Source: Homoserinibacter sp. YIM 151385
Lineage (GTDB): Bacteria > Actinomycetota > Actinomycetes > Actinomycetales > Microbacteriaceae
DNA length: 64,000 bases
Direction: 5' to 3'
Assembly (NCBI RefSeq): GCF_027912415.1
Contig: NZ_CP115175.1
Location: 1,302,001-1,366,000 of the forward strand
Shown here: one piece after another, positions 1-64,000 of the stretch
How the letters are laid out: each line of letters begins with the position of its first letter
How positions within the stretch are numbered: the first letter of the stretch is position 1
The notes under the pieces: generated by a model
The model's input: the letters and a program-made list of their open reading frames with translations, nothing else
What the model was told of the DNA's origin: nothing
Database searches by the model: none
Program-made: the position numbers and the translations under genes

Positions 1-97
1 AGCGGGCGTCGAGCACCTCGGCCGATTCGACGACGGCACCCTCGACGGCGGGGGCGAGCCCCGCGCGGACGACCTCGACCTCGGGCAGCTCGGGCAT
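1..97 (-). CDS. mutM: Formamidopyrimidine-DNA glycosylase MutM/Fpg, N-terminal fragment
   Basis: The first 32 codons of a gene that runs off the left edge. The protein begins MPELPEVEVVRAGL, the signature of the Fpg/Nei family: Pro2 is the Schiff-base nucleophile and Glu3 the catalytic acid of the bifunctional glycosylase/AP lyase that removes 8-oxoguanine. The ATG starts one base after the rnc stop codon, so the two are very likely co-transcribed, as in the usual actinobacterial order yceD-rpmF-rnc-mutM. The zinc finger and most of the protein lie outside the window. Confidence 0.93.
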   Translation of the reverse strand, partial: MPELPEVEVVRAGLAPAVEGAVVESAEVLDAR

Positions 98-98
98 G

Positions 99-839
99 TC
101 AGGAGCCGGCGGATGCGGGCGCGGCACCGCGGCGGCGCGGCCGGCGCTCCATCGAGAGCGCCGTCCAGGCCTCGAGCGCGGCCGCCATCTCGGCGTGCTT
201 CTTGCTCGTGCCGGTGCCGGTGCCGACCGCATGGTCGGCGAGGAGCACGGTCGCGTGGAAGCGCTTGTCGTGATCGGGGCCGGATTCGGCGACCGTGTAG
301 TGCGGGATGCCGCGGTGCAGGCTCGCGGCGAGCTCCTGCAGGCTCGTCTTCGGGTCCATGGCGGCGCCGAAGCGGTCCGCATCCCCCAGCAGCGGCTCGA
401 CGAGGCGCAGCACCATCGCGGTCGCGGGCTCGTCGCCCGCCGACAGGTAGGCGGCGCCGATGACGGCCTCGACCGCATCCGCGAGGATCGAGGACTTGTC
501 GCGGCCGCCCGTCTGCTCCTCCCCCTTGCCGAGCAGGAGGTGGGCGCCGAGCCCGATCCCGCGGGCGATCTCGGCGAGCGCGATCGTCGACACGACGGCG
601 GCGCGGCGCTTCGCGAGGCCCCCCTCCTCGAGCTCGGGGAACCGGCGGTAGAGCATGACCGTGACGGCCTGCCCGAGGATCGAGTCGCCGAGGAACTCGA
701 GGCGCTCGTTGTGCGGGATCCCGCCGTGCTCGTAGGCGTACGAGCGGTGGGTCAGCGCAAGCCGAAGAAGCTCGGGGTCGATGTCGACCCCGAGCTTCTC
801 GAGCAGCTCCTCACCCGGGGGGTGAGCTGACGACGTCAA
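99..839 (-). CDS. rnc: Ribonuclease III
   Basis: Double-strand-specific endoribonuclease of rRNA and mRNA processing. About 246 residues, the usual length. The N-terminal RNase III domain has the signature [10 protein letters not shown] with its catalytic acidic residues, and the C-terminal part (from about residue 160) is a double-stranded RNA-binding domain with [10 protein letters not shown] and a KKHAEMAAA-like end. I chose the TTG at 839 because it overlaps the rpmF stop (TTGA), stays in frame and gives the normal family length; longer in-frame starts lie inside rpmF. Second-to-last gene of the yceD-rpmF-rnc-mutM operon. Confidence 0.92.
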
Positions 840-1039
840 ACGTCGGCGACCTTGCGGCCCTTGTACTCCAGGTAGAGCGGCGTGCCGGCCGAGTCCTCGA
901 CGACCTTCGCGCGATGCGGGAGGCTGTAGACGGTCTTGCCGTTCTCGACGGTCTTCACCAGGGCGGGCGCGTCGGCCTTCCACTGCGAACGACGGGCGTG
1001 GGTGTTGGCTCGCGACTGCCGGCGCTTGGGAACAGCCAT
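836..1039 (-). CDS. rpmF: 50S ribosomal protein bL32
   Basis: 67 residues starting [20 protein letters not shown], the standard bL32 N-terminus. It contains no cysteine, so it is the zinc-independent (C-minus) form. It follows yceD by 18 bases, the near-universal pairing, and its stop overlaps the rnc start. Confidence 0.96.
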
Positions 1040-1057
1040 GGGTCTCTCTTCTCTGTC

Positions 1058-1612
1058 TTACTGGGCACTCGCGGTGCCGGGGTCATCGGTGGTGGTGTCT
1101 GCCTCGAAGCCCTCCAGCGCGGCCCAGCGCGGATCCATGACCTCGCGCTGCTGGGGCGTCGTCCCGGGCGCCAGCTTCTCGCCCGTCTCCGGGTCGAGTC
1201 CTGCGCAATCGGGCCGGCATACCGGCTGGAACGGCAGTGACAGCACCACCGCGTCTCGCACCACCGGTTCGAGATCCACGTGATCATCGCGAACCTGGTA
1301 GTCGAGAGCTTCGTCGACAGAATAGCCGAACAGCTCCTGGATATCGACTCGGACCGGGAGCTCGACGGGGTCGAGGCACCGGACGCACTCGCCGCGGGCG
1401 GTCGTGCGGACGTCGGCGGTCACGAGGATGCCGTCGTGCAGGCTCTCCAGCCGGAGGTCGATCCGCACCGGCTCGCCCTCGCGGACGACCGCCACGGCCT
1501 CCCCGATCTGCTCGGGGGCGGTGAGCTCCAGCTCCAGCTCGCGCATGTCGCCGGGACGGCGCGCGACATCGCGGACCGGGACGGTCCATGGGGTCGGGGC
1601 GAAGACAGGCAC
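1058..1612 (-). CDS. YceD/DUF177 family protein
   Basis: 184 residues. YceD-family proteins are linked to 23S rRNA metabolism and almost always sit directly before rpmF, as here. Four cysteines in two pairs (C76/C79 in GECVRC and C132/C136 in VCRPDC) could bind a metal, which is typical of the family. The start is GTG at 1612. A TAGAAT hexamer at 1626-1621 ends only 8 bases before it and there is no ribosome binding site, so the mRNA is probably leaderless. Confidence 0.88.
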   Translation of the reverse strand: MPVFAPTPWTVPVRDVARRPGDMRELELELTAPEQIGEAVAVVREGEPVRIDLRLESLHDGILVTADVRTTARGECVRCLDPVELPVRVDIQELFGYSVDEALDYQVRDDHVDLEPVVRDAVVLSLPFQPVCRPDCAGLDPETGEKLAPGTTPQQREVMDPRWAALEGFEADTTTDDPGTASAQ

Positions 1613-1620
1613 GGCGGGAG

Positions 1621-1626
1621 ATTCTA
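1621..1626 (-). promoter_or_regulatory. -10 element of the yceD-rpmF-rnc-mutM operon
   Basis: TAGAAT on the minus strand, 8 bases before the GTG of yceD, which predicts transcription starting at or next to the start codon. The same bases read GATTCT at 1620-1625 on the plus strand, a weaker -10-like hexamer facing cofD. Confidence 0.6.
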
Positions 1627-1641
1627 CGCGAGGATGGCCGG

Positions 1642-2637
1642 ATGAGCAGGCCCCTCCCCCGCGTCGTCGTCCTCGCGGGCGGCGTCGGCGGCTCCCTCTT
1701 CGTGCGCGGGCTGCGGGAGGCGCTGCGGGAGCGGCATCCCGGCGTCTCCGATGCCGAGCTCGCGGCGGCGATCACGGTCGTCGTCAACACCGGCGACGAC
1801 CTGTGGCTCGCGGGGGTGCGGCTCATGCCCGACATCGACTCGCTGCTGTACCGGCTCGCCGGCGTCGCCGACGAGGAGCGCGGCTGGGGGCGCCGGGAGG
1901 AGAGCGAGCGGGTGAGCGCGGAGCTCGGCGCCTGGGGCGTCGGCTGGCCGTGGTTCACGCTCGGCGACCTCGATCTCGGCACGCACCTGGCGCGCACGAG
2001 CTGGCTGCGCGATGGCGCGAGCCCGGGCGAGGTCGTCGCGCGGCTCTCGCGGCGCTGGCCGCTCGGCGCGACCCTCCTGCCGATGACGGACGCCGAGGTC
2101 GACACGCAGGTGCGCACGGCGGAGGGCGACCTTCACTTCCAGGAGTGGTGGACCCGGCACCGGGCTTCGCTCGCACCGCTCGGCTTCGACAACCCGGGCA
2201 TCGAGGATGCGCGGCCCTCGGCCGGCGTGCTCGAGGCGATCGGGGCGGCGGATGCCGTGCTCATCGCGCCCTCGAACCCGGTCGTCTCGATCGGGCCGAT
2301 CCTGCGGGTGCCGGGCGTGCGCGCCGGGCTGGCCTCGGCATCCGCGCGCGTCGTCGGCGTCTCGCCGGTCATCGGCGGGGCCGTCGTGCGGGGCATGGCC
2401 GACGTGTGCCTCACGGCGATCGGGGTCGAGACGCGCGCGGCGGCGGTCGCCGCGCACTACGGGGCGCGGGACGCGGGCGGGCTGCTCGACGCGTGGCTGC
2501 TCGCCGAGGAGGATGCCGGGGAGTCCGCCGAGGTCGCGGCGCTCGGCGTGCGGGCCGAGGTGCGGCCCCTCTGGATGCGCGAGGTGCCGCTCGCAGCGCG
2601 GCTCGCGGCCGACGCGCTCGACGTCGCGCTGGGCTGA
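1642..2637 (+). CDS. cofD: 2-phospho-L-lactate (phosphoenolpyruvyl) transferase CofD/FbiA
   Basis: Transfers the activated 2-phospholactate or phosphoenolpyruvate group from its GDP adduct to FO, forming (dehydro)F420-0. 331 residues, the normal length. It has the N-terminal nucleotide-binding AGGVGG (residues 12-17), NTGDD at 49-53 and the family motif SNPVVSIGPI. I chose the ATG at 1642 because GAGG lies 8 bases upstream and the nearby ATG at 1634 hits a stop after two codons. It diverges from yceD across about 30 bases and converges on cofC. No fbiC/cofGH (FO synthase) lies in the window. Confidence 0.93.
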   Translation: MSRPLPRVVVLAGGVGGSLFVRGLREALRERHPGVSDAELAAAITVVVNTGDDLWLAGVRLMPDIDSLLYRLAGVADEERGWGRREESERVSAELGAWGVGWPWFTLGDLDLGTHLARTSWLRDGASPGEVVARLSRRWPLGATLLPMTDAEVDTQVRTAEGDLHFQEWWTRHRASLAPLGFDNPGIEDARPSAGVLEAIGAADAVLIAPSNPVVSIGPILRVPGVRAGLASASARVVGVSPVIGGAVVRGMADVCLTAIGVETRAAAVAAHYGARDAGGLLDAWLLAEEDAGESAEVAALGVRAEVRPLWMREVPLAARLAADALDVALG

Positions 2638-2652
2638 GCGCCCCGCCCGCCC

Positions 2653-2740
2653 GCGAGAGGTGGGTTTCTCCGCGTTCGCGAGAGGTGGGTTTCTCCGCGT
2701 TCGCGGCGAGGATCCTCGCGGCGAATGCGGAGAAACCCAC
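2653..2740. repeat. Family A palindromic repeat, copy 1 (between convergent cofD and cofC)
   Basis: Left arm at 2685-2704 and right arm at 2721-2740 pair over 20 bases with one mismatch; the right arm reads GTGGGTTTCTCCGCATTCGC on the minus strand. The loop contains a perfect 14-base palindrome, GCGAGGATCCTCGC (2706-2719). The left arm and its flank are duplicated in tandem as two identical 25-base units (2653-2677 and 2678-2702). It lies between two convergent stop codons, so a bidirectional terminator role is likely. A second copy is at 52794-52849. Confidence 0.85.
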
Positions 2741-2758
2741 TTCGCGGGGAGGAGGGGG

Positions 2759-3370
2759 TCAGCGGGCGGGGGCGAGCACCGCGGCCGTCGCGGGGCCGAC
2801 GCCGAGCCCGACGAGCGCCGCGAGGTCCTCGGCGGTGTCGAGATCGCGTCGGAGGCCCGGCCCCGCCGTCTCGTCGACGGCGACGTGCCCGAGCGCGGCG
2901 TGTGCCGCGGCGGAGCCGGGACCGAAGCGCGGCTCGAGCCGCACCCCGCGCGCCGTGAGGAGCGTCGTGCCCGTGCCCTCGGCATCCCGCACCATCGCGA
3001 GGGGATGCCGTGCCGCCGCGGCGAGCGCCGCATCCAGCTCGGCGGGGCGGAGCGCGGGGAGGTCCCCCAGCAGCACGGCGATGCCCTCACCGACCGCCGG
3101 CGTGCTCCCCGGGTGCGCGAGCCCGGCGCGGATCGCCGCGAGGAGGCCGCGACCCGGATCCGCGAGGACCGAGACCCCGGGCGGCAGCACGCGGGCGTCG
3201 AGCGGGTCGCCGCTCACGACGAGCACCCGCTCGACCGAGTCGGCCGCCGCGGCGGCGGCGATCGTGTCGAGCGCGACGGCGCGCGCGAGCGCCGGCCGGT
3301 CCTCGCGCGGGTCCAGCCGGGTCTTGCCGAGCGCCGCCGACTTCACGGGCACCACGATCGACCATCGCAC
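2759..3370 (-). CDS. cofC: 2-phospho-L-lactate/phosphoenolpyruvate guanylyltransferase CofC/FbiD
   Basis: Activates 2-phospholactate or PEP with GTP for CofD in F420 biosynthesis. 203 residues, normal for the family, with the nucleotidyltransferase start VPVKSAALGKTRL (residues 7-19), the metal-site motif GDLPAL and a C-terminal RDLDTAEDL. The start is GTG at 3370; TAGGGT at 3382-3377 followed by 6 bases predicts a leaderless mRNA. It converges on cofD and diverges from the ABC transporter genes. Confidence 0.92.
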   Translation of the reverse strand: MRWSIVVPVKSAALGKTRLDPREDRPALARAVALDTIAAAAAADSVERVLVVSGDPLDARVLPPGVSVLADPGRGLLAAIRAGLAHPGSTPAVGEGIAVLLGDLPALRPAELDAALAAAARHPLAMVRDAEGTGTTLLTARGVRLEPRFGPGSAAAHAALGHVAVDETAGPGLRRDLDTAEDLAALVGLGVGPATAAVLAPAR

Positions 3371-3376
3371 CCGGCG

Positions 3377-3382
3377 ACCCTA
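3377..3382 (-). promoter_or_regulatory. -10 element for cofC
   Basis: TAGGGT on the minus strand, exactly 6 bases before the cofC GTG. It fits the leaderless promoter pattern seen at many genes in this window. Confidence 0.5.
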
Positions 3383-3397
3383 ACCCGGCGACTCCGG

Positions 3398-3529
3398 CCC
3401 GACGACCCCGACCCGGCGCACGCGCGCGCGACTCGGCTCGGCCGGCGGCGACCCCCGGGCTCGCCCGACGACCCCGACCCGGCGCACGCGCGCGCGGCGC
3501 GGCTAGACTCGCGGCGACCCCCGGGCTCG
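3398..3529. repeat. Two tandem copies of a 66-base GC-rich unit
   Basis: Units 3398-3463 and 3464-3529. Each begins with the same 33 bases (starting CCCGACGACCCCGACCCGGC and ending in a CG run) and ends with the same 19 bases (GCGGCGACCCCCGGGCTCG). The 14 bases between them have diverged. The second unit contains CTAGACT, a possible -10, in the promoter region of the transporter operon. Confidence 0.8.
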
Positions 3530-3627
3530 TCTGGCCCGGTGCGCCTCGTCCGGTCCTCGGCGGGCACGGTCCGCGCGCGGGCATCGACCGCGCCGTGCCG
3601 CCCTGCCCTCGGACCCCGGAAGGCCCC

Positions 3628-4629
3628 GTGTCCCGCATCCGCTCCCGCGCCATCCCCGCGCTCGCCCTCGTCTCGCTCGCCGCGGCGGCCCTCGCCGGCT
3701 GCGCCGCCGTCACCGCACCCGGCTCGCCCGCCTCCCCCGCGGCGGGCGGAGCCGGGGCCGACACGATCCGCAACTGCGGGGTCGAGGTGCCGATCGGCCG
3801 CGCCCCCGAGCGGGTCGTCACGATCAAGTCGACCTCGACCGAGATGCTCCTCGCCCTCGGCCTCGGCGATCGGATCGTCGGCTCGGCGTTCGCGGACGGC
3901 CCGGTGCCGGAGCGCTGGGCGGCGGAGGCGGCCGACATCCCCGTGCTCTCCGAGCAGGTGCCGGGCGAGGAGGCGGTGCTCGAGCTCGAGCCGGACCTCG
4001 TGTACGCGGGCTGGGAGTCGAACCTCGGCGCGGAGGGCGCGGGCGATCGCGCGGAGCTGCAGGCGCTCGGCGTCGCGGGCTACGTCTCGCCCGCCGCGTG
4101 CCGCTCGGCGGACGTGCCCGGGCCGCTCGGCTTCGAGGAGGTGTTCCGCGAGATCGAGGAGGTCGCGACGATCTTCCACGCGGATGCCGAGCCGCTCCTC
4201 GCGGAGCAGCGCGCCGAGCTCGCGGGCATCGAGCCCGTCGAGGGCGCTCCGACCGCGCTCTGGTACTCCTCGGGCGGCGACACGCCGTACGTCGGCGCGG
4301 GCGAGGGCGCCCCGCAGCTCGTGCTCGAGACGGCGGGCCTTGAGAACATCGCGTCCGACGTCGAGGGCGCCTGGGCGAGCCTGGGCTGGGAGTCGATCAT
4401 CGCCGCCGACCCGGATGCGATCGTCGTCGTCGACGCGAGCTGGAGCACCGCGGCGTCGAAGATCGCGAAGCTCGAAGCCGATCCCGCGACGCGCGAGCTC
4501 TCGGCGGTGCGAGCCGGGAACTACATCGTGGTGCCCTTCGCGGCGAGCGAGGCGGGGGTCCGGACGGTCGAGGCGGCGGCGTCCGTCGCCGAGCAGTCGC
4601 GCGAGCTCGGGCTGGGGCGGCGGCCCTGA
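3628..4629 (+). CDS. Substrate-binding lipoprotein of a putative F420-0 ABC transporter
   Basis: 333 residues, periplasmic-binding fold of the iron-siderophore/B12 class (PF01497). The GTG at 3628 has GGAAGG 4 bases upstream. A signal peptide ends in the lipobox LAGC with Cys25 as the lipid anchor. The mature protein starts NCGVEVPIGRAPERVVTIKS, the typical opening of these binding proteins. It lies beside cofC and cofD and heads a three-gene ABC operon. This arrangement matches the 'proposed F420-0 ABC transporter' families (TIGR03868, TIGR03869, TIGR03873), whose substrate is inferred from context. An iron-chelate or corrinoid substrate is the main alternative. Confidence 0.8.
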   Translation: MSRIRSRAIPALALVSLAAAALAGCAAVTAPGSPASPAAGGAGADTIRNCGVEVPIGRAPERVVTIKSTSTEMLLALGLGDRIVGSAFADGPVPERWAAEAADIPVLSEQVPGEEAVLELEPDLVYAGWESNLGAEGAGDRAELQALGVAGYVSPAACRSADVPGPLGFEEVFREIEEVATIFHADAEPLLAEQRAELAGIEPVEGAPTALWYSSGGDTPYVGAGEGAPQLVLETAGLENIASDVEGAWASLGWESIIAADPDAIVVVDASWSTAASKIAKLEADPATRELSAVRAGNYIVVPFAASEAGVRTVEAAASVAEQSRELGLGRRP

Positions 4630-5705
4630 GCACGGGCAGCGCGGGGCGCGCAGGCAGCGCGGGCCGCGCAGGCCGTACGCCGCGCCGCCCGCGGACCGTA
4701 TGGGGCGCGCTCGCCCTGGTCGGCATCCTGCTCGTCTCGATCGCGGTGTCGATCACGATCGGCGCCGCAGGTCTCAGCCTGGAGGAGGTCGGCGGCAGCG
4801 TCGCCGCGCACCTCACGGGGACGCCGAGCCCGCTCTCGCCGCTGCGCGACGGCATCGTCTGGGAGGTGCGCGTGCCGCGCGTGCTCACCGCCGCCGCGGT
4901 CGGCGCGGGTCTCGCGATCTGCGGCGCCGTCATGCAGGCGCTCACCCGGAACCAGCTCGCCGACCCCTACCTCCTCGGCCTCTCCTCGGGCGCCTCGCTC
5001 GGCGCCGTCGCGGTGCTCGTGCTCGGCATCTCGCTCGCCGGCGTCGCCGTGCTCCTGCCGATCGCGGCCTTCGCGGGGGCGGTGCTCGCGCTCCTCGCCA
5101 CCCTCGGGCTGGCGGGCGCGCTCGGCGCGCTCACCCCGACGCGCATGGTGCTCGCGGGCGTCGCCGTCTCCGCCTTCGCGGGCGCGCTCACGAGCCTCGT
5201 CATCTTCTGGAGCGCGACCGGCGACGCCTACCGCGAGATCCTCGCCTGGCTGCTCGGCTCGCTCGCGGGCGCCCGCTGGCCCTCCGCGCTCGTCGCCGGC
5301 CTCGCGCTCCTCGCGGCCGGCATCCCGCTGCTCCTCTCGGCCCGGCGACTCGACGCCTTCGCCTTCGGGGATGCCGCGGCGGCCGCCCTCGGGGTGGGGG
5401 TGCAGGGCACGCGCTGGCTGCTCCTCGTGCTCGCGGCGCTGCTCACGGGGGCGCTCGTCTCGGTGAGCGGCGCGATCGGCTTCATCGGGCTCGTCGTGCC
5501 GCACGCGGTCCGGCTGCTCTCGGGGCCGGGGCATCGCGCGCTGCTGCCGCTCGCGGCGCTCGCGGGCGCGGTCGCGCTGCTCTGGGCGGATACGGCGGCG
5601 CGCGCCGCCTTCGAGCCGCGCGAGCTGCCGGTCGGCATCGTGACGGCGATCGCGGGCGCCCCGATCTTCGCGGCGCTCCTCGCGCGGCGCCGGAGCGAGG
5701 CATGA
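4626..5705 (+). CDS. Permease of a putative F420-0 ABC transporter (FecCD family)
   Basis: FecCD-type permease with the family motif RVPRVLTAAAVGAGLAICGA and about nine or ten membrane helices. The start is uncertain. The first ATG/GTG/TTG in frame is GTG 4746, but the first helix begins about 16 codons upstream of it, near 4698. The frame stays open back to CTG 4626, which overlaps the stop of the preceding gene (CTGA) and gives a basic N-terminus before helix 1. I therefore prefer CTG 4626, a rare start, with translational coupling. The minimum form is 4746-5705. The stop overlaps the next ATG (ATGA). Confidence 0.75.
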   Translation: MSTGSAGRAGSAGRAGRTPRRPRTVWGALALVGILLVSIAVSITIGAAGLSLEEVGGSVAAHLTGTPSPLSPLRDGIVWEVRVPRVLTAAAVGAGLAICGAVMQALTRNQLADPYLLGLSSGASLGAVAVLVLGISLAGVAVLLPIAAFAGAVLALLATLGLAGALGALTPTRMVLAGVAVSAFAGALTSLVIFWSATGDAYREILAWLLGSLAGARWPSALVAGLALLAAGIPLLLSARRLDAFAFGDAAAAALGVGVQGTRWLLLVLAALLTGALVSVSGAIGFIGLVVPHAVRLLSGPGHRALLPLAALAGAVALLWADTAARAAFEPRELPVGIVTAIAGAPIFAALLARRRSEA

Positions 5706-6532
5706 GCGCCGGGACGGACGCCGCGGGCGCGGGCGCCGCGGACGCCGGACTCGCGGTCGCCGGGCTCACGGCCGTGCGGCGCGGCCGCACGGTGCTCGAC
5801 GACGTCGCGCTCGAGGCGCCCGCGGGCGGCGTGACCGCCCTCGTCGGGCCGAACGGCGCCGGCAAGTCGACGCTCATCCACGCGATCGCCGGCATCCTCC
5901 CCGCCCGGGGCACGGTGCGCCTCGCGGGCGAGGAGCTGCTCGGGATGCCGCGACGGGCCCGCGCGCGCCGGGTCGCGATCGTCGAGCAGGATGCGGCGAC
6001 CGAGCTGCCGCTCACGGGGCGCGAGGTGGTCGCGCTCGGCCGGCTGCCCCACGAGGGCGTCCTCGGGCAGGATGCGGGGGCCGAGCAGGAGGTCGCGTCG
6101 GCGCTCGCGGCGGCCGGCGCCGCCGAGTTCGCGGACCGTCGCGTCACGGAGCTCTCGGGCGGCGAGCGCCAGCGCGTGCTGCTCGCCCGGGCGCTCGCGC
6201 AGCGGCCCCGCCTGCTCCTCCTCGACGAGCCGACCAACCACCTCGACGTGCGGGCGCAGCTCGCGATGCTCGAGCTGCTGCGCGCCCTCGCCGAGACCGG
6301 CACGACCGTCGTCGCGGCGCTCCACGATCTCGGGCTCGCCGCCGCCTGGGCCGACCGCGTGCTCGTGCTCGACGGCGGGCGCGCCGTCGCCGAGGGGCCG
6401 CCGGTCGAGACGCTCTCCCCGGAGCTCATCGCCCGCGTCTACGGGGTGCGCGCCGCCTGGAGCGCGAACCCGATCACGGGCGGCCCGCAGCTCGCCGTCG
6501 CGCCGCTCAGCCCCCGCCCCGGAGGCGCCTGA
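5702..6532 (+). CDS. ATP-binding protein of a putative F420-0 ABC transporter
   Basis: 276 residues. ABC ATPase with Walker A GPNGAGKST (residues 49-57), signature LSGGE (151-155), Walker B LLLLDEP (171-177) and the switch histidine in ALHDLGLAA, as in iron/B12-type importers. Its ATG overlaps the permease stop by the ATGA arrangement. The last 26 bases overlap the 3' end of the convergent transglutaminase gene. Confidence 0.9.
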   Translation: MSAGTDAAGAGAADAGLAVAGLTAVRRGRTVLDDVALEAPAGGVTALVGPNGAGKSTLIHAIAGILPARGTVRLAGEELLGMPRRARARRVAIVEQDAATELPLTGREVVALGRLPHEGVLGQDAGAEQEVASALAAAGAAEFADRRVTELSGGERQRVLLARALAQRPRLLLLDEPTNHLDVRAQLAMLELLRALAETGTTVVAALHDLGLAAAWADRVLVLDGGRAVAEGPPVETLSPELIARVYGVRAAWSANPITGGPQLAVAPLSPRPGGA

Positions 6533-8825
6533 GCGGACCCGCGGGCGGCGGGCCGGCATCCCCCGACTCCGGCTCCTCGTCGCCGCGGAGGCGCCAGCGC
6601 GCGGGCGTGACGCGGTCCATGAGGCTCGCGGGCCAGAGGACGGCGCGGCGGCGCTCGGCCGCGGTGCCGAGCGCCGAGATGCCCCGGCGAGCGCCGTCGA
6701 GCGCCGCGACCGCCGCCCGCGCCTCGCGCGGCCCCGGTCGGGCGTAGGCCTCCGCCTCGACGAGCCGGCGGAGCTCGTCGAGCGGCGCCCGGTCGGCGAC
6801 GACGGCGCCGGCGCGCAGCGCGAGCTCCTGCACGGTCTCCGAGTCCGGCGCCAGCCAGCCGAGGTCCCTCGCGCTCTCGCGCAGCTCCACCCAGAGCAGC
6901 GAGACCGGGCCCCGCCCGGCCAGCACCGTCGAGCGCCGCCGCTCTCGCCGGATCGCCCGGGCCGCGGCCGGGGCGAGGCCGATCGCGACGAGCAGCACGA
7001 GGGCGCCGACCGCGAGGAGCGGCGCGAGGGATGCGGCACGCGCGCCCTGCGCGACCGGGTCCTCCTCGGCGGGATCCGAGGGGAGGTCGCTGGGCCCGCC
7101 GCTCGCGTCCCGGGAGGGCTCCGGTGCCGCGCTCGGCTCGTCGGTGCGCTCGTCCTCGGGCGTCTCGGGGTCGTCGCTCGGGAGCGGCTGCGCGTAGTCG
7201 GGCACGTCGCCGCGGCTCGGGGTGGGCTCGAAGCGCACCCAGCCGATGCCGTCGAAGTAGAGCTCCGGCCAGGCGTGGAAGTCATGGGTCGAGACGACCT
7301 GGCGCCGCTCGCCGTCGACGACGAGCTCCCGGCCCGGCTGGAACCCGACCGCGACCCGAGCGGGGATGCCCAGGGTGCGCGCCATGACCGCCATCGCGGA
7401 CGAGAAGTGCACGCAGTAGCCGGAGCGCTCCTCGAGGAACCGCTCGATCACCTGGGCGCCCGTGCCGTCGTAGCCGTCCTCGACGGGCGTGTCCTCGGAG
7501 TAGACGAAGTCCCCGCTCGTGAAGAACTGCTGGAGCGCGAGCGCCTGCTCGTAGTGCGTCTCGAGACCGTCCGCGACCTCGCGGGCGGTCGCGCCGATCA
7601 CCGAGGGGATGCCGTCCGGCAGCTCCGTCAGCCGTTCGAGCCTCCGTGGGACGACCCGGCCGGCCGCGAGCAGCTCCCGGCGGCTGGGGAGCACCTCGAG
7701 GAAGGCGACCTCGTACTCCTGGGCGTCCGCGCCGGCGGCGCTCGAGCGGACCGACAGCCCCTCCGGCTCGAAGAACCAGTCGCCCTCGAGGCCGTCGACG
7801 CTCGTCGCCGGGTAGGGCACCGGCAGCCAGCGGCCGCCGATCTGCTCGATCGAGATCTGCGCCTCGAACTCCGCGCGGCGCACCGAGTCCTCGAGCCCCT
7901 GCGGCGTCGTGAACTCGTCGACCCGTCGCTGCTCGGCGCGCGGCACGTCGACGGGCGTCCAGGCGCGGCCCGAGAACTCGTCGAGCGTCGCGAGCCGCAG
8001 GTAGAGGCCGTCGCCCGTGGACGAGGTGTAGGTGAGGGCGCGCACCGCCTGCGCTCGGCGGAGGTCGTTCCCGAGCTCGATGATCGGGTTGACGCGCGTC
8101 TGGAGCCCGGTCGCGGCGCCGCCGCCGGAGGGCTCGACGGGCGGCAGCGCGACGGGCACGAGGAGCGCGCCGACGAGCGCGGTCGCCCCCAGGACCGCCC
8201 CGTCGCCGCGGGTCCGCCGCGGTCGACCGAGGCGGAGGAGCAGCAGCCACACGAGCGCGACGAGCAGGAAGATCGGCACGGAGGCGATCCCCGAGCGGAT
8301 CGCGAGCGGCACGATCATCGGCAGCGCGAGCGGCGCCGCCGCGATCGCCCGCTGCCGGAGCGCGATCGCCGTGATGTCGGCCCAGACCGCCGTGAAGACG
8401 GCGAGCCCGGCGATGAGGAGCGCGATCCCCGCATCCGCCCGGGCCGGGATCCGCTGCTCGGCGATCGAGGCGCCGCCGCGCACCACGAGCTGCCGCATCG
8501 CCTCGAGCGTGTCGGGGGTCGGCACGACGCCGAGGATCGCGGTGCCCGGTGCGAAGACGAGCACGAGCATCGCGACGCCCGCGAGCGCACCCGCGAGCGG
8601 CGGGAGCCAGCGCCGCCGCTCCCGATCGCGCAGGAGGCCGCGCACCGCGGCCGCCGCGCCGAGCACCGCGAGCACCATGACGAGCGCCTGCAGCCACCAG
8701 CCGACGCCCTGCAGGAGCACGTGGAGCCCGCCGATGGAGGCCGCGATCCCGAGCGCGAGCAGGCCCGAGACGAGGAGCGGGCGGGGCTCGGTCGAGCGAG
8801 GCGCGCCCGGCTCAGCCGGCGCCAC
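6507..8825 (-). CDS. Membrane transglutaminase-like protein (TgpA/DUF3488 type), intact catalytic triad
   Basis: 772 residues from GTG 8825, which follows GGGGGAC by 6 bases; an ATG at 8885 would add 20 residues. The N-terminal half has several membrane helices, the middle is an extracytoplasmic domain, then a transglutaminase core, a Pro/Glu/Asp-rich linker, one helix and a cytoplasmic C-terminal domain. Catalytic residues are present: Cys471 in SGYCVHFSS, His517 and Asp525 in FHAWPELYFDG. These proteins occur with MoxR and DUF58 partners, as here, and probably act on surface proteins or peptides. The substrate is unknown. Last gene of the MoxR-DUF58-transglutaminase operon. Confidence 0.88.
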   Translation of the reverse strand: MAPAEPGAPRSTEPRPLLVSGLLALGIAASIGGLHVLLQGVGWWLQALVMVLAVLGAAAAVRGLLRDRERRRWLPPLAGALAGVAMLVLVFAPGTAILGVVPTPDTLEAMRQLVVRGGASIAEQRIPARADAGIALLIAGLAVFTAVWADITAIALRQRAIAAAPLALPMIVPLAIRSGIASVPIFLLVALVWLLLLRLGRPRRTRGDGAVLGATALVGALLVPVALPPVEPSGGGAATGLQTRVNPIIELGNDLRRAQAVRALTYTSSTGDGLYLRLATLDEFSGRAWTPVDVPRAEQRRVDEFTTPQGLEDSVRRAEFEAQISIEQIGGRWLPVPYPATSVDGLEGDWFFEPEGLSVRSSAAGADAQEYEVAFLEVLPSRRELLAAGRVVPRRLERLTELPDGIPSVIGATAREVADGLETHYEQALALQQFFTSGDFVYSEDTPVEDGYDGTGAQVIERFLEERSGYCVHFSSAMAVMARTLGIPARVAVGFQPGRELVVDGERRQVVSTHDFHAWPELYFDGIGWVRFEPTPSRGDVPDYAQPLPSDDPETPEDERTDEPSAAPEPSRDASGGPSDLPSDPAEEDPVAQGARAASLAPLLAVGALVLLVAIGLAPAAARAIRRERRRSTVLAGRGPVSLLWVELRESARDLGWLAPDSETVQELALRAGAVVADRAPLDELRRLVEAEAYARPGPREARAAVAALDGARRGISALGTAAERRRAVLWPASLMDRVTPARWRLRGDEEPESGDAGPPPAGPLRRLRGGG

Positions 8826-10149
8826 GGATCGTCCCCCAGCCGCTGTGGGCCGCGCGCCAGGCGTCCGCCGGATCGTCGTCGACATCCACCCGGATCACGA
8901 GCCAGCCGGCGTCCTGCAGCCGGCGCTCCGCCTCGAGCGCGTGCCGGGAGCGCTCGTCGCCCCAGCCGACCGCGAAGGCCACCGCGGCGTCCCCCGCCCG
9001 GCGCTGGCGCGCCATCCACTCGAGCACGGCGTCGCGCGGGTCGGCGAGCAGCGCGAACACCGGGCCGCCCGAGCCCGGGTCGAGCGGCGCCGGGCGCGCC
9101 TGGGGCTCCGCCCGGAGGAGGCGGATGTCGGCGAGGCTCCGGAGGAAGTCGACGTCGCGCCGCGCCCCGTCCGCGCGTTCGCCGATCGGCGCCGCCTGGG
9201 CCTCGGCCGACTCCGCGACGACGACCTCGAAGCCCGCGTCCGCGAGGTGCACGCCGAGGGAGGCCAGCATCCGCACCGCCCACTCGAAGCTCTCGCTCTG
9301 GACGCCGGGGCGGTCGAGATAGGCCGGCTCGTCCTCGAGGTCGTCGTAGCCGTCCAGGCGCGTGTCGACGAGGACGCGCGACTCGGGGTGGCTGCGCTGC
9401 TCCTCCTGCCGCACCATGAGCTCGCCGTGGCGGGCGGAGGCGCGCCAGTGCACGCGGCGCATCGCATCGCCCGGCCGGTACTCGCGCGTCGTGAGGTCGT
9501 CGTCGCTGCCGAAGACGCGTCGGTGCACGACCAGCGAGGCGCCCTCGCCCTGGGCGACGCTGAGCGAGCCGCCGGGCAGGTCGACGAGGTCCGGCACCAC
9601 CACGAGCTCGTCGACGCCGCCGAGCGTCAGGACCGAGCGCGCGAGACCGAAGGGGTCGTCGTGCTCGAGGGCCAGCGGCCCGATCTCGAAGCGGCCGCGG
9701 CGGGGCGGGTGGAGGTCGTAGCCGGCGACCGCGAGCGCCGAGACCCGCGCGTCGGGGCGCGCGCCCGCGCCGCGCGGCTGCATCTCGGGGAGACGATGCG
9801 GGTCGGCGGACTCCGGCCACGGGAGGATGTCGTTCCAGGTCGCCTCCGTCGTCGGCGAGGCGGCGCGGTTGCGGAAGGCGAGGTGCACCCGCGCGAGGCG
9901 CCCCGCCGCGACGACCGGCGGGTCGAAGGCGCGCGTCACCTCGAGCACCGGCCGGCGCAGGCGCACCGAGAGGAGCGCCGCGAGCGCGAGCACGACCGGC
10001 AGGCAGCCCGCGATCACGAGCTCCTCGAAGCCGGTCAGATAGCCGCCGATGATCGTCAGCGCGCCGATCACGAGCAGGGCGCCGCCGCGGAGGGTCGGAC
10101 GCAGCACGGCGGTGCGGTGCAGCCGCCGCCCGGGAGCCCGCTCCGGCAT
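8812..10149 (-). CDS. DUF58 domain-containing protein
   Basis: 445 residues. Two N-terminal membrane helices (residues 24-65), then an extended beta-rich region and the DUF58 motif REYRPGDAMRRVHWRASARH near residue 230. DUF58 proteins pair with MoxR ATPases and often with transglutaminase-like proteins in putative membrane assembly or chaperone modules. The gene starts 17 bases after the MoxR gene and its end overlaps the transglutaminase start. Paralogue of the gene at 38193-39503. Confidence 0.9.
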   Translation of the reverse strand: MPERAPGRRLHRTAVLRPTLRGGALLVIGALTIIGGYLTGFEELVIAGCLPVVLALAALLSVRLRRPVLEVTRAFDPPVVAAGRLARVHLAFRNRAASPTTEATWNDILPWPESADPHRLPEMQPRGAGARPDARVSALAVAGYDLHPPRRGRFEIGPLALEHDDPFGLARSVLTLGGVDELVVVPDLVDLPGGSLSVAQGEGASLVVHRRVFGSDDDLTTREYRPGDAMRRVHWRASARHGELMVRQEEQRSHPESRVLVDTRLDGYDDLEDEPAYLDRPGVQSESFEWAVRMLASLGVHLADAGFEVVVAESAEAQAAPIGERADGARRDVDFLRSLADIRLLRAEPQARPAPLDPGSGGPVFALLADPRDAVLEWMARQRRAGDAAVAFAVGWGDERSRHALEAERRLQDAGWLVIRVDVDDDPADAWRAAHSGWGTIRGAG

Positions 10150-10165
10150 CCCGACCCGTCCCGTC

Positions 10166-11182
<1,017 letters not shown>

Positions 11183-11264
11183 CCGCCGAGTCTCGCACGA
11201 CTTCCCTCGGCACGCCTGTGGATGCGTCGATCCGCGTGCCCCGACGCCGTGCCATGCTGGCGCC

Positions 11265-12473
11265 ATGAGCTCCCCCGTGGTCGCCGAGCCGCTCGAGACC
11301 CTGCGCCGCCGGACGAGCGAGAAGTGGCGCGCCTACCCCGACGACGTCCTCCCGCTCTTCGTCGCCGAGATGGACTACCCGCTCGCGCCGCCCGTCAAGC
11401 GGGCGATGCTCGACCTCATCGAGCGCTCCGACACCGGCTACGTCAGCGACATGGCGCCGCTCGCGAGCGCCTTCGCCGGGTTCGCCGAGCGCCGCTACGG
11501 CTGGACGGTGGACCCCGCGATGGTCCGCTCGACCACGGATGTGAGCGTCGCGATCGTCGAGCTGCTGCGCGGGCTCACGGAGCCGGGTGACGGCGTCGTC
11601 ATCATGCCGCCCGTCTACACGCCCTTCCCCTGGCTCGTCGAGGAGGCGGGCGCGCGCGTCGTCGAGGTGCCGCTGCGGCGGCCCGACGCCGCAGCCGCCG
11701 TCGACGGGGTCGTGCCCGCCGCCGCCTGGTCGATCGACCTCGACGGCGTCGAGGCGGCGCTCGCGGCGGGCGCTCGGGGGGTGCTGCTCTGCAGCCCCCA
11801 CAACCCGCTCGGGCTGGTGCACCCGCGTGCCGTGCTCGAGCGCCTCGCCGAGATCGCCCGGGCCCACGGCGCCTTCGTCGTGAGCGACGAGATCCACGCC
11901 CCGCTCACGCATCACGGCGTCGAGTTCACGCCCTTCCTCGCCGTCTCCGACGCCGCGCGCGAGGTCGGCCTCGCGACGCCCTCGGCCTCCAAGGCCTTCA
12001 ACCTCGCGGGCGTCAAGTGCGCGCTCATGGTCGCGGGCTCCGCGCGCGGCGCGGCCGTGCTCGACGCGCTGCCGATCGAGGTGACCTGGCGGGCGAGCCT
12101 CCTCGGCCGCGCCGCCTCGACCGCCGGATTCGCGGAGGGCGGCGAGTGGCTCGACGGCGTGCGCGAGGCGATCGCCGCGAGCCGCGACCGGCTCGTGGCC
12201 CTCATCGCCGAGCACCTCCCGGGGGCCGTGCTGCACTCGCCGGACGCCTCCTACCTCGGCTGGCTCGACCTGCGCGGCGCCGGCTTCGAGGACGACCCGG
12301 CCGAGCGCATCCTCGCCGAGGGCCGCGTGGCCCTCAACCGCGGCCTCGACTTCTCGACCGCGGGCCGCGAGGGCGAGGGCTTCGTGCGCGTCAACCTCGC
12401 GTGCTCGGCGGAGGTGCTCGAGGAGGCGGTCCGCCGGATCGCGGGGATGTCGCGGCCGGCGTCGCTCCCCTGA
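11265..12473 (+). CDS. PLP-dependent C-S lyase of the MalY/PatB class
   Basis: 402 residues, fold type I aminotransferase superfamily. It has the substrate-side motif VYTPFPW, CSPHNPLG, SDEIHAPLTHHG and the PLP lysine in PSASKAFNLAG. MalY/PatB enzymes cleave cystathionine or cysteine conjugates to pyruvate, ammonia and a thiol. An aminotransferase activity cannot be excluded. The ATG at 11265 follows CATGCT by 6 bases and lacks a good ribosome binding site, so it may be leaderless. Confidence 0.88.
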   Translation: MSSPVVAEPLETLRRRTSEKWRAYPDDVLPLFVAEMDYPLAPPVKRAMLDLIERSDTGYVSDMAPLASAFAGFAERRYGWTVDPAMVRSTTDVSVAIVELLRGLTEPGDGVVIMPPVYTPFPWLVEEAGARVVEVPLRRPDAAAAVDGVVPAAAWSIDLDGVEAALAAGARGVLLCSPHNPLGLVHPRAVLERLAEIARAHGAFVVSDEIHAPLTHHGVEFTPFLAVSDAAREVGLATPSASKAFNLAGVKCALMVAGSARGAAVLDALPIEVTWRASLLGRAASTAGFAEGGEWLDGVREAIAASRDRLVALIAEHLPGAVLHSPDASYLGWLDLRGAGFEDDPAERILAEGRVALNRGLDFSTAGREGEGFVRVNLACSAEVLEEAVRRIAGMSRPASLP

Positions 12474-12485
12474 GCTCCGTCGAGC

Positions 12486-12504
12486 GGGGGATCCCCGATC
12501 CCCC
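12486..12504. promoter_or_regulatory. Putative operator: perfect palindrome GGGGGATC-CCC-GATCCCCC
   Basis: Perfect 8-base arms with a 3-base centre, 65 bases upstream of the SDR start codon. The core GGATC-N3-GATCC recurs at 13381-13393 upstream of the adjacent HTH regulator, so it is a candidate binding site for that regulator. Confidence 0.5.
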
Positions 12505-12568
12505 GATCGACGCGGCCTGAACGCGGACCGCCGCGGGGCGCAGAGTGGAACCCGTCGAAAGGAACCCC

Positions 12569-13333
12569 ATGACCTCCACCCGCATCTCCCTCATCACCGG
12601 CGGCAGCCGCGGCCTCGGCCGCGCGACCGCCATCGCGACCGCCCGCGCCGGCGGCGACGTCGTCATCACCTACCGCACGGGCGCCGCCGAGGCGTCCGAG
12701 GTCGTCGCCGAGGTGGAGGCGCTCGGCCGCCGCGCCGCCGCCCTGCCGCTCGACACGACCGACGCGGCCGGCATCCCCGCCTTCGTCGAGACGCTGCGCC
12801 GCACCCTCCGCGAGGGCTGGGGCCGGGAGGAGCTCGACGGCCTCGTCAACAATGCCGGCTTCCACGGCGCGACGACCCTCGGCGACACCGATCCGGCGAC
12901 GATCGACGCGCTCTTCCAGGTGCACGTCAAGGGCGTCTACCTCCTCACCGAGGCGCTCGCGCCGATGCTCGCCGAGGGCGGGCGCATCGTGAACCTCTCC
13001 TCGGGGCTGGCGCGCTTCGTGAACCCCGGCGGGCACTCCGTCTACGCCGCCATGAAGGGCGCCGTCGAGGTGCTCACCCGCTACTGGGCGAGCGAGCTCG
13101 GCGCGCGCGGCATCACCGTCAACACGGTCGCGCCCGGCGCCACCGCGACCGACTTCGGCGGCGGCCAGATCCGCGACAACGCGCAGTACCGGGATGCGAT
13201 CACCTCGGTCACCGCGCTCGGCCGCGTCGGCGAGGCGGAGGACATCGGCGGCGTCATCGCGACGCTCCTCACCGCCCCGGTCGGCTGGGTCACCGCCCAG
13301 CGCATCGAGGCCTCCGGCGGCGCCAAGATCTGA
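12569..13333 (+). CDS. Short-chain dehydrogenase/reductase
   Basis: 254 residues. Classical SDR with the cofactor motif TGGSRGLG (residues 10-17), NNAG, catalytic Tyr and Lys in VYAAMK, and the PG motif VAPGATATDF. The ATG at 12569 has GAAAGGAA ending 4 bases upstream. The substrate is unknown; 3-oxoacyl reductases and sugar or aldehyde reductases share this pattern. It precedes a MmyB-type regulator in the same direction, a common partnership, and shares a palindromic operator-like site with it. Confidence 0.9.
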   Translation: MTSTRISLITGGSRGLGRATAIATARAGGDVVITYRTGAAEASEVVAEVEALGRRAAALPLDTTDAAGIPAFVETLRRTLREGWGREELDGLVNNAGFHGATTLGDTDPATIDALFQVHVKGVYLLTEALAPMLAEGGRIVNLSSGLARFVNPGGHSVYAAMKGAVEVLTRYWASELGARGITVNTVAPGATATDFGGGQIRDNAQYRDAITSVTALGRVGEAEDIGGVIATLLTAPVGWVTAQRIEASGGAKI

Positions 13334-13380
13334 CGCGCCCCGGCGCATCGGCGCCCGAGCGATGCCGGGGCCGGACGGGA

Positions 13381-13393
13381 GGATCGGCGATCC
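13381..13393. promoter_or_regulatory. Putative operator GGATC-GGC-GATCC before the HTH regulator
   Basis: Perfect 5-base arms with a 3-base centre, 35 bases before the regulator's ATG. It has the same core and spacing as the palindrome at 12486-12504, suggesting autoregulation plus control of the SDR gene. Confidence 0.5.
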
Positions 13394-13427
13394 CTTGTCC
13401 GGCCCCGGCCCCAGGACGGAGACTGAC

Positions 13428-14279
13428 ATGGTGGACCGACCCCAGCTCGCCGACTTCCTCCGCACCCGCCGCGAGGCGCTGCAGCCCGAGGACGTCGGCA
13501 TCCCCCGCGGCCCGCGCCGGCGGGCCGACGGCCTGCGCCGCGAGGAGGTCGCGCTGCTCAGCGGCATGTCGACCGACTACTACACGCGGCTCGAGCAGCA
13601 GCGCGGCCCCCAGCCCTCCGAGCAGATGCTCACCGCGATCGCGCGCGGGATGCGGCTCACGCTCGCCGAGCGCGACCACCTCTTCCGGCTCGCCGGCCAC
13701 ACCGCCCCCGCGCGCACCGGCGGCGGCGACCACATCGCCCCCGGGCTCATGCGGGTGCTCGACCGCCTGCAGGACACCCCGGCGCAGATCCTCTCCCCCG
13801 TCGGCGAGATCCTCGTGCAGACCCCACCCGCCGTCGCGCTCTTCGGCGACGCCTCGCGCTGGACGGGCCTCGGCCGCGCGACCGTGCACCGCTGGTTCCA
13901 CGAGCCGGCCTCGCGCGACGTCTACCCCGCCGACGACCACGAGCTGCGCGGGCGGATCTTCGTCTCCGAGCTCCGCGCCGCCGCCGCGCGCGACGGCGAG
14001 CGCTCCCGGGCGGCCGAGCTCGTGCGCTCGCTCGCCGCATCGAGCGAGGAGTTCCGCACGATCTGGGCCGAGCACGAGGTCGCGCTGCCGCACGGCACCG
14101 AGAAGCGCCTGCAGCATCCCGAGCTCGGCGTCATGGAGCTGCAGTGCCAGAAGCTCCTCGACCCCGACCACGGCCAGCTGCTGCTCGTCTTCACGGCGAC
14201 CCCCGGCTCCGAGTCGCACGAGAAGCTGCAGCTCCTCTCGGTGATCGGGCACCAGCAGTTCGAGCGCGCGCAGCCCTGA
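13428..14279 (+). CDS. MmyB-type helix-turn-helix transcriptional regulator
   Basis: 283 residues. An N-terminal XRE-like HTH (about residues 8-85, with RADGLRREEVALLSGMSTDY and YTRLEQQRG, the typical start of this family) is followed by a MmyB-like ligand-binding domain (about residues 105-270). These regulators commonly sit next to SDR genes and repress them, and here the SDR gene lies directly upstream. The ligand is unknown; fatty acids have been reported for relatives. Confidence 0.88.
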   Translation: MVDRPQLADFLRTRREALQPEDVGIPRGPRRRADGLRREEVALLSGMSTDYYTRLEQQRGPQPSEQMLTAIARGMRLTLAERDHLFRLAGHTAPARTGGGDHIAPGLMRVLDRLQDTPAQILSPVGEILVQTPPAVALFGDASRWTGLGRATVHRWFHEPASRDVYPADDHELRGRIFVSELRAAAARDGERSRAAELVRSLAASSEEFRTIWAEHEVALPHGTEKRLQHPELGVMELQCQKLLDPDHGQLLLVFTATPGSESHEKLQLLSVIGHQQFERAQP

Positions 14280-14342
14280 GCGCATCCCGCCCGATCTGCC
14301 CGCCTGCTGCCTGACACCTGCCCGCCTGACACCTGCCCGCTC

Positions 14343-14403
14343 CGTGAGGGGTCCCATATGACGGGTCTCGGCCTCCCGAACCCGTCATCTGGGCCCCCTC
14401 ACG
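14343..14403. repeat. Family B palindromic repeat, copy 1
   Basis: A 61-base inverted repeat. The left arm begins CGTGAGGGGTCCCATATGAC and the right arm mirrors it with a few changes (GTCATCTGGGCCCCCTCACG). First of a pair in the 301-base gap between the convergent MmyB-type regulator and cofE genes. Apart from the two copies I see nothing else in this gap. Confidence 0.85.
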
Positions 14404-14450
14404 ACGCAGGCCGCTCGTGACGGGGCACCGAGAGCCGAGCGCTCGGATGC

Positions 14451-14511
14451 CGTGAGGGGTCCCATACGACCGATTACGGCATCCAAGACCCGTCATTTGG
14501 GACCCCTCACG
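14451..14511. repeat. Family B palindromic repeat, copy 2
   Basis: Also 61 bases: CGTGAGGGGTCCCATACGAC at the left and GTCATTTGGGACCCCTCACG at the right, with a different central sequence from copy 1. It begins 108 bases after copy 1. Confidence 0.85.
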
Positions 14512-14580
14512 GCGCACGTTGCGCGCGGGGGCGGGGGCGGGGGGCGAGATCCGACCGTCGGAGCGCCGGCCGCAGCGCCC

Positions 14581-15348
14581 CTAGCGACCCTCGCGCTCGA
14601 GGCGGCGGCCGAGCTCGATCGCCTCGTCGGTGCCGAGGCGGAACAAATCGCGCTCGCCCAGCCGGGGGATGCTGCGCGCCCCCGGCAGCTCGAGCGGGCC
14701 GACCAGACGCCCGAGCCCGCGGACCACGGCGAGCGGCCGCCCGCCCGCCTTCCCCTTCACGAGGTCCGCGGCCCCCGCGATCTCGTCGGCGACCGCCGCC
14801 GCCGTGACCGCGAGCGGACGCCCGTGCTGGTCGACGCCGCCGCGGAGATCGTCGACCACCCGGAGCCCGGCCGCGCCGATCGCGATGTCGGTCTGCCCCT
14901 CGCGCCACGGCCGCCCCGAGGTGTCGCTGACGACGACCCCGAGCGGCACCCCGAAGCGCTTGCGCAGCGCCGCCGCGAGCGCCCGCGCCGAGGCGTCCGG
15001 GTCGAGCGGCAGCAGCAGCACCGTGCCCTCGGGCGTGTTCGAGGCGTCGACGCCGGCCGCCGCCATGACGAGCCCGAGACGGTTCTCGACGATGCGGGTC
15101 ACCCCGCCCGGATGCTCTCGCGAGGCGACGACGCGCACCGTCTCGGCGGTGATCGCGGCCTCGCGATCGGCGGCCTCGACGAGGCGCCCCTCCGCCTTCG
15201 AGACGATCTTCGAGGTGACGGCGAGGATGTCGCCCGCCTCGAGCCCCTCGCCGGCGAGCGCGTCGCCGAGGATGCCGGCCAGCGCATCCCCGCCCCGGAT
15301 CTCGGGGATGCCGTCGACCGCCCAGACGGTCAGCCGCGCGGGCGTCAT
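14581..15348 (-). CDS. cofE: F420-0:gamma-glutamyl ligase CofE (single domain)
   Basis: Adds glutamate residues to F420-0 using GTP. 255 residues, matching archaeal CofE and the N-terminal half of mycobacterial FbiB. Motifs: [31 protein letters not shown] and [10 protein letters not shown]. There is no C-terminal FMN/nitroreductase domain, so if dehydro-F420 is made, the reductase must be encoded elsewhere. The ATG at 15348 overlaps the stop of the upstream oxidoreductase gene (ATGA). Confidence 0.93.
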
Positions 15349-16346
15349 CGGCGCAGCCCCGGCAGCACCTCGCGCCCGAAGGCCTCGATGAAGCGCGCCT
15401 GGTCGCGGCCGACGTCGTGGAGGAAGATCCGGTCGAAGCCGAGATCGAGGAACGACTGGATGCGGGCCCGGTGCGCGTCGAGGTCCTCGCTCACGAGGAG
15501 GGAGGGCTCGAAGTCCTCGATCCGCACCAGCCGGCTGATCTGCTCGAACTCGTGGGGCGAGCGGATGTCGCTCTTGCCGAAGCGCATGCCGCCGTTCGGC
15601 CACTCCCGCAGCGCGTTCGCCCGCGCCTCCTCGAGCGTCGGCGCCCAGGAGAGGTGGAGCTGGAGCACCGTCGTCATCTCGCTCGCATCCCGCCCCGCCT
15701 CGCGGGCGCCCTCCGCGAAGCGCTGGAGGAGGCGGGCGACGCTCTCGACGCCGGCGCCGACGGTGATGAGGCCGTCGACCGTGCGGCCCGCGCGGCGGGC
15801 GGTGACGGGCCCCGCGGTCGCGACGAGGATCTCGGGCGGAGTCTCGGGCATCGTCCACAGCCGCGTCGACTCGAGCCGGAAGTGCGCTCCCTCGTGCTTC
15901 ACGTCGCGCCCCGCGAGCCCTGCCGCGAAGAGCTTCCGGATGATCTCGACCGCCTCGAACATCCGGTCGATGCGGGCCGGCGCCTCCGGCCAGTACTGGC
16001 CGGTGACGTGCTCGTTGAGCGCCTCGCCCGAGCCGATGCCGAGCAGATGCCGCCCCGGGTACATGGCGGCGAGGGTCGCGGAGGCCTGCGCGACGACCGC
16101 GGGATGCAGTCGGTAGCCGGGCGTCGTGACGCCCGTCACGAGGTCGTGGCCGGTGGTCTGGCCGAGGGCGCTCAGCACGTTCCAGACGAAGCCCGCCTGG
16201 CCCTGCGCGGGCACCCATGGCTGGAAGTGGTCGGTCGCCATGACGCCTGAGAAGCCGTGCTGCTCCGCGAGCGCGGCGCTCGCGAGCACCTCGTTCGGGT
16301 GGAACTGCTCGAGCGGGGCGGCGTAGCCGATGACGGGATGAGCCAT
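15345..16346 (-). CDS. LLM-class F420-dependent oxidoreductase (G6PDH-related family)
   Basis: 333 residues. A luciferase-like TIM barrel with [25 protein letters not shown] and [13 protein letters not shown], the signatures of the F420-dependent glucose-6-phosphate dehydrogenase-related subfamily. It is clearly divergent from the true Fgd1 at 19435-20475, so the substrate may differ. It is translationally coupled to cofE. TTAGAT at 16358-16353 lies 6 bases before the ATG, a weak leaderless promoter candidate. Confidence 0.88.
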
Positions 16347-16395
16347 AGGTCGATCTAAGCGGAGCGCGGCGCCGTCCACCGGCTCGGATCGGGGA

Positions 16396-16899
16396 TCAGG
16401 CCGCCGCGTCCCCGCTCGCGAGCTCGCGCGCGCGCCGCCGGATGAGCCGCAGCACGATGAGAAGCGGCACGACGCCGAACACCCCGAAGGACATGTCGAC
16501 CAGCTGCCAGCCGAGCGGGATGCCGCGCACGGCCCCGGCGATCAGCGCGAGCGGGATCACCCCGGCGCACGCGATCATGCCGGAGACGATGACCCACACG
16601 TTGCGGACGGGGTCGATGAGCGCCCCGACGAAGAACACCGCGATGACGAGGTGCGCGAAGGCGAGCCAGTCGGTGCCGTAGGCGAGGTAGGGGTAGTCGG
16701 CGTTCGTCGCGATGATCGCGTCTCGCACGCGCTCGACCCACTCGACGAGCCCCGGCACGAGGTCGGGGGCGGGGGTGGCGTGGAGCAGATCGGCGAGCAG
16801 CCGCAGCTCCCACTCGAGGGGGAACGCGGTGATGCCGCTCGCGACGAGCGCGAGCACGAAGAAGACCAGCCAGGCACGGATCCAGCCGAGGGTGCTCAC
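16396..16899 (-). CDS. Small integral membrane protein, unknown function
   Basis: 167 residues with four predicted helices: residues about 5-25, 78-100, 108-125 and 132-152. I recognise no domain. The GTG at 16899 directly precedes helix 1, and GATACT ends 6 bases upstream, suggesting a leaderless mRNA. It is flanked by the F420 oxidoreductase and the roadblock/GTPase cluster, with nothing to tie it to either. Confidence 0.7.
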   Translation of the reverse strand: MSTLGWIRAWLVFFVLALVASGITAFPLEWELRLLADLLHATPAPDLVPGLVEWVERVRDAIIATNADYPYLAYGTDWLAFAHLVIAVFFVGALIDPVRNVWVIVSGMIACAGVIPLALIAGAVRGIPLGWQLVDMSFGVFGVVPLLIVLRLIRRRARELASGDAAA

Positions 16900-17056
16900 G
16901 GTGTCAGTATCGCGAAACCGCAGCGCCGCCGGGCCGGAGTGTCTCGCCCGCGAGCCATCGCCGCCCCGCCCGCCGACGCGGAGACGGGCGGCGCGGAGCC
17001 GTCGGGACTCCACGCCGCCCGTCGTCCGAGCGGAGTGCGGCGATGCCGCGCGAGGA

Positions 17057-17416
17057 CTACAGCGCGAGCTGGCCGTCGATCTCCTTGGTCTTGATGCGCG
17101 CGAGCGCGAGGTTCGCCTTCGGCCGGTCGAGCACGAGGTAGATGAAGACCTCGGGGTTGCCGGCGTGCGGGCGGATGATGTGGAACTGGGTCGAGAGCGT
17201 GATGAGGATGTCCTCGATCGAGTCGGTGAGGCCGAGCGACCTCGCGGTCTTGAGCTTGGCGCGCACGACCTCGGTGTTGCCGGCGGCCGCGACCTCGAGG
17301 TCGATGCCGGAGCCCACGCCGCCGAGCAGCATGCCGGAGCCGCTGTCGACGAGGGCGGCGGCCATGGCGCCGTCGAGGGCGAGGAGGGAGTCGAGCGACT
17401 CGGAGATGCTGGACAT
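17057..17416 (-). CDS. Roadblock/LC7 domain protein (second)
   Basis: 119 residues, a single roadblock/LC7 fold with the family motif VDSGSGMLLGG and a C-terminal DRPKANLALARIKTKEID. Roadblock proteins act as regulators of MglA-like or conservon GTPases in bacteria. It is the last gene of a four-gene minus-strand cluster, 12 bases after the other roadblock gene. Confidence 0.82.
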   Translation of the reverse strand: MSSISESLDSLLALDGAMAAALVDSGSGMLLGGVGSGIDLEVAAAGNTEVVRAKLKTARSLGLTDSIEDILITLSTQFHIIRPHAGNPEVFIYLVLDRPKANLALARIKTKEIDGQLAL

Positions 17417-17428
17417 GTCGGGTGTTCC

Positions 17429-17911
17429 TTAGCTGTTCTGGGTGGGGTCGTGGTGCTGCAGGAGCGGGGCCCCCGCAGCGGATTCGGAGGCCGGCCCGTC
17501 GCCGGTCTGGGCCCCCGTCCGGGGCAGCGCCGTCATGCGCTGCGCGGAGATCTTGGTGGCGGCGAGCGCCTTGCCGAGCGTCTCGTCGGTGTCGAAGAGC
17601 GCCGCGAGCACGACCGTCTGGCCGGGCACGCGCCGCTGGATGACATGGCCCTCGCCCGCGGCGATGACCACGTACTCGGCGTCGCCGATGCTGAGCTCGC
17701 GGACGACCGCCTCGCTCAGCGCCTGCATGGCGCTCGCCATGCTCGCGAAGCGCCCGCCGTCGGTGCCGCCCGCGCGGACCTGCGCGATGAGGAAGCCGTC
17801 GTCGGTGAGCAGCGAGCCGTAGACGAGCGCGCGGCTGTCCTCGGCGAGGCCCGCGAGGACCGCCTCGGCGTGCGCGACGACGGCCGGGTCGCGATGGAGC
17901 GCGTCGCTCAT
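17429..17911 (-). CDS. Roadblock/LC7 domain protein (first)
   Basis: 160 residues. The central part (SRALVYGSLLTDDGFLIAQV, then MASAMQALSEAVVREL and EYVVIAAGEGHVIQRRVPG) fits a roadblock/LC7 fold, followed by a disordered tail. Its ATG at 17911 overlaps the GTPase stop. With the GTPase it resembles the CvnB/CvnD pair of streptomycete conservons. Confidence 0.8.
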   Translation of the reverse strand: MSDALHRDPAVVAHAEAVLAGLAEDSRALVYGSLLTDDGFLIAQVRAGGTDGGRFASMASAMQALSEAVVRELSIGDAEYVVIAAGEGHVIQRRVPGQTVVLAALFDTDETLGKALAATKISAQRMTALPRTGAQTGDGPASESAAGAPLLQHHDPTQNS

Positions 17912-18486
17912 GCCGCACCTCCCGCGGGTCGGGTCGATCGCGGCGCGAGCATCGCGCGGATCTCGATGTTCGCGATGAGGGTCATGAGCATGGTGCGCAT
18001 CTGGTCCTGGTCTCTCGGGTCGACGGTGTACACCGGGACCACGAGCTCGGGGCGGCGCAGGCGGAGCGCCGCCGAGTAGTCGTCGAGGGGCGGACCCAGC
18101 TCGAGGTCGGACCGCGTGACGCCGATGACGACGCCGCCGCGCGCATCCAGCTCGGCGAACTCGTCGAGGTACTCGATCATCTGGTCGATGGAGTCGGGGG
18201 CGTCGTTGTGGACGAGCAGGATGAGCCCGCGGGCGCGCTCCTTGAGGATCGACCACATGAAGTCGAAGCGCTTCTGGCCGGGCACGCCGTAGAGGCGGAC
18301 CTTGTCCTCCTCGTCGAGCGTGATCTCGCCGTAGTCGAGCGCGACCGTCGTGGTCGCCTTGTCGGCGGTCTCGCGGTCGGTGTTGCCGGCCTCCGTGCGG
18401 ACCATCTCGATCTCGCTGAGCGCCTCGACGGCGGTCGTCTTGCCGGCGCCCATGGGACCGGCGAAGAGGATGACGTGCTCGGCCAT
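17908..18486 (-). CDS. Small GTPase, conservon CvnD-like/MglA-like
   Basis: 192 residues. P-loop GPMGAGKTT (residues 10-18), switch 2-like GVPGQKRFDFMW and a G4-like TRSD, as in the small Ras-like GTPases of actinobacterial conservons. They switch with roadblock partners and, in conservons, with a membrane histidine kinase. Start and stop both overlap neighbours, so expression is tightly coupled to the two roadblock genes. Confidence 0.85.
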   Translation of the reverse strand: MAEHVILFAGPMGAGKTTAVEALSEIEMVRTEAGNTDRETADKATTTVALDYGEITLDEEDKVRLYGVPGQKRFDFMWSILKERARGLILLVHNDAPDSIDQMIEYLDEFAELDARGGVVIGVTRSDLELGPPLDDYSAALRLRRPELVVPVYTVDPRDQDQMRTMLMTLIANIEIRAMLAPRSTRPAGGAA

Positions 18487-19256
18487 CAGCGATCACGCCC
18501 CAGCCGTGCGCGGAGTCGCCCCCACAGGCTCGGCCGGCTCGCATCCTCGGCGTTCACGAGGAGCGCGGCAGGCGCCTGCTGCACGGCGGAGACATCGGCG
18601 GCGCCCATGAGCGTGAAGGCGGTGACGATGCGCGCGGCGTCGGAGATCGTGGTGCCGGCGGCGGTCGCGAGCTCCGAGAGCGACAGGTGCCCGGTGACGA
18701 GCGCCGCCGTCATGCGGAGGTAGTCGTCGCGGTGCGGCAGCTCGGTGAAGTTCGGCCAGCGCACGACGCGATAGCGGTCGCCGCCGCGCAGCCAGGGCGC
18801 GGGGCCGCCGCCGAACGCGGTGATGCCGATCATCCAGAGCAGCGTGTCGAGCCGTTGGCGCGGGAGGCCGGTGAGGGCGACGGATGCCGCCTCCGGCACG
18901 AGGGCGACGGCGCGCTCCGGGCGGATCGGGAAGCGGTTCAGCGGCGTCGCCCAGTAGAAGGCGCCCTGGCGGAAGTCGATGAGGATCGCGCCGAGGTCGT
19001 CGACCTCGAGCTGCAGCAGCTCGGCGCCGGCGGCGCGGGCGTCGTGGATCGCGACGGCGGCCGTCGTCCAGCCCGCCGAGGTCTGCACCCCGAAGCTGTG
19101 CGCGGGGCCGGTCGGCATGGCGGCGTCGAACGCCGCGGGCGTCGGCATGGCCGAGTAGACGCGGCCGGCGGGGGCCGCGACGGGCATCGTGTACGCCGGG
19201 CCGGATGGCGCGGGCGCCGCGGTCCCGGTCGTCGGGCCGTGGCCGACGGCCGTCAT
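18486..19256 (-). CDS. Unknown protein with C-terminal winged-helix-like segment (DUF742-like)
   Basis: 256 residues. A Pro/Ala-rich N-terminus (about residues 1-60) and a middle domain without recognisable motifs. A C-terminal segment (LSLSELATAAGTTISDAARIV, about 195-235) looks like the winged-helix part of DUF742, the CvnC component of conservons. First recognised gene of the GTPase/roadblock cluster. GGAG lies 6 bases before its ATG. Confidence 0.6.
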   Translation of the reverse strand: MTAVGHGPTTGTAAPAPSGPAYTMPVAAPAGRVYSAMPTPAAFDAAMPTGPAHSFGVQTSAGWTTAAVAIHDARAAGAELLQLEVDDLGAILIDFRQGAFYWATPLNRFPIRPERAVALVPEAASVALTGLPRQRLDTLLWMIGITAFGGGPAPWLRGGDRYRVVRWPNFTELPHRDDYLRMTAALVTGHLSLSELATAAGTTISDAARIVTAFTLMGAADVSAVQQAPAALLVNAEDASRPSLWGRLRARLGRDR

Positions 19257-19434
19257 CGTCGCGCTCCGAGGCGCGCACGCTCGGGTGCGTGCATGGTGGT
19301 GTCCCCCAAATCGACGCCGCCATCGGTCTCGCGACGGGTCATCGCGTGGTGGTGCCGTCGTCTACTCTCGCGTGAGGACAGACGAACCGGTATACCCCGT
19401 TCGGGGCTCACCGTCCGCCAGGGCTGACGACGTC

Positions 19435-20475
19435 TCAGCTCAGGGCGCGCAGGCGCGGCGCCAGATCCCGCTCGAAGAGCTCCAGGAAGCGGCGCTGATC
19501 CTGCCCCGGCGCGTGGAACACGAGGTGGTTCAGCCCCGCCTCCACGTAGGGCCGGATGCCCTCCACGACCTCGTCGGGATCGCTGCCCACGATCCAGCGC
19601 GAGGCGATCTGCTCGATCGGGAGCGCATCCGCCGCCCGCTCCATCTCGACGGGGTCGGTGATGTCGTGCTTCTGCTCCTTCGAGAGCGCGAGCGGCGACC
19701 AGAAGCGCGTGCTCTCCAGCGCCCGCTTGTGGTCGGTGTCGTACGAGAGCTTGATCTCGATCATGCGGTCGATGGATGCGGCATCGCGCTCCCCCGCGGC
19801 CGCGCCCTCCGCGACCGCCGGCAGCAGCTTCTCCGTGTAGAGCTCCATGCCCTTGCCGGAGGTGCAGATGAAGCCGTCGCCCGCGCGGCCCGCGTACTTC
19901 GCGACGACCGGGCCGCCCGCCGCGATGTAGACGGGGATGCCGCCGTCGGGCACGTCGTAGATGGAGGCGTCGTGCGTCGAGTAGTAGTCGCCCTCGAAGC
20001 TCACCCGGTCGCCCGTCCACAGCGCGCGCATGAGGCGCACCGCCTCCCGCAGGCGCGCGAAGCGCTCCTTGAACTCGGGCCACTCCTGCGAGCCCGCGCC
20101 GCGGAACCCGGTCGCGATCTCGTTGAGCGCCTCCCCCGTGCCGACGCCGAGGAAGACGCGCTCGGGGTACAGGCAGCCCATCGTCGCGAAGGCCTGCGCG
20201 ACGACCGCCGGGTTGTAGCGGAAGGTCGGGGTCATGACGGAGGTGCCGAGGCGGATGCGCTCCGTCCGCTCGCCGACCGCCGCCATCCAGGCGAGCGAGA
20301 AGGGCGCGTGACCGCCCTCGTGGCGCCAGGGCTGGAAGTGGTCGCTCACCGCCACCGACTCCATGCCGTGAGCCTCCGCGGCGACCGCGATCTCGACGAG
20401 CTCGCGCGGATCGAACTGCTCGGCGGAGGCCTTGTAGCCGAGGGTGAGGGCGGGGGCGGCGGCGCTGGCGGTCAT
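19435..20475 (-). CDS. fgd1: F420-dependent glucose-6-phosphate dehydrogenase
   Basis: 346 residues, slightly longer than the mycobacterial enzyme. It oxidises glucose-6-phosphate to 6-phosphogluconolactone and reduces F420. From memory, long stretches match mycobacterial Fgd1, including [47 protein letters not shown] and [15 protein letters not shown]. The ATG at 20475 has GGGGGAGGA about 8 bases upstream. This is the main source of reduced F420 for other LLM enzymes. Confidence 0.96.
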
Positions 20476-20533
20476 GCGCCCATCCTCCCCCGTGGATGCG
20501 GGGGCGCGCTGGGCGGGCCGGGTGAACGGGTCG

Positions 20534-21019
20534 CTAGCGCTCCGACTGCAGGAAGTCCGCGACCGCCCGCGGCACGTACGGCGACACGTCGCCGCCGAGG
20601 GAGGCGACCTGCCGCACCAGCGAGGAGCTCACGTGCGCGTGCGCCGGGTCGGGGAGCATGAAGACCGTCTCGACGCCCGCGAGGTTGCGGTTCACGATCG
20701 CCATCGGGGTCTCGTAGGCGACGTCCACCTGCGAGCGGATGCCCTTCACGAGCACGCTGGCCCCGACATCCGTGCAGTAGTCGACGAGCAGGCCGACGCT
20801 CCAGCTCGTCACCGAGATCCTCCCGGGCAGCTTCGCGTCGGCGATGGCGTCCTGGATGAGGGAGACGCGCTGCGCGATCGGCAGCAGCGCCGTCTTGCCC
20901 GGGTTGTGGACGACGAGCACGTGCAGCTCGTCGAAGATGCGGGCGGCGCGCTCGATGACATCGAGGTGCCCGAGGGTGACGGGGTCGAAGGAACCGGGGA
21001 CGACGGCGATCCTGCTCAC
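20534..21019 (-). CDS. coaD: Phosphopantetheine adenylyltransferase
   Basis: 161 residues. Fourth step of coenzyme A synthesis (4'-phosphopantetheine + ATP to dephospho-CoA). Nucleotidyltransferase motif [10 protein letters not shown] (9-18) with the T/HxGH signature, and SSSLVRQ in place of ISSTxxR. The GTG at 21019 follows TAGGCT (21032-21027) by 7 bases, suggesting a leaderless mRNA. Confidence 0.96.
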
Positions 21020-21026
21020 CTGCGCA

Positions 21027-21032
21027 AGCCTA
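21027..21032 (-). promoter_or_regulatory. -10 element for coaD
   Basis: TAGGCT on the minus strand, 7 bases before the coaD GTG. Confidence 0.5.
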
Positions 21033-21098
21033 GCGAGGCGGTGCGCACATGTCGCGGCCCCGGCGGCTCATCGCGCCGCCGGCGAGCACTGACCGGCC

Positions 21099-23300
21099 TC
21101 AGCTCTTCGCGAGGAAGGCCCGCTCGGACTCGTCGAGGCGTCGCGCGAGCGCCTCGCGGAGCGCCGGGTGGAGGCTGAGCTCCGGGTCCTCCTCCAGGAC
21201 TCCGGCCGCGAGCTCCCGCGCCTGGCCGATGAGCTCGCCGTCCTTCACCACCCGCAGGAACCGGAGCGAGGAGCGCCCGCCCGACTGCGCATCCCCGAGC
21301 ACGTCGCCCTCGCGACGCAGCTCGAGGTCGACCTCCGCGAGCTCGAAGCCGTCGAGCGTCGCCGCGACCGCCTCCACCCGCTCGCGCGCCACCGTCTCCT
21401 GCTCGGCACGCGTCACGAAGAGGCACAGCCCCGGGACGCCGCCCCGGCCGACCCGCCCGCGGAGCTGGTGCAGCTGCGAGACCCCGAAGCGGTCGGCGTC
21501 GAGCACGACCATGGTCGAGGCGTTCGGCACGTCGACCCCGACCTCGATGACGGTCGTCGCGACGAGCACGTCGATCGAGGCGTCCGCGAAGGCGCGCATC
21601 GTCGCCTCCTTCTCCTCCGAGCTCATGCGCCCGTGCAGCGGCTCGACGCGGCGGCCGGCCAGCGCGGGATGCGAGCGCACGTACTCGAGGACGCTCAGCA
21701 CCGCCGCCCCCGGCTCCCTCGCCGCCGACTCCCCGCCCTCGCCGTCGGCGGGCGCGCCGTCGAGCTCCGGGTCCGGCGCGTCCCTCTGGTCGATCGCGGG
21801 GCACACGATGAAGGCCTGCCGACCCTGGGCGAGCTCCTCCGCCATCCGCGCCCAGATCCGCGGCTCCCAACCCGGGGCGTCCGCGAGCGGCACGACGTGC
21901 GAGGCGATCGGCGAGCGGCCCTTCGGCAGCTCGGTGATGGTGGAGGTGTCGAGGTCGCCGAACACCGTCATCGCGACCGTGCGCGGGATGGGCGTCGCCG
22001 TGAGCACGAGCACGTGCGGCGAGCCGCCCTTCAGGCGGAGCGCCTCGCGCTGGTCGACGCCGAAGCGGTGCTGCTCGTCGACGACGACGAGGCCGAGCTC
22101 GGCGAAGGAGACCTGCTCGCCGAGGAGCGCGTGCGTGCCGACCACGATCGACGCGGAGCCGGAGGCCGCCGCGAGGAGCGCCTTGCGTCGCTCGGCGGCG
22201 GGCAGCTGCCCCGTCAGGAGCACGGGGCGCAGGCGCGCGGCGAGCTCCGGGCCGAGCGAGGCGACGATGGAGCGATGGTGCTGGGCCGCGAGCACCTCCG
22301 TCGGCGCGAGCAGCGCCGACTGCCCGCCGGAGTCCGCGACCGCGAGCATCGCCCGCAGCGCGACGAGCGTCTTGCCGGAGCCGACCTCCCCCTGCACGAG
22401 ACGGTTCATGGGCACGCCGCTCGCGAGATCTCGCTCGATCTCCTCCCCCACGAGCCGCTGGTCGCCCGTGAGCTCGAAGGGCAGCGCCGCATCGAACCCG
22501 GTCGAGAGGGCGCCCGGCACGCGCGCGGGCGTCGGGGCGGCCCGGTGCTCGGCGCGGCGGCGCAGCAGCGCCGTCTGGAGCACGAAGGCCTCCTGGAAGC
22601 GGAGCGCATCGCGCGCGGCGAAGACCTCGGCGTCTTTCCTCGGCCGGTGCAGCTGCTCGAGCGCGCGCCGGAAGGAGACGAGCCGCCGCTCGCCGCGGAT
22701 CGCGTCCGGCACCGGGTCGGCGAGCTCGGGCAGCGTGTCGAGCACGACCTGGACCGCCTGCGCGACCTTCCAGCTCGGGATCGTCGAGGTCGCCGGGTAG
22801 ATCGGCACCGGCTGCTCCGCCCAGGCTTTCGCCGAGGGGTCGTCGAGCGAGCCGCCCTCGGCGAGGGCCGCCTGGCGCACATCCCCCTCGTCGAAGAGCT
22901 CGTAGTCGGGGTGCGCGAGCTGCCGCTGACCGCGGTAGTCGCCGACCTTGCCGGCGAAGACCCCGCGCACGCCCGGCTGCAGCTCCTTCTCGCGCCACGC
23001 CTGGTTGAAGAAGGTGAGCGTGAGGATGCCGCGGCCGTCGCCGATCTCGACCTCGAGGATCGAGCCGCGCCGCTGCCGCATGGTGCGGGAGGCGACCTTG
23101 CGCACCTCCGCGACGATCGTCACGGCCTCCCCGATGGCGAGCTCGTCGATCGCGGTCAGCTCGCCGCGCTTCGCGTAGCGCCGTGGGGCGTGCGCGAGCA
23201 GGTCGCCAACCGTCCGCATCCCGAAGGCGCGCTCGAAGGCGGAGGCCGTGCGCCCGCCGAGCGCGCTCTGCAGCTTCGCGTCGAGGGGTCCGGGTTCCAC
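21099..23300 (-). CDS. recG: ATP-dependent DNA helicase RecG
   Basis: 733 residues. Superfamily 2 helicase that remodels stalled forks and Holliday junctions. It has an N-terminal wedge/OB domain, Walker A GEVGSGKTLVALR, the DEQHRFG box, TATPIPRT and the C-terminal QLRGRVGRGG. An Asp/Glu-rich insert (PDPELDGAPADGEGGESA) sits in the second helicase domain. The GTG at 23300 follows TAGCCT (23312-23307) by 6 bases. Confidence 0.96.
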   Translation of the reverse strand: MEPGPLDAKLQSALGGRTASAFERAFGMRTVGDLLAHAPRRYAKRGELTAIDELAIGEAVTIVAEVRKVASRTMRQRRGSILEVEIGDGRGILTLTFFNQAWREKELQPGVRGVFAGKVGDYRGQRQLAHPDYELFDEGDVRQAALAEGGSLDDPSAKAWAEQPVPIYPATSTIPSWKVAQAVQVVLDTLPELADPVPDAIRGERRLVSFRRALEQLHRPRKDAEVFAARDALRFQEAFVLQTALLRRRAEHRAAPTPARVPGALSTGFDAALPFELTGDQRLVGEEIERDLASGVPMNRLVQGEVGSGKTLVALRAMLAVADSGGQSALLAPTEVLAAQHHRSIVASLGPELAARLRPVLLTGQLPAAERRKALLAAASGSASIVVGTHALLGEQVSFAELGLVVVDEQHRFGVDQREALRLKGGSPHVLVLTATPIPRTVAMTVFGDLDTSTITELPKGRSPIASHVVPLADAPGWEPRIWARMAEELAQGRQAFIVCPAIDQRDAPDPELDGAPADGEGGESAAREPGAAVLSVLEYVRSHPALAGRRVEPLHGRMSSEEKEATMRAFADASIDVLVATTVIEVGVDVPNASTMVVLDADRFGVSQLHQLRGRVGRGGVPGLCLFVTRAEQETVARERVEAVAATLDGFELAEVDLELRREGDVLGDAQSGGRSSLRFLRVVKDGELIGQARELAAGVLEEDPELSLHPALREALARRLDESERAFLAKS

Positions 23301-23306
23301 GCTCCG

Positions 23307-23312
23307 AGGCTA
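23307..23312 (-). promoter_or_regulatory. -10 element for recG
   Basis: TAGCCT on the minus strand, 6 bases before the recG GTG. It lies just past the family C hairpin that probably terminates the corA transcript. Confidence 0.5.
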
Positions 23313-23344
23313 CCCGCGCCCGCCGACGGTTCTCCCCCTTCGCC

Positions 23345-23410
23345 AGAGACATGTCTCCGGTGCCGGGGACAGCCGCACGACGCCGTCCCTGGCGCAAGAG
23401 ACATGTCTCT
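23345..23410. repeat. Family C inverted repeat with AGAGACATGTCTC arms; likely corA terminator
   Basis: Two 26-base arms (23345-23370 and 23385-23410) pair with four mismatches around a 14-base loop. Each arm starts with the self-complementary AGAGACATGTCTC. It lies 10 bases beyond the corA stop codon and before the recG promoter. Only one copy is in the window. Confidence 0.75.
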
Positions 23411-23420
23411 CGCGAGTCGG

Positions 23421-24476
23421 CTAGAGCCAGCCGCGGCGCTTGAAGACCGCGAAGAGGGTGACGCTGGAGGCCGCCATGAGCACGAGCGCGAAGGGATAGC
23501 CCCACGGCTGGTCGAGCTCCGGCATGAAGCGGAAGTTCATGCCGTAGATCGAGCCGACGAGGGAGGGCGCGAACAGGATCGCGGCCCAGCCCGAGATGAG
23601 CCGCGCCTCCTCCGCCTGCCGGTTGCTCGCGGCGCTGAGCCGCTGCGCCTCCTCGTTCTGCCGCTGCGTCACCAGGTTGTTGTTGACCTGGAGGATGTCG
23701 CGCAGCAGCACCCGGAACTCGTCGATCCGCTCCTTCGCCTGCACGACGTGGTCCGCGACATCCCGCAGCGACTGCTGCAGCTCGTCGCTCACCGAGCCGT
23801 CGACGAAGCCCGCCGAGAGCACGTCGAGGATCTCGACGAGCGGCGAGACCGCCCGCTCGAACTCGATGACCTCGCGGTTCAGCTGGTAGATGCGCCGCGA
23901 CACCTCCGGGTCGCCGTCGAAGACCTGCGTCTCGATCTCGTCGATGTCGTTCGCGAGGCCCTTGACCACCGGCGCGTAGCCGTCGACGACGGCGTCGAGG
24001 ATCGCGTAGACGACCGCCTCCGCGCCCTCGGCCAGCGCGCCCGGCGTCGACTCGATGCGCTCGCGCACCGGCGTCAGGCGCGGCGACTCCGCGTGCCGGA
24101 CGGTGATCACGAACCGCGGCCCCGAGAAGACGTGCAGCTCGCCGAACGAGATCGACTCGGCCTCGTCGTCGTAGTGCGCCGCCTTGAGCACCATGAAGCG
24201 GGTGTCGCCGTAGCGCTCCACCTTCGGGCGCTGGTGGGCGGTGAGGGCGTCCTCGATGGCGAGCGGGTGGAGCCCGAACTGGGCCGCGAGCGCGGACATC
24301 AGCGACTCGTCGGGGCGGTACAGGCCGATCCAGGCGAGCGCGTGCGGGTGCGACTCGAGCGCCTCGAAGGTCTGCGCGAGCCCCTCGTTCTCGACGAGCC
24401 GGCCGCCGCCCTCGTAGACGACGTTGTTCACGACGCCCGGCGTCGTGCGGGTCGCCGACGCGCGCTCCTCGATCAC
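23421..24476 (-). CDS. corA: Magnesium/cobalt transporter CorA family
   Basis: 351 residues. A large cytoplasmic N-terminal domain, a long helix and two C-terminal membrane helices with the selectivity motif YGMNF between them, as in CorA Mg2+ channels. The end KRRGWL is typical. I chose GTG 24476 because TAGCAT (24489-24484) lies 7 bases upstream and the length is normal; longer frames run into the divergent rsmD. Confidence 0.93.
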   Translation of the reverse strand: MIEERASATRTTPGVVNNVVYEGGGRLVENEGLAQTFEALESHPHALAWIGLYRPDESLMSALAAQFGLHPLAIEDALTAHQRPKVERYGDTRFMVLKAAHYDDEAESISFGELHVFSGPRFVITVRHAESPRLTPVRERIESTPGALAEGAEAVVYAILDAVVDGYAPVVKGLANDIDEIETQVFDGDPEVSRRIYQLNREVIEFERAVSPLVEILDVLSAGFVDGSVSDELQQSLRDVADHVVQAKERIDEFRVLLRDILQVNNNLVTQRQNEEAQRLSAASNRQAEEARLISGWAAILFAPSLVGSIYGMNFRFMPELDQPWGYPFALVLMAASSVTLFAVFKRRGWL

Positions 24477-24483
24477 GAGCCCG

Positions 24484-24489
24484 ATGCTA
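24484..24489 (-). promoter_or_regulatory. -10 element for corA
   Basis: TAGCAT on the minus strand, 7 bases before the corA GTG. Confidence 0.45.
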
Positions 24490-24503
24490 GGCCCGCGCGC
24501 CGC

Positions 24504-24509
24504 TAGCGT
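24504..24509 (+). promoter_or_regulatory. -10 element for rsmD
   Basis: TAGCGT, 6 bases before the rsmD ATG. The six bases GGAGGC could also act as a short ribosome binding site. Confidence 0.45.
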
Positions 24510-24515
24510 GGAGGC

Positions 24516-25082
24516 ATGACGCGCATCATCTCGGGCTTCGCGGGATCCCTGCGGCTCAAGGTGCCGCCGACGGGCACCCGCCCCACGACCGACCGGGTGC
24601 GCGAGGCGATCTTCTCCGCCCTCGACGCGCAGGATGCGATCCGCGGCGCGCGGGTCCTCGACCTCTATGCCGGCACCGGCTCGCTCGGACTGGAGGCGGC
24701 ATCCCGCGGGGCGGCGAGCGTGACGCTCGTCGACAAGGTGAATGCCGCGACCCGCATCGGCCGCGAGAACGCTGCACTCGTGCGGCGGGCGGCCCCGCGC
24801 GGCGCGGAGCCCGAGATCACGGTGACCTCCTCGCCCGTGCAAGCCTTCCTCGGCGGCGCCGGGAGGCGGTGGGATCTCGTGTTCATCGACCCGCCCTACG
24901 AGCTGGGCGGGGCCGAGCTCCGGCACAACCTCGACGCGCTCGTGCCCTGCCTCGCGGAGGGTGCCGTGATCGTGCTCGAGCGCGCCGCCCGGGATGCGCT
25001 GCCCGAGCTGCCGGACGGGCTCGAGATCGAGCGCCGGCGCGACTACGGCGAGACGGCGATCTTCTGGCTGCGGGGGGACTGA
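24516..25082 (+). CDS. rsmD: 16S rRNA (guanine(966)-N(2))-methyltransferase RsmD
   Basis: 188 residues. SAM-binding motif LDLYAGTGSLGLEA (49-61) and catalytic DPPYE (125-129), the signature of RsmD. The N-terminal RIISG...LKVPPTGTRPTTDRVREAIF is diagnostic. It diverges from corA. In many actinobacteria it sits beside coaD and recG, which are nearby here. Confidence 0.94.
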   Translation: MTRIISGFAGSLRLKVPPTGTRPTTDRVREAIFSALDAQDAIRGARVLDLYAGTGSLGLEAASRGAASVTLVDKVNAATRIGRENAALVRRAAPRGAEPEITVTSSPVQAFLGGAGRRWDLVFIDPPYELGGAELRHNLDALVPCLAEGAVIVLERAARDALPELPDGLEIERRRDYGETAIFWLRGD

Positions 25083-25122
25083 GCCCCCGCGCGGCGCTCG
25101 CCCGCCGAGAGGCGGGGAGGGC

Positions 25123-26133
25123 TCAGCCCGCCGCGCCGTCCCAGTCGGCGTAGGGGTCCCAGCCGCCGCGCTCGTCGGCGGGGACGCCGTCGACCGCGAC
25201 CCCCTCCCCCGCGGCGACCCGGCCGATCGCGCGGAAAGCGCTCGGCACCGACCCCGGCGGGAAGGCCGCGAGCAGGGCGTGGTCCTCGCCCCCGGTCAGC
25301 GCCAGAGCGAGCGAGGGCGCACCCGCCGCGACCGCCGCGCCGTCGAGCTCGAACCGGACGCCCGAGGCGCGCGCGATCCGGCGGGCGTCGAGCAGCAGCC
25401 CGTCGCTGACGTCGAGCATCGCGGTCGCACCGGCCTCCGCCGCCGCGACCCCGGCCCCGATGGGCGGCGAGGGCGCGAGCTGCGCGGCGAGGGCCCGGGG
25501 CTCGCGCTCGCGGAGGGCGGCCGCGAGCTCCGCGCTCGGCTCGCCCCCGGCATCCACCGCCTCGGCGAACAGGAGCCGGATGCCGTGCCCGGCATCCCCG
25601 AGCGGCCCCGACACCGCGACGACGTCGCCGACACGCGCGCCCGAGCGGAGCACCGGCTCCCGCCCCTCCAGGTCGCCGAAGGCGGTCACGGCGAGCGTCA
25701 GCGTCGCCGAGACGCTGAGGTCGCCGCCGACGACGCCGCAGCCGGGCGCGAGCGCCTCGCAGCCCTCCCGGAGCCCCTCGGCGATGCCTTCCAGCACCTC
25801 GACCGGCGTCGCCGCCGGCGCCGTCAGCGCGACGACGAGCGCGGTCGGCCGGGCGCCCATCGCGGCGACGTCGGCGAGATTCGTCGCCGCCGCCTTCCAG
25901 CCGAGCTCGCGCGGGCTCGACCAGGCGAGCCGGAAGTCGGGCCCGTGGATCATGGTGTCCGTCGTCACGACGACCCGCCCGTCCGCGGCCCGCACGACCG
26001 CGGCGTCGTCGCCCGGGCCGATCAGCGTCGCCTCCCCGCGCGGGAGGCGGGGCAGGATGCGCGCGAGGACCTCGCCCTCGCCGAGCGAGCCGAGCGTGCC
26101 CGCCCCGGTCGCGTCGCCGGCCTCCCCGCTCAT
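25123..26133 (-). CDS. thiL: Thiamine-monophosphate kinase
   Basis: 336 residues. Phosphorylates thiamine monophosphate to thiamine pyrophosphate. AIR-synthase-like fold with GPGDDAAVV, TTDTMIHGPDFRL, the central DVSDGLLLDARRIA and LTGGEDHALLA. The ATG overlaps the stop of the upstream membrane protein gene (ATGA), so the two are co-translated. Confidence 0.94.
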   Translation of the reverse strand: MSGEAGDATGAGTLGSLGEGEVLARILPRLPRGEATLIGPGDDAAVVRAADGRVVVTTDTMIHGPDFRLAWSSPRELGWKAAATNLADVAAMGARPTALVVALTAPAATPVEVLEGIAEGLREGCEALAPGCGVVGGDLSVSATLTLAVTAFGDLEGREPVLRSGARVGDVVAVSGPLGDAGHGIRLLFAEAVDAGGEPSAELAAALREREPRALAAQLAPSPPIGAGVAAAEAGATAMLDVSDGLLLDARRIARASGVRFELDGAAVAAGAPSLALALTGGEDHALLAAFPPGSVPSAFRAIGRVAAGEGVAVDGVPADERGGWDPYADWDGAAG

Positions 26134-26729
26134 CGCCCGATCATCTGCGAGAACACGACCGAGATCACGACGCCCGAGACGAGGAAGATGACGACCACGA
26201 CGCCGACGATCCCGCCGATGAGGAGCTTCGCGCGCCGGAGGGCCGCGGGGTCGATCGGCTCGCTCGCCGCCTCGATCGCGGCCTGCTGATCGGCCTCCGG
26301 CAGCCAGCCGACACGCTCGCCCGCTGCGGCGATGCGCGCCGCGAGCACGCCGGTGTCCTCGAGCGAGTCGCCCGAGCGGCGCCACTGCCCGTCGGCGCCG
26401 CGGCTCATCGACCAGCCGAAGGACCTCGTCCGGACCGTGCCGACATGGACCTGCCGCGAGGAGCTCGTCGGCGTGGTGGTCACCTCGTCGATGCGGGTGT
26501 CGGCGCGGCGGCCGGCCGCGGCGCGGAAGCGGCCCGTCGCGGCATCCGCCGTCACCTCGACGACGAGCGGGAGCTCGGAGGCCCGGAACCCGCCGTCCGT
26601 CGGGCGCAGACGGCGGCGGGGCTGCCGCGGAAGGGTGAGCCGGAAGCCGTCGGCCGTGCGCGAGACGGCGTCCGGCGCGTCCGGGAAGGCCTCCCGCACG
26701 GCGGCGGCGAAGGCGTCGATGTCGGGCAT
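26130..26729 (-). CDS. Membrane-anchored protein of unknown function upstream of thiL
   Basis: 199 residues. The first 150 form a soluble domain with no motif I can name. A single C-terminal membrane helix (IGGIVGVVVVIFLVSGVV) precedes a short tail, which suggests a tail anchor. GAGAGG ends 6 bases before the ATG at 26729, which I prefer over the ATG at 26735. It is coupled to thiL and diverges from the DUF3515 gene. Confidence 0.75.
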   Translation of the reverse strand: MPDIDAFAAAVREAFPDAPDAVSRTADGFRLTLPRQPRRRLRPTDGGFRASELPLVVEVTADAATGRFRAAAGRRADTRIDEVTTTPTSSSRQVHVGTVRTRSFGWSMSRGADGQWRRSGDSLEDTGVLAARIAAAGERVGWLPEADQQAAIEAASEPIDPAALRRAKLLIGGIVGVVVVIFLVSGVVISVVFSQMIGR

Positions 26730-26750
26730 GGGCATCCTCTCGGCGTGACC

Positions 26751-26760
26751 ACGCTAGCCT
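26751..26760. promoter_or_regulatory. Overlapping back-to-back -10 elements
   Basis: TAGCCT at 26755-26760 on the plus strand is 6 bases before the DUF3515 GTG. TAGCGT at 26756-26751 on the minus strand faces the thiL pair. The two hexamers share the central TA, so this is a symmetric bidirectional promoter. Confidence 0.5.
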
Positions 26761-26766
26761 TTCACG

Positions 26767-27276
26767 GTGCCCGCCCGACACCGCTCCGCCCTCGCGATCG
26801 TCGCCCTCCTCGGGGCCGGGATCGCGCTCTCCGGGTGCAGCGCGATCGTCCCGCTGGAGCCGGCGGCCGGATCGAACGACCCGCTCTGCGCGGCCGTGAC
26901 CGTCCGCCTCAAGGACACCACCGACATCCAGGGCCTCGAGCGCCGGGAGACGAACGCGCAGGCGACGACCGCCTGGGGCGACCCCGTCTCGGTCGTGGTG
27001 CGCTGCGGGGTCGAGGCGCCCGAGGTGTCGGAGCTGCCGTGCATCGAGATCGACGGCATCTTCTGGCTCCGCGACGACCGCGACGCCCCGAACCTGGTGT
27101 TCCGCAGCTTCGGGCGGGAGCCCGCGGTGGATGTCGCGGTCGACAACGACGTGGTGAGCTCCGGCATCGTGCTCGGCTCGCTCTCGAACGCGATCGGGCA
27201 GACCGAGGGCAACGGACGCCGGTGCACGAGCCTGGATGACACGGTCACCGGCGAGGACGGCCCCGCGGACGACTGA
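26767..27276 (+). CDS. DUF3515 family lipoprotein
   Basis: 169 residues. Signal peptide with lipobox LSGC (Cys24), then a small extracytoplasmic domain with conserved Trp/Cys positions (TAWGDPVSVVVRCGV, CIEIDGIFW) typical of DUF3515. The function is unknown; the family is usually encoded between ddl and thiL, as here. The GTG follows TAGCCT by 6 bases. Confidence 0.85.
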   Translation: MPARHRSALAIVALLGAGIALSGCSAIVPLEPAAGSNDPLCAAVTVRLKDTTDIQGLERRETNAQATTAWGDPVSVVVRCGVEAPEVSELPCIEIDGIFWLRDDRDAPNLVFRSFGREPAVDVAVDNDVVSSGIVLGSLSNAIGQTEGNGRRCTSLDDTVTGEDGPADD

Positions 27277-27295
27277 GCCGCTCGGCCCGGACGGC

Positions 27296-28384
27296 TCAGC
27301 GTCGCGCCGCGAGCCCCAGCTCGATGAGCTCGGTGATGAGCTCGGGGTACTCCATGCCGGAGGCCTGCCAGCACTTCGGGAACATCGAGATCGGCGTGAA
27401 GCCGGGCATGGTGTTGATCTCGTTGAGCACGAACTCGGAGCCCGTGTAGAAGAAGTCGACGCGCGCCAGGCCCGAGGCGCCGACCGCCTCGAACGCGCGG
27501 GCGGCGATCGCCTGCATCGCCTGCAGCTCCCGCGGACGCAGCGAGGTCGGGCAGATCAGCTCCGCCGCGCCGTCGTCGAGGTACTTCGCCTCGAAGTCGT
27601 AGAAGTCGCGGCCGCGCACCACGATCTCGCCCGCGACACTCACCCGCGGCAGGCCGCCGTCGCGCCCCTCGAGCACCCCGCACTCGACCTCCCGGCCGAC
27701 GATGCCGGCCTCGACGAGCACCCGGTCGTCCTCGGCGAAGGCGGTCTCGAGCGCCGCATCCAGCTCGTCCCAGTCGGCGACCCTGCTGACGCCGACGGAG
27801 GAGCCGGCGCGCGCGGGCTTCACGAAGACGGGGAGGCCGAGGGAGCGCAGGCGGGAGCGCCACAGCACCCGATCCCGCTCCAGGCCCTCGCGGGTGACCG
27901 TCCACCACGGGGCGACCTCGACGCCCGCACCCTGCAGGACCGTCTTCGCGAAGTGCTTGTCCATCGCGAGCGAGGAGGCGAAGACGCCGTTGCCGACGTA
28001 GGGGATGTCGAGGAGCTCGAGCCGGCCCTGGATGGTGCCGTCCTCGCCGAAGCGGCCGTGGAGGATCGGGAAGGCGATGTCGATCTCGCCGAGCGACTCG
28101 CTCTCGCCGTCGGCGCGGCGCACCCACCACTCGCGGGAGTCCGCGGACTCCGGGGTCGAGACGCGCGAGCCGTCGTCGATCACCCGGGGCAGCTCGGCGT
28201 CGAGGCGGAAGCGCTCCGGATCGTCGGGCTGGAGGGTCCAGGCGCCGTCGTGCGTGATCCCGATCGGCACCACCTCGAAGCGCTCGCGGTCGATCGCGCC
28301 GAGCACCCCCGCGGCGGTCGCGCAGCTGATCGCGTGCTCGCTCGATCGGCCGCCGAACAGCAGCGCGACCCGGATCCTCGTCAC
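27296..28384 (-). CDS. ddlA: D-alanine--D-alanine ligase
   Basis: 362 residues. ATP-grasp ligase making the D-Ala-D-Ala end of peptidoglycan precursors. It has FGGRSSEHAISC at the N-terminus, HGRFGEDGTIQG, VKPARAGSSVGVSRV and the C-terminal NEINTMPGFTPISMFP. The GTG at 28384 is 4 bases after the gpsA stop, so the two form an operon. Confidence 0.95.
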   Translation of the reverse strand: MTRIRVALLFGGRSSEHAISCATAAGVLGAIDRERFEVVPIGITHDGAWTLQPDDPERFRLDAELPRVIDDGSRVSTPESADSREWWVRRADGESESLGEIDIAFPILHGRFGEDGTIQGRLELLDIPYVGNGVFASSLAMDKHFAKTVLQGAGVEVAPWWTVTREGLERDRVLWRSRLRSLGLPVFVKPARAGSSVGVSRVADWDELDAALETAFAEDDRVLVEAGIVGREVECGVLEGRDGGLPRVSVAGEIVVRGRDFYDFEAKYLDDGAAELICPTSLRPRELQAMQAIAARAFEAVGASGLARVDFFYTGSEFVLNEINTMPGFTPISMFPKCWQASGMEYPELITELIELGLAARR

Positions 28385-28388
28385 TCGA

Positions 28389-29411
28389 TCACTCCCCCTG
28401 GGGCTCTGCGGTGTCGGTCGTGAGATGCGGGGCGATGTCCCGCGGCTCCAGCGTACCGGCGAGCACCTCGGCGACCTGGCTCACGATCGGCATCTCCACG
28501 CCGCGCTCGGCGGCGAGCTCGAGGACGGGCGCCACCGAGGCGAGCCCCTCCGCCGTCTGGTTCATCTGCGCGATCACGTCGCGGTACGCGAGCCCCTGCC
28601 CGAGGAGGCGCCCCGCCGTGTTGTTGCGGCTGAGCGGCGACTCGCAGGTGGCGATGAGGTCGCCGAGCCCGGCCAGCCCGCTCAGGGTCTCCGGCCGCGC
28701 GCCGAACGCGACCGCGAAGTCCGTCATCTCGACGAGGCCGCGCGTGATGATCGACGCCTTCGTGTTCTCGCCGTAGCCGACGCCGTCGACGATGCCGATC
28801 GCGACCGCGATGAGGTTCTTGAGCACGCCGCCGAACTCGGTGCCGATGACATCCGTGTTCACGAAGCTGCGGAAGTAGCGGCTGGATGCGGCGACCGCGA
28901 TCTCGCTCGCCGTGGCGACCGACTCGGCCGACACGACGGCGGCCGTCGGCTGCTCCTTCGCGATCTCGAGCGCCAGGTTCGGCCCCGAGATGACGGCGGT
29001 GCGCGCCGGCCCGATCGCGAGCTCCTGCTCGATGACCTCGCTCATGCGGTACCGGGTCCCGCGCTCGACGCCCTTCATGAGCGACACGACGATCGCGTCG
29101 GCCGGGATGAGGTCCCGCACGATGCGGAGGTTCTCGCGCAGCGACTGGCTCGGCACGCTGAGGTACACCTGCTCGGCGCCCTCGAGCACCTCGGGCAGGC
29201 GCGGGCTCGCCCAGAGGCCGCGCGGCAGGTTGATGCCCGGGAGGTAGTCGCTGTTCCGGCGCGACTGGCTGATCTCGCGGGCGAGCTCCGGGCGGCGCGC
29301 CCACAGGCTCACCCGCGACCCGCCGTCGGCGAGGATCTTGGCGAAGGTGGTGCCCCAGCTGCCGGCTCCGAGGACGGCGACGCGGCGGGCGGGCTGAGCA
29401 GGTTCGGACAT
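28389..29411 (-). CDS. gpsA: Glycerol-3-phosphate dehydrogenase [NAD(P)+]
   Basis: 340 residues, as usual. Makes sn-glycerol-3-phosphate for phospholipids. N-terminal dinucleotide motif VLGAGSWGTTFA (GAGSWG at 15-20), central SGPNLALEIAKEQPTA, GVLKNLIAVAIGI and LAGLGDLIATC. I chose ATG 29411; an ATG three codons upstream (29420) is possible. First gene of gpsA-ddl. Confidence 0.94.
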   Translation of the reverse strand: MSEPAQPARRVAVLGAGSWGTTFAKILADGGSRVSLWARRPELAREISQSRRNSDYLPGINLPRGLWASPRLPEVLEGAEQVYLSVPSQSLRENLRIVRDLIPADAIVVSLMKGVERGTRYRMSEVIEQELAIGPARTAVISGPNLALEIAKEQPTAAVVSAESVATASEIAVAASSRYFRSFVNTDVIGTEFGGVLKNLIAVAIGIVDGVGYGENTKASIITRGLVEMTDFAVAFGARPETLSGLAGLGDLIATCESPLSRNNTAGRLLGQGLAYRDVIAQMNQTAEGLASVAPVLELAAERGVEMPIVSQVAEVLAGTLEPRDIAPHLTTDTAEPQGE

Positions 29412-29438
29412 CCGGGCCATTCTCCCCGATGGGGGCTC

Positions 29439-29444
29439 TAGCGT
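29439..29444 (+). promoter_or_regulatory. -10 element for the EI24 gene
   Basis: TAGCGT followed by GGAGGC and the GTG, the same arrangement as at rsmD. Confidence 0.45.
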
Positions 29445-29450
29445 GGAGGC

Positions 29451-30263
29451 GTGACCCGCCGGAACCGCCCATCGATGCTCCGCGAGCTGCTCGCGGGCGC
29501 CGGCCTGCTCTGGAGGGGGCTCGGGATGTGGTCGCGGCATCCCGGGCTCATGCTGCTGGGCGCGGTGCCGGCGCTCCTCGTGTTCACGCTGCTCGGCGCG
29601 CTCGTCGTGGTGCTCGCCCTCAACATCGAGGGGATCACGGCATGGATGACGCCCTTCGCCGACGACTGGGGTGCGGGGGCGGCGAGCCTCGTCCGCATCC
29701 TCCTCGGCGCGGCGCTCCTGATCGGCGCGATCGCCCTCGGCGTCGCCTCCTTCACCGCGGTGACGCTCGTCGTCGGCGAGCCCGTCTACGCGCGCATCTG
29801 GCGCGCCGCGGAGCAGGATGCGGGCGGCTTCTCGGAGGCGCCGCTCGGCTTCTGGCGCTCGGCCGGGGATGCGGTGCTGCTGATCCTGCGCGGCATCGGG
29901 GTCGGCCTCCTCGTCTTCGCGATCGGCCTGGTGCCGGTCATCGGGCAGCTCGCCTCGCCGGTCGTCGGCGCCCTCCTCAACGGGCACGTGCTCGCCCGGG
30001 AGCTCACGGGCCGCTCCTTCGAGGCGCGCGGGATCACGGCATCCGGGCGTCGAGCCCTGCTGCGCGGGAACCGTGCGCGCGAGCTCGGCTTCGGCGTCAT
30101 GACGCAGCTCTGCTTCCTCGTGCCGGGCGGGGCGGTCGTGATGATGCCGGTCGCGGTCGTCGGCGCGACCGCCCTCGCGCGCTCGATGCTCGCCTCGGTT
30201 GCGCCGCCGCATCCCGCCGTGCCGTCCGTCGCGCCGCCCGCGTCGCCCGCCTCCGCCTCCTGA
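29451..30263 (+). CDS. EI24/CysZ-like membrane protein
   Basis: 270 residues with about five hydrophobic segments and the EI24-family pattern (PVYARIWR, FAIGLVPVIGQLASPVVGALL). CysZ members take up sulphate; in actinobacteria the role is unproven. It lies on the opposite strand between gpsA and plsC, followed by a pair of family B repeats. Confidence 0.82.
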   Translation: MTRRNRPSMLRELLAGAGLLWRGLGMWSRHPGLMLLGAVPALLVFTLLGALVVVLALNIEGITAWMTPFADDWGAGAASLVRILLGAALLIGAIALGVASFTAVTLVVGEPVYARIWRAAEQDAGGFSEAPLGFWRSAGDAVLLILRGIGVGLLVFAIGLVPVIGQLASPVVGALLNGHVLARELTGRSFEARGITASGRRALLRGNRARELGFGVMTQLCFLVPGGAVVMMPVAVVGATALARSMLASVAPPHPAVPSVAPPASPASAS

Positions 30264-30333
30264 TGCACCCCGAGCGGTCGCGGATCCCGTCCCCGCCGCC
30301 TGCACGCCGCGACGCCACTCGCCCCGACACGCC

Positions 30334-30394
30334 CGTGAGGGGTCCCATATGACCGGTTCGGGAGGCCGGAACCCGTCATATGGGACCCCTCGAG
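30334..30394. repeat. Family B palindromic repeat, copy 3
   Basis: 61 bases. Left end CGTGAGGGGTCCCATATGAC; right arm GTCATATGGGACCCCTCGAG, whose last bases have drifted from CTCACG. It lies in the 343-base gap between the convergent EI24 and plsC genes, in which I see no gene. Confidence 0.85.
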
Positions 30395-30485
30395 CCCTCG
30401 AACCGGATGCGGCAGCCGACCCGAGGATTCCGTCCCTCGGGGACGTCCCGAGAAGCGGAGATCGACCCGCACGTGCCGACAGGCC

Positions 30486-30546
30486 CGTGAGGGGTCCCAT
30501 ATGACCGGCTCGGGAGGCCGGAACCCGTCATATGGGACCCCTCACG
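30486..30546. repeat. Family B palindromic repeat, copy 4
   Basis: 61 bases, the best-preserved copy: CGTGAGGGGTCCCATATGAC at the left and GTCATATGGGACCCCTCACG at the right, exact reverse complements over 20 bases. It is 152 bases after copy 3. Confidence 0.88.
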
Positions 30547-30606
30547 AGGTCGAAGGCGCGGCGGGAGCGGGCGGGGCGCGGGGCGCCGGGCGCGGGGCGC
30601 CGCGGC

Positions 30607-31350
30607 CTACGGGCGGCCGAATTCCGTCTGGCCGTGCTGCGCCGGATCCCAGCGCTCCGCCGGCGCCCGCTCGCCGCGGAGCTCCTCGAGGAGCGCCGTG
30701 ATCGCATCCATGACGTGCTCGGTCGCGGCGGCGAGCTCCTCCGAGCTGAGCGGCCGACCCGACCACGCCGCGAGGTCGACGGGCTCGCCGAAGGCGAGGT
30801 CGATGTGCTTGCGCGGGAACGGCCGGAACCTCGAGGAGTAGCGCCCCATGAGCTGCTGCGTGCCCCAGTGGGCGGCCGGGATGATCGGCACGCCGCGCTC
30901 GAGGGCGGCGCGCACCGCGCCCGACTTGCCGCGCATCGGCCAGAGGTCCGGCTCGCGCGTCAGCGTGCCCTCCGGGTAGATGATGACCGACTGCCCCCGC
31001 TCGGCGAGCGCGGCGGCCGCCGCGAGCGGGTTCGCGCCGCGGCCCGAGCGCTCGACGGGGATCTGGCCGAGCCCGCGCAGGAAGCCGCCGACCACGGGGA
31101 TGCGGAACAGCGAGGCCTTCGCGAGGAACCGCGGCACCCGTCCCAGCCGGAACAGCGCGTAGCCGACCACGATCGGATCGATGTTCGTGAAGTGGTTGGG
31201 CGCGAGGATGAACGCCCCCGTCGCCGGCACCCGCTCGCGGTGGTGGTAGGTCACCTTCACCCACGAGGCGATGATCGGGATCGCGAAGACGGCGAGCACC
31301 CGCCAGGGGGCGGTCTTCTCGGAGGTCGTCTTCGTCGTCGCAGGGGCCAC
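30607..31350 (-). CDS. plsC: 1-acyl-sn-glycerol-3-phosphate acyltransferase (PlsC family)
   Basis: 247 residues. Acylates lysophosphatidic acid in phospholipid synthesis. Catalytic NHFTNID (HX4D) near residue 50 and the substrate motif YPEGTLTR. The GTG at 31350 lies 29 bases after the murA stop with GGAG 8-10 bases upstream. It follows leuCD-murA in one direction. Confidence 0.88.
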   Translation of the reverse strand: MAPATTKTTSEKTAPWRVLAVFAIPIIASWVKVTYHHRERVPATGAFILAPNHFTNIDPIVVGYALFRLGRVPRFLAKASLFRIPVVGGFLRGLGQIPVERSGRGANPLAAAAALAERGQSVIIYPEGTLTREPDLWPMRGKSGAVRAALERGVPIIPAAHWGTQQLMGRYSSRFRPFPRKHIDLAFGEPVDLAAWSGRPLSSEELAAATEHVMDAITALLEELRGERAPAERWDPAQHGQTEFGRP

Positions 31351-31379
31351 GGGATGCCGCTCCGGCTCGCGAGCCGCGC

Positions 31380-32759
31380 TCAGCCCGCGAACTCGAAGTC
31401 GGCGCCGAGCCCCTCGAGCTTCTCGACGAAGCCCTCGTAGCCGCGGCTGATGATGCCGAGGTTCGACACGGTGGAGGTCCCCTCGGCGGCGAGCGCCGCG
31501 ATGAGGTAGCTGAAGCCGCCGCGGAGGTCGGGCACGTGCACGTCGGCCCCGTGCAGCTTCGAGGGGCCCGTGATGACGGCGGCCTGCTCCAGCTTGCGGC
31601 GCGGCACGCGTCGGGTCACCGACTCGAGGCCGTCCTGGTGCACGACGATGTCGGCGCCCATCTCGTTGAGCGCGCTCGTGAAGCCGAGGCGGTTCTCGTA
31701 CACGGTCTCGTGCACGACCGACACGCCCTCCGCCTGCGACAGCGCGACGATGAGCGGCTGCTGCCAGTCCGTCATGAAGCCGGGGTGCACATCCGTCTCC
31801 ACCTGCACGGGCGAGAGCGGCCCGCCCGGGTGCCAGAAGCGGATGCCGTCCTCCTGGACGTCGAACTTCCCGCCGACCTTCCGGAACACGTTGAGGAAGG
31901 TCATGAGCTCGGGCTGCCGCGCGCCCTTCACGACGATGTCGCCGCCGGTCGCGAGCGCCGCGGACGCCCACGAGGCGGCCTCGTTGCGGTCGAAGATGGC
32001 GCGGTGCGTGTAGCCCTCGAGGTGCTCGACGCCCTCGATGAAGATGGTGCGGTTCGGCTCGAGCCAGATGATGGCGCCCATCTTCTGGAGCACCGCGATG
32101 AGATCCATGATCTCGGGCTCGATGGCCGCGTTCTTGAGCTCGGTGACGCCCTCCGCGCGGACCGCGGTGAGCAGCACCTGCTCGGTCGCGCCGACGCTCG
32201 GGTACGGGAGCTCGATGTTCGCGCCCTTGAGACCGTCGGGCGCGGTGATGCGGATGCCCTCGTAGCTCTTGTCGACGATCGCGCCGAAGGCCCGGAGCGC
32301 ATCCATGTGGAAGTCGATCGGGCGGTCGCCGATGCGGCAGCCGCCGAGGTCGGGGATGAGGGCCTCGCCGAGGCGGTGCAGCAGCGGCCCGCAGAACAGG
32401 ATGGGGATGCGGCTGGCGCCCGCGAGGGCGTCGATCTCGGTGAAGTGGGCCCGCTCGACGTTCGTCGGGTCGAGCACGAGCACGCCGTCGTCGGGGCTCG
32501 ACACGCGGACGCCGTAGACGCCGAGCATGTCGCGGACGATCTTCACGTCGCTGATCATCGGCACGCCCTGGAGCACGCTCGGCGACTCGCCGAGGAGCGC
32601 CGCGACCATCGCCTTCGTGACGAGGTTCTTCGCGCCGCGGACGTCGACCGTGCCGCGCAGCGGCTTGCCGCCGTGGATCGTGATCTTGTCCGACTTCAGG
32701 CCGACGCGCTCGCCGGCCTTCGATGCGTCCTTCGTGAGCGAGCTCGCTGAATCCGCCAT
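31380..32759 (-). CDS. murA: UDP-N-acetylglucosamine 1-carboxyvinyltransferase
   Basis: 459 residues. First committed step of peptidoglycan synthesis (PEP transfer to UDP-GlcNAc). RGAKN with the catalytic Lys44-Asn45 and the active-site loop LGGCRIGDRP with Cys141. The cysteine, rather than the aspartate of mycobacteria, is the fosfomycin target residue. I chose ATG 32759; an in-frame GTG at 32776 overlaps the leuD stop and would add 6 residues. Confidence 0.95.
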   Translation of the reverse strand: MADSASSLTKDASKAGERVGLKSDKITIHGGKPLRGTVDVRGAKNLVTKAMVAALLGESPSVLQGVPMISDVKIVRDMLGVYGVRVSSPDDGVLVLDPTNVERAHFTEIDALAGASRIPILFCGPLLHRLGEALIPDLGGCRIGDRPIDFHMDALRAFGAIVDKSYEGIRITAPDGLKGANIELPYPSVGATEQVLLTAVRAEGVTELKNAAIEPEIMDLIAVLQKMGAIIWLEPNRTIFIEGVEHLEGYTHRAIFDRNEAASWASAALATGGDIVVKGARQPELMTFLNVFRKVGGKFDVQEDGIRFWHPGGPLSPVQVETDVHPGFMTDWQQPLIVALSQAEGVSVVHETVYENRLGFTSALNEMGADIVVHQDGLESVTRRVPRRKLEQAAVITGPSKLHGADVHVPDLRGGFSYLIAALAAEGTSTVSNLGIISRGYEGFVEKLEGLGADFEFAG

Positions 32760-32772
32760 GTCCACCAATGCC

Positions 32773-33378
32773 TCACTGACCCTGCGGGACCGGGAGGGTC
32801 CTGGGTCGCCATGCCGCCCGACGCGCCTCGAATGCGGTGATCGCATCCTCGTCGCGGAGGGTGAGCGCGATGTCGTCCAGCCCTTCGAGCAGTCGCCACC
32901 GAGTGTAATCGTCGATCTCGAAGGGGAACCGGAGGCCGCCGGCCGACACGGTCCGCGTCTCGAGGTCGACGGTCGCGTGCGTGCCCGGCTGCGCCTCGAC
33001 GGCCGCCCACAGCTGCTCGATCTCGGACTCCGAGACGGTGCCCGCGAGGAGCCCCTGCTTGCCGGAGTTGCCGCGGAAGATGTCGCCGAACCGCGGCGAG
33101 ATGACCGCGCGGAACCCGTAGTCGCGCAGCGCCCAGACGGCGTGCTCGCGGCTCGAGCCGGTGCCGAAGTCGGGGCCTGCGAGGAGGACGCGGGCGCCGG
33201 CGTACGCGGGCTGGTTGAGGATGAACCCGGGGTCCTGCCGCCAGCCGTGGAAGAGGGCGTCGTCGAAGCCCGTCTTCGTGACGCGCTTGAGGAACTGCGC
33301 CGGGATGATCTGGTCGGTGTCGACGTTGCTGCGCCGCATCGGCACGGCGACGCCGGTGATCGCGGTGACCTTCTCCAT
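32773..33378 (-). CDS. leuD: 3-isopropylmalate dehydratase small subunit
   Basis: 201 residues. Pairs with LeuC to isomerise isopropylmalate in leucine synthesis. Typical [18 protein letters not shown] and [15 protein letters not shown]. Its ATG overlaps the leuC stop (TGATG). Confidence 0.96.
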
Positions 33379-34832
33379 CAGGCCATCGCCTCCTCGGTCC
33401 GGGCCGCGAGATCCGCGGGGCTCGACAGGGTGCCGCGGATCGCGGTCGCCGCGGCGACGACCGGCGACACGAGGTGGGTGCGCCCGCCCTTGCCCTGGCG
33501 GCCCTCGAAGTTGCGGTTCGAGGTGGAGGCGCAGCGCTCGCCGGGGGCGAGCTGGTCGGGATTCATGCCGAGGCACATGGAGCAGCCGGCGAAGCGCCAC
33601 TCCGCGCCGAAGGCCTCGACGATCTTGTCGATGCCCTCGGCCTCCGCCTCGATGCGCACCCGGGCCGAGCCCGGCACGACCATGACGCGCACGCCATCCG
33701 CCTTCTGCTGCCCCTCGATGATGGCGGCGAAGGCGCGCAGGTCCTCGATGCGGCTGTTCGTGCAGGAGCCCATGAAGACCGCGTCGACCGGGATCTCCTT
33801 CATCGGGGTGCCCGCGGCGAGGTCCATGTACTCGAGCGCGCGCTCCGCGGCGGCGCGCTCGTTCGGGTCGACGATGGATGCCGGATCCGGCACCGCCTGC
33901 GAGAGCGACACGCCCTGCCCCGGGTTCGTGCCCCAGGTGACGAAGGGCTCCAGCTCGTCGGCGTCGAGGAACACCTCGGCGTCGAAGACGGCGTCGTCGT
34001 CGCTCGCGAGCGTCTCCCAGTAGGCGACCGCCTCATCCCAGTCGGCCCCGGTCGGCGCGTGCGGGCGGCCCTCGAGGTAGTCGTAGGTGGTCTGGTCGGG
34101 GGCGACCATGCCGGCGCGGGCGCCCGCCTCGATCGACATGTTGCAGATCGTCATGCGGCCCTCCATGGAGAGCGCGCGGATCGCGGAGCCGCGGTACTCG
34201 AGCACGTAGCCCTGGCCGCCTCCCGTGCCGATCTTCGCGATGACCGCGAGGATGATGTCCTTCGCGGTGACGCCGGGGCGCAGCTCCCCCTCGACCGTGA
34301 TCGCCATCGTCTTGAAGGGCTTGAGCGGCAGGGTCTGCGTCGCCATCACGTGCTCGACCTCGCTCGTGCCGATGCCGAAGGCCATCGCCCCGAAGGCGCC
34401 GTGCGTGGAGGTGTGCGAGTCGCCGCACACGACGGTGATGCCCGGCATCGTGAGGCCGAGCTGCGGGCCGACGACGTGGACGATGCCCTGCTCGACGTCG
34501 CCGAGCGAGTGGATGCGGACCCCGAACTCCTCGGCGTTGCGGCGGAGGGTCTCGATCTGGGTGCGGCTCGTGAGGTCGGCGATGGGCCGGTCGATCGCGA
34601 GCGTCGGGGTGTTGTGGTCCTCGGTGGCGATCGTGAGGTCGACCCGGCGGAGCGGACGGCCCGCCATCCGGAGGCCGTCGAAGGCCTGCGGGCTCGTCAC
34701 CTCGTGGACGAGGTGGAGGTCGATGTAGATGAGATCCGGCTCGCCGTCCTCGCCCTGCTTGACGAGGTGGTCGGCCCAGACCTTCTCGGCCAGGGTCCTG
34801 GGACGCTCGGCCCCGCTGTCCTTCGTGCTCAT
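33378..34832 (-). CDS. leuC: 3-isopropylmalate dehydratase large subunit
   Basis: 484 residues. Aconitase-family enzyme with a [4Fe-4S] cluster. Cluster cysteines lie in GSCTNSR and GCSMCLG, and [14 protein letters not shown] is present. The ATG at 34832 has GAAGGAA 8 bases upstream. A leucine-rich leader peptide gene and a hairpin lie in its 5' region (34833-34968). Confidence 0.96.
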
Positions 34833-34890
34833 GCTGCTGATTCCTTCGACGTCTCGGTCGGCCGGGTTCCCGTGGCGGGCGACGCTGACT

Positions 34891-34927
34891 CCGCGACGAG
34901 GGGGGCCGTGGTCAGGCCTCGTCGCGG
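34891..34927 (-). promoter_or_regulatory. Putative attenuator hairpin in the leuCD leader
   Basis: Perfect 11-base arms (CCGCGACGAGG at 34927-34917 and CCTCGTCGCGG at 34901-34891, minus strand) with a 15-base loop. The first arm overlaps the last codons of the leader peptide and the loop holds its stop, so a translating ribosome would block it. There is no clear U-run. The pyrimidine-rich leucine codons contain TCCTTC, which could also pair with the leuC ribosome binding site. Confidence 0.55.
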
Positions 34928-34956
34928 CGAGGAAGGAGGAGGTGCCGGTCGAGCAT
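34912..34956 (-). CDS. Leucine-rich leader peptide of leuCD ([14 protein letters not shown])
   Basis: 14 residues with four leucines, three of them consecutive (CTC CTC CTT). The ATG is exactly 6 bases after TAGAAT, so the leader would be translated from a leaderless mRNA. It lies 80 bases upstream of leuC. This fits ribosome-mediated attenuation by leucine supply, known for leu and ilv genes in other actinobacteria. It was too short to be noticed by ordinary gene calling. Confidence 0.7.
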
Positions 34957-34962
34957 CTGCCG

Positions 34963-34968
34963 ATTCTA
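34963..34968 (-). promoter_or_regulatory. -10 element of the leuCD operon
   Basis: TAGAAT on the minus strand, 6 bases before the leader peptide ATG. Confidence 0.6.
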
Positions 34969-35040
34969 ACAGCGCGGATGCGGGCACGGCTGACGCTCGT
35001 CCTCGACGACCGCGGCCGGTCGAGCGGCGCGCCGGGGCGG

Positions 35041-35604
35041 CTACGCGCGGGCGACCGCGATGCGGAGGTCGCCGAGGTGCACGATGTCGCCCGCCTCGAG
35101 CTCGACGGCGAGCCCGGGCGGCACGATGCGCTCGGCCTCGCCGCCGCGGGCGAGCTTGACGCCGTTGGTGGAGCCGAGGTCGACGATGCGGAGGCCGTCG
35201 CCGGCGGGCTCGACGAGCGCGTGGGTCTTCGAGACGGTCTTGCTCTCGTCCTCCAGCGGGACGGCGCGGGCGCCGGGGCGCTCGGCGGGCGCGGTCGGCC
35301 GGCGGCCGAGCACGACGGCCGTGTCGACGTCGATGTGCCGCCCGCCCTGCGGCGAGAGCCGCCACCCGCGGATCACGATCTGCGGGTTGTCGGCGGTGAC
35401 GGGCGCAGCCGGCTCCTCCGCCTTGAGCGGCACGCCGCCGAGCGGGGTCGGCGCCGGGGTGAAGACGGGCGCGGGTCCGGTCGTCTCGGGTGCGCGTCGC
35501 GCGGGCACCCGCCGCGTCTCGGACTCGGTCGGCGCCTCCGGCTCGCGACGGGGCTGGAACCCCGGGGGCGCGCCGATGAGGAACGGGTTCTGATCGTCCG
35601 CCAC
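35041..35604 (-). CDS. FHA domain protein, last gene of the kinase/surface operon
   Basis: 187 residues. A disordered Pro/Glu-rich N-terminus (about residues 1-75) and a C-terminal FHA domain with the phosphothreonine-binding residues in LGRRPTA, SKTHA and STNG. FHA domains read threonine phosphorylation, so the kinase at 46872-48551 is a natural partner. It follows the transglutaminase-like gene by 45 bases. Confidence 0.88.
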
Positions 35605-35649
35605 GAGCGCTCCCTCCGGGTCTCCCGGATGGCTCCGGGTGACGCGAGC

Positions 35650-38196
35650 CTACCGGCTGCCCTCGCCCGGGCGGATGATCGTCGCCTCCTCGGCGTCGCC
35701 GACACCCGCCGGTGCCGCCGCGGCGACGAGCGGATCGGGTCGGGCGGGCGCCGGCGCGGCAGCCGCCCCGGCGGGGGTCCCCCGGCGGCGCAGCTCGCGG
35801 TCCGCCCGCTGCGCGAGACGCGACCCCCAGCTCCGCACGGAGCTGAGCCGGTAGCGGCTCACGATGCGGCGGCCGCCGGGCAGCGCGGACTCGGTCTCGT
35901 CGAGCCGGGTCATGGCGTCCGTCCAGAGCGCCTCGACCTCCTCCGGCGGGATCTCCCGGCCCGAGAACACGGCGGCATCCGCGCGCGTCGCGACGGGGGC
36001 GACGTCCTGCCCGTCCGGCAGCTGCGGGCGCAGGTAGGCGGCGACCATCCCGCGCGTCGAGCGCTCGGGGAGCTCGTAGCCGAGCTCGTTGTAGCGGTCG
36101 GCCAGCTCGTCCCACGCGCCCGCGGCGGCCGCATCCCCGGTCGCGGCCTCGCGTCGACGGCGCATGCGGCGCGCCTTGATCGCGCCGATGACGAGCAGCG
36201 GCACGAAGACGATGGCGAGCGGGATGAGGATGGCGCCGGCGACGATCCAGACCCAGCCGGGGATGCCGAAGAGGTCGTCGTCCTCCTCGTCGCCCTCGTC
36301 GATGTCGACGGCGGAGACGAGGTCGTCCTGCTCGGTGTCGGTGCGCGGCGGCTGGCGGACCTGCGGCTGCGGCTCCGTCTTGGGCTTCGGGACGGTGTCG
36401 GTCGGCGGGTCGATGCGGTCGGGGGTGGGGAAGAACGGCACCCAGCCGACCCCCTCGAAGGCGACCTCGACCCAGGCGCTGACGTCGTCGCCCGTGACCT
36501 GGACGGGGCCGGTCTCGCCCTCCTCGATCTCGGGGGCGAAGCCGAGCACGACCCGCGTCGGGTAGTTGAGGCTCCGCGACATGAGCGCGAACAGCGAGGC
36601 GTACTGCTCCTCGTCGCCGACCATGGCGGAGGTCTGGAGCATCTCGTTCATGCGGTCGGCGGCGTGGCCGGCGCGCGAGGGGGACTGCCCGGCGCCCTGC
36701 CCGCGGCTGTAGTACCCGTTCGCGGTGAGGTACTGCTGCATGGCGCGCAGCTTCGCGATCGGCGTCTCCTCGCCCGCCGTGAGGTCGCCGGCGAGGGCGA
36801 CGACGGGGTCCGGGTTGTTGATGACGGAGGCGGGCGCGAAGGCCGCCGTGGGGACCTCCTGGAGCTCGCTGTCCTCGGGCTCGACGGCGACGCCGCCCCG
36901 CAGGGTGTAGGCATCTCCCGGCTCGAGGCCGGTCGTGAGGACGGTCGTGCCGGTCGCGGCGTTGTAGCGGAGGTCCTCGCGCGAGGGGTCGCCGGCCACG
37001 AAGTCGAGGGCGCTGGTCGTGCCGACCTCCGGCACCCACACGTCCTGATAGCCCTCGAGGATCTCGATGCGCAGCTCGGCCTGCGTCTCCTCGCCGACCG
37101 CGTCGGGGCGCGGGAAGCGCGACCCGATGAGCTGGAAGGAGCCGGAGCCCTCGAGCGCCTGCTCGGAGCCGGCGACGCCCCAGAGCACGCCGTCGTAGGT
37201 GTCCATGGCCGCGATCCGGAGCCGCTCGCCCGGCTGGAGGCCGTCCACCTGCATCACCGGGGTGTCGGGGTCGCGCGTGTACTTGCGGAACCCGGCGAGC
37301 GGGCTCGGGTAGTCGAGCGGGTCGAAGGGCGGCTGGATCTCCTCGCGGAGCACGAAGCGGTTCTCGGCCGGCGGGGTGAGGAGGATGCCGCCGCCGGCCC
37401 CGATGACGGCCGCGGCCGCGACGACCGCGACCGTGCCGAGGATCTTGCGGCGCACGACCGTCGTCGGCGCGGCGAGCGCGATCCGCGCGTGCTCGCGGCG
37501 GTTCCAGCCGAGCCAGACGAGCGCGATGACGCCGAAGCCGATGCCGCGCGCCGCCGCGAAGACGGGCTCGTCGGTGCCGAGCAGCACGCCCGTGATGTAG
37601 AGCGCGATGGGCCACACGAGCACGAGCGCGGCGCGGATGGCGGCGGTCCGCCGGCTGGGGCGCCAGCGCACGACGAGCGTGATCGACATGACGGCGACGA
37701 GCCAGCCCGAGACGTACGGGACGGCGTAGACGTAGGCCGGCAGCTCGACGGGCGGGCGGAGGGTGAGGATGTCGGCCCAGCCGAAGACGGGACCGACCGT
37801 GAGGTCGGAGAGCGAGTCGACCGAGGGCAGCACGAACGCGATGCCCTCCGCGGGCAGCGCGATCGGCGTGCCGAGGAGGTAGTAGGCGAGGATCGCGACG
37901 GCGGCGGTCAGCGGCACCCCGAAGCCGAGCCGGGCGGAGAGGATCGCGACGGCGGCGCCGACGAGGAGGCCGCCCATCCCGACGATGAAGTAGGTCGCCT
38001 CCTCGAAGGCGGTGCCGAGGCCGATCATGCCGAGCACCGCGAGCACGAGCACGACGGCGATGTCGACCCAGGCCCGCGCGGAGCGGAAGACGGCGCGCGC
38101 CTCCTCGGATCCGCCGGAGCGGGTGCCGGGCGCGCCCGGCGCGCCGGGGGTGCCGGCGGCGGTCTGCTCGGCGGCGGGTGCGGTCGCGGTGCTCAC
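35650..38196 (-). CDS. Transglutaminase-like membrane protein with a lost catalytic triad
   Basis: 848 residues. Several N-terminal helices (about residues 45-260), an extracytoplasmic region, a transglutaminase-like core, an acidic linker, one helix (about 650-675) and a cytoplasmic domain: the same plan as 6507-8825. Aligned through the shared core (LxRxxxxPxRVxxGF and AWxEVxFxGxGWxxFxPTP), the Cys-His-Asp triad is replaced by Glu529, Ser573 and Glu581. It is probably a pseudoenzyme or binding/scaffold protein. The GTG overlaps the DUF58 stop and follows GGAGGAT by 4 bases. Confidence 0.88.
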   Translation of the reverse strand: MSTATAPAAEQTAAGTPGAPGAPGTRSGGSEEARAVFRSARAWVDIAVVLVLAVLGMIGLGTAFEEATYFIVGMGGLLVGAAVAILSARLGFGVPLTAAVAILAYYLLGTPIALPAEGIAFVLPSVDSLSDLTVGPVFGWADILTLRPPVELPAYVYAVPYVSGWLVAVMSITLVVRWRPSRRTAAIRAALVLVWPIALYITGVLLGTDEPVFAAARGIGFGVIALVWLGWNRREHARIALAAPTTVVRRKILGTVAVVAAAAVIGAGGGILLTPPAENRFVLREEIQPPFDPLDYPSPLAGFRKYTRDPDTPVMQVDGLQPGERLRIAAMDTYDGVLWGVAGSEQALEGSGSFQLIGSRFPRPDAVGEETQAELRIEILEGYQDVWVPEVGTTSALDFVAGDPSREDLRYNAATGTTVLTTGLEPGDAYTLRGGVAVEPEDSELQEVPTAAFAPASVINNPDPVVALAGDLTAGEETPIAKLRAMQQYLTANGYYSRGQGAGQSPSRAGHAADRMNEMLQTSAMVGDEEQYASLFALMSRSLNYPTRVVLGFAPEIEEGETGPVQVTGDDVSAWVEVAFEGVGWVPFFPTPDRIDPPTDTVPKPKTEPQPQVRQPPRTDTEQDDLVSAVDIDEGDEEDDDLFGIPGWVWIVAGAILIPLAIVFVPLLVIGAIKARRMRRRREAATGDAAAAGAWDELADRYNELGYELPERSTRGMVAAYLRPQLPDGQDVAPVATRADAAVFSGREIPPEEVEALWTDAMTRLDETESALPGGRRIVSRYRLSSVRSWGSRLAQRADRELRRRGTPAGAAAAPAPARPDPLVAAAAPAGVGDAEEATIIRPGEGSR

Positions 38197-39503
38197 AGGA
38201 TCCTCCGGATGAGGCGGGGCAGGTCGGAGAGCTGCCCGAGCGTGACGATGCGGAGCGCCTTCACGTAGTTGAGGCGGGCCGGCTGCCCGAGCTCCGCCCG
38301 GAATCCGACGGTCTGGGTGTCGGGGCCGAAGAACTGCTCGACGCCGCGCAGGTCGCGGCTCGTGATGCCGGATCCGCCGACGACCATCGCGAGGCTCGGC
38401 CGCGGGAGGCGGCGGGTGGCGTCGCGCGCGTACTCGCGCAGGCTCCCGTGCCGGCTCGAGCCGAGCTCGAGGCGGCAGGTGTCGTCGAGGAGCGTCGTCG
38501 GGGTGTGGACGCGGAGCGACAGGTCCTCCGCGATGACGTCGGCGGGCGTCGAGTCGCCGATGATGCGGATGCCGAGCGAGGCGAGCACGGAGACGGCGAG
38601 CTCGAACTCGGCCTCGTCGGCGTAGTGGCGGCGGTCGGTCGAGAAGAGCAGCACGACCTGCGAGCGGCGGGTCTCCTCGAACTGCTTCACCATGAGCTGG
38701 CCCGTGCGGGCGGAGGTCCGCCAGTGCACGGAGCGGAGCGCGTCGCCGGGCTCGTAGGAGCGCAGCGCGTGGAAGGAGATGTCGTCGTTCGTGACGGTCT
38801 TCGAGACCGCGCCCTCGATGTCCCGCACGAGCCCGGCCGCGCTCGGCTCGAGGCGCGCGATCTGCGGGTGCACGAAGAGCTCGACGGGGTCCGACCAGCG
38901 CACGGTGCGCCGGAAGAGCCCGAGCTGGTCGCCGCGCACGGAGACCGCGGGGCCCGCGACGATGACGGCGCGGCGCTGGGTCGGGACGGCGAAGAGCTCC
39001 TCGTGCTCCGCCTCCGGCTCGAGCGGCGGCACGATGAACTCGGCGAGCCCCTGCCCGACGGGCAGCTCGAAGCGGCTCGGGGCCGTGCGGCGCGGCGCGG
39101 TGCTCTGCACGGTGAAGCGGCCGAGCGCGCGCTCCCCCGCCGTGACGCGGCGCGGCGTGAGCTCGATGCCGACGCGGAAGGAGGCCCGGCCGATGATGAA
39201 GATCGCCGCGACGAGGAGTCCACCGACGAGCGTCGCGCCGAGGAAGACGAGCTCCTGCCAGCCGAGCACGAGCCCCGCGACGAGGGAGGCGGTGCCCGCG
39301 ACGAGCACGAGCCAGCCGATGCCGCTGACGACCGCGAGCACGGGCTGCACGATGCGCCACCCGGCGAGCACGAGGTAGGCGAGCACGCGGAGCCCCCGCC
39401 AGATCGTCTTCCCGAGCGGGGCGAGGAGCTCGCGCAGGCTCACGAGGACGCGCAGGATGCCGGGTCGCGCCCGGTTCCAGAGCGCCGTGAGCCGCGCGAT
39501 CAT
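38193..39503 (-). CDS. DUF58 domain-containing protein
   Basis: 436 residues. An amphipathic N-terminus, two membrane helices (about residues 55-105), a beta-rich region and the DUF58 motif LRSYEPGDALRSVHWRTSARTG near residue 250. It overlaps MoxR at its start and the transglutaminase-like gene at its end. Paralogue of 8812-10149, with only partial sequence similarity. Confidence 0.9.
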   Translation of the reverse strand: MIARLTALWNRARPGILRVLVSLRELLAPLGKTIWRGLRVLAYLVLAGWRIVQPVLAVVSGIGWLVLVAGTASLVAGLVLGWQELVFLGATLVGGLLVAAIFIIGRASFRVGIELTPRRVTAGERALGRFTVQSTAPRRTAPSRFELPVGQGLAEFIVPPLEPEAEHEELFAVPTQRRAVIVAGPAVSVRGDQLGLFRRTVRWSDPVELFVHPQIARLEPSAAGLVRDIEGAVSKTVTNDDISFHALRSYEPGDALRSVHWRTSARTGQLMVKQFEETRRSQVVLLFSTDRRHYADEAEFELAVSVLASLGIRIIGDSTPADVIAEDLSLRVHTPTTLLDDTCRLELGSSRHGSLREYARDATRRLPRPSLAMVVGGSGITSRDLRGVEQFFGPDTQTVGFRAELGQPARLNYVKALRIVTLGQLSDLPRLIRRIL

Positions 39504-40468
39504 GCGGCGCGGTAGCTGGGCGGCTCGATCCCGATGACGATCGAGGTGACGATGTCCTCCGCCTTCGCGCCCTGGAACTCGGCCTCGGGGTCGACGATGA
39601 GGCGGTGCGCGAGCACCGGGACGGCGAGCTCGCGGATGTCGTCGGGCGTCACGTAGGTGCGGCCCTTCGAGAGCGCCATGGTCTTCGCGGCGCGGGCGAG
39701 CGCGAGGGAGCCGCGCATGGACGCCCCGAGCACGATGTCGGCGTGCGCGCGGGTGCCCGAGACGATCGTGTTGAGGTACTCCATGACGGACTGGTCGACG
39801 AAGGCGTCGGCGGCGAGCTCGGCCATGCTCGCGACCGAGTCGGCGGCGATGATGGGCGAGATCCGCGAGGCGCGGGCGCGGTTCGAGGCGTCCATGAGGA
39901 GCGTCACGCTCGTCGCGTCGTCGGGGTAGCCGAGCGAGGTCTTGATGAGGAAGCGGTCGAGCTGCGCCTCGGGAAGCTTGTAGGTGCCCGCCTGCTCGAC
40001 CGGGTTCTGCGTCGCGATGACGACGAAGGGGCTGCCGACCTTGTGGCCGACGCCGTCGACCGTGACGACGCCCTCCTCCATGACCTCGAGGAGCGCCGAC
40101 TGCGTCTTCGGGCTCGCCCGGTTGATCTCGTCCGCGAGGACGACGTTCGCGAAGATCGGCCCCGGGTGGAACTCGAACACGCCCTTCGACTGGTCGAAGA
40201 TCGTGACGCCCGTGACGTCCGAGGGCAGCAGGTCGGGCGTGAACTGGATGCGCGAGTTGGTGCCGTCGAGCGTGTTCGCGATCGACTTCGCGAGGACCGT
40301 CTTGCCGGTGCCCGGGTAGTCCTCGAGCAGCACGTGGCCGTTCGAGAGCATCGCGACGAGCACGAGTCGGATCTGGTCCTTCTTGCCGAGGATCGCCTTG
40401 TCGACGTTCTCGACGAGCTTCTCGAAGGCGTCGGCGAACCAGGTCGCCTGCTCCTGCGTGACGGGCAC
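39500..40468 (-). CDS. MoxR-family AAA+ ATPase
   Basis: 322 residues. Walker A DYPGTGKT, Walker B VVLADEINRASPKTQSALLE, ATQNPVEQAGTYKLPEAQ and a C-terminal lid with VPVLAHRL. Probably remodels or loads the DUF58/transglutaminase-like partners. The GTG at 40468 follows a weak AAAGAGAG. It lies 52 bases downstream of the giant surface protein gene. Confidence 0.93.
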   Translation of the reverse strand: MPVTQEQATWFADAFEKLVENVDKAILGKKDQIRLVLVAMLSNGHVLLEDYPGTGKTVLAKSIANTLDGTNSRIQFTPDLLPSDVTGVTIFDQSKGVFEFHPGPIFANVVLADEINRASPKTQSALLEVMEEGVVTVDGVGHKVGSPFVVIATQNPVEQAGTYKLPEAQLDRFLIKTSLGYPDDATSVTLLMDASNRARASRISPIIAADSVASMAELAADAFVDQSVMEYLNTIVSGTRAHADIVLGASMRGSLALARAAKTMALSKGRTYVTPDDIRELAVPVLAHRLIVDPEAEFQGAKAEDIVTSIVIGIEPPSYRAA

Positions 40469-40520
40469 GGGTGCTCTCTTTCGTTCTCGGTGACGGTCCG
40501 GTGTCAGCGCGTCGCGCTCA

Positions 40521-43500
40521 TCACCAGGAGTTGAAGGGGAGGTTGTTCCAGTCGGGTCGACCGGAGATGGACGCCACGGTGTTGCCGTCCAGGCTCACCG
40601 AGATGGTCTCGTTGGACTGCCGGATGCCGTAGTGCCGCAGCGCGATCTGCACGCGACCGCTGCCGTCCGCGCCGACGTTGAGGGTCGACGCCGCGCTCGG
40701 CGAGTCGCCGGTCACCCAGGACCGGGCGGCGTAGCTGCCCGGCTGCCAGTCGGTCACGACGATGCGCACCTCGGCGCAGCCGGACCCGCCCGAGCCGCAG
40801 CTCCGCGACGGCCCCTTCGCGATCCGGGCGCTCGGCGTCCGGTTCTCGGGGGTGACCGTGTTCGAGGTGACCGGGTCGCCCGTCACGCCGTTGACCACGG
40901 CGCGCACCTGGAAGTTCGTCGGCTGGCCGAACGGGGCCTGGTACTGCGAGCCGGAGTTCCGGTTCTGCCATCCCGCACCCCAGTTGGCCTGGTACTGGAC
41001 GCCGCCGGCGCCGTTCGCGGTCGCGCCGCCCCAGGTCATGGTGATGTTGTTGTTGCCGACGCCGTTGGTGGAGGCGGTCGGGTTCGACGGGGTGCCGGGC
41101 ACCGGCGTCACGGCGTTCGAGGTGGGGCTGTAGCCGCTGGTGCCGCCGACCGTCCGAGCCTGGACCCGCACGCTGTGCGCCGTGCCCACCTGCCGCTGGA
41201 CCGTCACGCTCGTCTGGGTGCCGGCGACGTTCTGCGTCTGCCCGTTGTTCCAGGTCAGCGTGTACGTGTCGACGGGCCGGCCGTTGCCGTTCGCGGCACC
41301 CCACTGCACGGTCATGCGGCCGGAGCCGTCGCGCGCGGGCGCGCCGATGGAGGCCGAGGGCGGCGCCGCGGGCACGCCATAGGGGTTGCCGTTGGCGCTC
41401 TCCGGCGAGGCCGTGCCGTTGCCGAGCACGTTGCGCGCCGTCACCGTGAAGCGGTAGTTGGTGCCGTTCGTCAGCCCGCTGATGCGCTGCTGCGAGGTGT
41501 TGGGGCCGACCGTCATCGAGCCGCCGCCGGTCCAGCGGATCGTGTAGTCGAGGATCGGCTCGCCGTTCGTCGCGGGCGTCTGCCAGCTGATGACGATCGC
41601 GCGATCCTCCTCGCTCACGATGTCGGGAGCGGGGGGCGCGTCGGGCACGTCGCGGACGTTGACGAGGAGGCGGCCCTGGACGTGCCGGTTCGGGTCCTTC
41701 GTCGCATCCTCGACCGTGTAGACGACCGAGACGACGCCGATGAACTGCGGGCCCGGCGAGACCGTGACGCCGCCGTCGGGCTTCCAGTCGAGGCCGGCCG
41801 CGCTCTCGCCCGCGTTCTCGACGCTCGCGGCGACGAGGCGGAGGGGCTGCCCCTGATCGCGGAAGGGGTTGTACGCGCTCGCCAGGACGTTGTGGCTGAT
41901 CGGGCGGGAGCGCTGCGCCTTGATCTCCTCCTCGACCGGCTGCGCGAGCGGCCGCGTCGAGGCGACGACCTGCACGTTGATCGTGCCCGGCACCTCGAAG
42001 TCGCGGTAGCGCAGCGTGACCTCGAAGGTCGCGGAGGCGCCCGGCTGCACGCCGAAGTCGGCGGAGGCGCTGATGGTCGTGCCGTTGAGCCCGCCCTTGA
42101 TCTCGCCGGTCGCGCCGCGGAATCCGCCGTAGCTGACCTGGCTCACGACAGCGGGGTTCTTGTGGCTGGTCGCGTCGCGGAGGTCGAGCTCCTCCGAGCC
42201 CTCGCCCGCCTCGATCTGGATCTCGGCGGTCGTGAACTCGGGCGGCAGGTCGCGGAACTCGGGGTCGCCGACCGTGATCTGCATGGTGAGCTCGTCGCTC
42301 AGCCCGTTCGGGTCCTTCTCGTCCTTCCCGTCGGTGACGGTGAAGGTGATGGCGGCCTGGCCGCGGAAGTCCTTCTCCGGGGTGAAGCGCAGCGAGTTCT
42401 CGTCCACCGCGACGCCGGTGCCGGCGGTGCCCTGCACGCGGTTCGGGGAGATGATCCTCGCGTCCTTGCCGGAGGGCACGAAGACGATGTCCTCGAGATC
42501 CCACGCGATCTCGCCGTTCATGTCGACGACCTGGCGCTCGAGGTCGTCTCGGAGCCGCGGCGGCAGGATCTCCTCGGGCTCCTCCTGCGGCGGCGTCACG
42601 ATGAAGGCGGAGGCCGTGAGCGACTCGTCCTCGGGGTCGGTGACGGTGTACGTGACGGCCTTGCGGGTCTCGCCCGGCACGACCGAGATGATGCCGTTCT
42701 CCTGGTCGAGCGTCGCGCCCCCCGCCCCGGGGCCCGTGACGTCGACGAGGAGGTCGGCGTCGCGACCGTTCGGGTTGTTCACGAGGTTCCGGATGCGCAC
42801 GGGGATCGGCGTCGAGCCGTCGACCTCGTCGCGCGTCACGTAGTAGTCGTCGGCCGTCGGCGGGATGAGCGGCGCATCCTTGTCGACCGTGACCATGAGG
42901 AACGCGTCGTCCTTGCCGCCGTGGCCGTTGTCCACCCGGTACCGGACGGCGAAGACGCCCTCCTCATCGGGCGCCGTGACGATGACCTTCGCGCCCTCGA
43001 CCTCGGCGACGAGGCCCGTGTCGATCTCGAGCAGCTCCTCCTCGAGCCTCAGCTCGTACGCGTTCGGGTCGGAGTCGTTCTCCATGACCTCGACGGAGGA
43101 GACCTTGCCCGGCCGGATCGCGATCCGGTCGTCCTGGGCGCGCGGGTTCGCCCGCTGGTCGGGACGCGGGATGATGCCCACGGAGATCTCGCCGCGCGCC
43201 TTGAGCCCGCCCGCATCCTCGATCTCGTACTCGAAGGTGTCGGTGCCGGTGGCGTCCGGGTTCGCCTCGTAGACGAAGTGCGTCGGCCCGTCCTCGGCGA
43301 TGCGGCCGAGCGAGGGGGAGCTCGTGATCGCGTTGAGCACGACCGAGTCGCCGTCCGGGTCGACGCCCTCGAGCGGCACGTCGATGCGCACCTGCGAGTC
43401 GGTGAAGGTGCGCGCCGTGAGGGTCTCGGCGAGCGGCGGCACGTTCTCGTCGTCGCGCGGGACGACCGCGAAGGTCACCTTGCCCGTCGCGGACTCGCCG

Positions 43501-46073
43501 AAGTCGTCCGTGACGCGGTACACGGCGCTGTACTCGCCGGGCTCCTCGGGCGCCTGGAACCGCACCTGCTCGCCGTTGACGAACGCGACGCCGCCGCCGA
43601 GGTCGTCGTCGGCCTCGAGCTCGGGCGAGAGCGTCATCTGCACGCGGTCGGGGTGGAAGTCGTTGTCGAGCACGTCGACGCTCGCGATGTCGCCCGCGCG
43701 CACCTTGCGGCGGTCGTCGACCGCGACCGGCGGCTGCCGCTTCACGATGGGGGCGACCGGCACGACGGTCACGCCCGCGACGGCCGTCTCGGTGCCGTCG
43801 CTCACGGTGTAGGTGAACTGCGTCTGCTCGGTGAGCGCGTTGCTCGAGGAGACGCGGATGAGGGTGTTGTTGATGAGCTCGACCGAGACGGCGTCGTCGG
43901 TCATCGAGGTGTCGAGGCTCTGCACGCCGAGCACGAGGTTCGCGGGCGAGACGTCGTTGACGAGCGGACGGACCGTCGTCGTCTCGCCGGCGCGGAGGAA
44001 CGCGGAGTCCTTCACCGCGACCGGCCCGGACTGCACGCCGCCCTTCTCGCGGACCTCGACGCGCACGAGGCCCTTGCTCGAGTTCGCGCCCGCGGCGAGC
44101 GCGTACTCGAAGTAGAACGGCCCCGGCTTCACGGCCGTGACGGTGATCTTGTTGCCCTCGAGGTTCGGCTCGACGGTGAGGTCGCCCGGCACCTCGTCGA
44201 CGCCCGTGAGCTCGAGCGGCCGGCCGGAGGGGCTCTGGTCGTTCTTGAGCGGCTCGAAGGTGAGCGTGTCGCCCGCGAACATCTCCACGTAGTCGGGCGT
44301 GCCGATCGGGTTGAGCGAGCCCGAGGGCTGCACGTCGACCGTGAGCTCGCCGCGCGAGCGCTCCTGCCCGTCGGAGATGACGTAGGCGACCGTCTTCTCG
44401 CCCGGCTGGCTCGAGGAGTGCGTGAAGGTCACGAAGCCGTCGGGCGTGAAGCGGACGTCGTCGGCGGAGGCGGGCACGGCCGACTCGAGGAACATGTCGT
44501 CGCCGTCGGGGTCGAACCAGTCGACGAGCACGTTGTAGTCGACCTTCTGGCCGGCCTCCACCGTGATGGTCGCGTTGCGCACCGCCTTGGGGGCGGCGTT
44601 CTTGGTCTCGGGGACGATCTGGATGCGGATGTTCGCCTCGGCGACGCCCGTGCGCCCGTCCTCGACCGTGTACCGCACGTTCGCGACGCCCGACTCGGCG
44701 GTGCCGGGCGTGAACTGGAGCGCCCGCCCGCCGTCGATGTAGTCGAGGCGGCCGATCGTCTCCGGCATCTCGGAGAAGTTCGTGACGACGAGCACGTCGC
44801 CGTCGGGGTCGGTGTCGTTGTCGAGCACCGGGAGGATCGTGGTGCGGCCCGGGCGGACCCCGTACTCGTCGTCGCGCGCGATCGGGTCGCGGTTCACCTC
44901 GGTGCGCTCCGCGAGGGTGTCCTCGAAGGTCTGCTGCGTGGACTTCTCCTCGCCCTCCTCCTCGTCGGTCTCCTCGGGGGGCGTGATCTCATCCCAGTTG
45001 TCGACGAGGCGCAGGGTCTGGTTGATGATCCAGGCCTCGCCCGTGATGAGGTTGTTGAGCGCGATGACGTTCCGGTTCACGCGGAACTCGAGCGGCGTGC
45101 CCACGGTCGGCTGCTCGATCGTGATCGCCTGCGGCTCGGCGTCCTCGCAGGCGTAGAGGTAGCGCTGCGCGTCGGCCCAGGCGCCGTGGAGGCAGCCCTC
45201 GAGCGCGACCGGGCGGGAGACCAGCTCGGGGTCGGTCTGCGCGGGGATGTCGGCGGGGATCGCGGTCGCCTCGCCGCCGGCGAGCGGGACCTGGAGCAGC
45301 CCGTCCGACATGGCGACGAGCACCTGCTCCGAGGCGTCCCCCGGCTGCTGGAGGTGGATGGCGTCGCCCTCGAGGTCCTCGGTGCGGCCGTCGGCGAAGA
45401 TGAGGCGGTCCGCCTCCGTGTCGAGCACGACCGGCTCGTCGCCGACGAGGGTGAGCTCGTGCTCGGCGGGCAGCTCGAGCTCGCGGACGACCGGCTCCGC
45501 GGTGGGGCCGTCCCAGGTGAGGAGGGTGCCCTCGGCGGGCGAGGTCGCGGCGACCGTGCCGAGCCGGCCGGCGACCGTCAGGCCGCCCTCGCCGAGCTTC
45601 GCGATCGGGTCGACCGAGGTCGGGTCGAGGCTGAGCTCGTTCGAGACGTCGGTGATCCAGACCCCGACCTCGGAGCCGCCCGAGATGACGAGGGTGGTGC
45701 GCCCGAGCGAGACGCGCGCGTCGGCCGGCATGTCGGTGCGCTGGATGAGCGTCGCGCGCGCCGGGTCGATGCGCTCGAGGGTCGCGTTCTGGCGGTCCTG
45801 GAGGAATACGTCGCGGCCGTCCTGGTGCACGTCGAAGTCGGGCGAGGCGGTCTGCACGCCCGCCGTGAGCTCCTCGATCTGGCGGTTGAGCTTGCCGGCC
45901 GCGCCCTCCTCGCTGTTCGTCACCCAGACATCCCGCGAGGTGAGGTCGACGTCGGAGACGGGGAAGCCGTCGTGCAGGAGCGCGATCGTGACGGGGATGC
46001 CGGCGAGCAGCGCGAGCGCCGTCGCGGAGGCGACCTGCTTGCGGGCGCGCGGCCAGCGTGTCAGGAACGGCAC
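40521..46073 (-). CDS. Giant membrane-anchored protein with Ig/cadherin-like and FN3 repeats
   Basis: 1850 residues. N-terminal membrane helix (about 14-34) acting as signal anchor; a beta-rich region to about 350, possibly a propeller; an acidic Glu/Thr linker (about 360-390). Then about 1080 residues of tandem Ig- or cadherin-like modules carrying PVLDNDTDPDGD-type calcium-site motifs, and about three FN3 domains (1478-1760). A final domain has a Cys pair (CGSGGSGC). There is no LPXTG. It corresponds in position and type to the FN3 protein of the bifidobacterial PFNA cluster and is probably exposed at the cell surface. GGGGGAG precedes the GTG. Confidence 0.88.
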   Translation of the reverse strand: MPFLTRWPRARKQVASATALALLAGIPVTIALLHDGFPVSDVDLTSRDVWVTNSEEGAAGKLNRQIEELTAGVQTASPDFDVHQDGRDVFLQDRQNATLERIDPARATLIQRTDMPADARVSLGRTTLVISGGSEVGVWITDVSNELSLDPTSVDPIAKLGEGGLTVAGRLGTVAATSPAEGTLLTWDGPTAEPVVRELELPAEHELTLVGDEPVVLDTEADRLIFADGRTEDLEGDAIHLQQPGDASEQVLVAMSDGLLQVPLAGGEATAIPADIPAQTDPELVSRPVALEGCLHGAWADAQRYLYACEDAEPQAITIEQPTVGTPLEFRVNRNVIALNNLITGEAWIINQTLRLVDNWDEITPPEETDEEEGEEKSTQQTFEDTLAERTEVNRDPIARDDEYGVRPGRTTILPVLDNDTDPDGDVLVVTNFSEMPETIGRLDYIDGGRALQFTPGTAESGVANVRYTVEDGRTGVAEANIRIQIVPETKNAAPKAVRNATITVEAGQKVDYNVLVDWFDPDGDDMFLESAVPASADDVRFTPDGFVTFTHSSSQPGEKTVAYVISDGQERSRGELTVDVQPSGSLNPIGTPDYVEMFAGDTLTFEPLKNDQSPSGRPLELTGVDEVPGDLTVEPNLEGNKITVTAVKPGPFYFEYALAAGANSSKGLVRVEVREKGGVQSGPVAVKDSAFLRAGETTTVRPLVNDVSPANLVLGVQSLDTSMTDDAVSVELINNTLIRVSSSNALTEQTQFTYTVSDGTETAVAGVTVVPVAPIVKRQPPVAVDDRRKVRAGDIASVDVLDNDFHPDRVQMTLSPELEADDDLGGGVAFVNGEQVRFQAPEEPGEYSAVYRVTDDFGESATGKVTFAVVPRDDENVPPLAETLTARTFTDSQVRIDVPLEGVDPDGDSVVLNAITSSPSLGRIAEDGPTHFVYEANPDATGTDTFEYEIEDAGGLKARGEISVGIIPRPDQRANPRAQDDRIAIRPGKVSSVEVMENDSDPNAYELRLEEELLEIDTGLVAEVEGAKVIVTAPDEEGVFAVRYRVDNGHGGKDDAFLMVTVDKDAPLIPPTADDYYVTRDEVDGSTPIPVRIRNLVNNPNGRDADLLVDVTGPGAGGATLDQENGIISVVPGETRKAVTYTVTDPEDESLTASAFIVTPPQEEPEEILPPRLRDDLERQVVDMNGEIAWDLEDIVFVPSGKDARIISPNRVQGTAGTGVAVDENSLRFTPEKDFRGQAAITFTVTDGKDEKDPNGLSDELTMQITVGDPEFRDLPPEFTTAEIQIEAGEGSEELDLRDATSHKNPAVVSQVSYGGFRGATGEIKGGLNGTTISASADFGVQPGASATFEVTLRYRDFEVPGTINVQVVASTRPLAQPVEEEIKAQRSRPISHNVLASAYNPFRDQGQPLRLVAASVENAGESAAGLDWKPDGGVTVSPGPQFIGVVSVVYTVEDATKDPNRHVQGRLLVNVRDVPDAPPAPDIVSEEDRAIVISWQTPATNGEPILDYTIRWTGGGSMTVGPNTSQQRISGLTNGTNYRFTVTARNVLGNGTASPESANGNPYGVPAAPPSASIGAPARDGSGRMTVQWGAANGNGRPVDTYTLTWNNGQTQNVAGTQTSVTVQRQVGTAHSVRVQARTVGGTSGYSPTSNAVTPVPGTPSNPTASTNGVGNNNITMTWGGATANGAGGVQYQANWGAGWQNRNSGSQYQAPFGQPTNFQVRAVVNGVTGDPVTSNTVTPENRTPSARIAKGPSRSCGSGGSGCAEVRIVVTDWQPGSYAARSWVTGDSPSAASTLNVGADGSGRVQIALRHYGIRQSNETISVSLDGNTVASISGRPDWNNLPFNSW

Positions 46074-46164
46074 AAGCTCCCCCAGGGGCCCTTCGATCGG
46101 AGACGTCAGCTGCGACCGGGTAAGCGACCGGTGCCGGATAACGGTAACAGAATCTGTGCACCGC

Positions 46165-46875
46165 TCAAGATGGGGAGCGCTCCCCGGCGGCCTCGTCGAG
46201 CAGGGGCAGATCCTCCGGCCCCACGAGCCGCGTCGCGACCGCGTACTCGACGAGCCGCGCGCGCCGATTCGTCGCCAGCTTGCCGGGGCCGCCGCGCAGT
46301 CCGTCGACCCCGATCTTGTCGAGCTTGTCGCAGACGTTGTCGAGCTTGCGGTTGAAGGTCGTGAGCGGCCAGTTGATGCGGGCCGCGGCGTCCGCCGAGC
46401 TCGGGATCGGGTTGCGACCCGGCTCCGACTGGCGCAGCACCTGCTCGGCGAGCGCGACGACGAGCAGGCGCTGGCTCGCCGTCAGCGTCACGGGCATCAT
46501 CGTCGTCGTGATGCCCTCGTCGTCGTCGAGCCGGGGACCGGTCTCGTAGACCTCCGCGTCCGGGTGGATCGTGAAGTCGTAGGTCGTCGAGCCGGCGCTG
46601 AAGATGACCTCCATGCGCTCGAACACGATCGGCAGCTTCGCGCCCGGCGCGAGCCAGGCCTGCACCTGGCCGAGCCCCGCCGAGACGGTCGCGGAGAGCC
46701 GCGAGCCGACGTTCACCAGCCACCAGAGCCCGTTCTCGTGGACGATCCGGAGGAAGACGCGGTGCAGGTAGGGGTTGTCGTCGACGACGAGGTCCGAGCC
46801 CCGGCCGATGCCGAAGGGCTTCTCGGGGTCGACGTCGTACCACTCGCCGCAGTACTCGACACGCAGTGAGGTCAT
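46165..46875 (-). CDS. FHA-like domain protein with C-terminal winged-helix-like segment
   Basis: 236 residues. The N-terminal half is FHA-like (FGIGRGSDLVVDDNPYLHR) but lacks the usual SxxH and NG pair. The C-terminal half (residues about 125-205: LTASQRLLVVALAEQVL, INWPLTTFNRKLDNVCDKL) looks like a winged helix. It may be a kinase-responsive DNA-binding or adaptor protein. Its ATG overlaps the kinase stop. Confidence 0.75.
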   Translation of the reverse strand: MTSLRVEYCGEWYDVDPEKPFGIGRGSDLVVDDNPYLHRVFLRIVHENGLWWLVNVGSRLSATVSAGLGQVQAWLAPGAKLPIVFERMEVIFSAGSTTYDFTIHPDAEVYETGPRLDDDEGITTTMMPVTLTASQRLLVVALAEQVLRQSEPGRNPIPSSADAAARINWPLTTFNRKLDNVCDKLDKIGVDGLRGGPGKLATNRRARLVEYAVATRLVGPEDLPLLDEAAGERSPS

Positions 46876-48551
46876 TCGGGATCACAGCTCCTCATGGGGA
46901 CGGGCGAGGTGCGTCCGGCGCGCAGCACGACCACGTCGATGCAGACGCGGACCCCGGGACCGGGGCGCTCGACCTCGACCTGCGGCTCGGACAGGGTGCG
47001 CTTGGCATCCGGCTCCTCGGCCGGCGACCAGAGGAAGGCGTCGCCCTCCTGCGGCTCCGGGTTCTCCCAGGTGAAGACGACCCGGTCGTCGCCCCGCGGC
47101 TCCGAGCCGAGGAAGCGCGGGGAGGGCGGGGCCGTGTCGGGTGGGACGACCGCCGGATCCGTGGTCCCCGGCTGCTCCGGCTCGACGCCCCCCGCCTGAT
47201 CGCGGGTGCCGCCGCCGAGCACGAGGGAGAGCGCGATGCCGCCCGCGAGCAGCACGAAGGCGGCGGCGATCGAGAGGCCGATGACGAGGCCGCGCCGGCT
47301 GCCCGGCTCGCGCGCGGGCGCCGCCGCCGGCGCAGCGGGTGCGCCGGGGCGGACGCCGCCGAGCAGGGAGTCGCCCGGTCGCATGACCGTCTGCTCCCCC
47401 GCCTCCGCGAGATCCGGCCGGTGGATGACGGGCGACTCGGGCGAGACGCTCGGCATCTGGCGCAGGGAGGTCTCGGCGTCCGCGGGGGCGGGCGCGGCGG
47501 GCGCGCGCGCCGCGGGGGGCGAGCCGATCGGCGCGCTCGGCTGGGCGGCGATCGTCGGCACCTGGCGGAAGCTCGTCGCATCCGGGTCCTCGCCGTCCTC
47601 CTTCGCCTCGATCGCGTCGTGGACGATGAGGTTCGGCACGTCGATCGAGGTCGGCGCGTAGCCGAGCTCGAGCTCGACGCGCTGGAGGGCGCGGGCGAGC
47701 TCGATCGCCGACTGGTAGCGCTCCGAGCGCCGGCTCGCCATGCCCTTCGCGAGGACCGCGACGAGCGAGCGCGGCACGTCCTGCCGGTCGAGCGGCGAGA
47801 CGGCGCCGCGCTCGATGCGGCCGATGAGGTCGAGGACGCCGTTCGAGCGCCCGCGGATCTCGAAGGGGGTGCGGCCCGCGAGGAGGGTGAAGAGCGTCGC
47901 CGCGAGCGAGAAGACGTCGCTGCGGGCGTCCGGCTGCGGCCGCTCGTCGAACATCTCGGGCGGCGACCACGGGACGCTCATCCCGACCGACTGGCTGCCC
48001 GTCCCGGAGCCCGTGTCGGCGATCGCCCCGGCGGTCGTCGTGTGGACCGGGAGCTCGTCGTCGATCGTCGAGGCGATGCCGAAGTCGGTGAGCGCGGGCC
48101 AGCCGAAGTCGTTCGAGAGCACGTTCGCCGGCTTGATGTCGCGGTGGAGGATGCCGGCCGCGTGGGCGGTCGCGATCGCGCCCGCGAGGCGGATGCCGGT
48201 GCGCAGCACATCCGGGACGGCGAGCGGCTCGCGCTTGTAGCGCTCCGCGAGGCTCGGGCCCGAGGCGTACTCCATCATGAGGAAGGGGCGGCCGTCGGTC
48301 GAGACGTCGGCGTGGAAGATCGTGACGATGTAGGGATGCGCGCTGAGCTGCGCCATCACGTTCGCCTCGTCGACGAAGGCGCGGCGCGCGGAGTCGTCGA
48401 GGCCGTCGGCGAGGAGCACCTTCACCGCGACGAGGCGCTTCGGCAGCTGCTGCTCGTAGAGGAAGACGTCGGCGAAGCCGCCGGAGCCGAGGAGGCGCTG
48501 GAAGGTGAGCCCGGGCAGCTCGGGTGGCGTCGACGCCACCCGGCGGCTCAC
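46872..48551 (-). CDS. Transmembrane Ser/Thr protein kinase (PknB-like)
   Basis: 559 residues. Kinase domain 14-280 with glycine loop GSGGFADVF (22-30), ATP-anchoring Lys44, catalytic HRDIKPANVL (His136-Arg137-Asp138) and DFG (156-158). A Pro/Ala-rich juxtamembrane linker contains TSLRQMP- and TVMRPGD-like possible phosphosites. One helix (LVIGLSIAAAFVLLAGG, about 420-445) leads to an extracellular FN3-like domain of about 100 residues, not PASTA. Translationally coupled to both FHA genes. Confidence 0.93.
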   Translation of the reverse strand: MSRRVASTPPELPGLTFQRLLGSGGFADVFLYEQQLPKRLVAVKVLLADGLDDSARRAFVDEANVMAQLSAHPYIVTIFHADVSTDGRPFLMMEYASGPSLAERYKREPLAVPDVLRTGIRLAGAIATAHAAGILHRDIKPANVLSNDFGWPALTDFGIASTIDDELPVHTTTAGAIADTGSGTGSQSVGMSVPWSPPEMFDERPQPDARSDVFSLAATLFTLLAGRTPFEIRGRSNGVLDLIGRIERGAVSPLDRQDVPRSLVAVLAKGMASRRSERYQSAIELARALQRVELELGYAPTSIDVPNLIVHDAIEAKEDGEDPDATSFRQVPTIAAQPSAPIGSPPAARAPAAPAPADAETSLRQMPSVSPESPVIHRPDLAEAGEQTVMRPGDSLLGGVRPGAPAAPAAAPAREPGSRRGLVIGLSIAAAFVLLAGGIALSLVLGGGTRDQAGGVEPEQPGTTDPAVVPPDTAPPSPRFLGSEPRGDDRVVFTWENPEPQEGDAFLWSPAEEPDAKRTLSEPQVEVERPGPGVRVCIDVVVLRAGRTSPVPMRSCDPE

Positions 48552-50008
48552 GCGCGCTCCCGCACGGTGATGACGACGCCGCCGCCGAGGTCGATGAGCG
48601 TGCCGCCGAGCACCGCCGCGGGCTCCCCGCCGCGGAGCTGCTGCGGCGACTTGCCGGGGAGCGTCACGACCGTGCCGTTGCGGGAGTTGAGGTCGGTCAC
48701 GACGACCGTGTCGCCCTCGAGCGCGACGCGGACGTGCGTGCGCGAGACGTCCTGGTCGTCGCTGATCGCGACGAGGCGGGGCAGGCGGCCGCCGGACTCC
48801 TTCGAGACGGCGGGCGCGCGGCCGATCACGACCGGCTGGTCGAGCGCCTCGACGCGGCCGTCGGCGAAGACGAGCTCGTAGCGGTGCGGCTGGACGAGCA
48901 CGGGTGCGGAAGCCGGCGCGCCGGGGGCGGCGGCCGGCGGCATCCCGGTGCCGACCATGCCGGGCGCGGGGGCGGTCGCCGGTGCCGGATCGGCGCCGGG
49001 ACCGGCCGCGGCGGCGGCGGCGCGGCGGCGGATCTCGGCCACGTCGGCGCTCATGATCGTGAAGCCGTCGTGGTCGGCCGCGCCCGCATCCGGCTCGCCC
49101 TCGCCCACCGCGACATGGCGGACCACGGTGCTCTCGAGCTCGTCGAGGTCATCGGCCAGCGGCTCGGCGGGCTCGGTCGACCGGCCCGGCTCGCGGACGA
49201 TCGTGCGGTCCTCGATCTCGTCGGCGGGCTCGGGCTGCCCGGAGGCCTCCGTCTCGGGGGCCGCCGTCTCGGGCGCCGCCTCCGTCTCGGACTCGGACTC
49301 GGGCTCGGACTCGGCCGGCTCGACCATGGTGTGCTCGGGGAAGGACTCCTCCGCGGACTCGGGCTCCGGCTCCGCCGCGGGCTCCGCCTCTGCGGCCGGC
49401 TCCGGCTCCGCCTCCGGCTCGGGCTCGGGCTCAGGCGCCGGGTCGTCCACGACCGCCGGCGCCGGCTCCGCCTCCGGCGCGACCTCGACCGGGTCCGGCG
49501 TCGGCCCCGGGGCAGGCTCCGGCGCGGCGGCCGCCGCGGTCTCGGCCGCCGGCTCCGCCGCAGCCGGGTCGACACCCGCGATGACCGCGCCCGCGGCCCA
49601 GGCGGCACCCGATCCGAGCGGCAGCATCGTCTTCGCCTTGAGCTCCTGCGGCGACTGCACGGCGAGCGCCCGCACGCCGTCGACGCGGTCCTCGCGCCAG
49701 GTGGAGCGGCCGGTGCCCTCGAGCAGCACCGCGCCCGACTCCGTCTCGAGCTCGACCGTCATCCCGCCGCGGACGATGCAGCGCACATCCGTCTCCGACT
49801 CGGGCACCACGATCGCGAACTCGGGGGTCGCGGCGAGCCCCTTCGAGGTGAGGAGCCCGAGCAGGGCGCCCACGGCATCCCCCTCGCGGAGCGCCGCCGA
49901 GAGCCCCGCGGGGTCGGCGGCGGTCTGGCCGGTCGCGACGAGGACGAGGCGGCCGCCCTCGGTCACGAGGAGGTGGCCGCCCGGGCGGCCGGGCAGGTAT
50001 CGGATCAT
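48548..50008 (-). CDS. FHA domain protein with long acidic Pro/Glu linker
   Basis: 486 residues. An N-terminal domain (about 1-150) of unknown type, a central low-complexity region rich in Pro-Glu repeats (about 160-290), TIVREPG- and STVVRH-like threonine sites, and a C-terminal FHA domain with VIGRAP, SRTH and SRNGT. GAGGAAG lies before the ATG at 50008. It is probably a kinase substrate and phosphothreonine reader. Confidence 0.88.
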   Translation of the reverse strand: MIRYLPGRPGGHLLVTEGGRLVLVATGQTAADPAGLSAALREGDAVGALLGLLTSKGLAATPEFAIVVPESETDVRCIVRGGMTVELETESGAVLLEGTGRSTWREDRVDGVRALAVQSPQELKAKTMLPLGSGAAWAAGAVIAGVDPAAAEPAAETAAAAAPEPAPGPTPDPVEVAPEAEPAPAVVDDPAPEPEPEPEAEPEPAAEAEPAAEPEPESAEESFPEHTMVEPAESEPESESETEAAPETAAPETEASGQPEPADEIEDRTIVREPGRSTEPAEPLADDLDELESTVVRHVAVGEGEPDAGAADHDGFTIMSADVAEIRRRAAAAAAGPGADPAPATAPAPGMVGTGMPPAAAPGAPASAPVLVQPHRYELVFADGRVEALDQPVVIGRAPAVSKESGGRLPRLVAISDDQDVSRTHVRVALEGDTVVVTDLNSRNGTVVTLPGKSPQQLRGGEPAAVLGGTLIDLGGGVVITVRERA

Positions 50009-50022
50009 GCTGCGCTGCTTCC

Positions 50023-50865
50023 TCACACCCTCGGCCGCGTGTCCTCGAAGCGCTCCGCCGTGCGCGAGAAGCGGTCGACGGTGTCGCTCGCCGCCGCCTC
50101 CCGGTTCACGGACTCGAGCAGGACCACGGTCACGTTGTCGCTTCCCCCGGCGGCCTCCGCGGCGCCGACGAGCGCCTGCGCGACCGTCGGGTCGTCGGCC
50201 GAGCCGCCGTGGCCCGCCAGGATGTCGGCGATCTGCTCGTCCTCGAGCTCCTTCGTCAGGCCGTCGCTGCAGAGCAGGAAGGCGCGGCTCTCGGTCGCCG
50301 GGAGCATCCACACGTCCGCATCCACGGTCGACGTGCCGCCGATCGCTCGCGTCACCACGTTGCGGTCGGGATGCCGGCGCGCCTCCTCCTCCGTGATGTG
50401 GCCGGCCTCGACCAGCTCCTGCACCACCGAGTGGTCGACGCTGAGCTGCTCGAGACGACGGCCGTCCCAGGCGTAGATGCGCGAGTCGCCGATGTTGAAG
50501 GCCATCCAGTAGGCGTGGCCGCCGAGGGCCGTCACGAGGGCGACGCCCACGAGCGTGGAGCCGGAGACCACGTTCGGGCCGTCCGCCGCGGCCAGTGCGC
50601 GCACGCGGTCGTTGGCGTCGCGGATCGCGTCGATCACGTCCTCCGGACCGATCGGATCCTCGCGCGCCGCGAGCTCCTCGAGCGTCAGCGCGATCTCGCG
50701 GCTCGCGCGGTCGCCTCGCGAATGCCCGCCCATGCCGTCGGCGATCGCGAAGACCGGATGCGCGTCGACGAAGGCGTCCTCGTTGACGGCGCGCACCATC
50801 CCGACGCTCGATGCGGAGGAGCTGGCGACGCGCAGCGTCGCACCCTGGATGTCGACCTCGATCAT
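50023..50865 (-). CDS. PP2C-family Ser/Thr phosphatase
   Basis: 280 residues. Metal-dependent phosphatase with FAIADGMGG, GSTLVGVAL, NIGDSRIYAW, LLCSDGLT and GGSDNVTVVLLE, all PP2C metal and catalytic motifs. No membrane segment. First gene of the nine-gene operon and the expected antagonist of the kinase at 46872-48551. Confidence 0.94.
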   Translation of the reverse strand: MIEVDIQGATLRVASSSASSVGMVRAVNEDAFVDAHPVFAIADGMGGHSRGDRASREIALTLEELAAREDPIGPEDVIDAIRDANDRVRALAAADGPNVVSGSTLVGVALVTALGGHAYWMAFNIGDSRIYAWDGRRLEQLSVDHSVVQELVEAGHITEEEARRHPDRNVVTRAIGGTSTVDADVWMLPATESRAFLLCSDGLTKELEDEQIADILAGHGGSADDPTVAQALVGAAEAAGGSDNVTVVLLESVNREAAASDTVDRFSRTAERFEDTRPRV

Positions 50866-50912
50866 GGTCGCGCGCCCACCCCCGATCTCATCCGCCGGAG
50901 CACGTGGGCATC

Positions 50913-50918
50913 ACGCTA
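50913..50918 (-). promoter_or_regulatory. Possible -10 element of the PP2C-kinase-surface operon
   Basis: TAGCGT on the minus strand, 47 bases before the PP2C ATG, directly beyond the terC coding end. It would give a 5' leader of about 40 bases. Confidence 0.3.
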
Positions 50919-51920
50919 TCAAGGGTTCGAGCGCGACTCGGCTCTCTCGTCGATCCGGAGCTTCACGAGGCTCGCGATCACGGCGACCGCCATCGCCCCG
51001 ATGATGACCCCGAGGGAGACGAAGGTGTCGATCTCGGGCGCCCACTCGACGTGCCGACCGCCGTTGATGAACGGCAGCTCGTTCTCGTGGAGCGCGTGGA
51101 AGAACAGCTTCACGCCGATGAAGGCGAGGATGAAGGCGATGCCGTACTTGAGGTAGGCGAGCTTCTCGACGAGATCGCCGAGCAGGAAGTACAGCTGCCG
51201 CAGGCCCATGAGCGCGAACACGTTCGCCGTGAACACGATGAACGGGCTCTGCGTGATGCCGAAGATCGCCGGGATCGAGTCGATCGCGAAGACGAGGTCG
51301 GTCGTGCCGAGGGCGATGAAGACGACGAGGACCGGCGTGAAGACCTTCCTGCCGTCGACGACGGTCCGCATCTTCCCGCCGTCGTACTCGTCGGTGATCG
51401 CGATCCGCTTGCGGAGGAAGCGGATCAGGAAGTTCTCGCGCTGCTCGTCGTCCTCGCGGCCCGAGAAGGCCTGCTGCGCCGCCGTGAACAGGAGGAACAG
51501 GCCGAAGATGTAGAAGATCCAGCTCAGGTTCTCGATGAGCTGCGCGCCGATCACGATGAAGATCCCGCGGAAGATCAGCGCCAGGATGATGCCCACCATG
51601 AGGATCTCCTGCTGGTACTTCCTCGGCACCGCGAAGTTGGCCATGATCAGCAGGAACACGAAGAGGTTGTCGATCGAGAGGCTGTACTCGGTCAGCCAGC
51701 CGGCGATGAACTGCCCCGCGTGCTCCGCATCCCCCAGCCACAGCATGAGGCCGGCGAAGACGAGCGCCAGCGTCACGTAGAAGCCGATCCACAGCGCCGA
51801 CTCGCGCGTCGAGGGCACGTGCGGGCGGCGGTAGGCGAGGAACACGTCGGTCGCGAGGATCAGGAGCAGCACGATGTACGTGCCGATCTCGAACCAGAGG
51901 GGCAGGGCGAGCTCAGTCAC
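50919..51920 (-). CDS. TerC/Alx-family membrane protein, probable manganese exporter
   Basis: 333 residues with about nine helices and the family motifs LSIDNLFVF and TTDLVFAIDSIPA, whose Asp residues are proposed metal ligands. Relatives such as Alx and YceF export Mn2+. The 5' region (51957-52065) resembles a yybP-ykoY manganese riboswitch, which supports that role. AGAAGGATC precedes the GTG start. Confidence 0.9.
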   Translation of the reverse strand: MTELALPLWFEIGTYIVLLLILATDVFLAYRRPHVPSTRESALWIGFYVTLALVFAGLMLWLGDAEHAGQFIAGWLTEYSLSIDNLFVFLLIMANFAVPRKYQQEILMVGIILALIFRGIFIVIGAQLIENLSWIFYIFGLFLLFTAAQQAFSGREDDEQRENFLIRFLRKRIAITDEYDGGKMRTVVDGRKVFTPVLVVFIALGTTDLVFAIDSIPAIFGITQSPFIVFTANVFALMGLRQLYFLLGDLVEKLAYLKYGIAFILAFIGVKLFFHALHENELPFINGGRHVEWAPEIDTFVSLGVIIGAMAVAVIASLVKLRIDERAESRSNP

Positions 51921-51956
51921 GGGAGATCCTTCTGAGAGGTGAGGCAGGCTGAAGAC

Positions 51957-52065
51957 TCGACAGTCTCTCCCCCGCGACGGCTCTCGCCGATCGCGACCGC
52001 ATCCCGGGACCGCATCATCGGGGTCCGTCCTGACGGGATGCGAGGCACGGGATACTCCCTCTCGC
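51957..52065 (-). ncRNA. Probable yybP-ykoY (Mn2+) riboswitch upstream of terC
   Basis: In the 5' leader of terC, minus strand: GGGAGTATCCC at about 52059, CGTCAGGACG (52035-52026) and GGGGGAGAGACT (51973-51962). They occur in the order of the conserved L1 GGGGAGUA, P2 CGUCAG-type and L3 GAGAC-type segments of the yybP-ykoY family. A small AGACT/AGTCT hairpin and a CCTCTC that can pair with GAGAGG follow before the ribosome binding site. I could not run a covariance model. Confidence 0.55.
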
Positions 52066-52072
52066 TTCCGCC

Positions 52073-52079
52073 TATCCTA
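52073..52079. promoter_or_regulatory. Overlapping divergent -10 elements (terC and yqhA)
   Basis: TATCCT at 52073-52078 on the plus strand and TAGGAT at 52079-52074 on the minus strand share five bases. The minus-strand start would give a terC leader of about 150 bases with the riboswitch at its 5' end. Confidence 0.5.
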
Positions 52080-52111
52080 GTGCTCCACCCCACATCCAGG
52101 AGCGCACACGC

Positions 52112-52792
52112 ATGCCCGAGTTCCGCCCGCCCCGCACCGGACAGATCGCGATCGGCTACTTCATCTTCTTCAGCCGATGGCTGCAGGCGCCGCTCTACCT
52201 CGGGCTGATCGTCGCGCAGCTCGTCTACGTCGTCGTCTTCATGGTCGAGCTCTGGCACCTCATCGAGGAGGTCGTCGCCGACCCCGCCCACATCAGCGAG
52301 GCCACGGTCATGCTCGCCGTCCTCGGGCTCATCGACGTCGTCATGATCGCGAACCTGCTCATCATGGTCATCATCGGCGGCTATGAGACCTTCGTCTCGC
52401 GCATCGACCTCGACGGCCACCCCGACCAGCCCGAGTGGCTCTCGCACGTCAACGCGAACGTGCTGAAGGTCAAGCTCGCGATGGCGATCATCGGCATCTC
52501 GTCGATCCACCTGCTCAAGACCTTCATCGAGGTCGGGGACCTCGGCGCTCCCGGCGCTGCCAGCGACACCGTCACGGGCGAGAACTACACGGGCGACGGC
52601 GTCTTCTGGCAGGTGATGATCCACCTGACCTTCATCGTCTCGGCGCTCGCACTCGCCCTCATCGACAAGTGGTCGCTGAAGCCCCACCTCGCCGCCGCCT
52701 CGGGCGTCTCGGCAGCGGGCCCGGCCGAGCCCTCCCAGCCCTCCCCGTCGGACCGCACGACCGCCGTCGGCTCGAGCCAGCCCCGCCCCTGA
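52112..52792 (+). CDS. YqhA family (UPF0114) membrane protein
   Basis: 226 residues with four helices and family features: [13 protein letters not shown], the long IEEV cytoplasmic or periplasmic segment, [20 protein letters not shown] and [22 protein letters not shown]. The function is unknown. AGGAG precedes the ATG. The Ser/Pro-rich tail (about 200-226) is extra relative to the family. Confidence 0.9.
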
Positions 52793-52793
52793 G

Positions 52794-52849
52794 GTGGGTT
52801 TCTCCGCATTCGCCGCGCGGATCCCTCCGGCGAATGCGGAGAAACCCAC
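52794..52849. repeat. Family A palindromic repeat, copy 2
   Basis: Perfect 22-base arms (52794-52815 and 52828-52849; the left begins GTGGGTTTCTCCGCATTCGC) with a 12-base loop containing GGATCC. It begins 2 bases after the yqhA stop and lies between convergent genes, like copy 1. Confidence 0.9.
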
Positions 52850-52872
52850 ATGGCGGGGCAGGGCAGGTGGCG

Positions 52873-53952
52873 TCAGCCCTTCGGCGAGGGGCGCGGCGTC
52901 GCCTCGAGCTTCGGCACGCCGTCGGCCGTCATCGGCTCGGCCGCGGCCTCGGCCTCGTGCCCGGCGAGCGGGCGGACCATCCGGAACGGCAGCATCGCGT
53001 CCTGGCGCCGCGCGTTCGGGCGCAGGGTGCCGTCGTCGGCGAGCGCGCTCTCCCGCACGTGCTGCAGCGGGTAGACGTTCCAGCCGTCGCCGCCGGGCAC
53101 GTCCTCGCTCGGCACGAGGATCGCGTTGTCGGGCGCCCACAGGTAGCCGAGGTCGTCGGGGTAGCGGTTCGTGGCGAGCGGGTTGCCGTCCTGGTCGAAG
53201 AGCTGCACGTTCTCGAGCGGCTTCCCCTGCGCGTCGTAGGCGAAGATGTTCGACACCTCGGTGCCGCCGTTCGTCATGGCGATCGACTGCGCCTCCATCA
53301 TCCCGACGTCGTAGTAGGCGTTCGCGGCGCTCGTGGTCTCGTTGATCGAGGAGATCGTGCCCGCGGCGAGGAAGGGCAGCGCGATCGCGGCGGCCGCACT
53401 GACCGCGACGAGGGCGCCCCGCATCCAGCGGAACGGCATCCACCGACCTCGCCCGAGCTGGACGCTCACGAGCACCGCGGTGCCGACCACGACGACCTTC
53501 CAGAAGGTGATCGGCTGGTCGCCCCACGAGGAGGTGAGCACGACCGCGATCATGCCGACGACGAGGCCGCGCAGCACCCACCAGACGGGGCGCAGCGAGA
53601 GGAGGAGGTCGCGGCTCCAGCGGAGCGCACGGCCGAGGCGGGACGAGGTCTCGACGTCGCTCGCGACGAGTGCCGCCAGGCGGTCGCGCAGGCGCCGGCC
53701 GGCCGCGACCGGACCGCGCGCCCGCTCGACACGCGGCGGGAGGCCGGCGGCGGCGCGCAGCTCGGCCGCGTAGACGATCGGATCGCCGAGGTCGGCGCCG
53801 CCCTCGTCGGCCCGCTCGAGCAGGTCCGCCTCGAGGCCGTCGACGAGCTCGTCGACCTCCTCGCGAGGCAGGTCGGAGAGCGCCGAGCGCACCGCGGCGG
53901 CGAAGCCGGCGATCTCGCTCGGCAGGTGGACGGTGTCGGGCATGGCGCTCAT
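52873..53952 (-). CDS. HAAS-domain membrane protein, partner of a PadR regulator
   Basis: 359 residues. The N-terminal HAAS-like helical domain (about 12-70, with LPREEVDELVDGLEADLLE) is followed by three or four membrane helices (about 125-200) and an extracytoplasmic C-terminal domain of unknown fold. PadR-HAAS pairs are common and usually control membrane stress or export functions. Its ATG overlaps the PadR stop (ATGA). Confidence 0.82.
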   Translation of the reverse strand: MSAMPDTVHLPSEIAGFAAAVRSALSDLPREEVDELVDGLEADLLERADEGGADLGDPIVYAAELRAAAGLPPRVERARGPVAAGRRLRDRLAALVASDVETSSRLGRALRWSRDLLLSLRPVWWVLRGLVVGMIAVVLTSSWGDQPITFWKVVVVGTAVLVSVQLGRGRWMPFRWMRGALVAVSAAAAIALPFLAAGTISSINETTSAANAYYDVGMMEAQSIAMTNGGTEVSNIFAYDAQGKPLENVQLFDQDGNPLATNRYPDDLGYLWAPDNAILVPSEDVPGGDGWNVYPLQHVRESALADDGTLRPNARRQDAMLPFRMVRPLAGHEAEAAAEPMTADGVPKLEATPRPSPKG

Positions 53953-54305
53953 CGGGTGGCTCCGATCTTGGGGAGGGCGGTCTCGGGCGGGGCATCGAGC
54001 AGGCCCGCCATGGTCGCCGAGAAGGCGGCGAAGTCGGCGCGCTGCGCGGCGAGCATGGTGCGCCCCTCCGCGTTGATGCCGTAGTACTTGCGGTGCGGGC
54101 CGCCGTCGCTCGGGACGACGTAGCTCGAGAGCGCGCCGGCGCCATAGAGGCGCCGCAGCGTCCCGTACACGGAGGCGTCGCCGACCTCCTCGAGCCCGGC
54201 GGCGCGCAGCCGCCGCACGATGTCGTAGCCGTAGCCGTCCTCATGCTGGACGGCCGCGAGCACGGCGAGGTCGAGCACGCCCTTGAGCAGCTGTGTGGTG
54301 TCCAT
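53949..54305 (-). CDS. PadR-family transcriptional regulator
   Basis: 118 residues. Winged helix with LLKGVLDLAVLAAV, GYGYDIVRRL and DASVYGTLRRLYGAG, typical of small PadR repressors. AAGGAGGT precedes the ATG at 54305. TAGTGT (54334-54329) is the likely -10, set in a TAGTG-repeat region that may be its own operator. Confidence 0.9.
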   Translation of the reverse strand: MDTTQLLKGVLDLAVLAAVQHEDGYGYDIVRRLRAAGLEEVGDASVYGTLRRLYGAGALSSYVVPSDGGPHRKYYGINAEGRTMLAAQRADFAAFSATMAGLLDAPPETALPKIGATR

Positions 54306-54328
54306 CCGCGGACCTCCTTCCGCGATGG

Positions 54329-54334
54329 ACACTA
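54329..54334 (-). promoter_or_regulatory. -10 element of padR-HAAS with overlapping TAGTG repeats
   Basis: TAGTGT on the minus strand; upstream lies a second TAGTG (ggTAGTGcgcattccgTAGTAGTG). The repeated TAGTG words are a possible PadR site. Confidence 0.35.
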
Positions 54335-54401
54335 CTACGGAATGCGCACTACCGCGAGACGCGCCACACCGCCCGGGTGTCGCATGCATCCCTCGCCCGG
54401 A

Positions 54402-54614
54402 TCACGGGCCTCCCCGCCGCCACCGGGAACGGCGGAGCGAGGTGAGGAGCGCGAGCAACGGCACGGCGAAGGGCGCGAGCAGCACGAAGAGCAGCAGCAG
54501 CTCGAGCACGACGCCGCCGATCAGCCAGCGCGTCAGGGTCGGATCGGTGCGGAGGTCAGGGTCGACGCGCGGCGCCGACCCGACCCCCGCTGCATGGTCA
54601 TCGCGGTCGACCAT
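54402..54614 (-). CDS. Small membrane protein, paralogue of 55094-55378
   Basis: 70 residues. A charged N-terminus and one or two helices in LTRWLIGGVVLELLLLFVLL and APFAVPLLALLTSL. The core is nearly identical, in protein and DNA, to the gene at 55094-55378, so this is a recent duplication. The function is unknown. Confidence 0.65.
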   Translation of the reverse strand: MVDRDDHAAGVGSAPRVDPDLRTDPTLTRWLIGGVVLELLLLFVLLAPFAVPLLALLTSLRRSRWRRGGP

Positions 54615-55056
54615 CCTCGTTACGGCGCCGCGCTCGCGCCGCTCGGACCGCGGTCGAGGTGAGGCCGAGCACCGGAGAGGCGACGAGGAGCAGCAAGCTC
54701 ATCCACACGTCCTCCGGACTGGCGACGTTGTTGAAGGCGGCGATCACGATACCCGCGCCGATCCACCCCATGACGTCCCCGGGCGTCAGCAGGCGCCGCT
54801 CGATCGCGTCGACGTCGAGCCGCTCCGCGGGCGGCGGCACCGGCGCGGCCGGCAGAGGCGCGGCCGGCACAGCGGCGCCCCGCCGCGCGCGAGCCGCACG
54901 GGATGCCGTCGCCGCCAGGCTCACGGCGGGCACGCCGATCAGCAGCACGAGCAGCGACCAGCCGGCCTCGGGGTCGACGACCCGCGCGAATGAGGCCATC
55001 ACGACGCCGCTCCCGGCCGCGACGAGCACGTCGCGCACTCCGATCAGCGGACCCAT
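54598..55056 (-). CDS. Membrane protein with two internal repeats, unknown function
   Basis: 152 residues. Residues about 8-58 and about 90-145 are related halves, each with two helices and ending in a basic RAARARR (GVVMASFARVVDPEAGWSLL against GIVIAAFNNVASPEDVWMSL), joined by a Pro/Ala linker. GGGGGAG precedes the ATG at 55056. Overlaps the next small gene by 17 bases. Confidence 0.7.
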   Translation of the reverse strand: MGPLIGVRDVLVAAGSGVVMASFARVVDPEAGWSLLVLLIGVPAVSLAATASRAARARRGAAVPAAPLPAAPVPPPAERLDVDAIERRLLTPGDVMGWIGAGIVIAAFNNVASPEDVWMSLLLLVASPVLGLTSTAVRAARARRRNEDGRPR

Positions 55057-55093
55057 CGTCGCTCCCCCACATCGCTCTCGGACTCGAGGCCGC

Positions 55094-55378
55094 TCACGGC
55101 CCGCCGGACCCGTCGTCGGGGATGAAGAACCCGGTCCAGTCGATGATGAACGGAGCCACGACCACGTAGGCGATGATGACCGCGAGCACCCATAAGACTG
55201 CAAGCCGCCACCGGGACCGGTGGAGCGGGGTGAGGAGCGCCAGCAACGGCACGGCGAAGGGCGCGAGCGGCACGAGGAACAGCAGCAGCTCGAGCACGAC
55301 GCCCCCGATCAGCCAGCGGGTGAGGACCGGGTAGACGCGGAGGCGATCCGCCGCGTCCTCGTCGCGCAGCTCAGCCAC
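55094..55378 (-). CDS. Small membrane protein, paralogue of 54402-54614
   Basis: 94 residues from GTG 55378, which overlaps the stop of the secreted-protein gene by 8 bases. It shares LTRWLIGGVVLELLL and APFAVPLLALLTPL with the 70-residue paralogue and has an additional C-terminal helix (VLWVLAVIIAYVVVAPFII). Confidence 0.65.
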   Translation of the reverse strand: MAELRDEDAADRLRVYPVLTRWLIGGVVLELLLFLVPLAPFAVPLLALLTPLHRSRWRLAVLWVLAVIIAYVVVAPFIIDWTGFFIPDDGSGGP

Positions 55379-56093
55379 CGATCTTCCACTGCTTGACGGC
55401 GCCCGTTCGGGACATCTGGTAGTGCATCGCGACGCCGAGCGTGATCGGGCTGCCCTTGAACAGGATCTGCGCATCGAATCGGTAGTACGCGTCCGCCGCG
55501 GCAGCGGCCTTGGGCTTGGTGCAGCGCACCGGGGTGATCACCCATCCGATCGCCCACGAACCCTCCGTGTGGCAGACATGGCGTCCGGTCTTGCCCCGGT
55601 AGCTGGCGACCCAGGCTCGCGAGCCGTCCCAATAGGTGCGCCCCTCGTGCCGCTCCCAGTTCGATGCTCCCCAGTAGGTCTGCACCCAGGTCCTCGAGCG
55701 GATGGCGCCGCTCGCGGCCGCGGCGGCGGCGCGCTCGGTCTCCGCGACGGACCAGCCGAGCGACGCCGCCTCGTCCCGGATCTCGATCGCGCTCGCCGTC
55801 TCGACCGGCCCCTGGCTCGTGACGAGCGTCGCCGAGCAGAGCTCGCGCGCCTCCGCTGCCGAGCCGTCGGCCTCGATCACCTGGTCGGCACAGCCCGGGA
55901 TCTCGGTCGATTCGACCAGGGTCGTGCCGGCGCGCGCCACGCTCGGGCCGAGCACACTGGCCGACCCGGCCGGCTCCGCCGAGGCAGCGATCGGCGCCGA
56001 GCCGACTCCGAGCGTCGTGACGAGGAACAGCGCAATGGCCGGTCGGCGCGTGCGATGCGCGACCAGAGGAGCGAGAAAGCGCAAACGCGACAT
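55371..56093 (-). CDS. Secreted protein of unknown function
   Basis: 240 residues. An Arg-rich N-terminus and hydrophobic core with a signal peptidase site near APIAASAEP (about 39). The mature part has Trp/Tyr-rich stretches (RTWVQTYWGASNWERHEG) and four cysteines that could form disulphides. I recognise no family. It heads a four-gene cluster with three membrane proteins. GGAGG precedes the ATG, and the region upstream is AT-richer with TACCAT as a possible -10. Confidence 0.7.
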   Translation of the reverse strand: MSRLRFLAPLVAHRTRRPAIALFLVTTLGVGSAPIAASAEPAGSASVLGPSVARAGTTLVESTEIPGCADQVIEADGSAAEARELCSATLVTSQGPVETASAIEIRDEAASLGWSVAETERAAAAAASGAIRSRTWVQTYWGASNWERHEGRTYWDGSRAWVASYRGKTGRHVCHTEGSWAIGWVITPVRCTKPKAAAAADAYYRFDAQILFKGSPITLGVAMHYQMSRTGAVKQWKIGG

Positions 56094-56216
56094 CGAAAGC
56101 CTCCACGAGAACCTATTTCAGTTCATGGTAGACGCGTCCGTGCCGGGCTCGCGGAAGCAATCCATGCCTGTGGAGAACCGCGGGCGCGCGATCAGCGCAG
56201 CCCGGGAACAGAAGAA

Positions 56217-56239
56217 GCCCGGTCAGGAACTGACCGGGC
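56217..56239 (-). terminator. Intrinsic terminator after tRNA-Glu
   Basis: GCCCGGTCAG-TTC-CTGACCGGGC, perfect 10-base stem, followed on the minus strand by TTCTTCTGTT. Confidence 0.85.
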
Positions 56240-56256
56240 TTCGACGTGCTGCAAGG

Positions 56257-56332
56257 TGGTGACCCCAGCGGGATTCGAACCCGCGTTACCGCCGTGAGAG
56301 GGCGGCGTACTAGGCCTCTATACGATGGGGCC
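56257..56332 (-). tRNA. tRNA-Glu(CTC)
   Basis: Minus strand: acceptor GGCCCCA pairs with TGGGGTC, anticodon loop CCCTCTCAC with anticodon CTC, T-arm GCGGGTTCGAATCCCGC and an encoded CCA end. Confidence 0.95.
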
Positions 56333-56396
56333 TCGCGACAACCGTTCGAGTATGCCACATGCCGAAGCGCTCTCCCAAATCGAGGCGGGGCCCGGC

Positions 56397-57332
56397 TCAC
56401 GCGAGGACGCGGAGCGCTCCCGGCACCAGCTCGACGTCCACCGGGAGGGGCGCGAAGCGCTCGCCGTCGCCGTACGCGGCGACCCCGTCGGCCTCGATGC
56501 GGACGCGGCGCGCGCGCTCGATCCGGACGGCCGGATGCGAGACGTGGGTGCCCTTGAAGACGCGCGGGAAGAGCCGGAGGAAGCGGCCTCGCGACAGCGG
56601 CTCGACGATCATCACGTCGAGGAGTCCGTCGTCGAGGCGGGCGTCGGGCGTGATCCGCATCCCGCCCCCGAGCGACTGGCCGTTGCCGAGGGAGACGAGG
56701 CTCGCCTCCGTCTCGATCTCGCGCCCGTCGAGGGTGAGCCGGTAGCGGATGGGGCGGAGCCGCGCGAGCTCGACGAGCAGCGCGATGATGTAGCGGCTCG
56801 CGCCCTTCGGATGCTCCATGCGGTTGGCGCGCTCGTTCACGATCGCGTCGAAGCCGGCGCTCATGGCGCACGCGAACCAGCGCTCCCCCGTCTCGCGGGT
56901 GTCGGCGTGCGACCAGCTCGCGCGCGCCGCGTCGATGACACGCGGCGGCCGCTGGAGCGCCCCCAGCAGGTGGCGGATCGCGGCCTCCGTGTCGTCGTGC
57001 GGGATGCCGAGGGCGCGCGCCATGTCGTTGCCGGTCCCGGAGGGCACGAGGCCCAGCGGCACCTTGGTGCCGGCGACGAGCCCGGCGCCGAGGTTCACCA
57101 TCCCGTCGCCGCCGACGACGATGAGCGCGTCGGGCCGGCGGCGCACCGCCTCGCGCGCGGTCGCGACCGCCTGCTCGTAGTCGGGCTCGGTGATGCTCTG
57201 GACCTCGTGGCCGCTCGCGCGGAGCGTCCGGACGAGCGCGGGCCCGATCGCCCGGGTCGAGCCGAAGGAGGCGTTCGGGTTGATCGCGACGACGACGCGC
57301 TTCGGCTTCGGCTGCGGCTCCCGTGACGGCAT
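56397..57332 (-). CDS. Diacylglycerol kinase-family lipid kinase
   Basis: 311 residues. DagK/YegS family with INPNASFG, VVGGDGMVNLGAG, PSGTGNDMARALG and a C-terminal domain with DGLLDVMIVEP and DGVAAYGDGERF. It phosphorylates diacylglycerol or a related lipid; in actinobacteria phosphatidylinositol mannoside precursors are also possible. The ATG at 57332 follows CATGAT by 6 bases. Confidence 0.88.
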   Translation of the reverse strand: MPSREPQPKPKRVVVAINPNASFGSTRAIGPALVRTLRASGHEVQSITEPDYEQAVATAREAVRRRPDALIVVGGDGMVNLGAGLVAGTKVPLGLVPSGTGNDMARALGIPHDDTEAAIRHLLGALQRPPRVIDAARASWSHADTRETGERWFACAMSAGFDAIVNERANRMEHPKGASRYIIALLVELARLRPIRYRLTLDGREIETEASLVSLGNGQSLGGGMRITPDARLDDGLLDVMIVEPLSRGRFLRLFPRVFKGTHVSHPAVRIERARRVRIEADGVAAYGDGERFAPLPVDVELVPGALRVLA

Positions 57333-57338
57333 GCGCCG

Positions 57339-57344
57339 ATCATG
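57339..57344 (-). promoter_or_regulatory. -10 element for the lipid kinase gene
   Basis: CATGAT on the minus strand, 6 bases before the ATG. Confidence 0.35.
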
Positions 57345-57395
57345 GCATCAGCTGAGCCTTCGAGCCGGGCACCGCGCGCGTCCGGGTCGCGGGAG

Positions 57396-57401
57396 TAGCG
57401 T
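57396..57401 (+). promoter_or_regulatory. -10 element for the MBL hydrolase gene
   Basis: TAGCGT, 7 bases before the ATG at 57409. Confidence 0.45.
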
Positions 57402-57408
57402 CAGCGCC

Positions 57409-58053
57409 ATGCAGATCACGAAGCACGAGCACGCCTGCCTGGTCCTCGAGAAGGCGGGACGCCAGATCGTCATCGACCCGGGCGGCTTCTCGACGCCCGT
57501 CACCGAGTCGGGCGCGGTGGTCGCGGTCGTGATCACGCACGAGCACCCCGATCACTGGACCCCGGACCAGCTGCGCCGCATCGTGGAGCGCAACCCCGGC
57601 GTCCTCGTCGTCAGCACCGCCGCCGTGGCGTCCGCCGCCGCGGCCGAGGGCCTCGAGGTCCGCACGGTCCACCCGGGCGAGACGGTGGAGGCCGGCCCCT
57701 TCTCGCTGCGCTTCCTCGGCGGGACGCACGCCGAGATCCACTCCTCGATCCCCCTCGTCGACAACGTGGCGGTCCTCGTCGACGGCGAGCTGCTGCACCC
57801 GGGCGACTCGTTCACCGTGCCGGAGGACGTGGCGGTCGGCACGCTCGCGGTGCCGGCGAGCGCGCCGTGGATGAAGATCGCGGAGGCGATGGACTACGTG
57901 CGCGCGGTGCGCCCCGCGCGCTCCTTCGCGATCCACGAGCTCGTGAACTCGCAGTTCGGCAACCAGATGGCCTTCGAGCGCATCCGGACGATGACCGAGG
58001 AGGCGGGCGGCGAGTTCTTCGGCCTCCAGCCCGGGGAGACGCTCGACGTGTGA
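57409..58053 (+). CDS. MBL-fold metallohydrolase (UlaG/YtkL-like)
   Basis: 214 residues. Metallo-beta-lactamase fold with the metal motif THEHPDHW (HxHxDH), then GGTHAEIH, LLHPGDSF and a C-terminal AIHELVNS. The substrate is unknown. It lies 30 bases before the siderophore-interacting protein, which has its own iron-controlled start. Confidence 0.86.
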   Translation: MQITKHEHACLVLEKAGRQIVIDPGGFSTPVTESGAVVAVVITHEHPDHWTPDQLRRIVERNPGVLVVSTAAVASAAAAEGLEVRTVHPGETVEAGPFSLRFLGGTHAEIHSSIPLVDNVAVLVDGELLHPGDSFTVPEDVAVGTLAVPASAPWMKIAEAMDYVRAVRPARSFAIHELVNSQFGNQMAFERIRTMTEEAGGEFFGLQPGETLDV

Positions 58054-58071
58054 CCGATGCCCGGGATGTGT

Positions 58072-58077
58072 CAGACT
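58072..58077 (+). promoter_or_regulatory. -10 element for the siderophore-interacting protein
   Basis: CAGACT, 6 bases before the ATG. Its last base is the first base of the iron box. Confidence 0.4.
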
Positions 58078-58095
58078 TAGGTAATGCTTACCTAC
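58077..58095. promoter_or_regulatory. DtxR/IdeR iron box TTAGGTAATGCTTACCTAC
   Basis: 19 bases close to the DtxR/IdeR consensus TTAGGTTAGSCTAACCTAA; the arms TTAGGTAA and TTACCTA are inverted repeats. It covers the predicted transcription start and the ATG, so a bound repressor would block initiation when iron is plentiful. Confidence 0.85.
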
Positions 58096-59034
58096 GCCGA
58101 CGACGTCCCGCTCGTCCGGGAAGATCGGCCCAGCTACCGCTGCTACACCGTGCGGGTCGCCCGCATCCAGCGCCTCGCGCCGCACTTCGTCCGCGTGACC
58201 TTCACGGCCGACGAGCTGCGCTGGATCGGGACCGACGCGCAGGATCAGCGCATCAAGATCGTGTTCCCGCTCGAGGGCGTGCTCCACGACTTCGGCCAGC
58301 ACGAGGACAACGAGAGCGGCAACATCTGGTACTCGCGGCTCCGCGAGATGCCGCTCGAGCAGCGCAACCCCTTCCGCACCTACACCGTGCGCGGGGCGCG
58401 ACCCGCCGACCGCGAGCTCGACGTCGACTTCGTCAACCACGGCGACGAGGGCCCCGCGGCGCAGTGGATCAACCGGGTCGAGCTCGGCGACGAGGTCGTG
58501 GTCGTCGGCCCCGACGCGCGCAGCCTGCACTCCGCGGGCGGCATCGACTGGCGTCCGGGGCCGGCGACGCGCGTCCTGCTCGCGGGCGACGAGACGGCCG
58601 CGCCCGCCATCTGCGCGATCCTCGAGGGCCTGCCCGAGCACGTGGCGCCCGTCGCCTTCATCGAGGTCCCGAGCGCCGCCGACGCGCTCCCCCTCAGCCG
58701 CAACGCCGAGCGCGTCACCTGGATCGCGCGGGACGGGGCCGTGCACGGCGAGCGCCTCGAGGCGGCCGTCCGCGACTTCACCGCGAGCCACCGCGAGCTC
58801 CTCGCCCCCGCGCTCCGCGAGGTGCCCGAGGAGGTGGCCGAGGTGGATGTCGACGTCGAGCTGCTCTGGGACTCCCCCGTGGACGCCGGCGCCGACTTCT
58901 ACGCCTGGCTTGCCGGCGAGTCGAGCGTCATCAAGACCCTCCGCCGCCACCTCGTGACGGAGCTCGGCATGGACCGCCGCCAGGTCGCCTTCATGGGCTA
59001 CTGGCGGGCCGGTCGGGCCGAGGCGCAGGAGTAG
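58084..59034 (+). CDS. Siderophore-interacting protein (FAD-dependent ferric-siderophore reductase)
   Basis: 316 residues. N-terminal FAD-binding beta-barrel (about 20-155) with the FAD motif RTYTVR and a C-terminal NAD(P)H-binding SIP domain with LLAGDETAAPAICAIL and FYAWLAGE. It releases iron from imported siderophores in the cytoplasm. The start codon lies inside an iron box, so it is iron-repressed, and the mRNA is predicted leaderless. Confidence 0.94.
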   Translation: MLTYADDVPLVREDRPSYRCYTVRVARIQRLAPHFVRVTFTADELRWIGTDAQDQRIKIVFPLEGVLHDFGQHEDNESGNIWYSRLREMPLEQRNPFRTYTVRGARPADRELDVDFVNHGDEGPAAQWINRVELGDEVVVVGPDARSLHSAGGIDWRPGPATRVLLAGDETAAPAICAILEGLPEHVAPVAFIEVPSAADALPLSRNAERVTWIARDGAVHGERLEAAVRDFTASHRELLAPALREVPEEVAEVDVDVELLWDSPVDAGADFYAWLAGESSVIKTLRRHLVTELGMDRRQVAFMGYWRAGRAEAQE

Positions 59035-59054
59035 CTGCCGCGTCGCGCACGGTC

Positions 59055-59078
59055 GCCGGCGGCCGGCGGCCGGCGGCC
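59055..59078. repeat. Three tandem copies of GCCGGCG
   Basis: A 7-base unit repeated three times plus GCC, just downstream of the siderophore-interacting protein gene. It can fold into GGCCGGC hairpins and may help to end transcription. Confidence 0.5.
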
Positions 59079-59141
59079 GAGCCCGGGGCCCGGATCCTGC
59101 GGCGAGCGGCAGGGTGACCCGGCCGCGCCCGACCCGCGATC

Positions 59142-59147
59142 TAGGCT
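59142..59147 (+). promoter_or_regulatory. -10 element for the DNA methyltransferase
   Basis: TAGGCT, 6 bases before the ATG at 59154. Confidence 0.5.
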
Positions 59148-59153
59148 CGTGCC

Positions 59154-60053
59154 ATGACCGCCGCCGCCCCGCCGAGCTGGAGCCCCGAGGGCCCCGATCT
59201 CGTCATCCGCGGCGACAACCTCCCCGTCATCGAGACGCTGCCGGACGGCGCCTTCCAGCTCGTCTACCTCGACCCGCCCTTCAACACCGGACGCCAGCAG
59301 GTGCGGCGCACCATCTCGACCGTCCGCTCGGCGACGGGAGGCCGGGTCGGCTTCAAGGGGCGCAGCTACGAGACCGTGAAGGGGCTGGTCAGCGCCTACG
59401 ACGACCGCTTCGACGACTACTGGGCCTTCCTCGAGCCGCGCCTCGAGGAGGCCTGGCGGCTCCTCGCCCCCGACGGCACCCTCTACCTGCACCTCGACTA
59501 CCGCGAGGTGCACTACGCGAAGGTGCTGCTCGACGCGCTGTTCGGCCGCGAGTGCTTCCTCAACGAGATCATCTGGGCCTACGACTACGGCGGGCGCGCG
59601 AAGTCGCGCTGGCCCGCGAAGCACGACAACATCCTCGTCTACGTCAAGGACCCGGAGCGGTACCACTTCGACAGCGCCGCGGTCGACCGCGAGCCCTACA
59701 TGGCCCCCGGGCTCGTCACGCCGGAGAAGGCCGCCCTCGGCAAGCTGCCGACCGATGTCTGGTGGCACACCATCGTCTCCCCCACGGGCCGCGAGAAGAC
59801 GGGCTACCCGACGCAGAAGCCCGAGGGGATCCTGCGCCGCATCATCCAGGCCTCCAGCCGCGAGGGCGACTGGGTGCTCGACTTCTTCGCCGGCAGCGGC
59901 ACGACGGGCGCCGCGGCGCGCGCGCTCGGTCGGCGCTGCGTGCTCGTCGACCGGAGCGCGGAGGCGGTGGAGGTCATCCGCCGCCGCCTCGGGGACGGCA
60001 CGCCGGATCGCCCGGTCGTCTACGCGGAGGACGCCGCCGAGCTCGCCGGGTAG
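59154..60053 (+). CDS. Orphan site-specific DNA methyltransferase (beta class, N4/N6)
   Basis: 299 residues. Catalytic motif IV DPPFNTG (40-46) precedes the SAM motif DFFAGSGTTGAAA, the beta-class order, with YPTQKPEGILRRII between. It probably methylates adenine N6 or cytosine N4; the target is unknown. No restriction endonuclease or specificity subunit is nearby, so it is likely a solitary regulatory or epigenetic methylase. The mRNA is predicted leaderless. Confidence 0.88.
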   Translation: MTAAAPPSWSPEGPDLVIRGDNLPVIETLPDGAFQLVYLDPPFNTGRQQVRRTISTVRSATGGRVGFKGRSYETVKGLVSAYDDRFDDYWAFLEPRLEEAWRLLAPDGTLYLHLDYREVHYAKVLLDALFGRECFLNEIIWAYDYGGRAKSRWPAKHDNILVYVKDPERYHFDSAAVDREPYMAPGLVTPEKAALGKLPTDVWWHTIVSPTGREKTGYPTQKPEGILRRIIQASSREGDWVLDFFAGSGTTGAAARALGRRCVLVDRSAEAVEVIRRRLGDGTPDRPVVYAEDAAELAG

Positions 60054-60083
60054 CGCGGGCCATGGCGCTCGGCGACCCGCGGC

Positions 60084-61400
60084 TCAGCGCCCGCCGGAGT
60101 CCGCGCCGCCGACCGTGATCGACTCGAGCTCCTCGCGGATGAGCTCGAGGGGCTCCACGCGACGCATCGCCTCCGCGATGGCCTGGGCGCGCTCGCGGTG
60201 CCCGCTCCCGTCGACGACGGCGCGCACCGCATCCCCGACGGCGTCAGGAGTCGGGCGGGCGGTGCGCAGGTTGACGCCGACTCCGAAGAAGTCGACGCGC
60301 GCGGCGACCTCCGGCTTGTCCTCGGCGCCGGGCGCGACGACGAGGGGGACGCCCTGCCGGAGGGCGAGGAGGACGGTGCCGTACCCGCCGTTCGTGACGA
60401 GCGCGCCGAGGCGCGGCAGGAGCAGGTCGTAGGGCAGGAACTCGGCGGCGCGCGCGTTCGACGGCAGCTCGCCGAGAGAAGCGATGGGCGCGCCGCCGGT
60501 GCTGACGACCACGTGCCCGTCGAACCCGGCGAGCCCGTCCAGCGTCGGCCGGACGAGCGAGGAGAAGTCGCCGTTGTCGACCGTGCCCTGGGTCACGTGC
60601 ACGATCGCGCGCCCGTCGTCGAGCTCCGGCCACCACGCGGGCAGGGGCGGCGCCTCGCGGGAGCGGCTCGTGTCGAGCGCGCCGACGAAGCGCACGCCGG
60701 GGGCGAGGTCGCTGAGCGGGTACTCGAACTCGCGGGGGCCGAGCTGCAGGAGGCGGTCGAAGCGCCCGGACAGGTCGAGGATGAAGGGGAAGTCGGCGGG
60801 AAGCGGCGTGCCGGTCGCCTCCAGGTAGCGGCGCCTGGCGAGCTGCTGCGTCGGCCGGAACACGAGCTTCGTGACGAGGAGGTTGAGCGCGCGGTTGCGG
60901 AGCCGGCCGAGCGGGGTCGAGGACGGCGCGAGCGCCATGCCGGCCGGTGCGGCGTCGCGGGTGAGCTGCGCGAGCGGCCCGATCCCGAGCGCGGCGACGG
61001 CGGGCCGCCGACCCCGCGGCCGGGTGAGGAGCGGGACCACGCCGGCGAAGAGGTGGTCGACGACGACGGTGTCGACGGCGGCCCGGTCGAGGATGGCGCT
61101 GACGCCGGCCCACTGCTCCGCCATGGGGTGGATGAAGGTGTGCTGAAGCTGGTACTGCGAGAGCGCGACCCCGCGGTAGCGGTCCATGTCGGGCAGGTAG
61201 GCGGCGAGGTCGCGCTCGTCGAAGTCGGCACGTCCGGGGAGCGGCTCGAACTCGAGGCCCGCCGCCGTGACGGCCTCGGCGAAGCGGGAGCCGGTGAGCA
61301 TGATGACGCGGTGCCCCGCCTCGGCGAGGTGCCGCGCGGCGGCGATGAGCGGCGCGACGTGGCCGTAGAGCGGCGTGCTCGCGAAGAGGAACGTGGCCAT
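60084..61400 (-). CDS. MGT-type glycosyltransferase (GT1 family)
   Basis: 438 residues. GT-B fold of the macrolide/UDP-glucosyltransferase class: N-terminal STPLYGHVAPLIAAARHL, and C-terminal VTNGGYGTVLLALRQGVPLVVAPGAEDKPEVAAR, the nucleotide-sugar binding region. Relatives glycosylate macrolides, flavonoids or carotenoids. It is divergently paired with a TetR regulator and shares its operator-like palindrome, so it is probably induced by a small hydrophobic ligand. Confidence 0.88.
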   Translation of the reverse strand: MATFLFASTPLYGHVAPLIAAARHLAEAGHRVIMLTGSRFAEAVTAAGLEFEPLPGRADFDERDLAAYLPDMDRYRGVALSQYQLQHTFIHPMAEQWAGVSAILDRAAVDTVVVDHLFAGVVPLLTRPRGRRPAVAALGIGPLAQLTRDAAPAGMALAPSSTPLGRLRNRALNLLVTKLVFRPTQQLARRRYLEATGTPLPADFPFILDLSGRFDRLLQLGPREFEYPLSDLAPGVRFVGALDTSRSREAPPLPAWWPELDDGRAIVHVTQGTVDNGDFSSLVRPTLDGLAGFDGHVVVSTGGAPIASLGELPSNARAAEFLPYDLLLPRLGALVTNGGYGTVLLALRQGVPLVVAPGAEDKPEVAARVDFFGVGVNLRTARPTPDAVGDAVRAVVDGSGHRERAQAIAEAMRRVEPLELIREELESITVGGADSGGR

Positions 61401-61416
61401 GTCGTCTCACAATCTC

Positions 61417-61435
61417 GTTGGATGTCGAATCCAAC
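61417..61435. promoter_or_regulatory. Putative TetR operator GTTGGAT-GTCGA-ATCCAAC
   Basis: Perfect 7-base inverted repeat with a 5-base spacer in the 47-base gap between the divergent glycosyltransferase and TetR genes. It abuts the -10 (TAGAAT) of tetR, so repression of both genes is likely. Confidence 0.7.
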
Positions 61436-61441
61436 TAGAAT
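61436..61441 (+). promoter_or_regulatory. -10 element for tetR
   Basis: TAGAAT, 6 bases before the ATG at 61448, directly next to the palindrome. Confidence 0.55.
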
Positions 61442-61447
61442 TCAACC

Positions 61448-62125
61448 ATGACCGAGGATGATCCGCGCACCCCGAGGCGCTACGACGCCACGGCGCGCCG
61501 GGCCCGCGGCGAGCGGGAGCGCGAGCGCACCCGCGCCAGGATCCTCGACGCCGCGGCCGGGCTGCTCGTCGAGCGCGGCTACGCCGGCACCGCCATGAGC
61601 GCCGTCGCGCACGCGGCGGGCGTCTCCGTGCAGACCGTCTACCTCGCCGTCGGGGCCAAGCCCGCCCTGCTCCGCGCCGTCGCCGCCCGCGCCGTCCTCG
61701 GGGGCGACGGCGGCGGGAGCGTCCCGGAGCTCGACTGGGCGGCGCGGCTCGCGGCCGAGCCCGATCCGCGGGCGCAACTCCGCATCCTCGTCGCGGAGCT
61801 CGTCGCCCTCGCCGAGCGCGCCGCGCCGCTCTGGCGCGTGACCGCGCGAGCCGCGATCGAGGACCCCGAGCTCGCCGCCGAGATGCGCGAGCACGAGTCC
61901 GGCCGACGCCGCGACCAGGAGGCGCTCGTCGGCATGCTGCACGGGCTGCGGGTGCCGCCTGAGCGCGCGAGCGACATCGTCGGCGGCCTCCTCAGCCCCG
62001 AGCTCTGGAACGCCTTCGCCGTCGAGCGCGGCTGGAGCCGCGACGAGATCGAGGAGCTCGCCGTCGACATGCTCTCGGCGCTGCTGCTCCGAGCGGATGC
62101 GCACGAACGAGAAAAGCCCCGCTGA
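61448..62125 (+). CDS. TetR-family transcriptional regulator
   Basis: 225 residues. N-terminal HTH (about 27-75: RARILDAAAGLLVERGYAGTAMSAVAHAAGVSVQTVYLAVGAK) and a helical ligand-binding C-terminus. Probably represses itself and the divergent glycosyltransferase through the palindrome between them. Its stop codon lies in the loop of a strong terminator. Confidence 0.9.
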   Translation: MTEDDPRTPRRYDATARRARGERERERTRARILDAAAGLLVERGYAGTAMSAVAHAAGVSVQTVYLAVGAKPALLRAVAARAVLGGDGGGSVPELDWAARLAAEPDPRAQLRILVAELVALAERAAPLWRVTARAAIEDPELAAEMREHESGRRRDQEALVGMLHGLRVPPERASDIVGGLLSPELWNAFAVERGWSRDEIEELAVDMLSALLLRADAHEREKPR

Positions 62126-62135
62126 GCGGGGCTTT
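62113..62135. terminator. Bidirectional terminator shared by tetR and tRNA-Gln
   Basis: AAAGCCCCGC and GCGGGGCTTT are exact reverse complements. The loop between them is the TGA stop of tetR. It has T-rich ends in both directions and separates the convergent tetR and tRNA-Gln. Confidence 0.88.
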
Positions 62136-62173
62136 CATGTGGTGCAGGTACTGCGCTTGATGTGGGCACTGCG

Positions 62174-62245
62174 CTGGGGTACCTGGACTCGAACCAAGAA
62201 CAACGGTACCAGAAACCGCCGTGTTGCCAATTACACCATACCCCA
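62174..62245 (-). tRNA. tRNA-Gln(CTG)
   Basis: Minus strand: acceptor TGGGGTA pairs with TACCCCA, anticodon loop TTCTGGT with anticodon CTG, T-arm CTTGGTTCGAGTCCAGG. CCA is not encoded. Confidence 0.93.
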
Positions 62246-62330
62246 TGGTGGCACCCGGAGAACCGGGCCGACTCGATACTCTACCGTACCCGACGGGCTC
62301 CGCCGAACCGGGCCGGGCCGCCGCCCGGCG

Positions 62331-63281
62331 TCACGCGGCCTCCCCCTCGAGGAGCGCCCGCGCGAGCGCCTCGTCGACGACGAGCGTGTCGAGGTAGCCG
62401 CCCGCGAGCGCCGCGCGGACCGCGCTCGTCTTCGCGACGCCGGCCGCGATCCCGATCGAGCGCTCACGGGCGCGGAGCGTCCCGAGCTCGACGCCCATCG
62501 TGCGCGCATCGAGATCCGGGTCGGCGAGCGAGCCGTCGGCGCGGATGAAGCGCGAGATCACGTCGCCCGCGGCCCCCGCCGCCCCCAGCTCGTCGATGCC
62601 GCGCGGCGCGATGTAGCCCGAGGAGACGAGCACCGACTCCCGGGTGAGGCGGCCGAGCGAGAACATCGCGACCGGCGCCCTGGCCGCGCCCTCGAGCGCG
62701 GCGCGCACGCTGTGGTCGCTCTCGAGCGCCGCCCGCACCTCGCGGGTCCCGACCACCGCCGGGACCTGGAGCACATGGGCCTCCCCGCCGCCGAGCCGGG
62801 CGAAGCGCGCCATGATCTCGCCCGCCCCGTTCGCGTAGCCGCTCACCGGCACGGCGCCGTTGAGCTGGTGCACCTCCATGCCGCTCGCCCAGCCGTCGTC
62901 GAGCGCCTCCGCGACCGCCTGCATCGTCGTGCCCCAGCCGACCGCGATCGCCGAGCCGGCGAGCTCGAGCGAGGCGAGGAACCGGGCGCCGGCCGCCGCG
63001 ACCGCGAGGAGCCGCAGCCCCTCGTCGTGCTCGTCCTCCGCCGCCGTCTGCGCGACGACCGCATCCCGCAGCCCGAAGCGCGCCTCCAGCGCCACCTCCG
63101 CCTCGGTCGCGCGGCTCAGCGGGTGCGCGATGCGCACCTGCACGATCCCGCGGCGCTCCGCGCTCGCGAGCAGGCGGTTCACCTTCGCGCGGCTCAGCCC
63201 GAGGCGGTCGCCCACCTGCGCCTGCGTCAGCCCGGCGCGATGATACAGGTACGCGGCGCGCACCGTCGTCCGGTCGTCCAT
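62331..63281 (-). CDS. SorC/DeoR-family sugar-binding transcriptional regulator
   Basis: 316 residues. N-terminal HTH (about 5-50: YLYHRAGLTQAQVGDRLGLSRAKVNRLL) and a C-terminal sugar-phosphate-binding SorC domain (WGTTMQAVAEAL, ISRFIRADGS, GIAAGVAKTSAVRAAL). Probably controls the adjacent sugar ABC transporter. Follows the permease by 52 bases in the same direction. Confidence 0.9.
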   Translation of the reverse strand: MDDRTTVRAAYLYHRAGLTQAQVGDRLGLSRAKVNRLLASAERRGIVQVRIAHPLSRATEAEVALEARFGLRDAVVAQTAAEDEHDEGLRLLAVAAAGARFLASLELAGSAIAVGWGTTMQAVAEALDDGWASGMEVHQLNGAVPVSGYANGAGEIMARFARLGGGEAHVLQVPAVVGTREVRAALESDHSVRAALEGAARAPVAMFSLGRLTRESVLVSSGYIAPRGIDELGAAGAAGDVISRFIRADGSLADPDLDARTMGVELGTLRARERSIGIAAGVAKTSAVRAALAGGYLDTLVVDEALARALLEGEAA

Positions 63282-63333
63282 GACCCCGTCCCTCGCGAGT
63301 CCCGGGATGCCGCGGCCGGCATCCCCCGCCTGC

Positions 63334-64000
63334 TCAGCTCGTCCGACCCCGGCGGCGGAGGCGGTCGATGAGGACGGCCGCGAGGATCACGACGCCCATG
63401 ATGATCTGCTGGTAGAACGACTGCACGTTCATGAGCGTCATCCCGTTCGAGAGCACCGCGATGAAGAGCGCGCCGATCAGGGTGCCGATGAGCGAGCCGC
63501 GGCCGCCCATGAGGGAGGTGCCGCCGAGGACGATCGCCGCGATCGCGTTGAGCTCGTAGCCGGAGCCCAGATCGGGGACGGCGCTCTCGAGGCGGGAGGC
63601 GACGATGAGCCCGGCGATGCCGGCGCACAGCCCCGAGATGACGTAGGTCGCCATGATGACCCGGCGCACCGGGATGCCGCTGAGGCGGGCCGCCTCCGCA
63701 TTGCCGCCGATCGCGTAGAGCTGGCGGCCGAAGACGGTCCGGTTGAGCAGGAACCAGCCCGCGAGGTAGACGATCGCCATGATGATGACCGCGTACGGGA
63801 TGCCGAGCACGCCGGCCTGCCCGATCCAGGAGTACTCGACCTGCGCGGGGATGAGGGTGGTGCCGCCGGTGCCGACGTACACGACTCCGCGCAGATAGGT
63901 CAGGGCCGCGAGCGTCACGATGAACGCCGGCAGCGCGAACCTCGCGACGAACACCCCGTTGATGGCGCCGATGAGGGCGCCCGCGGCGAGCGCCAGCAGG
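63334..64000 (-). CDS. Sugar ABC transporter permease (RbsC/AraH type), C-terminal part
   Basis: The reading frame enters from the right edge. About 222 residues with at least five helices and the BPD_transp_2 family motifs NRTVFGRQLYAIGGN, EAARLSGIPV, ELNAIAAIVLGGTSLMGGRGS and TLIGALFIAVLSNGM. Together with the SorC regulator this suggests uptake of a pentose, polyol or similar sugar. The other subunits lie outside the window. Confidence 0.92.
   Translation of the reverse strand, partial: LLALAAGALIGAINGVFVARFALPAFIVTLAALTYLRGVVYVGTGGTTLIPAQVEYSWIGQAGVLGIPYAVIIMAIVYLAGWFLLNRTVFGRQLYAIGGNAEAARLSGIPVRRVIMATYVISGLCAGIAGLIVASRLESAVPDLGSGYELNAIAAIVLGGTSLMGGRGSLIGTLIGALFIAVLSNGMTLMNVQSFYQQIIMGVVILAAVLIDRLRRRGRTS

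Follow-up and report, generated by a model that had tools for sequence, protein, structure and literature searches.

The window, the whole 64,000-nucleotide stretch analyzed here, belongs to a 2.88 Mb genome in one contig that the LeuC tree places among the Microbacteriaceae. Its minus strand carries leuC and leuD, assigned to the large and small subunits of 3-isopropylmalate dehydratase, and the region between leuC and a gene encoding an FHA-domain protein holds a short leader with a hairpin. The initial annotation had described a −10 box, six bases, a leader open reading frame (ORF) with three consecutive Leu codons, and a perfect 11-base hairpin overlapping the ORF end, all about 80 bases before leuC. 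A letter-by-letter check bore this out: the hairpin arms match at 11 of 11 pairs (an exact 11-bp inverted repeat), and the leuC ATG at 34832 lies 79 nt past the leader stop. The features are listed below, with the basis for each in parentheses.

34963..34971, minus strand: extended −10 promoter box TGTTAGAAT (letter-by-letter check)
34962-34957, minus strand: six-base spacer CGGCAG (letter-by-letter check)
34912..34956, minus strand: leader ORF, predicted leaderless (letter-by-letter check)
34932..34937, minus strand: TCCTTC within the run of Leu codons, 5' side of the predicted base stem and complementary to the leuC Shine-Dalgarno (centroid fold)
34917..34927, minus strand: 5' arm of stem P1, CCGCGACGAGG, overlapping leader codons 10-14 (letters; conservation)
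34904..34908, minus strand: CGGCC in the P1 loop, candidate pseudoknot 5' strand (helix supported over the leader set)
34891..34901, minus strand: 3' arm of stem P1, CCTCGTCGCGG (letters; conservation)
34859..34863, minus strand: GGCCG, candidate pseudoknot 3' strand (its placement in the window is our own reading)
34842..34847, minus strand: leuC Shine-Dalgarno GAAGGA, nine bases 5' of the leuC ATG; 3' side of the predicted base stem (letters; fold)
33378..34832, minus strand: leuC, 3-isopropylmalate dehydratase large subunit (TIGR00170 and NF004016 above cut-off)
32773..33378, minus strand: leuD, small subunit, its start overlapping the leuC stop (named from sequence and place)

The leader codons read ATG CTC GAC CGG CAC CTC CTC CTT CCT CGC CGC GAC GAG GCC TGA, giving one early Leu codon (CTC) and a later run of CTC CTC CTT. 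The last codons form the 5' arm of P1, and the UGA stop codon sits in the P1 loop. Both the minimum free energy and the centroid fold of the window pair the UCCUUC of the Leu run with the GAAGGA before leuC; the predicted fold pairs the P1 loop locally and contains no pseudoknot, a structure that the program cannot predict. Because the fold energy of the leader is ordinary (z 0.15), support for the structure comes from conservation and not from stability. The same genome encodes a second LeuC-like protein (G000:C1:1660239-1661648; 56% identical), before which no element match was found.

Conservation of the leuC leader

From relatives, a stem pattern specifying most of P1 pairs 1-8 picked out 34 leuC leaders, and a covariance model, R1, was built from them. 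The comparison of related leuC leaders proposed in the initial annotation thereby had a divided outcome: of 50 leuC loci in Microbacteriaceae, 35 scored at least 67.9 bits with R1 (34 of these are training rows of the model), but the element was absent at the other 15. The scan covered 100 of 110 loci (L104-L113 were left out), and none of the 50 leuC loci not labelled Microbacteriaceae, which include four metagenome-assembled genomes without a family name (L076, L096, L099, L105), was matched (best score, 16.8 bits). Two of the Microbacteriaceae leuC genes without the element (L021 and L055) have a TANNNT box 6-7 nt before the leuC start, and the leuC mRNA itself may be leaderless there.

The expectation that a Leu-rich ORF and the hairpin would be conserved held among the relatives that carry the element. 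In all 34 pattern-picked leaders, a start codon stands 5-7 nt after TANNNT and opens a short ORF into the stem, and each ORF has at least two Leu codons, which the pattern did not ask for. The distance from start to P1 is 26, 29, or 32 nt, a single frame in 34 of 34, while the P1 span and the P1-to-gene distance each occupy all three frame classes. The aligned 34 leaders fold into a single 10-pair stem. The two pairs that the pattern left free (columns 56/80 and 57/79) form in every leader, columns 56/80 with 10 double changes from A-U to G-C; among the pairs within the pattern, one varies (29 A-U, 3 G-U, 1 G-C, and 1 broken).

A larger set came from a finder that required an exact stem of eight bases and two near-by in-frame Leu codons, with identical leaders counted once. 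It returned 82 leaders; removal of L067 and L068 as false finds left 80 leuA/leuC leaders for the −10 count, and removal of L005, for which no gene start had been chosen, left 79 (38 leuC, 41 leuA) for the pairing tests. The carriers L010, L035, L040, L044, and L047 fall outside the finder rule. Since the finder required the stem and in-frame Leu, an intact P1 in 79/79 and a single frame in 79/79 are partly built in. Over the 79 leaders, both arms of P1 vary at pairs 3, 5, 6, 8, and 9, most strikingly in leuA paralogues, where CCACGGCGGGG pairs with CCCCGCCGTGG.

A TANNNT box lies 6 or 7 nt upstream of the leader start in 75 of the 80 leaders, a count to be read knowing that, where several starts were possible, the finder favored one having a −10 box. 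The background among 3027 ATG/GTG codons on both window strands is 0.26% (6 nt) and 0.10% (7 nt), and the −10 layout exceeds chance. In the window, the spacing from −10 box to start is 6 nt, which fits a leaderless mRNA with a start site predicted from the layout; if transcription begins at 34956, there is no room for a Shine-Dalgarno, so the leader is predicted to be leaderless. The comparison thus supports the leaderless layout described in the initial annotation. A standard sigma-70 scan of 34700-35200 found no promoter.

Codon choice in the leaders is distinctive. CUU accounts for 75 of the 144 Leu codons of leuC leaders. Elsewhere it is rare, with 33 among 962 Leu codons in the leuC genes of some of these loci and 16 among 1234 in coding-like frames within the window. 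CUU is also the final Leu codon of 32/38 leuC and 33/41 leuA leaders; whatever its identity, the final Leu codon ends 5 nt before P1 in 32/38 and 40/41, respectively.

For the pseudoknot, the longest Watson-Crick stretch between the P1 loop and the 40 nt downstream was compared for cognate and re-paired partners. This stretch was 4.89 versus 4.52 in leuC leaders (32 of 5000 shuffles as high) and 5.29 versus 4.36 for all leuA leaders together (0 of 5000), with the promoter and gene-start control regions flat. A duplex-energy version gave 0/2000 over all 79 leaders and was not significant for leuC alone (160/2000) or Microbacteriaceae leuA alone (657/2000). In the window, a second helix of 5 bp (CGGCC:GGCCG) is possible; its placement is uncertain, and the candidate GGCCG strand lies more distant downstream than in most relatives.

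Pairing of the Leu run with the Shine-Dalgarno is the weakest step of our explanation. The proposal that TCCTTC acts as an anti-ribosome-binding site agrees with the window folds, but its cross-species support is moderate and the controls lean likewise. Over all 79 leaders, no re-pairing out of 5000 reached the observed Watson-Crick complementarity (controls, 1111 and 167); for leuC alone, 11 did, with the controls at 102 and 209 of 5000 showing the same lean. With G-U allowed, at least six contiguous pairs with the Shine-Dalgarno were found in 36/38 leuC leaders, against 14 and 25 for the control regions, and in 27/41 leuA leaders, against 14 and 33, so that one control outdoes the leuA test. 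Predicted pairs in leuC number 8.1 versus 4.6 with shuffled runs, and only 13 of the 38 leaders beat all ten shuffles of their own Leu run. In a duplex-energy permutation of Leu run against Shine-Dalgarno, the controls deviated as much as the test; contiguous-pair and base-pair-probability versions were better without being clean. On this evidence, the base stem is probable.

Copies before leuA and other genes

An RNA named the LEU element has been described upstream of actinobacterial leuA genes (Seliverstov et al. 2005; PMC1262725), in a genome set that includes Leifsonia xyli. Its structure, according to the accessible text, comprises a Leu leader, a pseudoknot, and a Leu run that pairs with the Shine-Dalgarno of the gene. 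The window genome has its own leuA copy: R1 matches C1:443338-443449 more strongly than the leuC copy, leuA (TIGR00970 above cut-off) begins 10 nt after the match, and the leader, (M)LFGRLLLSCRDEA, shares its stem with the leuC copy. This copy and the conservation described above identify the window element as a second copy of the LEU element.

At least one R1 match is present in 116 of 120 Microbacteriaceae genomes. Of the 202 matches collected, 123 lie upstream of leuA or one of its paralogues and 74 upstream of leuC (at least 14 of them R1 training rows); five precede neither. These five comprise one leuC at a contig end, three before transporters of the major facilitator superfamily (MFS), and one partial 30-bit match in G086 that we judged to be chance. 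Although the model derives from leuC leaders alone, the element precedes leuA in 114/114 Microbacteriaceae genomes in which leuA was detected at E ≤ 1e-100. Before leuC, it is present in 74 of 115 genomes with a hit at E ≤ 1e-150 and absent from the other 41, all of which were re-searched. Phylum-wide under strict filters, R1 matched 19 of 198 genomes, the genome of the window included.

The patchy distribution before leuC, together with its absence at 15 of 50 loci, would suit a leuC copy that is a decaying relic, transcribed without regulatory effect. An apparent relic is seen in L013, and one P1 pair is mismatched in L010 and also, on visual inspection, in L044. The other carriers inspected keep P1 intact with double changes and keep the ORF open, and we consider decay highly improbable as an account of the leuC copy. 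In L013 (~1392-1460), the apparent relic includes CTTAGCCGCCGCGACGAG, read in frame as the C terminus LSRRDES of an upstream regulator-like gene, which we read as GntR/FCD class.

Several copies occur beyond the two main sites. A second leuA is found in 11 Microbacteriaceae genomes, and in nine of them the paralogue has its own LEU element; in three such elements (L192, L198, L199), P1 has changed yet remains complementary. Two weak matches in one genus, L202 (G022:C8:146282-146390; 31.0 bits; leader MSRGLRLRSRGRA) and L208:700-809 (G117:C78; 35.2 bits; leader MSRVLLLRSRGRA), have a transporter gene downstream (MFS_1 in L208, by eye in L202), making leucine-linked transporter control possible there. 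L207 (G127:C1:761597-761707; 46.5 bits) has a leader ending in RQLLLRRDGS before an MFS transporter whose best NCBIfam match, MdtG, falls under its cut-off. LEU-like elements also stand ~240-290 nt before leuB in L201 (G219:C2:337287-337396) and L173 (G025:C1:863382-863493), with leuB identified by Iso_dh in L201 and from its sequence in L173; the two genomes represent two other families of the order and have kept NdgR. Finally, the second R1 matches in seven Streptomyces-like loci (L166-L172) are leuS leaders, which share the front half and then continue into a GC-rich hairpin and T run where the sequence reaches. As judged from these sequences, one leader is joined to two kinds of downstream device.

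Proposed control of leuCD

At the level of sequence, the locus has a leader ORF, the −10 layout, P1, pseudoknot complementarity across the set, and homology with the copy that precedes leuA elsewhere in the genome. We think it fairly likely that this second copy of the LEU element works as a translational attenuator of leuCD through the leuC Shine-Dalgarno. Transcription would begin at the leader start codon, and ribosomes would translate the leader without a Shine-Dalgarno. When leucine is ample, the ribosome would pass the Leu codons and depart, P1 and the pseudoknot would form, and these would bring UCCUUC to the GAAGGA of leuC, leaving leuC poorly translated. When charged leucyl-tRNA is scarce, the ribosome would stall on the Leu run, mostly ending in CUU and 5 nt before P1; it would cover the run and block closure of P1, freeing the Shine-Dalgarno for translation of leuCD. 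The rare CUU codon would suit both a sensitive sensor and pairing with the Shine-Dalgarno. The mechanism as a whole is probable, and it predicts that leuCD responds to leucine.

The leucine-sensing attenuation suggested in the initial annotation is supported by comparison in its leader layout, ORF, and hairpin, but not as attenuation of the trp type: a scan of 34700-35200 found no terminator-like site (no hairpin with a U-tract), and trp-type attenuation is therefore not indicated. Any termination would then need Rho, and attenuation might proceed without an intrinsic terminator, with the leader ribosomes deciding whether Rho halts transcription before leuC. Rho has been proposed for Cys leaders (PMC1262725, accessible text). 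Such a scheme leaves both the pseudoknot and the complementarity of Leu run and Shine-Dalgarno unexplained, and we regard it as unlikely.

The folded leader could instead be the binding site of a regulatory protein, with the leader peptide incidental. P1 and the pseudoknot are compact and conserved, and the authors of the 2005 description proposed the ML1624 family for leuA on a phylogenetic argument (PMC1262725, accessible text). Under that proposal, it is hard to see why the ORF stays in frame and why rare Leu codons keep a near-fixed distance from P1, and we judge it quite improbable. One report counts against translational attenuation by the leader. Mutations in the Streptomyces coelicolor leuA leader had some effect that was inconsistent with classical attenuation, and the conclusion given in the accessible text of PMC1262725 is that leucine-codon mutations do not influence regulation.

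In other actinobacteria, leuCD is regulated by NdgR/LtbR, an IclR protein encoded beside it (PMC4340878, accessible text). As a query, we used the protein divergent from leuC in L063, which has IclR domains and is called NdgR from its place. Whole-genome searches found an orthologue in 23/23 genomes from the same order but outside this family (58-100% identity, at least 286 bits) and in none of 36 Microbacteriaceae genomes, where the best matches reached 36% identity and 70.3 bits. In all 14 other-family genomes in which the place of leuC is known, the orthologue lies divergent beside it. Among the 36 Microbacteriaceae, NdgR is missing whether or not the genome has the leuC element. When mapped on the LeuC tree, the element requires 7 changes versus a shuffled mean of 17.5, and a Rhodoluna-like branch at the base of the Microbacteriaceae is without it. 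The pattern would be compatible with one gain and several losses.

The Microbacteriaceae RNA thus occupies the place where other actinobacteria keep NdgR/LtbR, a striking correlation that suggests an exchange of regulators. Tentatively, at a little under even confidence, we propose that NdgR/LtbR was lost in the ancestor of most Microbacteriaceae and that its role at leuCD passed to a duplicated translational attenuator that is leaderless and has no terminator. This cassette would have been recopied before leuA paralogues and, sporadically, leuB and MFS transporters, giving a leucine regulon of ribosome-sensing RNA with no transcription factor.

Relation to known leucine leaders

Rfam covariance models (T-box, riboswitches, and amino-acid leaders) gave eight matches at E ≤ 1 in window positions 30000-40000, none of them over the element and none reaching the gathering score of its family; eight element loci gave no match at E ≤ 0.1. 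The closest relative is the LEU element of PMC1262725, with which the window copy has in common a leader ORF with a Leu run, a stem and pseudoknot, and a Leu run able to pair with the Shine-Dalgarno. The Leu-run ORF, the helices of the pseudoknot (P1 and the candidate second helix), the predicted base stem, and homology with leuA copies are all present, and membership in this RNA family is, from sequence, nearly certain. The window copy differs in standing before leuCD and not before leuA, as the other copy in the genome does; the accessible text of PMC1262725 names no leuC element. We read the location before leuA as a description of the first examples and not as part of the LEU structure.

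Leaderlessness is not new, since the leuA leader of Streptomyces lividans, LeuL1 (MRFGLLLLSCRGEGL), has already been reported as leaderless and without a typical Rho-independent terminator (PMC8079986, accessible text). LeuL1 is Leu-rich like the window leader and much like the leuA leaders of our set; it differs in lying at leuA and in having a start from 5'-end sequencing, whereas the window start derives from the −10 layout alone. The same source describes the Streptomyces leuS leader (MRAVRLLLSEPR), which has a similar promoter and front half and is matched by R1, but whose hairpin and U run imply attenuation of the terminator type.

The published literature, as far as searched, places no LEU element before leuC. 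Within the same reach, what is new is the position before leuCD in one family without detected NdgR/LtbR, along with the copies dispersed upstream of leuA paralogues, leuB, and MFS transporters. Prediction of the LEU element dates back to 2005, and its mechanism is unsettled in the literature searched. One genome with two copies at different genes, some 200 natural variants, and a family in which no NdgR was found make a clean setting, one that suits testing whether a leaderless leader peptide acts through the ribosome-binding site to control translation. NdgR/LtbR controls the same operon in other actinobacteria but does so as a DNA-binding protein (PMC4340878, accessible text); if the proposed exchange is true, an RNA device stands where a transcription factor once was.
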